NCBI GenBank assembly: GCA_024276935.1
Contig: JAJRWH010000091.1
Location: forward strand, 1-42,476
From: Deltaproteobacteria bacterium
GTDB lineage: Bacteria > Desulfobacterota > Desulfuromonadia > Desulfuromonadales > Geopsychrobacteraceae
Length of the DNA: 42,476 nucleotides
Direction: 5' to 3'
Within the stretch, counting starts at the first letter, position 1. Each line of letters begins with the position of its first letter. The translations under genes were made by a program, and so were the position numbers. The notes under the pieces were generated by a model. It did not search any database and was not told the origin of the DNA. It saw nothing but the letters and a program-made list of their open reading frames with translations. Below are positions 1 to 42,476 of the stretch, one piece after another.

Positions 1-1961
1 ACCTTCATCATCAAAGCGTAAAGCTCTTCGTTCAAATGCTCCCGCCGTAAAGCAGCGGCCAGGCACGACAGACAGTCGGCCTCCTCATCCCGCGAAAGCC
101 GGAGTTTGACGCATTCCGTCACGGCCCTGACATATTCACGGCGCAGAAGGTTGCGGTGATTTATTATCCAATCCTCTTCGATATCCTCAAGAAAATCCCC
201 CTGGTACCGGGCGATGGCTGTGCGTAGAAAAGGCAATGGATCAGCGGCCTGCCCGGCGCGGGCCAGATTCTCCTGGAAGAGCAGGGAGTCTACCCCGCAG
301 AGCGACCTGACCAGAGAGATCCTGCCCTGTTTCATGACCAGCCACGGCAGTGCCGCCTCCCCCTTGATACAGCCCACCCGCCGCAGACGTGACAGAGCCA
401 TCTTCAGGTTACTGTAAGCCCGGTCACCATCACAATCCGGCCAGAGAAGGTCGGTAAGTTTCTCAACGGCTACCTTTTCTCCGCCATATACGATGATGGC
501 AGCCAGCAGCTTTTTCACTCCCCTTCCCCGCCAACCACGATCATATACCCTGTGCTCTCCGATCTTCACCGCCAGGGAGCCGAAGATGGTAATCTTCACC
601 GCCGCGTTACCGCCGACCATTTCACCGTCACCTTCCCTGTCGCCGGGGAAGAGTGTCGCGGACAGTTCCGTCATAAAATTATTGCCGCGAAAAAGACAGG
701 GCAACCTCTCGCCCTGGGGCATGTACGCCACCGCCCGATCATGGAATTTTCGGGCATCATCAATATTTCCCCGCCTGGCAGCGATCGCCGACAGTTCTAG
801 GGCTCCGGCGGCGGCCAGCAGCAGATATCCGGTTTCCGCCCATTTATCCAGCCAGTCCAGAAAATGCCCACGAGCCTCATCCAGATGGTTCAGATCCACC
901 AAACTCTGGCCATACAAAAAGGAGGGCATATGGACGGAGATTGGACTTTCGCTCAACTCGCCGATTCTGATCGCCTCCTTGCTGTGGACGTGAGCTTTTT
1001 TGGTGGCAGCCGTGCCCAGATAGGCGATGCCCAGGTTGAAATGCAGGTAGGAATGATGAAAATAATTCTGCTCAGGCACCGCCCGCTGCCTGATCTTGTC
1101 GGCAATCCGGTCGATCTCTTCCTCGGTGCTGGAATCGGCCATGGCGTGCAAAAGATGTCCGTAGCCGAGATAAAAGACCGGTGGCGGCAGCTCCGGAAAA
1201 AAGGGCAGACCAACGATCTTTTCCAACACCGCCCGGCCGGTCTGCGCATCGCCACAGATCGTCCGTGTCAATCCCAGGGTGGTCTGGTAATAGATTTTAC
1301 ATACCCCCGATGTCTCCGGCAGTGCACAGAGGGGGGCCATATCAGTCAGCAGCACCTCGGCCTCGGTCAACCTTCCCTGCCAAAGCAGGGAATAAGCTGC
1401 CGCTGCCGCAAAAAAGAGGCGCAGGGACGCAGAGCCCGCCTTTTCGGCCTGCCGAGACATATCACGGTAACTCTTTTCCGCCGCCAGCGGGGTGCCATGC
1501 CCTGTCATCTCCACCAAACCACGAAAACCGTGCATGGACGCCGCCATCAATGGAGAAATGTCAGGCCCCTCGGCAAGAAGCTCTCCTAAACGTTCATACC
1601 ATACCTGATACCGACTGTACCTGGCTCCACTGTCCCAAATATTCGCCACACCGGCCCCGGCGCACATTGCCGCTGCCTCCAAATCTCCGCCAAGGCGTAG
1701 GCCAAGGTACAGTTCGTCGAGCATCTCAATGGGAGTAGCGGGGTTTATGGCCAGGCTCAACAGCTGCAGCCGCGGGGGAATATCACCGCTGCCGGCAGCG
1801 GCCATGAGCGGCCGCAGATGGGCCAGGATGGCCAGGGTCTCCATCTCAAACCACCAGCGCGGGCCATCCTCGCATAGTGCCGCAGCGTAGCCGGAGAAAT
1901 CACCTTTGTCCAACAGGTGCTGATATTCTAGCTTTATCGGCTCGATGAGCAGCTCAGGCAT
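1..1961 (-). CDS. BTAD/SARP-type transcriptional regulator, C-terminus cut by window edge
   Basis: The minus-strand frame is open from an ATG at 1961 to the window edge, giving about 653 residues without a stop. A GGAGG at 1969-1973, seven bases before the ATG, supports this start. Residues 1 to about 450 are helical and alanine/leucine-rich, resembling the TPR-like helper region of large ATP-less regulators. From about residue 458 a winged-helix domain of the OmpR/SARP type begins (FGSLAVKIG, F460), with the typical LLWPD...NLKMALSRLRR recognition pattern near residues 503-526. A bacterial transcriptional activator (BTAD) domain follows (YQGDFLED, then AALRREHLNEELYALMM). The family activates transcription; the target genes are unknown. 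The unusual point is that the DNA-binding part sits at the C-terminal end rather than the N-terminus. It is 25 bases downstream of the DUF3187 gene and probably shares its transcript. Confidence 0.8.
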   Translation of the reverse strand, partial: MPELLIEPIKLEYQHLLDKGDFSGYAAALCEDGPRWWFEMETLAILAHLRPLMAAAGSGDIPPRLQLLSLAINPATPIEMLDELYLGLRLGGDLEAAAMCAGAGVANIWDSGARYSRYQVWYERLGELLAEGPDISPLMAASMHGFRGLVEMTGHGTPLAAEKSYRDMSRQAEKAGSASLRLFFAAAAAYSLLWQGRLTEAEVLLTDMAPLCALPETSGVCKIYYQTTLGLTRTICGDAQTGRAVLEKIVGLPFFPELPPPVFYLGYGHLLHAMADSSTEEEIDRIADKIRQRAVPEQNYFHHSYLHFNLGIAYLGTAATKKAHVHSKEAIRIGELSESPISVHMPSFLYGQSLVDLNHLDEARGHFLDWLDKWAETGYLLLAAAGALELSAIAARRGNIDDARKFHDRAVAYMPQGERLPCLFRGNNFMTELSATLFPGDREGDGEMVGGNAAVKITIFGSLAVKIGEHRVYDRGWRGRGVKKLLAAIIVYGGEKVAVEKLTDLLWPDCDGDRAYSNLKMALSRLRRVGCIKGEAALPWLVMKQGRISLVRSLCGVDSLLFQENLARAGQAADPLPFLRTAIARYQGDFLEDIEEDWIINHRNLLRREYVRAVTECVKLRLSRDEEADCLSCLAAALRREHLNEELYALMMK

Positions 1962-1986
1962 AGACAAACCTCCCAGGCATGGACAC

Positions 1987-2994
1987 CTAATACCGGTGCC
2001 TCAGGGTCAGATGAAAACCAACATCCGGCGTGGTCCGAACGATAATATCTTCTACCACCGCAAGCTCCAGAACCGTTTTTTCACCAAGCGCGATACTGCC
2101 CCCCATGGCCAGTTGTCCGGCAAACCGGTTCAGTTCACGGAAATCACTGCCCCGGTAAAAACTGCTGTGACCGTCAAACTGAACCTGCAGACCAAGGCTA
2201 CTCCAAGGCTGCCAACCGAAACCCAGATTCACCAGACCAACGAGATTGCGCCGCTGATCGGGCAGCAGATCACCGTCTGTACCCAAAAGAGCACCGGCCC
2301 CGCCATAGAACAGCAGCAACCCAGCGGAAACCTGTCGGCGCTGCTCGCCGCTGAGCCACAAAGCGACATCTGTGCTGCCGCTACCGGTCAGTTCGGACGC
2401 GTCTCCGGTCGGAAGTTTCAGGCTACCGCGCAGAGCCAAGGAGCTTGTCAAATCAGAGTTCTGCCACAGCTGCCAAGCGGCTCGCAAGGAAAAATCGCCG
2501 ACCCCGCCACTGTCGGAATCAAGAGAAAAACCCTCACCACCGACGCGGGAATAACGATAATTCAGCCGATTACGTGGCGTCTGCTCACGTCCCCCCTGCG
2601 GCAAGCCGAAGAAGTCATGCCAGCCCTCGATGAAACTATCGAGAAAACCGCCCCGATGCGCGATCAACGGCAGCTCGGCACCAAACTCCACCCCCGGGGA
2701 AATGCCGTAATCAAACGAAAATGCCGCACGGTAACTTTCTCCGTCAAACAGCAGACTCTCACCAGCCCCCTCGGACAGGGCATAATTGTTGACAAGATCA
2801 AAACTGAGCGCAGCCTGCCCGGCTCCCGGACCGAGAACACGGGCCGGACCGGGGACCGGCAGACCGAAGCCGATCACCGCAGGCGACAGATTGCGCGTCG
2901 TCAGGGGCTCGAGTTCAAACCCCGCACAAAAACCCGGCAGGTAGGTCAGCAACAAGACAAGAAAGCTGGCCAGCAACCGCCGGGTGTTCAGCAT
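1987..2994 (-). CDS. DUF3187-family outer-membrane protein
   Basis: This 335-residue protein starts with a clear signal peptide (positively charged RR, then a leucine-rich core, with likely cleavage near residue 23 at FCA/GF). The rest alternates polar and hydrophobic residues, is rich in Gly, Ser and aromatic residues, and ends in an aromatic residue (RHRY). This is what outer-membrane beta-barrels look like. The pattern of an N-terminal LEPLTTRNLSP segment followed by repeated barrel strands matches DUF3187 proteins, whose function is not established. Its ATG overlaps the end of ispG by seven bases (ATGCTGA), so translation is probably coupled. Family assignment is from recalled similarity, so it is less certain than the outer-membrane prediction. 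Confidence 0.72.
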   Translation of the reverse strand: MLNTRRLLASFLVLLLTYLPGFCAGFELEPLTTRNLSPAVIGFGLPVPGPARVLGPGAGQAALSFDLVNNYALSEGAGESLLFDGESYRAAFSFDYGISPGVEFGAELPLIAHRGGFLDSFIEGWHDFFGLPQGGREQTPRNRLNYRYSRVGGEGFSLDSDSGGVGDFSLRAAWQLWQNSDLTSSLALRGSLKLPTGDASELTGSGSTDVALWLSGEQRRQVSAGLLLFYGGAGALLGTDGDLLPDQRRNLVGLVNLGFGWQPWSSLGLQVQFDGHSSFYRGSDFRELNRFAGQLAMGGSIALGEKTVLELAVVEDIIVRTTPDVGFHLTLRHRY

Positions 2995-4070
2995 GTCCCG
3001 GCATCCTGCCGTGCGGCGACCAGCGCCTGCGCTTCCGCCACCAGGGCATCAGCCAGTTGACTCTCAGGTACTTTGCGCAGAACTTCACCGTTGCGAAACA
3101 GCAGCCCCTGCCCCTTGCCACCGGCAATGCCCAGATCGGCCTCTCTGGCTTCACCAGGGCCGTTGACCACGCAGCCCATCACCGCAATGGTGATCGGCAG
3201 GGGCAGATCCTGCAATCGCCGTTCAACCTCTTCAGCGACTTCGATCAGGTTGACCTGACAGCGCCCACAGGTCGGACAGCTGACAAAAATCGGACCCCGC
3301 TCGCGCAGACCGAGACTCTTGAGAATCTCGAAGCCAACCCGCACCTCCTCGACCGGGTCGCCGGTCAGCGACACCCGCAGAGTATCGCCAATCCCCTCGT
3401 AGAGCAGAGTCCCCAGCCCCACCGCGCTCTTGATCGTACCGCTCCAGGTCGTACCCGCCTCGGTGATACCGATATGCAAGGGGTAATCGACCTGCTGCGC
3501 CAACAACCGATAGGCCTCGACCGTGCGGTGAATATCCGAAGCCTTGAGGCTGACCTTGATCTCGGAGTAGTTCAATTCTTCGAGGATACGAATATGTCCC
3601 AGCGCACTCTCGACCATTGCCTCGGCGCTGGGATGACCGTACTTTTCAAGCAGCTCCTTCTCCAGCGAACCGCCGTTGACCCCGATCCGAATCGGCACCC
3701 GGCGCTCGGCGCAGGCCCTCACTACCTCTTCGACCTTCCAGCGTTCACCGATATTGCCCGGGTTCAACCGCAATCCTGCCACCCCCTGCCCTACAGCGGT
3801 CAACGCCAGTTTGTAATCAAAATGAATATCCGCCACCAGCGGCAGCGGACACTCGTTTATAATGGCACCCAGATTCTCCGCTGCCGCCATATCGGGCACC
3901 GCACAGCGCACGATCTCGCAGCCGACCTCGTGAAGCGCCCGGACCTGTGTCAAGGTCGCCTCTGTGTCTCGCGTATCGGTATTGCACATCGACTGCACCG
4001 CCACCGGTGCCCCGCCCCCGATGCTGAGATGACCAAGTTTGATCTGTCGGGTTTTATCCGTCACATTCAC
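2988..4070 (-). CDS. ispG: 4-hydroxy-3-methylbut-2-enyl-diphosphate synthase (flavodoxin), IspG/GcpE
   Basis: IspG carries out the penultimate step of the MEP isoprenoid pathway, reductively converting methylerythritol cyclodiphosphate to HMBPP with a [4Fe-4S] cluster. The 360-residue protein has the usual bacterial length without the plant/chlamydial insertion. It shows the N-terminal TIM-barrel (VAVQSMCNTDTRD, ADIHFDYKLAL, GVNGGSLEKELL) and the C-terminal cluster domain with Cys265 and Cys268 (CPTCGRC) and Cys300 (MGCVVNGPGEA). These correspond to the three cysteines of E. coli IspG. An AAAGG precedes the ATG at 4070. It is the first gene of a minus-strand operon with the DUF3187 gene and the BTAD regulator. 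No other MEP-pathway gene is in the window. Confidence 0.97.
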   Translation of the reverse strand: MNVTDKTRQIKLGHLSIGGGAPVAVQSMCNTDTRDTEATLTQVRALHEVGCEIVRCAVPDMAAAENLGAIINECPLPLVADIHFDYKLALTAVGQGVAGLRLNPGNIGERWKVEEVVRACAERRVPIRIGVNGGSLEKELLEKYGHPSAEAMVESALGHIRILEELNYSEIKVSLKASDIHRTVEAYRLLAQQVDYPLHIGITEAGTTWSGTIKSAVGLGTLLYEGIGDTLRVSLTGDPVEEVRVGFEILKSLGLRERGPIFVSCPTCGRCQVNLIEVAEEVERRLQDLPLPITIAVMGCVVNGPGEAREADLGIAGGKGQGLLFRNGEVLRKVPESQLADALVAEAQALVAARQDAGTC

Positions 4071-4115
4071 ACCTTTCGAACATGAAAAACCTGCCCGTGC
4101 CAGGCAAAGAACAAC

Positions 4116-4145
4116 TATATATTTCCTGATTCAGACGCTTGACAA
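4116..4145 (-). promoter_or_regulatory. Candidate sigma-70 promoter for the ispG operon
   Basis: Read on the minus strand, TTGTCA (4145-4140) is followed after 18 bases by TATATA (4121-4116), about 45 bases before the ispG start. Both boxes are close to the sigma-70 consensus. This is a sequence match only. Confidence 0.45.
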
Positions 4146-4491
4146 TTCCGTATCACAGTCATCCTTTTGCCCCGTTACCCCCCGGACACACTGCCGATTG
4201 ACTGATTCGAAATGAAGAACTCATGCCGTAGCAGTGTACCCCAGCTGAGGCACCACCCAAAAGTAAAAAAGATGACAGGTCCACAGCTAAAATAGCTCAG
4301 CGTAACTGACATGACGACTCAAACGGGACACTCGCGTCAAATTGCCGGGGCACCGCCTGAACGTCAAGGGTAAATTTACCTGTTTTCAAGCTCATTTCAT
4401 TTTAAAAGAACTGAAAGCTTGCCTTTTACCAGTCAGCTGTGCGACAGTGCCTCTCAAGTAAGTTTGTGTAAGAGTTTTCAACGCTCGCGGT
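4146..4491. other. Intergenic stretch with no recognised gene
   Basis: This divergent spacer between ispG (minus) and the cold-shock gene (plus) has no credible coding frame with a ribosome site on either strand. I saw no riboswitch or strong hairpin that I can name. It probably holds only the two divergent promoters at its ends. Confidence 0.5.
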
Positions 4492-4518
4492 TTGACAAGG
4501 TGTCAAAGGTGATACAGA
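4492..4518 (+). promoter_or_regulatory. Candidate promoter of the cold-shock gene
   Basis: TTGACA at 4492-4497 is a perfect -35 box. The best -10 is TACAGA at 4513-4518 with a short 15-base spacer. The transcript would have a leader of roughly 90 bases before the ATG at 4613, in keeping with the long leaders of cold-shock mRNAs. Confidence 0.4.
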
Positions 4519-4612
4519 ACACGCAGACCACTCTGGCTGTGTGTTTTTTATTCGGTGGCGATTGAAGTTGCACAAACAAAAGAAGTTTCCACAGGAAACA
4601 TGGAGAAAAAAG

Positions 4613-4813
4613 ATGGCTGAAGGTACAGTGAAGTGGTTTAATGACTCTAAAGGTTTTGGTTTTATCGAGCAAGATAACGGACCTGATGTGTTTGTTCATT
4701 TTTCCGAAGTACAAGGCGAAGGTTTCAAATCTCTCGCTGAAGGTGATCGCGTGAATTTTGAGGTCACCCAGGGCCAAAAAGGTCCCCAATCGTCAAATGT
4801 TCGCAAAATCTAA
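4613..4813 (+). CDS. Cold-shock protein, CspA family
   Basis: This is a 66-residue single cold-shock domain, the full length of the family. It carries the RNP1-like motif KGFGFIEQ and the RNP2-like VFVHFSEV, which bind single-stranded RNA or DNA, and the opening [10 protein letters not shown]. Such proteins act as RNA chaperones in the cytoplasm. The start at 4613 was chosen because GGAGA lies at 4602-4606 and the family always begins a few residues before the GTVKWF segment. A longer upstream frame is not needed. The gene has its own candidate promoter and a strong terminator, so it is probably monocistronic. Confidence 0.95.
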
Positions 4814-4836
4814 GTAACATTTGCGCAGGTTTGCTT

Positions 4837-4871
4837 AAAAAGGCTCCGCGGTTTCCGCGGGGCTTTTTTTT
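4837..4871 (+). terminator. Rho-independent terminator after the cold-shock gene
   Basis: A hairpin with CCGCGG arms around a TTT loop, extended outward by G:C and wobble pairs, is followed by a run of eight T residues. It lies 24 bases after the cold-shock stop codon. Confidence 0.88.
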
Positions 4872-4905
4872 CGCCTGCCGTTAACCCAGAGACCGGGAGG
4901 TCAAA

Positions 4906-5046
4906 ATGGCCAGAAAACCCAATTACGACTTTGAAAAGCGCCAGAAAGAACGTGCTCGAAAAGCCAAAAAAGAAGAGAAAAAAAAGCGCAAGCGTGAAGA
5001 AAGCATGACGGGTGACGGAGAATCCGGGGGCCAGGAAGAAGCATAA
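4906..5046 (+). CDS. Small highly basic conserved-type protein, 46 residues
   Basis: An ATG at 4906 preceded by GGGAGG (4895-4900) opens a 46-residue frame ending in TAA at 5044-5046. The protein begins MARKPNYDFEKRQKE and continues with a lysine/arginine-rich stretch of about 20 residues, then an acidic, glycine-rich tail (GDGESGGQEEA). Short proteins with this opening are widespread in Proteobacteria as hypothetical proteins, to my knowledge. The charge pattern suggests nucleic-acid or ribosome contact, but this is inference. It sits between the cold-shock terminator and the rlmD-like gene, and a promoter of its own is not obvious. Confidence 0.75.
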   Translation: MARKPNYDFEKRQKERARKAKKEEKKKRKREESMTGDGESGGQEEA

Positions 5047-5174
5047 ATTTGTCTGTTTTGTCACAAGCATCAAAGTTGCCCTCTCCTCCCGAAAGAGGAG
5101 GACCAGAGATTGACAGAGACTGACACCACAAGTAGTCTGCGCAAAGCTATAGTCAGACAAAAGAGAATGATCAC

Positions 5175-6548
5175 GTGAAAAGAAAACAGACCAAAAAACC
5201 GGCCCGCGAAACCCTGAAGATCAGTATCGACCATCTGGACAAGGACGGGGTTGGTCAGGGTCGGCATCAGGGACAACCGGTTTCGGTACCAGGAGCCTTG
5301 GCACAAGAAATTGTGCTGGCGGCGGTTGAGCATCGTGGACAGCACCGGATTGCCGCTCATCTGCTCAAGGTGCTGCGGCGCAACCCGCAACGCCGTGCGG
5401 CATCGCCCTGCGCCTGTGCCAACGACTGTCTCGGTTGTCCGCTGATCAACCTGAGTGATCGAGGCCAGCTGGCATTCAAACGCCAACGCGTGATCGATGC
5501 CCTGACCGAAAAAGGGCTGAAGGATATCCAGGTCGAAGAAACCCTGGTTGCCGAACCAAGTATGGGCTATCGCACCAGCTGCAAACTGGTCGTGGCACGT
5601 GAACGTCACGGAATCAAAATTGGTCTCTACCGGCGTGGCAGCCACCAGATCGTTGGGATTGAAGACTGTCCGCTGCACCATCCGCTCATCAACCGGATTG
5701 TCAAAGTGGTGGCCGACGAGATCGCCAAATTAAAAATCCCGGTCTATAATCCCAACCACCAGCGCGGTCTGCTGCGTTACCTGCTGATACGTGTCTCACC
5801 TCAAAGCGGAAAAGCGATTGTCACCTTTGTCAGCCGCGAACGCGACCTGCGCTTTTTGCCCAAACTGGGCAAATGGTTGCAACGCAAAATTCCTGAAGTT
5901 ATTGCAATCCACCAGAATGTCAACGCGTCAATCGGCAACGTCATTATCGGGAACGAAACGATCAAGCTGCACGGAGCCCCTGACCTGTTCGATCAGGTGG
6001 GTGATATCCGCCTGCGCATCGGTCCAACCTCATTCTTTCAGGTTCATCATCAGCAGGCGGCACGTATTTACCGCATGATTCGCGACTGGGCGGGATTAAA
6101 CAAACAACAGACCGCAGTGGATTTATACTGTGGCGTTGGCGGAATCAGTCTGCATCTGGCTCAGGACGCCAGACAGGTTGTTGGAATCGAAGTGGTTGAC
6201 GCCGCAGTACGAAATGCCCGGGCCAATGCCGAGCTGAACGGACTGACCAATTGTTCTTTTCGCGCCGGTGATGCCAGCGAAGAACTGCAAAAGCTGATGG
6301 AAGAGTTTTCTGACCTGGCTCTGGCCTGTCTGAACCCGCCACGTAAAGGTTGTGATGAAGAAGTACTGCAAGAACTCGGCGAGCTCAGGCCGCACCAGAT
6401 TATCTATATGTCCTGCGACCCGGAGAGTCTAGCCCGCGATCTGGCCTTGCTGACCACCCGGGGGTATCTGATAAAAAAAGTTCAACCTGTTGATATGTTT
6501 CCGCAAACGGCTCACGTAGAAACTCTGGTACAGCTTTGCAGAAGCTGA
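5175..6548 (+). CDS. rlmD: 23S rRNA (uracil-5-)-methyltransferase, RlmD/RumA type
   Basis: This enzyme class uses SAM to methylate C5 of a uridine in 23S rRNA. The 457-residue protein has the expected order: an N-terminal TRAM-like beta domain (residues about 12-65), an iron-sulfur cluster site (cysteines at 79, 85, 88 and Cys165 in EDCPL), and a Rossmann methyltransferase domain with DLYCGVGG at 315-322. It also has NPPRKG at 386-391, the catalytic cysteine C413 in MSCDPESLARDL, and the base E448 in TAHVETLVQL. The start is a GTG at 5175 with only a weak ribosome site (AAGAGA). Whether its target is U1939, U747 or a tRNA cannot be read from sequence alone, so the RlmD assignment is family-level. 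Confidence 0.85.
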   Translation: MKRKQTKKPARETLKISIDHLDKDGVGQGRHQGQPVSVPGALAQEIVLAAVEHRGQHRIAAHLLKVLRRNPQRRAASPCACANDCLGCPLINLSDRGQLAFKRQRVIDALTEKGLKDIQVEETLVAEPSMGYRTSCKLVVARERHGIKIGLYRRGSHQIVGIEDCPLHHPLINRIVKVVADEIAKLKIPVYNPNHQRGLLRYLLIRVSPQSGKAIVTFVSRERDLRFLPKLGKWLQRKIPEVIAIHQNVNASIGNVIIGNETIKLHGAPDLFDQVGDIRLRIGPTSFFQVHHQQAARIYRMIRDWAGLNKQQTAVDLYCGVGGISLHLAQDARQVVGIEVVDAAVRNARANAELNGLTNCSFRAGDASEELQKLMEEFSDLALACLNPPRKGCDEEVLQELGELRPHQIIYMSCDPESLARDLALLTTRGYLIKKVQPVDMFPQTAHVETLVQLCRS

Positions 6549-6563
6549 TTTTCCCGCTACAAT
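6536..6563 (+). promoter_or_regulatory. Candidate promoter for yedF-selC
   Basis: TTGCAG (6536-6541) and TACAAT (6558-6563) are separated by 16 bases and straddle the rlmD stop codon, about 65 bases upstream of yedF. A sequence match only; read-through from rlmD is also possible. Confidence 0.4.
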
Positions 6564-6628
6564 GGGCCGCGCTATTTTTGATCTGACCAGAACCTGACCC
6601 ATAAATTTGACAGCAACAGGAAAACAAT

Positions 6629-7213
6629 ATGAAACAGATCGACTGCCGTGACTGGCAATGCCCGCAACCGGTAATTGAAGTGCGTAAAGAAATCCTCAAA
6701 AATCCCCAGCAATCCCTTGAGGTCCTGCTGGCAGATGAGGCCGCACGGCAGAATGTCAGCCGACTGGCTCAAAATAGTGGCTACCAGATCGAAGAAAAGA
6801 CCGGAGACGGCTTCACCTGTCTGCGACTTATCCCGGGCCAGGCCAGGACAACCCAGGAAGAAACGTCACAGATCAGCGGTAAAACAATCCTTTTTTGTGC
6901 CAGCAACAAAATGGGAGATGGTGACGATGAACTCGGTCGGCTACTACTGAAAAACTTCCTCATCACTCTACTTGAAACAGGAGAAATTCCCGACAGCATC
7001 TATCTCGTCAACAGTGCTGTCAAACTGGCCTGTGATGGAGCTGAAACTGTTGAGGTTCTCAACAAGCTCGCTTGCCGCGGAATCGACATCGCTTCCTGTG
7101 GTCTCTGTCTCGAATTCTACAAACTCAAAGAAAACTTGCAGACAGGCCGGATCACCAATATGCTTGAGATCGTCGAAGCGCAACTGAATGCAGGACGGAT
7201 TATTCGTCCCTGA
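6629..7213 (+). CDS. yedF: YedF-like selenium-metabolism sulfurtransferase (TusA + DsrE domains)
   Basis: The 194-residue protein fuses two domains. Residues 1-70 are a TusA/SirA-like domain with the CPxP signature at 11-14 (CPQPVIEVRK), where Cys11 would carry sulfur or selenium. Residues 85-194 are a DsrE-like domain (ILFCASNKMGDGDDELG) with a conserved Cys pair C157/C160 (CGLC). This fusion is the one annotated in databases as the sulfurtransferase-like selenium-metabolism protein YedF. Its position 16 bases before the selenocysteine tRNA gene fits that role well and suggests co-transcription. The biochemical function is not established for the family. SelA, SelB and SelD are not in the window. 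Confidence 0.9.
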   Translation: MKQIDCRDWQCPQPVIEVRKEILKNPQQSLEVLLADEAARQNVSRLAQNSGYQIEEKTGDGFTCLRLIPGQARTTQEETSQISGKTILFCASNKMGDGDDELGRLLLKNFLITLLETGEIPDSIYLVNSAVKLACDGAETVEVLNKLACRGIDIASCGLCLEFYKLKENLQTGRITNMLEIVEAQLNAGRIIRP

Positions 7214-7229
7214 TTGCCAGATTAAACAC

Positions 7230-7325
7230 GGAGGCAGCCAGCGCTCTGGTGACGCTCACGGTCTTCAAAACCGATGTGGGGCGTATCCCGTCCCAGGTGA
7301 GTTCGATTCTCATCTGCCTCCGCCA
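7230..7325 (+). tRNA. selC: Selenocysteine tRNA (anticodon TCA)
   Basis: This is a complete 96-base tRNA with encoded CCA. The acceptor stem has eight pairs (GGAGGCAG with CTGCCTCC), which is a hallmark of bacterial tRNA-Sec. The anticodon loop CTTCAAA presents TCA. A long variable arm (GGGGCG paired with CGTCCC) and a T arm (GTGAG-TTCGATT-CTCAT) follow, then discriminator G. It reads UGA as selenocysteine with SelB. A terminator follows directly, so the transcript likely ends here. Confidence 0.96.
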
Positions 7326-7331
7326 AAAACG

Positions 7332-7361
7332 AAAAAGCCCTTGATTTTTCAAGGGCTTTTT
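7332..7361 (+). terminator. Rho-independent terminator after selC
   Basis: An A-rich arm AAAAAGCCCTTGA pairs perfectly with TCAAGGGCTTTTT, seven bases past the tRNA end. It is symmetrical enough to work in both directions. Confidence 0.92.
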
Positions 7362-7362
7362 C

Positions 7363-7589
7363 TGTACCTGCTTTACAGGTTCGAATGTGTATCAATTGCG
7401 GTGTGTCATTTCAAAAAATTTGAGGTGTCAACAAGGGCATACGGAGATCTATGTATTGTCGGTGTTCCCATGGAGTTTTTTCGCTTTATGTACAAATCTG
7501 GCCTCACAAGGTTCAGCCAGAGAACTCCTTCTCAAAGCGCCAACTCAAATATCCACAACAACCTGCGCATGCCCCCACCCTGCCGGGTT
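7363..7589. other. Spacer between selC and hipBA with no recognised gene
   Basis: Short open frames run through this stretch, but none has a ribosome site or a family resemblance I can support. I looked for a second copy of the selC 3' end, as a phage or island attachment site would leave, and did not see one. Confidence 0.5.
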
Positions 7590-7666
7590 TATAGCCCTTA
7601 AGCTATATTTTATACCTATAGCCTATTGACTATATTTTAGCTTTATAATCTAATAGCTATAAAATC
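7590..7666 (+). repeat. Three 27-bp-spaced operator-like repeats upstream of hipBA
   Basis: Units start at 7590, 7617 and 7644. The first two 23-base units match at 18 positions (TATAGCC...CTATATTTTA) and the third is a weaker copy (14 of 23 against unit 2). Unit 1 contains a perfect inverted repeat TATAGC-N6-GCTATA, and the others keep TATA and CTATA at the same places. HipB proteins bind short palindromes and repress their own operon, so these are best read as a triple HipB operator. Confidence 0.7.
7626..7654 (+). promoter_or_regulatory. Candidate hipBA promoter inside the operator repeats
   Basis: TTGACT (7626-7631) and TCTAAT (7649-7654) each match the sigma-70 consensus at five of six positions with an ideal 17-base spacer. 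The -35 lies in repeat unit 2 and the -10 in unit 3, so a protein bound to the repeats would block RNA polymerase. Confidence 0.55.
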
Positions 7667-7695
7667 AACATTGAATCAACCTCAAGGAGATTGAC

Positions 7696-7947
7696 ATGAG
7701 GACGAAAATAACCTCACCAGAAAGTCTTGGCCATATTTTTCGTTCCATTCGCAAAAAGAAAGGACTCAGCCAAACAGAAGCGGGAAGATCAGTGGGCATT
7801 GACCAGCCGACCCTGTCTAAAATCGAGAGGGGCGAGTCCAATGTCCGCATAGACACCCTATTCCGCCTGATGGCCGCCCTGGATATGGAAATGATCGTAA
7901 GGCCTCGCGACAGGTCGTCCAACAAAAGCGAGGGAGGTCACTGGTAA
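7696..7947 (+). CDS. hipB: HipB-family antitoxin, Xre-type DNA-binding protein
   Basis: This 83-residue protein is nearly all one helix-turn-helix domain (residues about 10-65: IFRSIRKKKGLSQTEAGRSVGIDQPTLSKIERGES), the Cro/C1 type. The AAGGAGA ribosome site just upstream supports the ATG at 7696. HipB antitoxins bind HipA and the operon operator, giving conditional autorepression. The gene ends in TAA immediately before the hipA ATG (TAAATG), so the pair is one transcription unit. The tail after residue 68 is polar and likely flexible, as in HipB proteins degraded by proteases. Confidence 0.9.
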   Translation: MRTKITSPESLGHIFRSIRKKKGLSQTEAGRSVGIDQPTLSKIERGESNVRIDTLFRLMAALDMEMIVRPRDRSSNKSEGGHW

Positions 7948-9255
7948 ATGGGGCGCAAACGTCAAAGAGCAGAGTTATTCGTTTTGATGAATGGAGAAAA
8001 GGTCGGCCTTCTTTCGCGGACACCACATGGGAGGCTTGCCTTCAATTACGACACAACCTGGCTTGCCAATGTATCAGGGCGTGCGCTATCACTCTCTATG
8101 CCCTTAACAGATCAGACCTATACTGGAGATATCGTCGAAAACTTTTTTGACAACCTGCTCCCCGACAGTCTACCTATCAGAAACCGTATACAAAAAAGAT
8201 TCGGCGCCAAATCAAACAGAGGATTTGACCTATTATGGCACGTTGGTCGAGACTGTGTCGGGGCAATACAACTCTCCCCTGAAGACATTCACGTCGATGT
8301 ACAAAAGATTGAATCAGAACCGTTGACTGATTCCGATATTGCCGAAACGCTCAAAAACTACAGAACCATGCCACTCGGCATGCGAGAAGATAAGGAATTC
8401 AGGATATCTGTTGCCGGAGCGCAGGAAAAAACAGCCTTCCTGAAGCTCAAAGATGAGTGGTATCTCCCTCTAAGAGCAACCCCAACAAGTCATATTTTCA
8501 AGCTCCCGATAGGACGAATTGAACACAGCAATATTGACCTGAGTGACAGCGTTGAAAATGAATGGCTTTGTCATACGATTCTCAAGGCCTATGGTCTTCG
8601 CGTTGCCCATACAGAAATGATGGTCTTCGCAGAGACAAAGGCCCTGGTTGTCGAGCGATTTGACCGCCGTTGGGCACCCGGAAAGACCTGGCTGATGCGT
8701 CTTCCACAGGAAGATATGTGCCAGGCACTTAATGTTCCGCCAGAACTCAAATATGAAGCGGACGGCGGGCCTGGCATCAAGCAAGTCATGAAATTGCTCC
8801 TTGGTTCAAACAACAGCCTGGAAGATCGAAAAACGTTTATGACTCAAGTTTTTCTATTCTGGATATTGGGAGCGATTGATGGCCACGCAAAGAATTTCAG
8901 CATCTTCCTGCTTCCTGAAGGAGAGTTTCAACTCACTCCGGCATATGATGTAATGTCAGCCTACCCACTTGTGGCTAAAGGGTATTTACACCGGAAAGAA
9001 GTTCGCATGGCGATGGCACTACGGGGCAAGAACCGTCACTATAACTGGGAACAGATGTCCCTTCGTCACTGGCTATCAACGGCTAAACTATGCAACTTCC
9101 CCGCAGACGAAATGACCCGGATCATTGATCGCGTGTTGGGTGAAATGGATCAGGTCATTGTGCAAGTTGAAACCAACCTGCCCGAAGGATTCCCCGAAGA
9201 TATTGCCACGCCGATTTTTGATGGCATGCGAAAAGCGAGGGAGCGTATAAAATGA
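7948..9255 (+). CDS. hipA: HipA-family serine/threonine kinase toxin
   Basis: HipA toxins phosphorylate glutamyl-tRNA synthetase (E. coli type) and stall translation, producing dormancy. The 435-residue length is close to that of E. coli HipA. The key residues are present: the autophosphorylated serine loop (S154 in RISVAGAQEKT), catalytic D311 in GAIDGHAKNFS and metal-binding D334 in PAYDVMSAYP. The N-terminal subdomain (residues 8-105, VENFFDNLLPDS) is also typical. It therefore looks active. The GGGAGG ribosome site lies at the end of hipB. The actual target kinase substrate cannot be inferred, since HipA relatives use several aminoacyl-tRNA synthetases. The nearest upstream gene is selC, which can be an insertion hotspot, but no integrase is present. 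Confidence 0.93.
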   Translation: MGRKRQRAELFVLMNGEKVGLLSRTPHGRLAFNYDTTWLANVSGRALSLSMPLTDQTYTGDIVENFFDNLLPDSLPIRNRIQKRFGAKSNRGFDLLWHVGRDCVGAIQLSPEDIHVDVQKIESEPLTDSDIAETLKNYRTMPLGMREDKEFRISVAGAQEKTAFLKLKDEWYLPLRATPTSHIFKLPIGRIEHSNIDLSDSVENEWLCHTILKAYGLRVAHTEMMVFAETKALVVERFDRRWAPGKTWLMRLPQEDMCQALNVPPELKYEADGGPGIKQVMKLLLGSNNSLEDRKTFMTQVFLFWILGAIDGHAKNFSIFLLPEGEFQLTPAYDVMSAYPLVAKGYLHRKEVRMAMALRGKNRHYNWEQMSLRHWLSTAKLCNFPADEMTRIIDRVLGEMDQVIVQVETNLPEGFPEDIATPIFDGMRKARERIK

Positions 9256-9516
9256 CCCTGGCCATCGAAGAAACCGGCAGCAGCACAGATTTTTATCCGC
9301 TGAAATTGGGGCTGGAGAGTAAGGAGAGACCTGATAGTCATTACTGCCAGCCATCCACTGTCAAAAATTGATCTTGTCGGGCGACAATACCTGACGCTGA
9401 GCCACACTTTCTGATAAACAATTTGTTATTTGCCCGCAACCTCTCATCCTGCTAATCTGTGGGCTCATATTTGTTGAAATCTGCTGTCTTGGCAGGGTAC
9501 TGAAGAGGGTCGAATC

Positions 9517-9960
9517 ATGCTTATCCCAAAGAAATACCATATCCACGTCATCGCTTTGGCTGCGGTCGCGGCAATCATCTTTTTTCCCAACCTGCATAAA
9601 AGGGTCGATTCGCAAACGCTGGCTATGGGCACTGCCGCAGCGGAGCAGTTTTTACAGCTGGTGGATTCACAAAAATATGAGCAAAGCTGGGCTGAATCAT
9701 CGACGCTGTTAAAAGACAAGATTTATCTCGAAGTCTGGAACCGACAGATTCAGAATATGCGTGATAAGGTCGGCCCGGTCATCAGCCGCAAACAGGACAA
9801 GGCATCAATGTCAGATTGGGCCGAGGGAGCCCCGGATGGAAAATATCTCACCCTGAAATATCTGTCTTCTTTTCAAAAGAAGCAATCCGCCCTTGAAACA
9901 ATCATCCTCGCTCTGGGAAAAGACGGAGCCTGGCGGGTCGCCGGATATTTTATCAAATAA
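9517..9960 (+). CDS. DUF4019-type membrane-anchored protein
   Basis: The 147-residue protein has one N-terminal hydrophobic segment (residues about 9-24), which would anchor it to the inner membrane with the remainder in the periplasm. The soluble part carries the order AEQFLQLVDSQKYEQSW, APDGKYLTLKYLSSFQKK, then DGAWRVAGYFIK at the end, which is the DUF4019 pattern. The family has no known function. It stands alone on the plus strand between hipA and malQ; the 261-base gap before it holds no other gene that I recognise. Confidence 0.75.
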   Translation: MLIPKKYHIHVIALAAVAAIIFFPNLHKRVDSQTLAMGTAAAEQFLQLVDSQKYEQSWAESSTLLKDKIYLEVWNRQIQNMRDKVGPVISRKQDKASMSDWAEGAPDGKYLTLKYLSSFQKKQSALETIILALGKDGAWRVAGYFIK

Positions 9961-10044
9961 GTACGGTCTTTTATCTGTCAACGAACCTCACTCTGGAAAA
10001 TCAGCTATACTGAAAAACTCCGCTGATAACCTTGTGAGGATTCG

Positions 10045-11553
10045 ATGCTCAAAACCCGCAAATCTGGTCTACTGCTCCACCCGACCTCGCTATCTGGCCC
10101 GGAAGGTCTCGGCACCCTCGGTGCTGAAGCACGTGAATTTGTTAATTATCTGGTAACCGCAGGCCAGTCTGTCTGGCAGGTTCTGCCTCTTGGTCCCACC
10201 GGATATGGCGACTGCCCCTACAGTTCTTTTTCTGCCTTTGCCGGCAACCCTGACCTGATCAGCCTGGAGCAACTGGTTGCCGTCGGCGATCTGAAAAAGT
10301 CAAATTTTCCTCCCGCTCATCATCCTGACGACCTGATCTACTTCAGCCATTGTCGTCAACAACGCGCGCCACTGCTAAACAAGGCAGCAGAAACCTTCTT
10401 TGCCACAGATGGATTACGTCAGCAAAAATATGCCGATTTTTGCCAGCGGCAAGCCGCCTGGCTCAACGACTATTCTTTTTACCGGGCGATGCGTCAAGCC
10501 CAGAACGACAAAGGGTGGCAAAGCTGGCCCGCAGAGGTGCGGAACCGGCAGGAAACAGCCCTGCATCACTGGGGAACCCGCCTGAATGCCGAAATCCGCC
10601 GTGAAAAATATCTGCAATTTGTCTTTTTTGAACAATGGTTTTCTCTGAAGGATTACGCCAACCAAAGAGGAATTCAGATCCTTGGAGACCTGCCAATTTT
10701 TGTTGCTTTCGATTCGGTCGATGTCTGGGCCAATCGAGCTCTTTTTCATCTTGATGACCAAGGCAAACCATTGGTGGTTGCGGGTGTCCCACCCGACTAT
10801 TTCAGCCAGACCGGACAACTGTGGGGTAATCCGCTTTACAACTGGCAACAAATGGCTACGGATGATTACAGTTGGTGGCGAGCACGACTGCAATGGAACC
10901 TGCAACAGTGTGACCTGATCAGAATCGACCATTTTCGTGGTTTTGAGGCGTGCTGGGCGGTTCCGGCAACTGAGAAAACAGCCGTTAATGGCAGCTGGCA
11001 AGCTGGCCCAGGGGGCGATTTTTTCGTCAAGATGCAGGAACATCTGGGTGACCTTCCATTGATTGCCGAGGATCTGGGTGTCATCACTCCCCAGGTTGAA
11101 CAACTGCGAGATCGTTTCAACCTGCCCGGCATGAAAATTCTGCAATTTGCCTTTGATTCAGGGCCACAGAACCCTTACCTGCCCCATCACCATCCACAAA
11201 ATGCCGTCGTCTATACCGGCACCCATGACAACACAACCAGCCTGGCCTGGTGGCAAGGTCTGGATGGCCGGGGCAAACAGAGACTACGTGACTATCTTGA
11301 TACGCCTTGCCGTGACATGCCCTGGCCCCTGATTCGCTGCGCCCTGGCCAGTCCGGCCAGGCTGGCGGTCATTCCGATGCAGGACCTGCTGAAACTGGGG
11401 GCAAAGGCACGGATGAACCGCCCCGGAACGGCAACGGGCAACTGGAATTGGCGACTGACCCCGGACCAGCTTGACTTGCATGCCGCTGAACGACTTAAAC
11501 AGCTGTGCCAGATGTTTGACCGTTTGGCCGAGCCGGATTCAGATGAAAAGTAA
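10045..11553 (+). CDS. malQ: 4-alpha-glucanotransferase (amylomaltase), GH77
   Basis: MalQ transfers alpha-1,4-glucan segments between maltodextrins in the cytoplasm. At 502 residues it has the length of the standard bacterial enzyme without extra N-terminal domains. Visible landmarks are the opening GLLLHPTSLSGPEGLGTLG, the QVLPLGPTGYGDCPYSS substrate loop, the RIDHFRGFE segment with the nucleophile aspartate, IAEDLG with the acid/base glutamate, and the GTHDNTT segment. TGAGGA lies just before the ATG at 10045. No glycogen or maltose genes neighbour it, so its physiological role is likely glycogen or maltodextrin turnover, but that is inference. Confidence 0.96.
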   Translation: MLKTRKSGLLLHPTSLSGPEGLGTLGAEAREFVNYLVTAGQSVWQVLPLGPTGYGDCPYSSFSAFAGNPDLISLEQLVAVGDLKKSNFPPAHHPDDLIYFSHCRQQRAPLLNKAAETFFATDGLRQQKYADFCQRQAAWLNDYSFYRAMRQAQNDKGWQSWPAEVRNRQETALHHWGTRLNAEIRREKYLQFVFFEQWFSLKDYANQRGIQILGDLPIFVAFDSVDVWANRALFHLDDQGKPLVVAGVPPDYFSQTGQLWGNPLYNWQQMATDDYSWWRARLQWNLQQCDLIRIDHFRGFEACWAVPATEKTAVNGSWQAGPGGDFFVKMQEHLGDLPLIAEDLGVITPQVEQLRDRFNLPGMKILQFAFDSGPQNPYLPHHHPQNAVVYTGTHDNTTSLAWWQGLDGRGKQRLRDYLDTPCRDMPWPLIRCALASPARLAVIPMQDLLKLGAKARMNRPGTATGNWNWRLTPDQLDLHAAERLKQLCQMFDRLAEPDSDEK

Positions 11554-11674
11554 AAAAGCGCCGTCAGAGGTTCACTCCCTCTTGTCTCTGCTATTTCTCC
11601 TGTGCTATCGTCCATTGGATTATTTAAAGGCCGTCATCCCGACGGTAAAAAACCATCATGTTGGAGGATGTACC

Positions 11675-12442
11675 GTGAAACGAATCCTTGTATTTCTCGT
11701 CGTAGGCCTTGCAGTTCTGGCTCTTGCTGCATGCGGTAAAAAAGAAGAAGCTCCTAAAGCTGAAACTCCTGCTGCCCAGCCTCAGGCTGCGGCCCCTGCC
11801 GCCAAGGCTGCCGGCATTACCGGCAAGGTTGTCGAAACCATGAACGCCGCCGGTTATACCTATGTCCAGGTTGATGATGGCAAACAGAAGATCTGGGCAG
11901 CTGCCCCGGAATTCAATGTTGCTGTCGGTGATGATGTCATCGTTCCTGACGGCATGCCGATGAAGAACTACCACAGCAAATCGCTTGATCGTGATTTTGA
12001 TGTGGTCTACTTCGTCGACTCAATCCTCAATCCCAATGCTGCTGTCGACAAAAATACCGCTGTGCCTGAAAACCATCCCAACACCAAAGTTAACGCTTCG
12101 CCACCGGCTGATGTTGACCTGAGTGGCATCGCCAAAGCCGACGGAGGTAAAACGGTTGCTGAAATCAATGCCGGCAAAGCCGATCTGGCTGGCAAGGAAA
12201 TTACCCTGCGCGGCAAGGTTGTCAAGTACAATGCCCAGATCATGGGCAAGAACTGGTTGCATGTTCAGGATGGCAGCGGCTCTGCCGCCGATGGGACCAA
12301 CGATATTACCATCACCACTTCAACTGAGGCCAAAGTCGGTGATACGGTTCTGGTGACCGGCAAACTGACTCTCGACAAGGATTTTGGTTACGGCTACAAA
12401 TATGCCCTGATTATTGAAGATGCCAAAGTAACCGTCGAATAA
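11675..12442 (+). CDS. Lipoprotein with two OB-fold-like domains, NrfJ-like
   Basis: The start is a GTG at 11675 with GGAGG at 11663-11667. The 255-residue protein begins with a lipoprotein signal ending in the lipobox LALAAC (Cys20), so it is probably lipid-anchored. An Ala/Pro/Gln-rich linker (residues about 27-45) precedes two related beta domains. The first (ITGKVVETMNAAGYTYVQVDDGKQKIW) resembles NrfJ-like proteins; the second (KEITLRGKVVKYNAQIMGKNWLHVQDGSG) has the same OB-fold opening. A GKxVxx...YVQVxDG pattern appears in both, which suggests internal duplication. The function is unknown; links to cytochrome maturation come only from the NrfJ name. A strong terminator follows. Confidence 0.72.
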   Translation: MKRILVFLVVGLAVLALAACGKKEEAPKAETPAAQPQAAAPAAKAAGITGKVVETMNAAGYTYVQVDDGKQKIWAAAPEFNVAVGDDVIVPDGMPMKNYHSKSLDRDFDVVYFVDSILNPNAAVDKNTAVPENHPNTKVNASPPADVDLSGIAKADGGKTVAEINAGKADLAGKEITLRGKVVKYNAQIMGKNWLHVQDGSGSAADGTNDITITTSTEAKVGDTVLVTGKLTLDKDFGYGYKYALIIEDAKVTVE

Positions 12443-12471
12443 GACCCACCCGCCTTTATTGGCAAGATCTG

Positions 12472-12503
12472 AGGCCCCCGGAGTCAAACCGGGGGCCTTT
12501 TTT
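12472..12503 (+). terminator. Rho-independent terminator after the OB-fold lipoprotein gene
   Basis: AGGCCCCCGG and CCGGGGGCCT form a perfect ten-pair stem with a seven-base loop followed by T residues. Confidence 0.93.
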
Positions 12504-12643
12504 GTGTTCTTCTCCTGTATTCAACCAACAAAATACCACTCTTACATCCTTGCAGAACCTCCATCAACTGATAAGATTGATTGGCTTTCATTATTGACGG
12601 CATATTTTTCAGCCAACAATTAACTCGGGTCAAAACAATCACC

Positions 12644-14236
12644 ATGAACCAGGCCACTAATCCGACAATTCTGACCATTGACGATGAGCAGTTGGTACGC
12701 CGCAGTTTTCGTCTATTTCTTGAAGATGGTGGTTATCAGGTTTTAGAGGCTGAAACCGGCCGTCAGGGGCTGCAAATGGCGACAAAGCACCACCCTGATC
12801 TGATCCTTCTCGACCTGCGTATGCCTGATTTTGATGGTCTGGCGACCCTCAGTCAGCTACAAGAGGAGTTAACCGAAATCCCGGTTGTTGTCATTTCCGG
12901 AACCGGAGATATTCGGGACGTTATCGAAGCACTTCGCCGCGGCGCCTGGGATTATCTGACCAAACCTCTGACAAACATGGCTGTTTTGGAACACGCCATC
13001 GAGCGATCTCTTGAACAATCACGACTGCGACGGGAAAATCTGAGTTACCAGGAATCTCTGGAAAGCAAAGTTCAAAAACGGACCTATGAACTTGAAGAGG
13101 CCTGTCGCCAGCTCGACACCAGCAAACAAACCCTTGAAGCCCTGTTCCAGGCGGCACCTCTGGCTGTCGTCCTGCTGGACGGCCAACAACGTGTCACCTT
13201 ATGGAACCGGGGTGCAGAGCAACTGTTTGGTTGGCTGGCAACTGAAGTTGAAGGCAACCCCTGTCCTTTGCTGGACAGTTTGAAGACTGAAGACAAAAAA
13301 ACTCTCTCAACTCAGGGAATGAGTGGACAAGAGTTGATACTTTGCAATCGAACAGGTGCAAAACTGACCGTCAGTTTATCGACGGCCTGGCTTGACAACA
13401 ACCGCCATCAAGCGGGAGGGATGGTCCTGCTCTTTGAGGATATCGCTGAAAAAAAACGCTTGCAGGCCGAAGCCGATCGCGCCAACCGTTTGGCATCACT
13501 GGGCCAACTGGCGGCAGGAGTCGCTCATGAAATAAACAATCCCAACGGACTTGTTCTGCTCAACATGCCAACCCTGCATGATATTCTGACCGATGCACTC
13601 GACACTCTGGCTGAGCTGAAACCGGCAACACAGGTTGGGGGTCTGTCCATTGAACGAGCACGGGAACTGGTTCCGCAACTGACCGATGAGATGGAGGATG
13701 CCGCACGGCGTATCCGCCAGATTGTTGAAGATCTGAAAGATTTTGCGCGACGTGATTCACAAGAAAGTACGATTGACTTTGACTTGAACCGTTCTGCAGA
13801 AAAAGCCCTCAGGTTGGCCAATAATACGATCAAGAAAACCACTGACCGCTTCAGCTGTGAGCTTGACGAACCGCTCCCGTTGGTTCACGGCAATCCTCAA
13901 CGTATCGAACAGGTGATCGTCAACCTGCTGGTCAATGCCTGTGAAGCGCTGAGCAAGCGGAGTGATCGGTTGCAACTTGTCACCCGTGCCGACAGAACCA
14001 ATGGTCAGGTCGACCTGCTGGTCATCGATCAGGGAGTCGGTATTGATCCCAACAACATGAAGCACATCACCGATCCCTTTTTTACCACCCGCCGTGAAGC
14101 AGGTGGGACGGGCCTCGGACTCTCGGTTTCAGCACGTATTGTTCGTGAGCATGGTGGTCAACTGCTATTTGACTCTCAACCGGGTAAAGGCACCTGTGCC
14201 ACCTTGCGTTTGCCAATCCATCAGGAGTTGTTATGA
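12644..14236 (+). CDS. Hybrid sensor histidine kinase (REC-PAS-HisKA-HATPase)
   Basis: The 530-residue soluble protein begins with a full receiver domain (phosphoacceptor Asp57 in LLDLRMPDFDG), followed by a coiled-coil linker and a PAS domain (residues about 165-270). A HisKA dimerisation domain with the phosphorylated His295 (AHEINNP) and an HATPase_c domain (N box VNLLVNACEAL, G boxes DQGVGID and GGTGLGLS) complete it. It has no membrane segment, so it senses a cytoplasmic signal or is driven by another kinase through its receiver. The ATG at 12644 was chosen because the receiver begins eight residues later; a longer frame starts at TTG 12581, but neither has a strong ribosome site. It overlaps the next gene by ATGA. 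Confidence 0.92.
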   Translation: MNQATNPTILTIDDEQLVRRSFRLFLEDGGYQVLEAETGRQGLQMATKHHPDLILLDLRMPDFDGLATLSQLQEELTEIPVVVISGTGDIRDVIEALRRGAWDYLTKPLTNMAVLEHAIERSLEQSRLRRENLSYQESLESKVQKRTYELEEACRQLDTSKQTLEALFQAAPLAVVLLDGQQRVTLWNRGAEQLFGWLATEVEGNPCPLLDSLKTEDKKTLSTQGMSGQELILCNRTGAKLTVSLSTAWLDNNRHQAGGMVLLFEDIAEKKRLQAEADRANRLASLGQLAAGVAHEINNPNGLVLLNMPTLHDILTDALDTLAELKPATQVGGLSIERARELVPQLTDEMEDAARRIRQIVEDLKDFARRDSQESTIDFDLNRSAEKALRLANNTIKKTTDRFSCELDEPLPLVHGNPQRIEQVIVNLLVNACEALSKRSDRLQLVTRADRTNGQVDLLVIDQGVGIDPNNMKHITDPFFTTRREAGGTGLGLSVSARIVREHGGQLLFDSQPGKGTCATLRLPIHQELL

Positions 14237-15633
14237 GCGAACTGCACAATCTCTCTGTCCTGCTGGTTGATGACGAAACGGCCTGGCTGAACGGCCTGGC
14301 GATCGCCCTGGAACGTTCAGCAGGAATCACCAATATTCAACGCTGCAATGACAGTCGCCAGGTTCTTGACCTTTTACACCAAAAACCAGTAGACCTGGTC
14401 CTGCTCGACATCACCATGCCTCACCTCACGGGGGATGAACTTTTGCCGCTGATTCTGGCCGAACACCCCGATCTACCCGTCATTGTTCTGACAGGAATAA
14501 ACCAGATCGAACTCTCTGTTCGCTGCATGAAATTGGGGGCTTTCGACTTTTTTGTCAAAAGCATAGAACAGGATCAATTACTGGCTGGCATTACCCGGGC
14601 ATTCAAAATGCTGTCCCTGCAAAATGAAAACCGTCAGCTCAATGATTCTTTTCAGAGGCAGCAACTCAAGAACCCTGAAGTCTTCAGCCAAATTATCAGT
14701 GCTGATCCGCAGATGATCTCAATCTGCCGCTACCTTGAAGCTGTTGCTCCCGGTCCGCACCCGGTGCTGATCAGTGGCGAAAGTGGCACAGGCAAAGAGC
14801 TCATTGCCCGTGCCGTCCACCAATTGAGCCGACCCAAAGCACCCTGGGTCGCGATAAATGTTGCCGGACTCGACGACAACGTTTTCTCAGACAGCCTTTT
14901 TGGTCATCTGCGTGGTGCCTTTACCGGTGCCGATCGTTCCCGCCCCGGCATGGTCGAAAGTGCCGCAGGGGGCACCTTGTTTCTTGATGAAATCGGCGAT
15001 CTGAGTCATGGGTCGCAGGTCAAGTTGCTCCGCCTGCTGCAGGAGGGAGAATATCTGCCTCTGGGGGCCGACAAGCCACGCAAAGCAAATATCCGGATTG
15101 TTGTCGCAACCAACTGCAACCTCGAAACGGCCATGAATGAGGGACGCTTTCGCCGCGATTTATTTTATCGTCTGGCTGCCCATCGAGTTGATTTACCACC
15201 ACTGCGCGACCGACGTGGTGATATCCCCCTGCTACTCGATCACCTGTTAAGTGAAGAGGCGAAAAAACTGGGCCGCGTCCCACCAAAATATCCCCGGGAG
15301 CTTCCTGTTCTTCTGGGAACTTACAGCTTTCCCGGCAATGTTCGTGAACTGAGTGCAATGGTTTCGGATGCCCTTGGAACCCATGAAACAGGCACCTTGT
15401 CAATGCGCGCATTTCGTTCAGTCATCAATAACAATGTGATGGCTATTGAACAGAAAAATGTCGGGCCCAAACTGACCTTTGGCGATCAACTGCCAACCTT
15501 GCAGGAAACAGGTGAACTGCTTGTTGCAGAGGCCATGGAGCGTGCCTGTGGCAACCAGACCATCGCCGCATCCATGTTGGGTATTTCACGGCCAGCGCTA
15601 AGTAAACGGCTAAAAAAAATCCAGTCAGCCTGA
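14233..15633 (+). CDS. NtrC-family sigma-54 response regulator
   Basis: The 466-residue protein has the three domains of an enhancer-binding protein. Residues 1-120 are a receiver (phosphoacceptor Asp59 in LVLLDITMP). Residues about 150-385 are an AAA+ ATPase (Walker A GESGTGKE at 182-189, Walker B GGTLFLDEIGD). The GAFTGA loop at 228-233 that contacts sigma-54 is intact. A Fis-type helix-turn-helix closes it (residues about 430-466, NQTIAASMLGISRPALSKRLKK). It is translationally coupled to the histidine kinase. Phosphorylation should enable it to open sigma-54 promoters. A consensus sigma-54 promoter lies about 190 bases past its stop, so the following operon is the likeliest target. Confidence 0.95.
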   Translation: MSELHNLSVLLVDDETAWLNGLAIALERSAGITNIQRCNDSRQVLDLLHQKPVDLVLLDITMPHLTGDELLPLILAEHPDLPVIVLTGINQIELSVRCMKLGAFDFFVKSIEQDQLLAGITRAFKMLSLQNENRQLNDSFQRQQLKNPEVFSQIISADPQMISICRYLEAVAPGPHPVLISGESGTGKELIARAVHQLSRPKAPWVAINVAGLDDNVFSDSLFGHLRGAFTGADRSRPGMVESAAGGTLFLDEIGDLSHGSQVKLLRLLQEGEYLPLGADKPRKANIRIVVATNCNLETAMNEGRFRRDLFYRLAAHRVDLPPLRDRRGDIPLLLDHLLSEEAKKLGRVPPKYPRELPVLLGTYSFPGNVRELSAMVSDALGTHETGTLSMRAFRSVINNNVMAIEQKNVGPKLTFGDQLPTLQETGELLVAEAMERACGNQTIAASMLGISRPALSKRLKKIQSA

Positions 15634-15641
15634 CAAGAACA

Positions 15642-15751
15642 GGGGTGTAACCCTGGTTTCATCAATCGATCCGGTTACCCCCACGCCAGTCCCCATTTTC
15701 AGGGCATTCCATGGCAACGATCATTTTATGCTGCAACCCTGGTTACACCCC
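15642..15751. promoter_or_regulatory. Candidate enhancer sites: paired GTAACC/GGTTAC palindromes
   Basis: Two copies of an (G)TAACC-CT-GGTTAC-type palindrome are centred at about 15653 (GTAACCCTGGTTTC) and 15739 (GCAACCCTGGTTAC), 86 bases apart. The outer halves, GGGGTGTAACC (15642-15652) and GGTTACACCCC (15741-15751), are exact reverse complements. A further half site GGTTACC lies at 15673-15679. They sit about 110 and 200 bases before the predicted sigma-54 start point, the range used by NtrC-type activators. Binding by the adjacent regulator is inference. Confidence 0.55.
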
Positions 15752-15825
15752 CCGGTCATGTATCAACAAGTCAAGAAACAGTTTTTCATCAATAAAATAA
15801 GTATCTTGCAGATCAACTTCCATCT

Positions 15826-15840
15826 TGGCACCAGCATTGC
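15826..15840 (+). promoter_or_regulatory. Sigma-54 (-24/-12) promoter of the degenerate-receiver/MCP operon
   Basis: TGGCAC-CAGCA-TTGC matches the sigma-54 consensus TGGCAC-N5-TTGC exactly, with the GG and GC doublets 12 bases apart. Transcription would start near 15851, some 46 bases before the ATG at 15897. Confidence 0.82.
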
Positions 15841-15896
15841 TTTTCTTCTCCAACTGTCATCGCATAAATCTTTTTTTCTTTTGCTGGATAGTTCGT

Positions 15897-16367
15897 ATGA
15901 GAGAGCTCCGTCACATTCTGGTCGCTGACTGTGCCAACGTATCGCCCTCAAATATCGCCTTTTTGTTAAAACTGGCCGGATTTAAAGTCAGTATTTTCAA
16001 CGACGAACTTGAGGCCTGTAATTGGTTGTTGCAGCAAGACCCCAAGGACAATCCCGCAGACATGCTCTTGCTCAACGAACCTCATCATGATCGCTCTCTT
16101 TTTGCCCTGTTATTTCAAATGCGGCAAAGATTTGCCAACCTTGAATTACTGCTTGTCGCCGGACATCCTCTTGAATTGACCGGTCAAATCACAGATCTAA
16201 GTCCTCCGGTACACCAGTGTATGCCCAACGAAGTCCACAGCGTGACTCGTCAGGTTTTCAACAGGGTGGGAATACCGGCAAACCCTCAGTCCCATCAACC
16301 ATCAGCAGACACCGGCAGGAGCCGGAAGAATTACGACCTGTATCAGGTCGGGCAGGAGAAACCATGA
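15897..16367 (+). CDS. Degenerate receiver-like protein
   Basis: The 156-residue protein follows the alternating pattern of a response-regulator receiver over residues 5-125 ([52 protein letters not shown]). It lacks the working residues. The phosphoacceptor position is Asn60 instead of Asp, the Thr/Ser switch is Ala88, and the expected Lys-Pro is Met109-Pro. It is therefore likely unable to be phosphorylated and may act as a protein-protein partner. A polar tail follows. The ATG at 15897 has only a weak GGA ribosome site. It overlaps the MCP start by ATGA, so both proteins are made together, and it lies behind a sigma-54 promoter. Confidence 0.6.
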
Positions 16368-18175
16368 AAATAAGAAACCTGAATATTGGTAAAAAAATCT
16401 ATCTGGTCACAACATTACTGATCGCAATCTTTACTCTGAATGCCCTGTGGCTTTACTCCAACTACCGCGACAACCTCTATGAAAGTCGTCAGCGTGAACT
16501 GATTACCGCCGTCGATACCGCCTGGGGAATCATCGATCATTACAGCAAAGAAGTTGGTGAAGATCTCAGCCGATCAGAGGCTCAGGATCTGGCAAAAGCT
16601 GCAATCCGCACGATGCGCTATCAGGGCAATGCCTATTTCTGGATCAATGACACCACCCCTAAAATGATCATGCACCCGATCAAACCAGCCCTTGAAGGCA
16701 AAAATCTTGCGGGAGTCAAAGATCCCGACGGGCTCTACCTGTTCAACGAAATGGTCAAAGTTGCCAAGGCAAGTGGAGCAGGATTTGTCAAATACCAATG
16801 GGAAAAGCCGGGCAAAGAGGGGCCACAGCCTAAATTGAGCTATATCAAAATTCATCCTGACTGGGGATGGATTATTGGCAGCGGAGTCTACCTCGACGAT
16901 CTAAATGCCGCTGTCAACCGGGTATTCTGGTCTGTCATGGCCGTACTGCTGGCAGCTATTCTGGTTTCAGGTGGTCTGGTTTTCTTTCTTGCCCGGATGG
17001 TTTCTCGGCCCATGCACCGCGCAGTTGAGATGATTGAAGAGATGGAACAGGGAGATCTCAGCACCCGCCTGAAGATGGATCAGAAAGATGAAATTGGCCG
17101 GATGGCCAAGGCCATGGACAGTTTTGCCGACAGTCTGCAAAATGAGATGGTCGCTTCACTACGAAAACTTGCCGAAGGTGATTTGACTTTTCACATCGAG
17201 CCACGGGGGCCAAAAGATGAGATTCGTGGCGCTCTGAAACAACTGGAGGTTCAGTTGAATGATGTGATGGGCCAGATTCAATCGGCAGGTGAACAAATTG
17301 CGGCAGGCAGCGTACATGTCAGCGATTCTGCGCAATCATTATCGCAAGGGGCAACTGAATCGGCCAGTTCTCTCGAAGAAATCAGCAGCTCCCTGACTGA
17401 ACTGACCTCACAGACCAAACAGAACGCAGCCAACGCCAACCAGGTCAACCAGTTGTCGACAGAGGCCCAGGGTGCAGTCGATGCCGGGAACCAGCAAATG
17501 AAACGCATGGTTGGCGCAATGGAAGAAATTAACGAAGCAGGCCAAAACATCAGCAAAATCATCAAGGTTATCGACGAGATTGCCTTTCAAACCAACCTGT
17601 TGGCACTCAACGCGGCGGTAGAGGCTGCTCGGGCGGGCCAGCATGGTAAGGGATTCGCAGTCGTGGCTGAAGAGGTTCGTAATCTTGCTGCCCGCAGTGC
17701 CAAGGCGGCCAAGGAGACGGCTGAACTGATCGAAGGTTCCGTTCAGAAAACGGCAAATGGTGCCACCATCGCCAGTGACACGGCAGAATCACTGCAACAG
17801 ATTTCGGCTCAGGTCACCAAGGTTTCAGATCTGGCAGAAGAAATCGCTGCTGCGTCGGATGAGCAGGCCAACGGCATCGAACAGATAAATCAAGGAATAG
17901 GCCAGATCGATTCAGTCACGCAACAGAATACGGCCAATGCCGAAGAAAGTGCCGCCAGTGCTGAAGAGCTTTCCGGACAGGCAACTCAGCTGCAAGGGAT
18001 GTTACGGCGCTTCCGCCTCAAGCAAAGTACAACTCTTCAGGCCACCGCTCCCGTTGCTCCGCGTCAGGCACCGCAAACCTCCGGCTGGGGAAGCGCCCCG
18101 GCGCAACCCCGGCAACACCAGGCTGGTGCCCCCGCAGTAATCGCCCTGGATGACACAGAGTTCGGCAAGTATTGA
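16364..18175 (+). CDS. Methyl-accepting chemotaxis protein with Cache_2 sensor
   Basis: This 603-residue transmembrane chemoreceptor starts at the ATG at 16364, where AGGAG lies at 16354-16358. It has TM1 (about 11-32), a periplasmic single-Cache (sCache_2) domain (about 40-185, with [12 protein letters not shown] and [16 protein letters not shown]) and TM2 (about 187-209). A HAMP domain and a long coiled-coil signalling domain follow. The highly conserved tip is present ([23 protein letters not shown], then [16 protein letters not shown]). The Cache_2 type often binds small organic ligands such as carboxylates. The tail is Pro/Gln/Ala-rich and lacks an NWETF-type CheR docking peptide. A CheA/CheW partner must be encoded elsewhere. 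Confidence 0.95.
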
Positions 18176-18209
18176 TTTCGCCTCTGTAAATCATAGCGAA
18201 CTCTGTCAA

Positions 18210-18247
18210 GGCCCGAAGCGTCCCCCTCCCGCTTCGGGCCTGTTTTT
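18210..18247 (+). terminator. Rho-independent terminator after the chemoreceptor gene
   Basis: GGCCCGAAGCG pairs perfectly with CGCTTCGGGCC across a nine-base loop and is followed by TGTTTTT. It ends the plus-strand operon and may also end the convergent yhcH transcript. Confidence 0.9.
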
Positions 18248-18263
18248 CACAATCTGATTCAGG

Positions 18264-18710
18264 CTAAAGTCGAACCTTGACCACAACTTTGCGCACCTGT
18301 TGGGCCGGGTCACCGATTCCCGGCATATGTAAATCCTGCGGAAAAAAAACAGCAAACATTCCCGCGACAAGGGTGATCAGGGAAGAATCTCCCCGATAGA
18401 ATACACAGTCTTTTTCGTGCTCGTAATCGACAAGGATTTCCTGACCTGCCAGGGGAGCGTAGCCGATCATTTCAGTCCCCCGCACAAGATATTGGATGTC
18501 GACATACTGCCGATGAGCCTCAAGCTTGCCCTGGGCGCGTGTTTTCAGAGAATAGTCACTGACAATGGCAAAAATATCACGTTCTTCAAGGGGATATTCA
18601 CCGACCGATCGCCCGGAAAAATCTGTCTCTCTGAGGTAATTCAACGCTCTGACAAGTCGTTGGTTCAAGGTCTGGTAGCTGGCGATATTTTCAAGAGAAT
18701 CAATGATCAT
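18264..18710 (-). CDS. YhcH/YjgK/YiaL-family protein (DUF386)
   Basis: The 148-residue protein has the family layout, with an N-terminal segment LENIASYQTLNQRLVRALNYL, then the cupin-like core (HRQYVDIQYLVRGTEMIGYAP) and FFPQDLHMPGI, which holds putative metal-binding residues. Relatives occur with sialic-acid or sugar catabolism genes and are thought to act on sugars or their anomers, but the reaction here is unknown. It overlaps the end of uvrC by 11 bases, so it is translated from the uvrC transcript. It has no sugar gene near it, so this operon context is odd for the family. Confidence 0.85.
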   Translation of the reverse strand: MIIDSLENIASYQTLNQRLVRALNYLRETDFSGRSVGEYPLEERDIFAIVSDYSLKTRAQGKLEAHRQYVDIQYLVRGTEMIGYAPLAGQEILVDYEHEKDCVFYRGDSSLITLVAGMFAVFFPQDLHMPGIGDPAQQVRKVVVKVRL

Positions 18711-20577
18711 TCATGTTTTCCTTTGTCTGAGAAGGATGAAACTCTCGGTAGAGAGTCTCGGCCAGTTTTTGCGGCAGACCCGGCATCTGACGTAATTCTT
18801 CAAGACTGGCAGCCCTGATTTTTTTGACACTGCCAAAATATTTCAGCAGAGCTTTGCGCCGTGCCGGACCGACACCGGGGATATCTTCGAGTCCTGAACG
18901 TAATGTGGCCTTGCGCCGCAGAGCCCGATGATAGGTAATGGCAAAACGGTGGGTTTCATCCCGGAGTCTCTCCAGCATATAGAGTGCAGGAGAACCTGTC
19001 CGCAACGTCAAAGGGTTCTTGCGTCCAGGAAGAAAAAAACGTTCTTCGCTTTTCTCTACCACTTTGCCACGAACATTGGAAATCACCCGGCTCTTGGCGA
19101 TACCGGCAATGCCGACCCGCTCGTTCAGCCCCAGTTCGGCCAACAGCTCCACCAGGACGCCCAGCTGTCCCTTGCCACCATCGATCACAATCATCTGCGG
19201 TAAACAATTGTCGTTGATTCCCCGTACCAGACGACGTTTCAGTACCTCTGCCAACGAAGCATAGTCATCAGACCCGACAACCGTTTTTATTTTGTAGCGA
19301 CGATACTCCTGAGGGGCCGGTTCGCCATCAAGCAGCACCGCCATACTGCCGACCATCTGCGTTCCCTGAACATGGGAAATGTCAAAACATTCGATCCGTT
19401 GTGGAAACTCCGGCAGCAAAAAGCGTTGCTGAATCTCGAGCAAAACCCGCTCACGGGCCTCTTTCTTACTTCCACGCTGGCGTTTTGCCTCTTCAGCATT
19501 ACGGCAGGCCAATTGAACCATACGTTTTTTCTCACCCCGCTGCGGGGCAATAATCTGCACTTTTCGCTTACGGAGGTCACCTAACCAGTCCGCCAGCAGG
19601 GCTGCATCCTCGATGGGAGTCGGCAGCAAAATCTGATCGGGAATAATCACTCCGCTGCTGTAATACTGCCGCAAAAAATCACCAATCAACGCATCGAGAT
19701 CGAGTCGCCACTCTACCGACCAGCTGCGTTTTTCAAGCAGCTTCCCCTGGCGAACAAAAAGCAACACCAGCTCAACCTCACCCCCGTCGCGCTCCAGTCC
19801 CAGCACATCCTGATCCCCGCCACCCAGATCGGTCACCGACTGCCGCTCGACACTTCGCTCAATAGCACGAATCTGATCGCGCAGACGGGCGGCTTCTTCA
19901 TAACGCATCGCCTGCGCCGCAGCGTCCATCCGTTGCTGCAACAGTTGAAGAACCTCGGGATCCCTGCCCGAAAGCAGAGCGACAACCCCCTTTACCAACT
20001 GGGCATAATCTGCGGGCGAAATCTGACCGTGGCAGGGGGCGCTGCACTGACCTATCTGATAAAACAGGCAGGGCCGACCACGCAAACGACAACGCTCGAT
20101 ACGCGAGTGCCGCAAGGGAAAAAGTCGATAGATCTCTTTCAGGGTCTGCCGAATGGCTCCCGCTGAAGCATAGGGCCCGAAATAGAGCGCCCCGTCCCCA
20201 CGGACCTGTCGCACAACCTGAAGTGCCGGAAACTCTTCTTTGAGATCAAGACGCACTGAGACATAGGTTTTGTCATCACGCAGATCGATATTGTAACGCG
20301 GACGATGCTTTTTAATCAGATTGTTTTCCAGCAGCAGAGCTTCTTTTTCCGTGTCAGTCAGAATGACTTCAATACTGGCGACCCGGGCCATCAACAATGG
20401 AACCTGTGCCCTGCCATCCCCACCGGGAACAAAATAGTTACGCAGGCGTGTGCGTAAATTTTTCGCCTTGCCAATGTAGAGATACAAACCGGTCGCATCT
20501 TTCATCAGGTAAACACCTGAACCGGTCGGATAGCTGGTGGGATCAAATTTCATCATGATCGTTACAGAATAGAGCAT
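18700..20577 (-). CDS. uvrC: Excinuclease ABC subunit C
   Basis: UvrC makes both incisions flanking DNA damage in nucleotide excision repair. The 625-residue protein shows the full family order: GIY-YIG nuclease at the N-terminus (GSGVYLMKDATGLYLYIGKAK), cysteine cluster region, UVR motif (YEEAARLRDQI), an RNase H-like nuclease domain (IECFDISHVQGTQMVGSMAV), and tandem helix-hairpin-helix motifs at the C-terminus (DIPGVGPARRKALLKYFG). AGGA precedes the ATG at 20577, so I kept this start; an internal Met-Met start at about residue 8 lacks a ribosome site. No uvrA or uvrB is in the window, as is usual. Confidence 0.97.
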   Translation of the reverse strand: MLYSVTIMMKFDPTSYPTGSGVYLMKDATGLYLYIGKAKNLRTRLRNYFVPGGDGRAQVPLLMARVASIEVILTDTEKEALLLENNLIKKHRPRYNIDLRDDKTYVSVRLDLKEEFPALQVVRQVRGDGALYFGPYASAGAIRQTLKEIYRLFPLRHSRIERCRLRGRPCLFYQIGQCSAPCHGQISPADYAQLVKGVVALLSGRDPEVLQLLQQRMDAAAQAMRYEEAARLRDQIRAIERSVERQSVTDLGGGDQDVLGLERDGGEVELVLLFVRQGKLLEKRSWSVEWRLDLDALIGDFLRQYYSSGVIIPDQILLPTPIEDAALLADWLGDLRKRKVQIIAPQRGEKKRMVQLACRNAEEAKRQRGSKKEARERVLLEIQQRFLLPEFPQRIECFDISHVQGTQMVGSMAVLLDGEPAPQEYRRYKIKTVVGSDDYASLAEVLKRRLVRGINDNCLPQMIVIDGGKGQLGVLVELLAELGLNERVGIAGIAKSRVISNVRGKVVEKSEERFFLPGRKNPLTLRTGSPALYMLERLRDETHRFAITYHRALRRKATLRSGLEDIPGVGPARRKALLKYFGSVKKIRAASLEELRQMPGLPQKLAETLYREFHPSQTKENMNDH

Positions 20578-20656
20578 CTTTTCCTGTTGGAAAAGAAAAG
20601 ATCGCCCGCACAGAGCTCAACCGCTTGTTTTTTCTGGATGTTATCTGCGTGGCTGG

Positions 20657-20662
20657 TATAAT
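20657..20662 (+). promoter_or_regulatory. Extended -10 promoter upstream of the CNB gene
   Basis: TATAAT at 20657-20662 is preceded by TGG, the extended -10 arrangement, with no recognisable -35. It would give a transcript with a leader of about 135 bases before the CNB gene. The leader can fold into several small hairpins, for example GGCAGGAAC with GTTC...TTGCC at about 20758-20790. I could not match it to a known riboswitch. Confidence 0.45.
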
Positions 20663-20806
20663 GCTGCGCATTCGTACAACAACGTTCTATACAAAGGGCC
20701 TGAATCAGTGACCCCTTATCGGCGGAGAGCGCAAGCCACAGGCCTGAACTTTCCATCCGGCAGGAACTCACCGGTTCATAAGATTGCCTGTTCGGGAGGA
20801 CAAAGG

Positions 20807-21334
20807 GTGGATCCGTTCTGGTCAAACATTTTCCGTAAACCCGGCTACAAGGCGACCCTCGCCTATTTTCTGGGGACAATCCCGATCTTTGCCAACCTGG
20901 GTCGTCGGGAACTCGGTTTTCTGGAAGCACTGGTTCACCAACGAAACTATCATCCCGATGAAGTGGTTTTTACCGAAGGGGATATCGGTTCGGGGATGTA
21001 TATTATCCGTTCTGGTGGTGTGCGCATCGAAATGAAAAACGAGCATGGCGAAAACCGCGTCCAAGCCAACCTTGAAGCCGGGGATTTTTTCGGTGAAATC
21101 GCCCTGACGACACCCCACCCACGGATTGCCACCGCAACCGCGACCGAACAAACGGTGCTGGTCGGCTTGTTCCGGGCAGACATTCTGGATGCGGTTCGCA
21201 AGCACCCGGCGATTGCATCAAAAATCCTGCTCGGTTTAACCCGAGTCCTCAGTGAACGCCTGCAACATGCAGGGTTGCGCTTGCGTGAGCAGAGCTTCAG
21301 TCATCTCGACACCTCCAGAGGTGAACACTCATGA
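20807..21334 (+). CDS. Cyclic-nucleotide-binding domain protein
   Basis: The GTG at 20807 with GGGAGG at 20794-20799 is a better start than the upstream GTG at 20708. The 175-residue protein is a single cNMP-binding beta-roll (residues about 30-150): EVVFTEGDIGSGMYIIRSGGVRIE and the phosphate-binding cassette DFFGEIALTTPHPRIATATA. The arginine and glutamate of the cassette are present, so ligand binding is possible. No DNA-binding helix-turn-helix follows, unlike Crp/Fnr. It is therefore likely to regulate a protein partner. Its stop overlaps the ATG of the AI-2E permease by ATGA, which makes that transporter the obvious candidate partner. Confidence 0.8.
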   Translation: MDPFWSNIFRKPGYKATLAYFLGTIPIFANLGRRELGFLEALVHQRNYHPDEVVFTEGDIGSGMYIIRSGGVRIEMKNEHGENRVQANLEAGDFFGEIALTTPHPRIATATATEQTVLVGLFRADILDAVRKHPAIASKILLGLTRVLSERLQHAGLRLREQSFSHLDTSRGEHS

Positions 21335-22458
21335 CATCATTGCCGCGACCAACCGGCCCGGCAAAAAACCTGGTCCTGTTTATTGTTCTGACCGCCGGTA
21401 TCGCATCAGGCATCACCATATTTTCTTCGGCCTCAACCCTGGTCGACTGGATTGAAACCGCAACAAACGGTCTTTTTCTTCCCATTCTCCTGTCGTTGAT
21501 TGTCACCTTCCTGCTTGACCCTCTGGTCCAGATTTTTGAACGGGCCCAGATCAGCCGAACAGCCAGCATCTTCACGGTCTACTTCATTCTGCTCGTTCTG
21601 GTCATGCTGCTGCTGGTTCTTATCGGCCCTCCCAACTGGAAGAGCATGCTCGACGCACTGCGAGCGGACTTTCCCCGCTATATTGCCCGGGTTCTTGACT
21701 ACCTGAACAACCTGCTTGCCAGCTTGCACAGTCAGTTCCCCTATCTGGAGCATTACGATTTTTCGGGTAAATTCCGTCACTGGGCGCAGGAATTCCTGGG
21801 GCTCATTCTGCTTGAAACACCGCGCTCGGCGCTACGGATTGGCAGCCTTTTCCTGTTGGTGCCCCTGTTCTCTTTCTTCTTCCTGCGCGACAGCCGCCGC
21901 ATTATGCGCAGCCTGATTTCCCTGACGCCGAATCGCTATTTTGAAATGGTCCTGGATATTTACGATCGGGTCAGCTGGCAACTGGCTCACTTCATTCGGG
22001 GACGGATTCTTGAAGCCCTGATTATCGGCACAGTGGTCTGGCTGGGATTGTCACTGACCGATATCCGCTATGCCCCATTACTCGGTGTGATTGCTGGCGT
22101 GACCAACCTGGTCCCCTATATCGGTCCAATTGTCGGGATGGTTCCCGGTCTGGTTATTGCGATGGTTGACCTGGGAATCGGGCCCCAATTCTGGTGGATA
22201 TTCTGTGTCTACCTGTTGATTGCCCAGGTCATTCTCGACAACTTTATCCTGATTCCTATCCTGATTTCCCGCGTTTCTGACCTTCATCCTCTCTGGGTGA
22301 TCCTGGCTATCGTTATGGGTGGCAAGCTCTACGGGGTTCTGGGAATGATTATTGGCGTCCCCATTGCCAGTGCGATCAAAATCGCCCTGCTTGAAATCCG
22401 TCAGTATCGCAGTACCTTCAATTCGACCCGTGAGATTCTGTTGAGTCGTCGTAACTAA
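21331..22458 (+). CDS. AI-2E family (UPF0118) transporter
   Basis: The 375-residue polytopic membrane protein has about eight predicted membrane segments, with the family signature near the C-terminus (GVIAGVTNLVPYIGPIVGMVPGL, then VLDNFILIPILISRVSDLHPLWVILAIVMGGKLYGVLGMIIGVPIASAIKI). Members export quorum signals, sodium/protons or other solutes; the substrate cannot be inferred here. It is translationally coupled to the CNB protein, which may gate or regulate it. Confidence 0.9.
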   Translation: MTSLPRPTGPAKNLVLFIVLTAGIASGITIFSSASTLVDWIETATNGLFLPILLSLIVTFLLDPLVQIFERAQISRTASIFTVYFILLVLVMLLLVLIGPPNWKSMLDALRADFPRYIARVLDYLNNLLASLHSQFPYLEHYDFSGKFRHWAQEFLGLILLETPRSALRIGSLFLLVPLFSFFFLRDSRRIMRSLISLTPNRYFEMVLDIYDRVSWQLAHFIRGRILEALIIGTVVWLGLSLTDIRYAPLLGVIAGVTNLVPYIGPIVGMVPGLVIAMVDLGIGPQFWWIFCVYLLIAQVILDNFILIPILISRVSDLHPLWVILAIVMGGKLYGVLGMIIGVPIASAIKIALLEIRQYRSTFNSTREILLSRRN

Positions 22459-22467
22459 TCCAGACTC

Positions 22468-22540
22468 TGGCCAATCACAGCCCATGCTGGCTAATTTCGG
22501 CCATTTGCCAAATTAAGTAAAATCAATACTTCCGGCCATT
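22468..22540 (+). promoter_or_regulatory. Four copies of a YGGCYAWT motif upstream of a sigma-54 promoter
   Basis: Similar octamers occur at 22468 (TGGCCAAT), 22488 (TGGCTAAT), 22498 (CGGCCATT) and 22533 (CGGCCATT). The first three are spaced by 20 and 10 bases, about two and one helical turns. They lie 50-120 bases before the sigma-54 promoter at 22589, where an activator would bind. Their function is inference. Confidence 0.35.
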
Positions 22541-22588
22541 TTTCCCCAATAACAACAGCTTGTTAGCCTTTAAACGCCAATTCGAGAC

Positions 22589-22603
22589 TGGCACCATCCT
22601 TGC
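22589..22603 (+). promoter_or_regulatory. Sigma-54 (-24/-12) promoter of the orphan Cache-HAMP gene
   Basis: TGGCAC-CATCC-TTGC matches the sigma-54 consensus with GG and GC 12 bases apart, as in the promoter at 15826. Predicted start is near 22614, some 40 bases before the ATG at 22653. Confidence 0.75.
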
Positions 22604-22652
22604 CACAGCAAAACATCGGTTTATTTTATTTTTTGCTATCCAAGGAGTCCCC

Positions 22653-23729
22653 ATGAGTGCCCGTTTTACCTTTGGAATCTTTCACCGCATACTCATAGCC
22701 CTGCTGTTGGTATCCCTGATCCCCCTGGCCGCCATCTGGGCTGTCAACTTCAGTGCCATCAGCGATCTCAATGCGGCCAAGGTCGAGCTGCAACTGACCG
22801 CCCTCAATGACAATCTGCTGACCCACGTTGATGACTGGGTTGACATGAATCGTCGTATGCTGCTGCAGAATGCCCGGACTGAGGGAATCATCTCGATGAA
22901 TGCCAGCAGACAGAACCCGATCCTCAAGACCATGACCGAACTTTATGACTGGGCTTATCTGGCCTTTACCATTGCCCCCGACGGTAACAACATTGGCCGC
23001 AGCGACGGTAAAAAGCCGAAATATTACGGGGATCGTTCCTACTTCAAACAGATCCTGGACGGCAAACAACTGGGTGAGCAGATTCTGATCGGCAAAACCT
23101 CAGGCAAGCCTGCCCTGATCCTCTCGGCACCAATCAACGACAGTACGGGCCGCCTGCGAGGCGTCATTGCCATTGCAGCAACCTTGAGTGAAGTTTCAGA
23201 CCGGATTGCCAGCAGCCACATCGGCCAGACCGGTTTTGCTTTTCTCGTGGACAAGAAAGGCGAAGTTATCGCCCACCCTTCTGCCGAGTACACGCGCTCA
23301 AGAATTGACTTAAGCACCCACCCGGCCTTGCTGGCTTTCAAACAGGGCAAAAAGACCAGCGTCTTTGTTAATGAAAAGGGCGAAAAAATCCTCGCTGTTG
23401 CCCGCCAGAACCGGGCAGGCTGGACAATGGTCACCCAGCAGAACGTTGATGAAGCTTATCGCCTGATCAAGGAAGAGAACCTCAAAGGTGTCATTCTGCT
23501 GATCAGTTCCTTGCTGCTGGTGCTGATCATTGCTCTGCTGGTTTCCAAACGCCTGACTCGCCCCATTCACGAGCTGACCAGCGTTGCCGAACAGTTCAGC
23601 CAGGGCAAATTGAATCTGAAAATAAGCGGCCTTGACCGTCAGGACGAAATCGGTCACCTGGCCAGAGCCATTGAACGCCTTGGCACCAGTATTCGTCTGG
23701 CAATGGAACGTCTGCAAAAACGCAAGTAG
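22653..23729 (+). CDS. Membrane sensor with Cache and HAMP domains but no output domain
   Basis: The ATG at 22653 has AAGGAG at 22642-22647; a longer frame upstream is not supported. The 358-residue protein has TM1 (about 10-32), a large periplasmic double-Cache sensor region (about 35-280, with YYGDRSYFKQILDGKQLGEQ and GFAFLVDKKGEVIAHPS), TM2 (about 282-305) and a HAMP domain (about 305-358, RPIHELTSVAEQFSQGKLNLKI...DEIGHLARAIERLG). It stops directly after HAMP. No kinase, cyclase or MCP signalling domain follows in any frame before the terminator. It may signal by contact with another protein. The gene stands alone behind a sigma-54 promoter. Confidence 0.88.
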   Translation: MSARFTFGIFHRILIALLLVSLIPLAAIWAVNFSAISDLNAAKVELQLTALNDNLLTHVDDWVDMNRRMLLQNARTEGIISMNASRQNPILKTMTELYDWAYLAFTIAPDGNNIGRSDGKKPKYYGDRSYFKQILDGKQLGEQILIGKTSGKPALILSAPINDSTGRLRGVIAIAATLSEVSDRIASSHIGQTGFAFLVDKKGEVIAHPSAEYTRSRIDLSTHPALLAFKQGKKTSVFVNEKGEKILAVARQNRAGWTMVTQQNVDEAYRLIKEENLKGVILLISSLLLVLIIALLVSKRLTRPIHELTSVAEQFSQGKLNLKISGLDRQDEIGHLARAIERLGTSIRLAMERLQKRK

Positions 23730-23738
23730 GGTTCCCTG

Positions 23739-23784
23739 CTGAGTAAAAAGAGTTTGCCTTGCCAGGTGAACTCTTTTTACTCAG
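23739..23784. terminator. Long perfect hairpin, probably a bidirectional terminator
   Basis: CTGAGTAAAAAGAGTT (23739-23754) is an exact reverse complement of 23769-23784, a 16-pair stem with a 14-base loop. The inner GAGTT/AACTC stem followed by TTTTT can terminate in either direction. It lies nine bases past the Cache-HAMP stop codon. Confidence 0.8.
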
Positions 23785-23875
23785 TACAACCGATTTTCCA
23801 TGGCAAAAGATCTCTGCCTGTGTTTAAATTCGATGCCAAAATAGCAAATGACATCATCCAGCAGGAGCTTTGACC

Positions 23876-24439
23876 ATGTATAGCTGTTCTGACCTCAAAA
23901 AAGGCCTCAAAATTCTTATCGACGGCGAACCTCACGTCATCGCCGGCTTCGATTTTACCAAACCCGGCAAAGGCCAGGCTCTTTACAAATGCAAACTTCG
24001 CAACATGCTGACCGGGGCTCTCTTCGACCGGACTTATCGCTCTGGTGAAAGTTTTGAACCTGCCAGTCTGGAAGAACGTGACATGCAGTTTCTCTATCAG
24101 GATGATAGCGGCTATGTGTTTATGGATCAGAAAACCTACGAACAGACGATTCTGACCGAAGAAGTGCTGGGCGACGACAAGTATTTTCTGATCGACAACA
24201 TGGAGGTCAAGGTTTTGCTGTTCGGCGAGCGTGGTATCGGCATCACCCTGCCGATCTTCGTCAACCTGCGAGTTACTGTTTCAGACCCCTGGGTCAAAGG
24301 TGACACCGCCGCCGGAAACAGCAAACCGGCAACAGTCGAAACAGGCTACAATCTTCAGGTGCCATCCTTTGTCGAAGAGGGAACACTGATCCAGATCGAT
24401 ACCCGCACCGGAGAGTACGTCACCCGGGTCAAGGAATAA
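23876..24439 (+). CDS. efp: Translation elongation factor P
   Basis: EF-P relieves ribosome stalling at polyproline stretches. The 187-residue protein has the three-domain EF-P layout (KOW-like N-terminus, then two OB-type domains with the C-terminal SDPWVKGDTAAGNSKPATVETG motif). The modifiable lysine is K32 in PGKGQA, equivalent to E. coli K34 that EpmA beta-lysylates. AGGAG at 23863-23867 places the start at ATG 23876. The stop lies one base before the epmA ATG, so both genes form an operon. Confidence 0.96.
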   Translation: MYSCSDLKKGLKILIDGEPHVIAGFDFTKPGKGQALYKCKLRNMLTGALFDRTYRSGESFEPASLEERDMQFLYQDDSGYVFMDQKTYEQTILTEEVLGDDKYFLIDNMEVKVLLFGERGIGITLPIFVNLRVTVSDPWVKGDTAAGNSKPATVETGYNLQVPSFVEEGTLIQIDTRTGEYVTRVKE

Positions 24440-24440
24440 A

Positions 24441-25346
24441 ATGAATCATTCCCTGGCGCACAAACAACAACGCCTGAAACAACGAGCCCGGATCATTCAG
24501 ACGATCCGGGCTTTTTTCATTGACACAGGATTTCTGGAAATAGAAACGCCGCACCGCATTCCACTCAATGCGCCTGAAGTCCACATCACCCCTTTGCCAA
24601 GCCAGGACTGGCAACTGCACACCTCTCCCGAACTGGCCATGAAACGCCTGCTGGCTGCCGGTTATGACAACATTTTTCAGATCTGCCCCTGCTGGCGTGC
24701 CGAAGAACTCGGCTCCAGGCACCTGCCCGAATTTACGCTGCTCGAATGGTACCGCAGTCACTGCGACTACCAGGATCTGATGACGGACTGCGAAAAACTG
24801 TTCCGCCACCTGCTTCCAGACAGCACCCTCCTCTATCAGGATCAACAGGTTGATTTGCAGCAACCCTTTGAACGTCTGACAATCGCTGACGCCTTTAGCC
24901 GTTACACCGACACGACCGCCTGGCAGGCACTCAAGGATGATTGTTTTGATGAACTGATTGCCATAACCATCGAGCCTCAACTGGGCTTGGCGCGACCGAC
25001 AATCCTCTATGATTATCCTGCCGAGCTGGCATCACTGGCCCGCCGCAAGGCGGACCAGCCTGAAATTGCCGAGCGTTTTGAACTCTACGTAGCAGGTATC
25101 GAATTGGCCAATGGCTTTTCAGAGTTGATCGATCCGGTTGAACAGCGTCAGCGTTTCAAGAATGACGCCCGAATCATTGCCCAACAGACAAACCGACCGC
25201 TCCAGATCCCCGAACCTTTCCTCAATGATCTGCAACAGATGCCACCCGCAGCTGGCATTGCTCTGGGCATCGACCGGCTGGTCATGCTTCTGACCAATGC
25301 CGAGTCAATCGATCAGGTGGTGGCCTTCACCCCACAGGACCTGTGA
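24441..25346 (+). CDS. epmA: EF-P lysine lysyltransferase EpmA (GenX/PoxA)
   Basis: This 301-residue protein is a class II lysyl-tRNA-synthetase paralogue lacking the N-terminal anticodon-binding domain, as EpmA does. Class II motifs are visible: motif 2 (FQICPCWRAEELGSRHLPEFTLLEWYR) and motif 3 (GIALGIDRLVMLL near the C-terminus). EpmA activates beta-lysine and attaches it to EF-P. The gene directly follows efp, which fits strongly. EpmB, the aminomutase that makes beta-lysine, is not in the window. Confidence 0.93.
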   Translation: MNHSLAHKQQRLKQRARIIQTIRAFFIDTGFLEIETPHRIPLNAPEVHITPLPSQDWQLHTSPELAMKRLLAAGYDNIFQICPCWRAEELGSRHLPEFTLLEWYRSHCDYQDLMTDCEKLFRHLLPDSTLLYQDQQVDLQQPFERLTIADAFSRYTDTTAWQALKDDCFDELIAITIEPQLGLARPTILYDYPAELASLARRKADQPEIAERFELYVAGIELANGFSELIDPVEQRQRFKNDARIIAQQTNRPLQIPEPFLNDLQQMPPAAGIALGIDRLVMLLTNAESIDQVVAFTPQDL

Positions 25347-25376
25347 CAAATACAGACTCCACTGACAGATGGCACA

Positions 25377-26669
25377 CTATCCAAGAGCCTTGAACCAATC
25401 GCACAGACTATCAATCCCATCCAGCACTCGCTCGCAACACTGGCGTAAATCGGCCTCACTCAAGGAGGTCAAACCCCTTTCGTCAACATAGTTCAAGGCT
25501 GCCGCACCATCAAAATCGACAAAGGCAATTCGTGCCGTCAACTCATCATCCGGACGGCCAAAATTATTCCCTGAAAGAAAAGCCACGCCGGTTTCTTCCA
25601 GAATTGTCGCCGCCAATTTCGACCCGGTTTCAATCCCTCTGGCTCTCAAGGCCGCGGTAAAGTTGCTGAAATCAGGCAGCATATAAAAACCACCATCAGG
25701 ACAGGCAACATCGATCCCCGTAGCATGAAATCTTGCCACAATCCATTCTGCCAGTTCACGCAGAACCAGACGGGATGATTGCAGATAAGGTTCGAGATCA
25801 TGACTGCCATCAAAAGCGGTCACGGCAGCGTACTGAATCGGGGCACTGGTTGCGGTAAAGGTTTCACTTGCCACCACCGCCATCGATTCACGTAACCAGC
25901 TCAACTCGCGGGGAAAAGCAAAGGTTCCAAGTCGCCAGCCACCGGCACCGGCCCACTTGCTTAAACCACTGGCAATAATCGTCCCTTCCGGGTAGTAGCG
26001 CGCAATTGAATGATGCTGACCATCGAACCGCAGTTCACCATAGATCTCATCGGATAACAGAATGATCCGATAACGCCGGGCAGCTTCAGCCAGTTGTTTC
26101 ATCTGCTCCACCGAATAGCTGCAACCGGTCGGGTTGTTCGGATAGTTGAGAATAATAATCCGCGGCCGATTCGGATCACTGGCACAAAAACGGTCCAGAT
26201 CTTCAGCTGTCAGCAACCACCTGTTTTCGGCCTGAGTCGGCAACCAGTGGACATGACGACCAATGATCTGGGCCTGGGGTGCATAAGAGACCCAGCTGGG
26301 AGCGGGAATCAAAAGGTCTCCGTAGTAAACCAGCTGAAGAATGAACATCAACTCCTTTGATCCCGGCCCGATAATAATATCTTCAGCTGCAAAGTCCAGC
26401 TGCTGGCGGCGATCATAATAACTGGCAACCGCCTCACGCAATCTTTCCAGGCCGCGCACGGGCAAATAGTCCTTCTGACCGGCATGCTCGCGCAGTGCCG
26501 CAACGACCGCTTCAGGAACGGGAAAAGGAGACTGACCAAGCCCCAGTTTGCAGATTGTCCTTCCTTCGGCAATCAATCGATTACTCGCTTCGTTGATTCC
26601 CAAGGTTGCAGAAACCGGCAAGCCCCGGACATTCAGGTTGAGATACTGCTGGTGTTGTGCAGGATTCAT
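25377..26669 (-). CDS. Class I/II pyridoxal-phosphate aminotransferase
   Basis: The start at ATG 26669 (MNPAQHQQY) has TGGAGA shortly upstream and fits the family better than the longer frame from 26729. The 430-residue protein shows fold-type I features: YPNNPTG, the DEIYGELRF segment and the PLP lysine in SGLSKWAGAGGWRLG. It closely resembles the aspartate/tyrosine-type aminotransferases, with substrate unknown. It lies 16 bases after gntR, which probably controls it, and might therefore act in catabolism of an amino acid or related compound. Confidence 0.85.
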   Translation of the reverse strand: MNPAQHQQYLNLNVRGLPVSATLGINEASNRLIAEGRTICKLGLGQSPFPVPEAVVAALREHAGQKDYLPVRGLERLREAVASYYDRRQQLDFAAEDIIIGPGSKELMFILQLVYYGDLLIPAPSWVSYAPQAQIIGRHVHWLPTQAENRWLLTAEDLDRFCASDPNRPRIIILNYPNNPTGCSYSVEQMKQLAEAARRYRIILLSDEIYGELRFDGQHHSIARYYPEGTIIASGLSKWAGAGGWRLGTFAFPRELSWLRESMAVVASETFTATSAPIQYAAVTAFDGSHDLEPYLQSSRLVLRELAEWIVARFHATGIDVACPDGGFYMLPDFSNFTAALRARGIETGSKLAATILEETGVAFLSGNNFGRPDDELTARIAFVDFDGAAALNYVDERGLTSLSEADLRQCCERVLDGIDSLCDWFKALG

Positions 26670-26685
26670 GTTGTTTTCTCCAGTT

Positions 26686-27333
26686 TTACTCGGTTGTATA
26701 AAGCGCGGCCACCTTGCGACCGGTCTCAATATAGTGTTGACGAAAGCCCTGCTCTACTGCCCATTCGTCACCTTTGAAAACCAGTTCCAACAACTGGTGA
26801 TGACGATCACGAATCTGGTCAGGACTGTAAAAATTGGCCCAGTGACGATAGAAAAGCAGATGCAGCTTGTTGCTGAGACGCTCGATATTCTCAAGCAGTT
26901 GCTGGTTGGCGGTTCGCCCGTACAGCAAACGGTGAAAGCGTGCTCCAACATCAACCAGAGCCTCATCATCACCATCAGCGGCACTGGTTTCCATCAATTC
27001 ACACAGCTGGCGCAACTCCTGCCTGGCGGCAACACTGAATTGTTTACCGCTGTCAGCAATGGCAAACCCTTCGAGCAACCCCCTGGCGACATAACTGTCA
27101 ATAATCTGCTGAGGACTCAGATTGGCCACAATTGAACCAACCTGGGGTCGATAATCGAGCAGGCCTTCACCAACCAGATGCCGCACTGCTTCACGAACCG
27201 GAGCACGGCTGACCCCCAGGTCTGCGGCCAGGCCACTTTCACGGACCTTGTCTCCAGGTTGCAACTGCCCATTACGCATCAGACTACAAACATATTCAAT
27301 GACGTGGTCTCGATAGGTTTGACGATTGATCAT
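26686..27333 (-). CDS. GntR-family regulator, FCD (FadR) subfamily
   Basis: The 215-residue protein has an N-terminal winged helix-turn-helix (ADLGVSRAPVREAVRHLVGEGLLDYRP) and a C-terminal all-helical FCD domain. The metal-ligand pattern is present (D and H in DVGARFHRLLYG, H in RDRHHQLLEL, H in QHYIETG). Such regulators sense small carboxylates or amino-acid derivatives. It is first gene of the transcript with the aminotransferase and has a palindromic site 19 bases before its start, so it probably represses its own operon. Confidence 0.93.
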   Translation of the reverse strand: MINRQTYRDHVIEYVCSLMRNGQLQPGDKVRESGLAADLGVSRAPVREAVRHLVGEGLLDYRPQVGSIVANLSPQQIIDSYVARGLLEGFAIADSGKQFSVAARQELRQLCELMETSAADGDDEALVDVGARFHRLLYGRTANQQLLENIERLSNKLHLLFYRHWANFYSPDQIRDRHHQLLELVFKGDEWAVEQGFRQHYIETGRKVAALYTTE

Positions 27334-27351
27334 TTAATTCTCCCTGGCAAA

Positions 27352-27366
27352 TGTCGACATTCGACA
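27352..27366 (-). promoter_or_regulatory. Candidate GntR operator
   Basis: TGTCGA-CAT-TCGACA is a perfect six-base inverted repeat with a three-base spacer, 19 bases upstream of the gntR start codon. Operators of FCD-type GntR proteins look like this. Autoregulation is inference. Confidence 0.65.
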
Positions 27367-27442
27367 CTTGATAAACCCACAGCGAAAAATAATCAAGCAG
27401 AAAATGAAAGATCAGGAGAAAAAGAGACTGGTGGCGGGATAT

Positions 27443-27469
27443 AAAAAGGCCGGGCTTGATGCCCGGCCT
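27443..27469 (-). terminator. Rho-independent terminator of the zinc-ribbon gene
   Basis: On the minus strand, AGGCCGGGC pairs with GCCCGGCCT around a small loop and is followed by TTTTT. It lies ten bases after the stop codon of the small zinc-ribbon protein. Confidence 0.9.
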
Positions 27470-27479
27470 GAAGGAAAAC

Positions 27480-27635
27480 TTAACCCAGATAGAGATTCTG
27501 GCTGCGTGCGCGATTGGCCAGGATCGTGGGATCGACTACTTCACCACAGGCGCAGCATCTCCAGGCATCAAATGCCCGGACAAAATCGTAGTACTTTTCG
27601 GTATACATTCTGCTTTTACACTTGGGACATTTCAT
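27480..27635 (-). CDS. Small zinc-ribbon protein, 51 residues
   Basis: The ATG at 27635 is preceded by GGAGG. The protein MKCPKCKSRM...WRCCACGEVVD has two CxxC knuckles (C3/C6 and C27/C30), a small zinc-binding fold, then a helix (PTILANRARSQNLYLG). Small proteins of this type are common and uncharacterised in Deltaproteobacteria, as far as I recall. They likely bind zinc and may contact nucleic acid. A strong terminator follows. An A/T-rich 160-base stretch upstream could hold its promoter. Confidence 0.8.
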   Translation of the reverse strand: MKCPKCKSRMYTEKYYDFVRAFDAWRCCACGEVVDPTILANRARSQNLYLG

Positions 27636-27798
27636 GTAAACCTCCTCGGCGGCTGTCAGACAACAGACGAATCACGTCGCATTTATGTTTTTATTTGCAG
27701 GAGATCAATCTTCATGAGATATGCCAAGGCATGAAAAAATAATTAAATATTTTTATACTTTCTCATGTGAAATAAATTTTTCCTTTATTTTCAACAAG

Positions 27799-28359
27799 TT
27801 AACGACTTAAGAAAAATTGCTGCCAGCGCTCAAGCCTGTGTTGACCAATCCCTTTAACCCTTTTGAGAGCCCAAAAAGATCGAAATTCGCCATTTTTTTG
27901 ACGATTTTGAATAATTCTTCGTGCCAGCGCCGGCCCAACACCTGGCAAGTCGTCCCAATCTGCCTGGGTCATCCGCTCAACAACCAAAGGAATAGCCAGA
28001 GCTATCCGCATTGCAGCAGGCATCCAACCAACAGAGATATCCTCAACAACATTGCCAACTATCTGAAATTCAACAGAAATTCCATCGGGATATTCGTCGA
28101 TTTGGTGAATTTTAGTCCGGGCCACGTCAGACAGTGACAATTCCGCCAAATTAATGACACTCAAAAGTCCCCTGGCGTCATTAATTTGATGAATTCCATC
28201 AATTCGGCCACTTTCATCGATCAACAAGACCCGTGGCACAGGGGGCTCAGGACGAACAAGGGCCGATCCCTCTTCCAGAGAAGAGACAGATCGGCCCAGA
28301 TCGTAAACAGCCAAACCCAACATCAACAGCAATAACAGCCCCACCCCCCGCACGGCCAT
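27799..28359 (-). CDS. Membrane-anchored helix-hairpin-helix (ComEA-like) protein
   Basis: The 186-residue protein has an N-terminal membrane segment (residues about 5-22) and a C-terminal tandem helix-hairpin-helix (LPGVGPALARRIIQNRQKNGEFRSFWALKRVKGIG), the ComEA type that binds DNA without sequence specificity. The middle (residues about 45-125) resembles a beta-rich SLBB-like domain but is not clear. ComEA relatives act in DNA uptake or repair at the membrane. It is six bases downstream of cimA and is likely co-transcribed. Confidence 0.7.
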   Translation of the reverse strand: MAVRGVGLLLLLMLGLAVYDLGRSVSSLEEGSALVRPEPPVPRVLLIDESGRIDGIHQINDARGLLSVINLAELSLSDVARTKIHQIDEYPDGISVEFQIVGNVVEDISVGWMPAAMRIALAIPLVVERMTQADWDDLPGVGPALARRIIQNRQKNGEFRSFWALKRVKGIGQHRLERWQQFFLSR

Positions 28360-28365
28360 TGCTGG

Positions 28366-29937
28366 CTACTCGCCCGAATCCTTGTGCAGTTTATATTGCA
28401 ACGCATCGATCAAGGCATGATAGGACGCATCGATAATATTTTCACTCACCCCAACGGTCCCCCAGCGTGCATCATTATCACCAGATTCTACCAAAACGCG
28501 GGTACAGGACTCGGTTCCGATCCCTGCCGGAAGAACCCGGACCTTGTAATCGAGCAACTTCATTTCACCGATTTGTGGGTAGAAATTTTCCAGAGCTTTG
28601 CGCAAGGCACGATCCAGCGCATTAACCGGACCATTTCCATCGGCTGCCGTATGTTCAATTTTGCCACCGACCCGAACTTTGACCGTCGCTTCTGAAATGG
28701 GGTTGGTATCTTCACTGCGACGGGTGTCAATAACGCGAAAGGCCAGTACCTGAAAATAGCTTTTGACCTTTCCCATCGCACGGCGCATCAGCAACTCAAA
28801 AGAGGCTTCGGCTCCCTCGAACTGGTAACCCCGGTTTTCCATCTCTTTGATTTCTTCAAGAATCTCAAGGGTCACCGGATCTTTACTGTCGAGTGGCAAA
28901 CCACATTCTTCGGCCTTGACCAGGATATTCGAACGACCCGACAAGTCGGAAACCAGCACCCGGGTCGTATTACCAACCTTTTCAGGGCGAATATGTTCAT
29001 AGGTTTCAGGATGACGCTGAATTGCCGAGACGTGGACTCCGCCCTTATGGGCAAAAGCCGAATTTCCGGTATAGGGCTGATGTTTGTTCGGCACCAGATT
29101 GGCCAGCTCATAAACATAGCGTGACAATTTACGCAAACCGGCCATCTGCTGATCGCTGACGGGATCGTAGCCCATTTTCAGTTTCAGCGCGGGAATAATT
29201 GAACAGAGGTTGGCGTTGCCACAACGTTCGCCAAAACCGTTGAGTGTTCCCTGAACATGCACCGCACCATTGGCAACAGCCATCAACGAATTAGCAACCG
29301 CACACTCGGCATCATTATGGGCGTGAATTCCCAGCGGAACCGAAATCACTTCCTGAACCGCCTGCATGATGGCCGGGTATTCGTGGGGCAAAGTTCCGCC
29401 ATTGGTGTCACACAGAACGATGCAATCGACCTGTGCCTCGGCAGCGGCCTGTAAGGTTTTCAGGGCGTATTCGGGATTGGTCTTGTAACCGTCAAAAAAG
29501 TGTTCGGCATCATAAATCACTTCGCCAACACGCTGCTTGAGGTACGCCAGAGAGTCATTGATCAGTTCCAGATTTTCTTCAAGACTGATACGCAAGGCTT
29601 CACGAACGTGAAAATCCCAGGTTTTACCGAAAATGGTCACGGCATCCGGTTTGGCGGCGATCAAGGTCTGAATGTTGTCATCCTCAGCCGGTGTTGTTTT
29701 TGCCCGACGGGTCGACCCGAATGCGGTAATCTTTGCGTGAGTCAGCTTCTCATTGCGGATGGCTTCGAAAAATGCGATATCTTTCGGATTGGAACCGGGC
29801 CATCCCCCCTCAATGTAATCGATACCCAGTTCGTCCAACTGGCGTGCAATACTGACCTTGTCCTGCACCAGAAAAGAAATGTCTTCTGACTGGGTCCCAT
29901 CTCTCAAGGTGGTATCATAGAGCTTGATCTGACTCAT
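28366..29937 (-). CDS. cimA: Citramalate synthase
   Basis: CimA condenses pyruvate and acetyl-CoA to citramalate, giving isoleucine without threonine deaminase. The 523-residue protein has an N-terminal HMGL-like TIM barrel ([15 protein letters not shown], with the [13 protein letters not shown] metal motif) and a C-terminal LeuA allosteric domain. Its length suits the bacterial CimA type. The ATG at 29937 begins [14 protein letters not shown]; the longer frame adds 12 unlikely residues. The domain pattern fits the CimA/LeuA-like family better than 2-isopropylmalate synthase. It sits beside lysC, placing two aspartate/isoleucine genes together. Confidence 0.9.
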
Positions 29938-29985
29938 AACATCGCATCCTTTCAAACTGAATCCGGCTCGCAACCGGCGAGTTAA

Positions 29986-31206
29986 CTAATCTTCCCGGTT
30001 AAGGCCAAAAGCCTCATGCAGAACCCGGACAGCCAGCTCGGTGTACTTTTCACTGATCACGCAGGAAATTTTGATTTCGCTGGTTGAAATCATCTCGATG
30101 TTGATTCCCTCCTCCGATAAGGCCTCAAACATCCGGCTGGCAACCCCGGCATGTGAACGCATTCCGACTCCGATAATCGAAATCTTTGAAATCGCCGAAT
30201 CACTGCTGGTGCCACTGGCCCCGATTGACTGCGCCACCGATTCAATAATCTCCAGAGCTTTTTTGCAATCGGTTTTGGGCACGGTAAAGGTCATGTCGGT
30301 CTTGCCATCACTCGAAACGTTCTGGATGATCATATCAACCGTGATATTCGATTCGGTCAAGGGCGAAAAAATCTGGGCTGCGATTCCCGGCTGGTCCGGA
30401 ACGCCCAGTACACTGATCTTCGCTTCATCCTTGTTAAAGGCAATCCCCGCAACCAGTACGGTTTCCATGTCTTCATCCTCCTTCATCACCAGGGTTCCCT
30501 GGCTGTCGTCAAAACTGGAACGAACGTGAATCACCACGCCATATTTTTTGGCAAACTCCACCGAGCGGATTTGCAGCACCTTGGCCCCGAGTGATGCCAT
30601 CTCGAGCATCTCTTCGTAGCTGATCTTGTCGATCTTGCGCGCTTTGGGGACCATCCGTGGGTCGGTAGTATAAACACCGTCAACATCGGTATAGATTTCA
30701 CAGACATCGGCTTTCAGCGCAGCGGCGATCGCCACTGCCGAGGTATCAGAACCGCCACGACCCAAAGTTGTGATCGAGCCATTTTCTTCGACCCCCTGAA
30801 ATCCGGCACAAATGACGATAGTCTTCTGCGCCAGATCTGCCCGGATCTTGCTATCCTGAATGCTTTTGATTCGAGCTTTGGCGTGAGTATTGTCGGTGAG
30901 CATCGGGATTTGTGAACCAAGGTAACTTTTGGCCTGGTATCCCATTGATTGCAGACACATGGCCAGCAAGGCAATGGTGACCTGCTCTCCGGTTGAAACG
31001 AGCACATCATATTCACGCTCGTTGGGAGACTCACAAATCTCGTTTGCCAGAGCCACCAGACGGTTGGTTTCGCCGGACATTGCCGAAACAATGACCACCA
31101 CCTCGTTTCCTGCATCAAAGGTTCGAGCAACCCGCTCGGCAACATTGCGAATTCGCTCGACCGTTCCCACCGATGTCCCCCCGTACTTCTGAACCACCAG
31201 GGCCAT
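29986..31206 (-). CDS. lysC: Aspartate kinase
   Basis: LysC phosphorylates aspartate, the first step to lysine, threonine and methionine. The 406-residue protein starts [14 protein letters not shown] (the KYGGTS substrate loop), has the [11 protein letters not shown] nucleotide segment, and ends in two ACT regulatory domains ([22 protein letters not shown] and later). The start at 31206 is chosen since the longer frame adds 11 residues before the conserved opening and GGGAAG lies before it. The ACT domains suggest feedback by lysine or threonine. It is separated from tsaE by 123 bases. Confidence 0.96.
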
Positions 31207-31329
31207 ATCTTCCCTGCCTCCTTCGTTTCTCCAGAGCAACGGACTCTCAGGGAGTGTTCGTTTAAAAAGCTCTAGACTATGATTATTTCAACGGATTTTT
31301 CCAGAAAGACTTTAATAGCAGGAAACCTG

Positions 31330-31848
31330 TCAGGGGGTCAAAGCGTTTTTCACCCCGCGCCCGGAAATAGGCAATTTCTTTTCACTCTGCAACCAGAGGG
31401 TTACTGATTCAAGAAGGGACAGAGCCTCTTTTCCGCAGGCCCTGAGTTCTATCTGACGCCGTTCGGCAGCCAGACGCTTAATCTGGACCAGAAGATGATC
31501 AAAGTCACAACGATCCAGACGTTCCGGCCACTCAACCAGCGCGACCCCCTGACCAAAGGCAAACTCATCAAAACCTATTTCTGTCAATTCGTCAGCATCG
31601 GCCAGACGATAGAGATCGAAATGATACAGCTCAAGCCGGGCGGCATACTGGTTCATCAGAGTAAAGGTGGGGCTGGTAATCGGAATATCTTCCGGAACCC
31701 CCAGTCCTCGCGCCAGGGCGCGGGCTACGACCGACTTTCCGGTCCCAAGATCACCCTGAAGCAGAATCGTGAGCGGACGTTGCAACGCCGTTCCTATAAA
31801 TTGTCCGAAACGGCTGGTTTCTTCTTCACAGAATGTTTCAAATATCAC
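31330..31848 (-). CDS. tsaE: tRNA threonylcarbamoyladenosine synthesis ATPase TsaE
   Basis: TsaE is the ATPase that assists the TsaD/TsaB complex in making t6A37 on ANN-decoding tRNAs. The 172-residue protein has the Walker A motif GDLGTGKS, the SPTF and YHFDLYRL segments, and a DELTEIGFDE...VEWPERL pattern. All are characteristic. The start is a GTG at 31848, without a strong ribosome site, just after the CBS gene. It lies in the housekeeping block and is probably co-transcribed with the preceding genes. TsaD and TsaB are not in the window. Confidence 0.94.
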   Translation of the reverse strand: MIFETFCEEETSRFGQFIGTALQRPLTILLQGDLGTGKSVVARALARGLGVPEDIPITSPTFTLMNQYAARLELYHFDLYRLADADELTEIGFDEFAFGQGVALVEWPERLDRCDFDHLLVQIKRLAAERRQIELRACGKEALSLLESVTLWLQSEKKLPISGRGVKNALTP

Positions 31849-31855
31849 GACAGGT

Positions 31856-32305
31856 TCAAACCTCGACCGCCTTGATCAGGTCGAGCCGGGCAACGACCCC
31901 AATCATTTTTTCATTTTCCAGCACCGGCATCAGATGGGCTTTATGGCTGCTCATCAGTCCGGCAATTTCTCGCAGGGTCGCATCCGGGCCACAGGTTACT
32001 GGTGTCCAGTTGCAGAGTTCGCCCACCGTCTGGGCAGTGACCCGGTCAACCTCCTGACGAAAACGTTTTTCACTGTCGAGATAGAATACCCCGTCAAAAA
32101 GAGCTATAACGGTTGGAATATGCAGTGGTTTCTGCTGTTCAACCAGATCGGTTTCACTGATAATGCCCAGCAATTTACCCGATTTGTCAACAACCGGCAT
32201 GTTGCTGAACTTCGACGCAACAAACTGGGCTGCCAGATCCTTCAGACTTGTCTCGGGTGTTACACAAACAACGTCGGTGGTCATAATTTCTCTTGCCGTT
32301 AACAT
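31856..32305 (-). CDS. CBS-domain protein
   Basis: The 149-residue protein consists of two CBS motifs (MLTAREIMTTDVVCVTPETSLKDLAAQF and later TCGPDATLREIAGLMSSHKAHLMPVLENEKMIGVVARLDLI). Two CBS motifs form a Bateman module, which binds adenosine-type ligands. No enzyme or transport domain is attached. Its ATG overlaps the end of nnr by seven bases (ATGTTAA) and AGGAG lies upstream, so it is coupled to nnr translation. Its partner or ligand is unknown; adenine nucleotides or cyclic di-AMP are possible by family, but not shown here. Confidence 0.85.
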   Translation of the reverse strand: MLTAREIMTTDVVCVTPETSLKDLAAQFVASKFSNMPVVDKSGKLLGIISETDLVEQQKPLHIPTVIALFDGVFYLDSEKRFRQEVDRVTAQTVGELCNWTPVTCGPDATLREIAGLMSSHKAHLMPVLENEKMIGVVARLDLIKAVEV

Positions 32306-33858
32306 ATGTGAGCTCCTTCCAGTTGATGACGCGCAGCAGGAACATACTTTGCCAGTTCACCGGCCAGTAACCCGGCCCAACCTTTTTCATCCGCCAACAG
32401 ATCAGCCGCGGCTCCATGGAGCCAGGCACCAAGACTTGCCGCAGCAAAGGATGACAAGCCCTGGGCGAGAAGCCCGCCAATCAGACCGCTGAGAAGATCA
32501 CCGCTGCCCGCAGTCGCCAGAGCGACATTACCGCTGCTGTTGATCCAGACCCGGCCCGTTGGATCCGCAATCAGAGTCCGTGCCCCCTTAAGGAGCAAAA
32601 CCACCCGATGTTCACAGGCAAACTGACGGGCCAACCGAAAGCGATCTGCTTCAATTTCGGCCACCGACTTTCCGGTCAACCGCGAGAACTCACCAGGATG
32701 AGGTGTCAGAATAATCGGCGGTCCTGTACGCTTTTGCAACAGGTCAAGAGCCCCCGCAAGGGCATTCAAACCGTCGGCATCAAACACCAGAGGACAGGAG
32801 CAATCTCTGACCAGTTGACGTACCGCCTCGACCGTCTGTCCATTCTGTCCCAGCCCCGGGCCGACAATCAATGCCTGCCAGCTGGCCGCAAACGCGGATA
32901 TTGAAGAACAGTTTTCACCAACCAGATAATCCCGGTCCCCCTCGAGTGCCCGGGTCATGACCTCGGTCAACTGACTGGCAACCACCGCCTGGAGCGAACC
33001 GGGGCAGACAAGAGTCACCAGCCCTGCCCCACTACGCAACCCGGCTTCACTGCAAAGTACCGCCGCACCTGTCATGCCGCGTGATCCGGCAACCACACCC
33101 AGATGGCCAAAAGAGCCCTTGTGACCGGTTGACGAACGCTGCGGCAGCAAACCAGCAGCTTCAGGTGGCTCAATCAGGCGACACTCGAAATCGGCCTCCG
33201 GTCGCCCGGCCTGCGGGATGCCGATATCCAATCTGCGCAACTCGCCAACATAATCAGCTCCGGGGCGGCTGCCATGGCCAATCTTGGCACTGTCAAAACA
33301 AAGTGTCAGATCGGCTTTGACCGCATCCCCCAGAACCCGTCCATCTGACCCCGAAACCCCGGACGGAATATCGACAGCCACAACCTGAGCCGGATCCTGG
33401 TTGATCAGTTTGATCGCCCGGGCATAAAGCCCGGTCACAGCGGAAGACAGGCCGGTTCCAAGCAGGGCATCGATCAGCAACAAAGGGCCGCAGTGTTCAA
33501 ATTCTTCGGCCAGCGTTTTTTCATCCTCGATGAACCGGACCTCGGCACCTGTCTTGCGCAAAATATTGAGCATCAATCCGGCGTCACCGGAAATCCTCTC
33601 TTCGGGTGCCAACACCAGAGTTAGAACCTGCCACCCGCGGTCTGCCAGAATGCGGGCAATAACGTAACCATCGCCCCCATTATTACCCCGCCCTGCCAGA
33701 ACCAGAACCGGGCCGGGAAAGAGTTCATGGGCGTCACTCAGAATTTCCTCGGCGGCAGCCCGACCGGCATTTTCCATCAGGACAGCACCTGGAATCCCCA
33801 ACAGGTTGATCGCATTCTGATCAATTGCCTGCATCTGTTCAGCAGTTACCAATTTCAT
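32299..33858 (-). CDS. nnr: Bifunctional NAD(P)HX epimerase/dehydratase
   Basis: This enzyme repairs hydrated NAD(P)H. The 519-residue protein fuses the YjeF_N epimerase domain (MQAIDQNAINLLGIPGAVLMENAG, then GNNGGDGYVIAR at residues about 58-70) with the ribokinase-like YjeF_C dehydratase (GHKGSFGHLGVVAGSRGMTGAAVL and LTPHPGEFSRLTG). The GGDG and the dehydratase ATP/ADP motif (SGDLLSGLIGGLLAQG) are intact. It is followed by an overlapping CBS gene and preceded by acpS; this acpS-nnr-CBS order is typical of Desulfuromonadales. Confidence 0.95.
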   Translation of the reverse strand: MKLVTAEQMQAIDQNAINLLGIPGAVLMENAGRAAAEEILSDAHELFPGPVLVLAGRGNNGGDGYVIARILADRGWQVLTLVLAPEERISGDAGLMLNILRKTGAEVRFIEDEKTLAEEFEHCGPLLLIDALLGTGLSSAVTGLYARAIKLINQDPAQVVAVDIPSGVSGSDGRVLGDAVKADLTLCFDSAKIGHGSRPGADYVGELRRLDIGIPQAGRPEADFECRLIEPPEAAGLLPQRSSTGHKGSFGHLGVVAGSRGMTGAAVLCSEAGLRSGAGLVTLVCPGSLQAVVASQLTEVMTRALEGDRDYLVGENCSSISAFAASWQALIVGPGLGQNGQTVEAVRQLVRDCSCPLVFDADGLNALAGALDLLQKRTGPPIILTPHPGEFSRLTGKSVAEIEADRFRLARQFACEHRVVLLLKGARTLIADPTGRVWINSSGNVALATAGSGDLLSGLIGGLLAQGLSSFAAASLGAWLHGAAADLLADEKGWAGLLAGELAKYVPAARHQLEGAHIC

Positions 33859-33910
33859 TTGTCACCTGTGAAATAAAGAGGGGAATGGCTCAGACTCAAG
33901 TTTTCTGCTC

Positions 33911-34291
33911 TCAGTCTTCAAGTATAACCGATGCCACGCCGTAGTCACCGTCATGGCTGTAAGAGAGGTGGGCTCGCACGGCACCTTTTTCGGCCATGAG
34001 CTCTTGGGCACGTCCGGTCAGGTGTAAAGAGGGGCAGCCCAGTTCGTCACGAACAACCTCAACCTGTTGCCAACTGAGGCCGAAACGCAACCCGGTACCG
34101 AGTGCCTTGAGAAAGGCTTCTTTGGCCGCAAAACGAACAGCCAGATGGGAAGCAGGATCTTTGTGTGCCAGAGCATAGTCGCGTTCGGCACAGGTAAACA
34201 GACGTTCCAGCAGGGCTGTCTTGCCTTCGTCGACAAAACGCCGAAAACGTACGATCTGCGCCAGATCGATGCCCGTGCCGACAATCGCCAT
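33911..34291 (-). CDS. acpS: Holo-[acyl-carrier-protein] synthase
   Basis: AcpS attaches phosphopantetheine to acyl carrier protein. The 126-residue protein has the opening GTGIDLAQIVRF, the metal-binding Asp and Glu residues (DLA and RFAAKEAFLKALG) and the SYSHDGDYGVASV ending. The ATG at 34291 shares one base with the pdxJ stop (TGATG), and AAGGAGAG upstream supports it. An in-frame TTG one codon earlier is less likely. Co-expression with pdxJ follows from the overlap. Confidence 0.96.
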   Translation of the reverse strand: MAIVGTGIDLAQIVRFRRFVDEGKTALLERLFTCAERDYALAHKDPASHLAVRFAAKEAFLKALGTGLRFGLSWQQVEVVRDELGCPSLHLTGRAQELMAEKGAVRAHLSYSHDGDYGVASVILED

Positions 34292-35010
34292 CAACTCTCC
34301 TTCAACAACTGGAGCATTTCCCGTACCGCTCGTTCCATCCCGACCAGAGCAGCACGTCCGACAATACTGTGACCGATATTGAATTCTTCGATCCCCGCAA
34401 GGGCCGCAACAGGCCCGATATTCCGATAGTTGAGACCATGACCGGCGTTGACTCCCAGACCCAGCTTGCGGGCGGCACTGATCGCAATTTCAATGCGACG
34501 CAACTGCTCAAGGCGTTCCTTTTCGTGACGCATTTCGCAGCAAGTCCCGGTATGGATTTCGATATAATCAGCCCCGACCCGATGACAGGTTTTGATCTGT
34601 TCAATATCCGGCTCGACAAACAGACTGACAACGATCCCGGCCTGTTGCATCAGCGCGATCTTCTGCTTAAGGGATTGCCGCATCATCGAAACATCAAGGC
34701 CTCCCTCGGTGGTCAATTCATGCCGACCCTCAGGAACCAGAGTGACCGAGTCAGGAAGGATTTTCATGGCGATGGCGACCATCTCGTCAGTCAACGCCAT
34801 CTCCAGATTGAGGCGGGTTTTGATCGTACGACGCAGCAATTCGACATCGCGATCCTGAATATGGCGACGATCCTCACGCAAATGAACCGTAATCCCATGA
34901 GCACCGGCAAGTTCCGCAAGAATTGCCGCAGCAACCGGATCAGGCTCATCGATACCCCGCGCTTCGCGCAGAGTGGCAATATGATCGACATTAACTCCCA
35001 ACTTCACCAA
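34291..35010 (-). CDS. pdxJ: Pyridoxine 5'-phosphate synthase
   Basis: PdxJ makes pyridoxine phosphate from deoxyxylulose phosphate and an aminoacetone phosphate. The protein has the family opening [18 protein letters not shown], the [13 protein letters not shown] segment, [17 protein letters not shown] and the C-terminal [17 protein letters not shown] at 35010 with AGGAG at 35020-35024 gives 239 residues, the normal family size. The longer frame from 35070 is improbable, and a GTG at 35007 is a second option. Confidence 0.93.
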
Positions 35011-35123
35011 TGGACCAGACTCCTTTTGTTTTACCCGAATCGGCAGGTTCCTGCTGAAGGGAGAGGGCAACAGCCTGTACTCTCCACCAACTGAGGACTC
35101 AGTGTTTCAGCTTTTAACAGGCG

Positions 35124-36479
35124 CTAAACACCAATAGCATTTTGCACCGCGCTGGCAATCTCTGCCGCCAAAGATTCAATCTGTTGCTGATCGGTTCCTT
35201 CGAGCATGATCCGCAGCAAAGGCTCGGTGCCGGAATAGCGAATCAGCACCCGGCCTTCATCTCCCAGATTCTTTTCCACTGCGGCAATCAGGCTTGTAAC
35301 CTCTGGCAGTTCGGTCAGTTCCGTGCGCTGTTTCACCCGGACATTGACCAGAACCTGCGGCAGGGATTCCATCACGTTGGCCAGTTCTGACAAAGGCTTG
35401 CCGCTACGTTGAACAATCTCGAGAACCTGCAAGGCAGAAAGAATGCCATCACCGGTGGTATTGTAGTCAAGAAAGATCATATGCCCTGACTGCTCCCCCC
35501 CCAGGTTGAACCCGCCACGCCGCATCTCTTCGACCACGTAGCGATCCCCGACCGCCGTACGCACCAGCTTGCCCCCTGCTTTCTTGAGCGCAATTTCCAG
35601 CCCCATATTACTCATGACGGTCGTAACCAGGGTCTGATGATTCAGGGTTTTTCTCTCCAGCATTCGGGTGGCACAGATAGCCATCACATGGTCACCGTCA
35701 ACTTCTTCACCCTGTTCGTCGACAAAAATCACCCGATCAGCATCACCATCAAGCGCAATCCCCAGATCGGCCCCATGCTCGCGAACCGCTGCAGCCATGA
35801 CTTCGGGATGCAGGGAACCACAACCAGCATTGATATTCTTGCCATCCGGCTCAACACCCAGAGCAATAACCTCAGCTCCCAGTTCCTCAAAAACAGCCGG
35901 AGCGACCTTGTAGGCGGCACCGTGGGCACAGTCAAGAACGATCTTGAGCCCCTGTAAATCAAGATCCCGCGGGAAGGTGTTTTTAAGAAATACGATGTAA
36001 CGCCCGACAGCATCATCTACCCGAAAGGCCTTGCCGACATCGGCGGCAACAGGCCGCATCGCATCGATCTCGCCACTGCTGATCAACTCTTCAATCCGCA
36101 GTTCAACCTCGTCGGGCAGTTTGAAGCCATCCCGGCTGAAAAACTTGATGCCGTTGTCCTGGTAGGGATTATGCGAAGCCGAAATCACCACTCCGGCATC
36201 AGCACGCATAGAAGACGTAATAAAAGAGATCCCAGGGGTCGGCAGGGGACCAACCAACAGAACATCAACCCCCATAGAACAGATTCCCGACACCAGTGCC
36301 GTCTCGATCATATATCCGGAAAGACGGGTATCTTTACCGATTACCACCCGGTGACGACGGTCACCATTTTTGAAGATATGGGCCGCAGCCCGCCCCAGTT
36401 GCATGGCGATCTCGGTGGTCATCGGGTGCACATTGGCCACCCCTCGCACGCCATCGGTTCCGAACAGGCGTTTTTTCAT
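35124..36479 (-). CDS. glmM: Phosphoglucosamine mutase
   Basis: GlmM converts glucosamine-6-phosphate to glucosamine-1-phosphate on the way to UDP-GlcNAc. The 451-residue protein has the catalytic phosphoserine loop [15 protein letters not shown], the metal-binding DGDADR loop ([13 protein letters not shown]) and [12 protein letters not shown] at the phosphate-binding end. The length is standard. It begins three bases after ybbR and is part of the cdaA-ybbR-glmM set, where GlmM is known in other bacteria to influence CdaA activity. Confidence 0.97.
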
Positions 36480-36482
36480 TGG

Positions 36483-37181
36483 TTACCTGGTCCCCTTCGT
36501 TTCAGCCGCTGCCGGAGCCTCGGTTGGTTCCACCGGTGCTGTCGCTTCAATGACAACATGGATTTCAGCTGTATTTTCATCGACAAAATTCGTATAAGTC
36601 CGCTCATAAACCAGGGGGACAATCTGGGAAAAATCGTCCGTAACCCCCTTGAGGTCTATCGGTTCGGTCATAACTTCAGAAATTGTCTTGATTTCACTTT
36701 CGGCCCCGGCAATCGCTACCTTGTCGGGGGTCGAGGTCAACCCGGCAACACGATAGCCGGGATCAGGATCGCCTGCCAGCACAACCTTGATCGGTACCTT
36801 TTTTTCTTTGCGCCGATCCAGACGGATATCGACAAAAGAGGGTGAGACGCGCGTCACCCGTAATCCATTCGGCAGGTTGAGCCGTTCTTCCAACCGTTTG
36901 AAGGTGGTCAAGCCCGGCTTGAGTTCAGACAGATCAACCGCAATGCTGATGTCATTGGGACTGACTTTCATCAACAGGGTTCGTGGCCCGCTGATCCGCA
37001 CATCAATCAAACTGGGAACCTGATTGGCAATGACCAGCTCATGGGGAATCTTTTGCAGCTCAAGCGGAACCGTGTATCCGACCTCCAGATGCCGTTCCCC
37101 CATAATGAACATCCACAAAAAAAGGGCAAATGCCAGCGAGAGCAGTTTCAGGGACCAGTTTTCTGTCAGCAGTTTCAGCAT
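36483..37181 (-). CDS. ybbR: YbbR-domain membrane protein (CdaA partner type)
   Basis: The 232-residue protein starts with one membrane segment (LLSLAFALFLWMFIMG, residues about 13-28) and continues as extracytoplasmic YbbR repeats (IDVRISGPRTLLMKVSPNDISIAVDLS, then VAIAGAESEIKTISEVMTEPIDL). YbbR (CdaR) proteins modulate the diadenylate cyclase CdaA in Firmicutes. Adjacency to cdaA (three-base gap) and glmM gives the same three-gene arrangement. The number of YbbR repeats is about two, fewer than in many relatives. The role here is inferred from that synteny. Confidence 0.85.
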   Translation of the reverse strand: MLKLLTENWSLKLLSLAFALFLWMFIMGERHLEVGYTVPLELQKIPHELVIANQVPSLIDVRISGPRTLLMKVSPNDISIAVDLSELKPGLTTFKRLEERLNLPNGLRVTRVSPSFVDIRLDRRKEKKVPIKVVLAGDPDPGYRVAGLTSTPDKVAIAGAESEIKTISEVMTEPIDLKGVTDDFSQIVPLVYERTYTNFVDENTAEIHVVIEATAPVEPTEAPAAAETKGTR

Positions 37182-37184
37182 CGC

Positions 37185-37976
37185 CTAGCCTTTCCCCTTG
37201 CCTTTCTTTTTTTTGCTCGCCCGACGTGGTTCAAGCAAACGCCCCAGAACCTTGCGCAGGTCTGTTGCATCGAGATCACGGGTGATCCCTCCGTTGACCA
37301 CGACAGAAATTTTGCCGGTTTCTTCAGAAACCACAATTGCCACCGCATCAAGAAGTTCAGTCAGACCGATAGCGGCCCGATGACGTGTCCCGAGATATTT
37401 GCTGATATCGAGGTTCTGGCTTAAGGGTAAAAAGCATCCCGCCTGTTTCAGCCGCCCCTGTTGGACAACCAACGCACCATCGTGAATCGGAGACGCGGGC
37501 AGAAAAATTGCCTGAATAATTTCACTGGTAACCCGGGCATCTATGGCGGTTCCGGTTTCCAGCACATCCTTGAGCCCTGTTTCGCGCTCGATAACAATCA
37601 AGGCCCCAATCCGCTTTTGCCCCATGGCGACACAGGCCTGAACCAGTTCGTCAAGGACCGCAGTCTCTTCCATATAGGTCAGACCGGCGAAAAAAGGATT
37701 GCGCCCGACATGCATCAGAGCACGGCGGATGTCGTTCTGAAAAATAACAACAATGACCAGAATGATCGATGAAAGAAAGTTGCTGAGAAACCAGTTGAGA
37801 GTGTGCAGATCACCAACCCGCGAGGCAACATAGACCAGAAGAATGACAGCCAGACCCAGCAGCATCTGAACGGCACGGGTTCCTTTGATCAGCAGAATAA
37901 TCCGGTAGATGATAAAGGCAACAATCCCGATATCAAGCAGGTCAAGTGGGCGGATGTTGGTGAATATTTCACACAT
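37185..37976 (-). CDS. cdaA: Diadenylate cyclase, CdaA type
   Basis: CdaA makes cyclic di-AMP from two ATP. The 263-residue protein has three N-terminal membrane segments (residues about 13-30, 38-52, 66-82), then a DisA_N catalytic domain with the DGA motif (SPIHDGALVVQ) and the RHR motif (GTRHRAAIG), both needed for catalysis. The C-terminus is lysine-rich. It shares an operon with ybbR and glmM. A c-di-AMP system in a Gram-negative is less common than in Firmicutes, but is known in Deltaproteobacteria. Confidence 0.93.
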   Translation of the reverse strand: MCEIFTNIRPLDLLDIGIVAFIIYRIILLIKGTRAVQMLLGLAVILLVYVASRVGDLHTLNWFLSNFLSSIILVIVVIFQNDIRRALMHVGRNPFFAGLTYMEETAVLDELVQACVAMGQKRIGALIVIERETGLKDVLETGTAIDARVTSEIIQAIFLPASPIHDGALVVQQGRLKQAGCFLPLSQNLDISKYLGTRHRAAIGLTELLDAVAIVVSEETGKISVVVNGGITRDLDATDLRKVLGRLLEPRRASKKKKGKGKG

Positions 37977-38028
37977 TGCAAATCCTGAATCCGGAAATCC
38001 GCCACCAAAGCCATCGACACGTGAGATC

Positions 38029-38898
38029 TCAGGTTATGCTGGCGGGCAGTTCCCCCTCGCGCACAGCCCAGGCAACCAGGGCCGCTTCGCGCGCCGGACG
38101 GACATCGTGAACACGAAATATCTGTGCTCCGCGCTCAACGCCCAGAGCAACACTGGCCAAGGTTCCGGCCAACCGTTGTGCCGGATCCTGCTGGTGCAGA
38201 ATCTGGCCAATAAAACTTTTACGTGACGGGCCAAGCAATACCGGATACCCGGTAGCCACCAATCGGTCGAGCTGCTGAATCAATTGCAGATTGCCAACAA
38301 CGCTCTTTCCAAAACCGATGCCAGGATCGATAGCAATCGCCTGTCGCGCAACCCCGGCAGCTTGTGCGGTTTCTGCCGCCTGGCGTAAAAAATCGATCAC
38401 CTCGCCAAGAAGATCGATATAGCCGGTATTTTGCTGCATAACCTCTGGACGACCAGGGGTATGCATGACAAAGAGCCCGGCCCCGGTCCGAGCAGCGACC
38501 TCGGCCATCTGCTCATCAAACTGAAGACCGCTGATATCGTTGATAAAGTTTGCTCCGGCAGCCATTGCCGCCTCGGCAACAACAGCCTTTGTCGTGTCGA
38601 TTGACAAGGGCACGGAGCTTTCTGCACGCAAAAATTCAATAACAGGGAGCACCCGATCCAGCTCTTCCTGCACGGAAACCGGCGGGGCTCCAGGACGAGT
38701 GCTTTCTCCCCCGATATCGAGCAGGTCGGCACCCTCATCGAGCAGATGCCGGGCCTGATTCAATGCCCTGTCTGGAGCGAAATAATTCCCGCCGTCCGAA
38801 AAGGAATCGGGAGTGACATTGAGCACTCCCATGATCTGCGGCAGATGCAGATCAAGTCGACAATTCTTGCCCCAAAGCTGGGCAGGTCGCGAACTCAC
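38029..38898 (-). CDS. folP: Dihydropteroate synthase
   Basis: FolP joins p-aminobenzoate to dihydropterin pyrophosphate in folate synthesis and is the sulfonamide target. The 289-residue protein has the IMGVLNVTPDSFSDGG loop, the GGESTRPGA motif (D/R binding pterin) and a later segment AIDPGIGFGKSVVGNL, with GPSRKSFIG near the C-terminus. The start is a GTG at 38898, three bases after the ftsH stop, with a weak ribosome site, so translational coupling to ftsH is likely. Confidence 0.96.
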   Translation of the reverse strand: MSSRPAQLWGKNCRLDLHLPQIMGVLNVTPDSFSDGGNYFAPDRALNQARHLLDEGADLLDIGGESTRPGAPPVSVQEELDRVLPVIEFLRAESSVPLSIDTTKAVVAEAAMAAGANFINDISGLQFDEQMAEVAARTGAGLFVMHTPGRPEVMQQNTGYIDLLGEVIDFLRQAAETAQAAGVARQAIAIDPGIGFGKSVVGNLQLIQQLDRLVATGYPVLLGPSRKSFIGQILHQQDPAQRLAGTLASVALGVERGAQIFRVHDVRPAREAALVAWAVREGELPASIT

Positions 38899-38901
38899 GT
38901 C

Positions 38902-40764
38902 TCAATCATCAGTGGTGTCAGACTCATCCTCAGACGGCTCTTCTTTCTGAGGTGCTTCCGCCGTCTCAACCGCCGCCTGTTGAGGAAAAACAATCCGGTT
39001 GGCCTCTTCGCCATCCAGGGTCTCACGCTCAAGCAAGGCTTCGGCCAGATTCTTCAATTCGGTGCTGTGGTCAGCAAGCAGGGTCCGGGCAGCCTGATAG
39101 TTTTCCTGCACGATTCGCCGAATTTCACCATCAATTTCAACAGCCGTCGCTTCGCTGTAGTTTTTCATGTGCCCCATATCGCGGCCCAGAAAGACCTCGC
39201 CATCCTTTTCACCAAAGGTCAAAGGCCCGATTTTGTCGCTCATACCCCATTCACACACCATCTTGCGTGCAATGGCAGTCACCCGCTCAAGATCATTGCT
39301 TGCGCCGCTGGTGACAGATTCAAAGGTCATTTCTTCAGCAACCCGCCCCCCGAGAAGCGTGCGGATCTTGATATTCAGGCCGCTGGCTGTTTCGTTGTAT
39401 TTTTCCTCGGCAGGCAGATACATGGTGACCCCCATCGCCCGACCTCGTGGAATAATCGAAATTTTGTGGACCGGATCAGAATCCGGAGTCAGCAAAGAAA
39501 CCAGAGCATGCCCGGCCTCGTGATAGGCCGTCACCCGCTTTTCGTCTTCGGTAATCACCATCGAACGGCGCTCGGCCCCCATCAGAACCTTGTCTTTGGC
39601 CGAATCGAAATCATACTTGTCTACCCGGTCCTTATTGGCACGAGCCGCCAGCAAGGCTGCCTCGTTGATCAAATTAGCAAGATCAGCCCCGGAAAAGCCC
39701 GGAGTTCCTTTGGCAACAACGTCAAGATCAACATTGTCAGCCATCGGCACCTTGCGCGAATGAACCTTGAGAATTCGGCTGCGCCCCCTGACATCGGGGC
39801 GTGGGACCACAACCTGCCGATCAAAACGACCGGGACGCAACAAGGCCGGATCAAGAACATCGGGACGGTTGGTCGCAGCAACCAGGATAACTCCCTCGTT
39901 CGACTCGAAACCATCCATCTCGACCAACAGCTGATTGAGGGTCTGTTCACGCTCATCGTGACCACCGCCAAGACCGGCACCCCGATGACGACCTACCGCA
40001 TCGATTTCATCAATAAAAATGATGCAGGGAGCATTTTTCTTGCCCTGGACGAAAAGATCTCGCACCCGACTGGCCCCAACCCCGACGAACATCTCGACAA
40101 AATCGGACCCTGAAATGGTAAAGAAAGGGACTCCGGCTTCACCGGCAACCGAACGAGCCAGCAAGGTTTTGCCGGTTCCCGGCGCACCGACGAGCAACAC
40201 CCCTTTAGGGATTTTACCGCCAAGACGGGTAAACTTTTTCGGATCCTTGAGAAATTCAACAATTTCTTCAAGTTCCTGCTTTGCCTCATCAACACCGGCG
40301 ACATCCTTGAATGTCACCTTGCCCTGACTGTCGGTCAGCAATTTGGCTTTACTTTTGCCAAAGCTCATTGCCTTACCACCACCAGATTGCATCTGGCGCA
40401 TAAAAAAGATCCACACGGCAATCAACAGCAGAATCGGTCCCCAGGAAATCAGCAACGTAAACCAGAATCCCTGATCGTCAACCGGCTTGGCCTCGATCGT
40501 GATGCCCTTGTCTTTCAGTTCGGGAATCAGTTCCATGTCAGGTGGAGCAATCGTCTGGAATTTTGTTCCGTCTTCCAACACGCCCGAAATCTGCGATCCC
40601 TGAATAACAACGCTGGTCACCCGACCTGATTCAACACTGCTTAACAGTTCGGTATAATTAATTTTTTTCTGCTCACCCCCACGTTGACTCATCATGTTGA
40701 AGAGCATGATCATCAGCAGCGAGATGACCAGCCAAAGGGCAAGATTTTTCTGAAATTGGCTCAC
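38902..40764 (-). CDS. ftsH: Cell-division membrane protease FtsH
   Basis: FtsH is the membrane-bound AAA+ zinc metalloprotease that degrades unassembled membrane proteins and regulators. The 620-residue protein has TM1 (about 8-25), a periplasmic segment, TM2 (about 102-122), the AAA+ domain (Walker A GAPGTGKT 193-200, Walker B IIFIDEID 248-255, second region of homology [20 protein letters not shown]) and the zinc site HEAGH at 415-419. The tail is acidic ([12 protein letters not shown]). The start is a GTG at 40764 with AGGGGG just before it. Confidence 0.97.
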
Positions 40765-40860
40765 AGGACCCCCTATGGAGTTCTTGGTCTGCGACAGGTC
40801 GATTCACAACCTGTCAGAAGATGTAAAATTGGTGGAAAAGCTATCATAGTTGCCCCTCTC

Positions 40861-42237
40861 TCACAAGGGGTTTGTCGTCGAATTTGCTGGTGAGATCAAC
40901 CGCACAGCAAGGATTTTTTGACTTTTGCTGCTGACCGGTGCCTGACTTGAACGACGAAGCCCGACCAACCATAAAATTTCTTGTTGATCAAGCAAGAGCG
41001 GCAAGGATTGTCGTTGCTCTTTTTCGACCTTTTGATCGATTAAAAAATCTTTGATTTTTCGGCGTCCTGTCATCCCCGCAAGGCGAAAACTGTCTCCCGC
41101 CTGGGGACTGCGAACCCGTAATGCCCCATTGATGGCGGTGGCATCAAACTCGACCCGTTGCGGCCCTTCCCCCAACGCCCTGTCCTGAAATTCTGCCAGC
41201 AAAACCCGTCCATCCGGTAACGACAGTGGTTGGCCCGGCAACAAGGGCAAATCAAAACTGACCGGCTGCGGCGCGGACAAACGCAGCCACAACTCCCGAT
41301 AGCGCCGGGCAGCCCAGCAACCGGGCAAGTCCAGTTCGGCCTGAGGTTGATCAGTGATCAGCAGACCACACAAAGCCTCCAGGTGATCCGCAGCAATCCC
41401 GCTCAAGTCGCCACGCAGCTGCTTCAGCCCCTCGCGCAAAAGACGCAACTGCAACGCCGGATGACTCTCCTGAAGCAACGTCAGATCCAGTCGCAAACCA
41501 TCCGCATCATCTTGCCGCAGCCGGGGCCAGAGTAAATCCACCTGCTGTTGCCAATAATCCTCCTCGCGCTGAAATTGGCGACTCAGGGTTGCCAGACGTG
41601 AACAGATCTGCGGATTATACTCACGCAATTGCGGTAACAGGTCATGACGGATCCGGTTGCGCAAATAGCGAACATCACGATTGGTTTCGTCCTCGACCCA
41701 TTCAAGCTGGTGACGGCGGGCATATTCGACAATCTGCTCACGCGAAAACCCGAGCAATGGCCGCCACCAGATTCCGCTCAAACTGCGCATGGCCTGCAAC
41801 CCGCTGATACCCGTACCACGCAACAGACGTTGTAAAAAAGTTTCTGCCTGATCATCCTGATGGTGAGCGACGACAATCCGCTCACAACCTTCCTCCTCTG
41901 CCACGTGCAGCAACCACTCACGGCGTGCCTCACGTCCGGCAGTTTCGAGGCTCAGACGCCTTTTCCCGGCCAGTGCCGGAACATCAACAGATTCGATACA
42001 ACAGGGGATGTTCCGGCTGGCACAGAGACTGCGGACAAAATCGGCATCCGCTGCGGCCTCGGGACGGATCTGATGATCAAGATGAAAGACCTGAAGTCGC
42101 AAACCAAAGGCTTTTGCACTGTTGACCAGCAGATCAAACAGCACCACCGAATCGACCCCGCCAGAAACTGCCAGCAGCAACGAACAGTCCGGCACAAAGG
42201 ATTCTTTTTGCAAAAGTTGGCGAAATCTGTGTTCCAT
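40861..42237 (-). CDS. tilS: tRNA(Ile)-lysidine synthase
   Basis: TilS converts C34 of the tRNA-Ile CAU to lysidine so that it reads AUA. The protein has the PP-loop SGGVDS (residues 25-30) and the HHQDDQAET substrate segment, then the TilS middle domain (LNRIRH-type: LRNRIRHDLLPQL) and the C-terminal LFGLR-like substrate-binding domain (MTGRRKIKDFLIDQ). I place the start at ATG 42237 (458 residues), six bases after AGG. A longer frame reaches 42285, but that would overlap the terminator at 42284. Confidence 0.92.
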   Translation of the reverse strand: MEHRFRQLLQKESFVPDCSLLLAVSGGVDSVVLFDLLVNSAKAFGLRLQVFHLDHQIRPEAAADADFVRSLCASRNIPCCIESVDVPALAGKRRLSLETAGREARREWLLHVAEEEGCERIVVAHHQDDQAETFLQRLLRGTGISGLQAMRSLSGIWWRPLLGFSREQIVEYARRHQLEWVEDETNRDVRYLRNRIRHDLLPQLREYNPQICSRLATLSRQFQREEDYWQQQVDLLWPRLRQDDADGLRLDLTLLQESHPALQLRLLREGLKQLRGDLSGIAADHLEALCGLLITDQPQAELDLPGCWAARRYRELWLRLSAPQPVSFDLPLLPGQPLSLPDGRVLLAEFQDRALGEGPQRVEFDATAINGALRVRSPQAGDSFRLAGMTGRRKIKDFLIDQKVEKEQRQSLPLLLDQQEILWLVGLRRSSQAPVSSKSQKILAVRLISPANSTTNPL

Positions 42238-42283
42238 CATCAACCTGAATACATGAGAGACATGACTGAAACGACTATAGATC

Positions 42284-42319
42284 AAAAAAGCCCTCCCCGT
42301 AACCGGGAAGGGCTTTTTT
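42284..42319. terminator. Bidirectional rho-independent terminator between tRNA-Met and tilS
   Basis: AAAAAAGCCCT and AGGGCTTTTTT are exact complements (a further CCC pairs with GGG), with a loop between. It lies directly after the tRNA-Met gene (minus strand) and before tilS. Confidence 0.9.
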
Positions 42320-42325
42320 GATTAA

Positions 42326-42402
42326 TGGTGGCGGTGCAGAGATTCGAACTCCGGACACTGCGGATATGAGCCGCATGCTCTAACCAACTGAGCTACACCG
42401 CC
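42326..42402 (-). tRNA. tRNA with anticodon CAT (Met elongator type; Ile2 not excluded)
   Basis: Read on the minus strand, this is a full 77-base tRNA with encoded CCA. The acceptor arm is GGCGGTG with CACCGCC, the D arm GTAGCTCAGTTGGTTAGAGC, and the anticodon stem TGCGG/CCGCA with loop CTCATAT (anticodon CAT). The T arm has the GTTCGAATC loop. The sequence looks like an elongator methionine tRNA. A CAT anticodon may also belong to tRNA-Ile2, whose C34 becomes lysidine by TilS encoded next door, so identity is not certain. Confidence 0.85.
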
Positions 42403-42439
42403 GCTTAAGCTATTTAAACCCAGACAAGGGATTGTTGAT

Positions 42440-42476
42440 TGGTTGCGGGAGAGGGATTTGAACCCCCGACCTTCGG
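42440..42476 (-). tRNA. Initiator tRNA (fMet), 3' part, cut by window edge
   Basis: The 37 bases at the edge are the 3' part of a minus-strand tRNA: CCGAAGGTC (anticodon-stem and variable region as in E. coli fMet), GGGGGTTCAAATCCC T-arm, then CTCCCGCAACCA. The base before the discriminator A is A, so position 72 is A; an A72 that cannot pair with C1 is the bacterial initiator hallmark. The 5' part lies beyond the window. Confidence 0.8.

Follow-up and report, generated by a model that had tools for sequence, protein, structure and literature searches.

Enhancer-binding proteins are commonly encoded beside their sigma-54 targets. The searched text of PMC2725144 describes one such case in Geobacter sulfurreducens, where the dcuB gene has a sigma-54 promoter confirmed by primer extension and an enhancer-binding-protein gene upstream. 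In the NorR/norVW system, three enhancer sites precede the sigma-54 promoter and are needed for oligomer assembly (searched portion of PMC2941729, citing Tucker et al. 2010). The parts of the Desulfovibrio sigma-54 regulome study that were searched (PMC4641369) report regulators co-localized with small sigma-54 regulons, e.g., DVU2956, and one site with three half-sites that was shown by gel shift. Here, we describe a locus in a window of 42,476 nucleotides (the whole stretch of DNA that was analyzed; contig JAJRWH010000091.1). We think it very likely, reasoning from sequence comparison, that a 263-bp gap at this locus is a sigma-54 control region and that two operons for carboxylate chemoreceptors form a regulon under a Group I (NtrC-type) enhancer-binding protein.

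The regulator is an NtrC-type response regulator encoded at 14233 to 15633 on the plus strand. It has a receiver domain (PF00072 at residues 9 to 119; E value, 1e-24) with Asp59 within LVLLDITMP, a sigma-54 interaction AAA+ domain (PF00158; E value, 1.4e-56) with GAFTGA within HLRGAFTGADR, and a Fis-type helix-turn-helix (HTH) domain (PF02954; E value, 1e-07; 32 bits against a cutoff of 22) with Arg453 in its recognition helix. The regulator scored 310.9 bits against the nitrogen regulator NtrC equivalog TIGR01818 (cutoff, 558.6) and 251.1 bits against NorR NF003451 (cutoff, 476), and its N terminus is a receiver rather than a GAF domain. No other listed NCBIfam equivalog reached its cutoff. 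We therefore assign it no further than to the Group I enhancer-binding proteins. The probable cognate kinase gene (12581 to 14236, plus strand; REC-PAS-HisKA-HATPase) overlaps the start of the regulator gene by 4 bases, lies beside the regulator in relatives too, and may truly start at ATG 12644. The genome has two RpoN homologues (L236 on contig C94 and L237 on contig C84), both above the family cutoff.

The first gene of the target operon (15897 to 16367, plus strand) encodes a 156-amino-acid receiver-like protein with Asn60 (LLLN) at the phospho-Asp position. We found no Pfam match for this protein. A receiver fold is predicted with a mean pLDDT of 78, the tail past residue 124 being unreliable, and the best structural matches are mostly receivers. 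Together with Asn60, the predicted fold and these matches suggest that "degenerate receiver" fits this protein. The second gene (16364 to 18175, plus strand) encodes a chemoreceptor with matches to sCache_2, HAMP, and MCP signaling domains and with the propionate-contact residues of PscD.

Between the regulator and the target operon, we found TGGCACCAGCATTGC at 15826 to 15840 on the plus strand. As originally predicted, it matches the sigma-54 promoter core TGGCAC-N5-TTGC without a mismatch; both the -24 GG and the -12 GC elements are present, and the core is kept in orthologues. The transcript start is predicted near 15851. The gap also holds three candidate operators, to which no strand is assigned. 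Operator A (TGTAACCCTGGTTTCA; 15646 to 15661; center, 15653.5) is a palindrome with GGGG on its left flank that starts 180 bp before the -24 element, and operator B (TGCAACCCTGGTTACA; 15732 to 15747; center, 15739.5) is a palindrome followed by CCCC that starts 94 bp before it. The original prediction described two GTAACC-CT-GGTTAC palindromes. Both are there, with centers 86 bp apart, but neither copy is perfect: each is 16 bp long with one mispaired position (6 of 7 pairs), so GTAACC-CT-GGTTAC is only their joint consensus. The outer halves, GGGGTGTAACC (15642 to 15652) and GGTTACACCCC (15741 to 15751), are indeed exact reverse complements over 11 bases, as had been claimed.

A and B are confirmed as sequence features, but a third element had been missed. 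A repeat search pairs GGGTGTAACC with GGTTACCCCC, which places the right half of operator A' 18 bp past that of A. Of A' (15664 to 15679), which lies exactly 18 bp past A, only the right half, GGTTACC (15673 to 15679), is strong, and the palindrome as a whole is weak; this half-conserved element recurs at the same lag in relatives. That A' is only a half-site and that both full palindromes are imperfect is a point against the proposed reading of the locus. The 86-bp spacing, first read as about 8.2 helical turns, holds as a distance, but what matters is its place in a fixed 18/86 geometry. When the 263-bp gap was shuffled with its dinucleotides preserved, two like palindromes arose in 0 of 20,000 cases and an exact sigma-54 core in 9 of 20,000; an exact 11-bp inverted repeat arose in 21 of 5,000 shuffles of the region. 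Elsewhere in the window, a second exact core, TGGCACCATCCTTGC (22589 to 22603), ends roughly 50 bp upstream of ATG 22653, which belongs to a gene for a putative membrane sensor protein; we noticed no TGTAAC-type palindrome in the short stretch that we read ahead of this core.

The gene order kinase-regulator-receiver-MCP is kept in four related genomes, G003, G008, G013, and G027 (the G027 receiver was matched in a separate search). The original prediction had named the lack of the palindrome before orthologous operons as evidence that would count against it. We found that the sites and the sigma-54 box are preserved behind regulator orthologues of 89%, 66%, and 66% identity, and that a 71% orthologue (L081) is followed by a GTTACACCCC half-site and the box, not by full palindromes. 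The G003 gap has both palindromes with the core in register, and the G013 and G027 gaps have variant A, A', and B, also with the core in register. The G008 gap has the core, and its sites are reduced to one GTTACACCCC half-site.

It had also been proposed to search the genome for the palindrome together with TGGCAC-N5-TTGC, and this yielded one more promoter, that of an operon on contig C95. Without mismatches, TGNAACCNNGGTTNCA occurs genome-wide only at sites A and B and once on contig C72 inside a reading frame. We dropped this C72 site and a near-match on C56, since each falls within a reading frame and lacks a sigma-54 core that fits. Most of the roughly 20 near-match sites elsewhere in the genome likewise lie within reading frames and have no fitting core, and only C95 was retained. 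We then scanned 136 genomes of the order with an extended B pattern, GTTACACCCC-N62-90-TGGC-N7-TTGC, and found 8 matches in 6 genomes, exactly two of them in this genome; the reversed control pattern had 0 matches in the 136 genomes. The second match here is on C95, in the same layout as the first, before an operon that encodes a second MCP along with a secreted sCache_2 protein; the gene upstream of this operon points the other way. The C95-type layout is conserved in G003 and in G005, whose 71%-complete assembly yielded the sites but no close regulator. In G007, which is without a close regulator orthologue, the C95-type sites and sigma-54 core are absent. G013 and G027, whose regulator orthologues are more distant, have a C95-type gene without the sites, so this second target appears to be restricted to close relatives. 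The C95 operon is very probably also driven by the regulator at 14233 to 15633.

The reading frame of the C95 MCP has an in-frame TGA after 460 residues (L009:7760-7762), and the orthologous frame in G003 (L108) runs uninterrupted for 694 residues; the stop is either a true interruption or a sequence error. In G048 (L105/L111) and G130 (L104/L110), an extended B site and a sigma-54 core stand before other genes, which in G130 encode a large membrane sensor and then a Cache protein. These genes are possible further members of the regulon.

To place the locus in its family, we collected the loci of 109 distinct homologous regulators and scored the geometry of the 61 with a sigma-54 core. The targets behind these regulators, typed by short sequence signatures, include receivers, DctA, Dcu, TAXI-TRAP, and Rex-like genes among others. 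The layout recurs behind both orthologues and paralogues of the regulator in Desulfuromonadales relatives. In the 61 loci, sites stood 18 bp apart 16 times (against a mean of 0.1 and a maximum of 2 in shuffles) and 85 to 90 bp apart 20 times (against a mean of 0.5 and a maximum of 4). We rejected a lag of 12, which is a self-overlap of the motif. Where recognizable, B lies mostly 92 to 96, A' 160 to 165, and A 178 to 183 bp before the -24 element, and the positions of B and A are the same in the Arg and Gln groups defined below. B lies at 82 to 83 bp in a few loci, and at many loci only some of the three elements are visible.

We found that the operator sequence varies with residue 453, the bracketed position of the recognition helix GIS[R]PALSKRL. 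Arg453 occurs with G at operator base 2 in 16 of 16 half-site readings, as in this regulator and its sites, Gln453 with A in 33 of 34, and Ala or Pro with T in 34 of 34. The pairing holds in 83 of 84 readings overall (98 of 100 for right half-sites alone), but these represent two independent changes, readings within clades are not independent, and the pattern was spotted before the formal count. Among all HTH columns, residue 453 is the best predictor of base 2 (1.5 of 1.5 bits), and the two change together twice on the tree. The Arg/Gln split alone is one tree event, and we did not count it as strong evidence before a second event came with the Ala/Pro group. Arg-G and Gln-A are the usual major-groove contacts. 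When we looked in the open-access literature for mutants of the corresponding NtrC residue, only the same-numbered residue of sigma-54 turned up.

In Geomonas, regulators before DctA-like genes (L132, L133, L135, L137, L138, and L145) carry Ala or Pro in place of Arg453, and the operators at their loci read TTAACC-N2-GGTTAA, again about 18 bp apart. Regulators with a GITRQALNWRL helix (L151, L163, L166, L168, and L169) precede receivers that retain Asp and Lys, and after these comes a secreted protein whose end may be rhodanese-like; the sites resemble CGCAAA-N4-TTGCA and, in most cases, lie about 95 bp upstream of the sigma-54 core. In this genome, a further Arg-type paralogue (L099, contig C105 of G000) is followed by a sigma-54 core and a TGTAACC half-site, without the 18/86 layout, and could cross-bind.

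The Cache domain of the chemoreceptor (P0004) aligns to PscD (5g4y; E value, 4.8e-44) and to Adeh_3718 (4k08). In PscD, Tyr90, Trp92, His103, Phe126, Tyr143, Trp145, and Lys156 contact propionate, and the ligands are glycolate, acetate, propionate, and pyruvate (PMC5062169). Equivalents of all seven residues are kept in P0004, and the secreted C95 Cache protein, read against the alignment, has all seven too. Since both domains keep the PscD contact residues, the PscD ligand range points to C2/C3 carboxylates as their likely ligands.

The sites might be true operators of a sigma-54 activator whose acting partner is a paralogue encoded elsewhere, such as the one on C105, with adjacency being incidental. 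The C105 protein likewise has Arg as the corresponding helix residue, a TGTAACC-like site follows its gene, and G005 retains C95-type sites with no close orthologue found in its incomplete assembly. However, the regulator and the sites remain adjacent in orthologues, and family-wide each regulator's own downstream sites bear the base that matches its residue 453. The C105 gap is also without the 18/86 layout, and G007, among the fairly complete genomes of the same genus, has neither the close regulator nor C95-type sites. We consider action by a paralogue unlikely.

Operator A starts only 13 bp past the regulator stop codon, so the sites are close to the regulator's own gene, and the regulator could be mainly a repressor or autoregulator, with the operon on another promoter and the sigma-54 core incidental. 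This is more improbable still: GAFTGA is intact, the core lies at a fixed distance from B family-wide, so exact a core appeared in only 9 of the 20,000 shuffles, and no sigma-70-like promoter was found in 15500 to 16000. We give almost no weight to the idea that the repeats are an RNA element or terminator, with GC-rich arms pairing into a hairpin by which the kinase-regulator transcript would be ended or attenuated. One weak stem of 5 pairs that resembles a terminator, at 15640 to 15655 (0.4 expected), would fit, but it is on the minus strand, the wrong one for the regulator transcript, and the repeats have no Rfam family match. Moreover, the same sites precede the C95 operon with its oppositely running upstream gene, and their sequence varies with a residue in the helix of the protein, a dependence not expected of an RNA hairpin.

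Activation by the adjacent regulator, as the original prediction had it, is supported by the intact receiver, GAFTGA, and HTH, the presence of a sigma-54 gene, the conserved sites, and the residue-453 covariation. In the mechanism that we propose, the co-encoded kinase (12581 to 14236) presumably phosphorylates the regulator (14233 to 15633), whose dimers would bind A, A', and B through the Fis-type HTH; the G:C pair at operator position 2 would be read by Arg453. The regulator would assemble into an active AAA+ ring, probably a hexamer. The spacer would loop, the ring would remodel sigma-54 polymerase at 15826 to 15840, and transcription of the degenerate-receiver and sCache_2 chemoreceptor genes would begin near 15851. 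The same regulator would also activate the C95 operon (secreted sCache_2 protein and MCP). This scheme builds on the observed site positions, conservation, geometry, residue-base covariation, second promoter, and Cache pocket residues. The system probably serves to adjust how many sensors for C2/C3 carboxylates, e.g., acetate, are available.

On balance, we lean toward a broader reading, in which the regulator belongs to a large undescribed Desulfuromonadales family of enhancer-binding proteins with a rigid three-dimer enhancer (A, A' at +18, B at +86 to 90, and the -24 element at +178 to 183) and a one-residue recognition-helix code. Under the Arg-G, Gln-A, and Ala/Pro-T code, the carboxylate-receptor, DctA, Dcu, TAXI-TRAP, and Rex-like paralogues would be held apart largely by one base pair. 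In the open-access literature that we searched, we found no earlier description of this operator. What was an annotation guess becomes a testable regulon, in which a dedicated two-component system would govern how many C2/C3-carboxylate (possibly acetate) chemoreceptors are available to bacteria of an order known for oxidizing these carboxylates. The fixed three-site geometry and the 453/base-2 relation make the operators and targets of many paralogous regulators readable from sequence, and they offer an inexpensive and direct way to test how enhancer-binding proteins select DNA through their Fis-type helices.

Compared with G. sulfurreducens dcuB, as covered by the searched text of PMC2725144, this locus is similar in having the regulator gene upstream, and Dcu-type transporters are among the targets of this regulator's paralogues. 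In contrast, the dcuB target is a C4-dicarboxylate exchanger, and the searched text makes no mention of a palindromic operator; the paralogues here with a Dcu target have Gln at the residue-453 position, whereas this regulator has Arg. The locus shares with NorR/norVW, in the part of that literature searched, three sites in an intergenic region adjoining the regulator gene, but NorR senses nitric oxide with a GAF domain, and the regulator here has a receiver input and another operator sequence. The Desulfovibrio sigma-54 regulons were found by the same comparative logic (searched text of PMC4641369, which includes no TGTAAC motif); they are from the order Desulfovibrionales, and about half of their motifs match no other. 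Unlike PscD-type chemoreceptors, the C95 protein consists of a stand-alone domain that is secreted, and the ligands here are predicted from sequence. Like PscD, McpP, and Adeh_3718 (PMC5062169; PDB 5g4y and 4k08), both P0004 and the C95 protein have equivalents of the seven contact residues.
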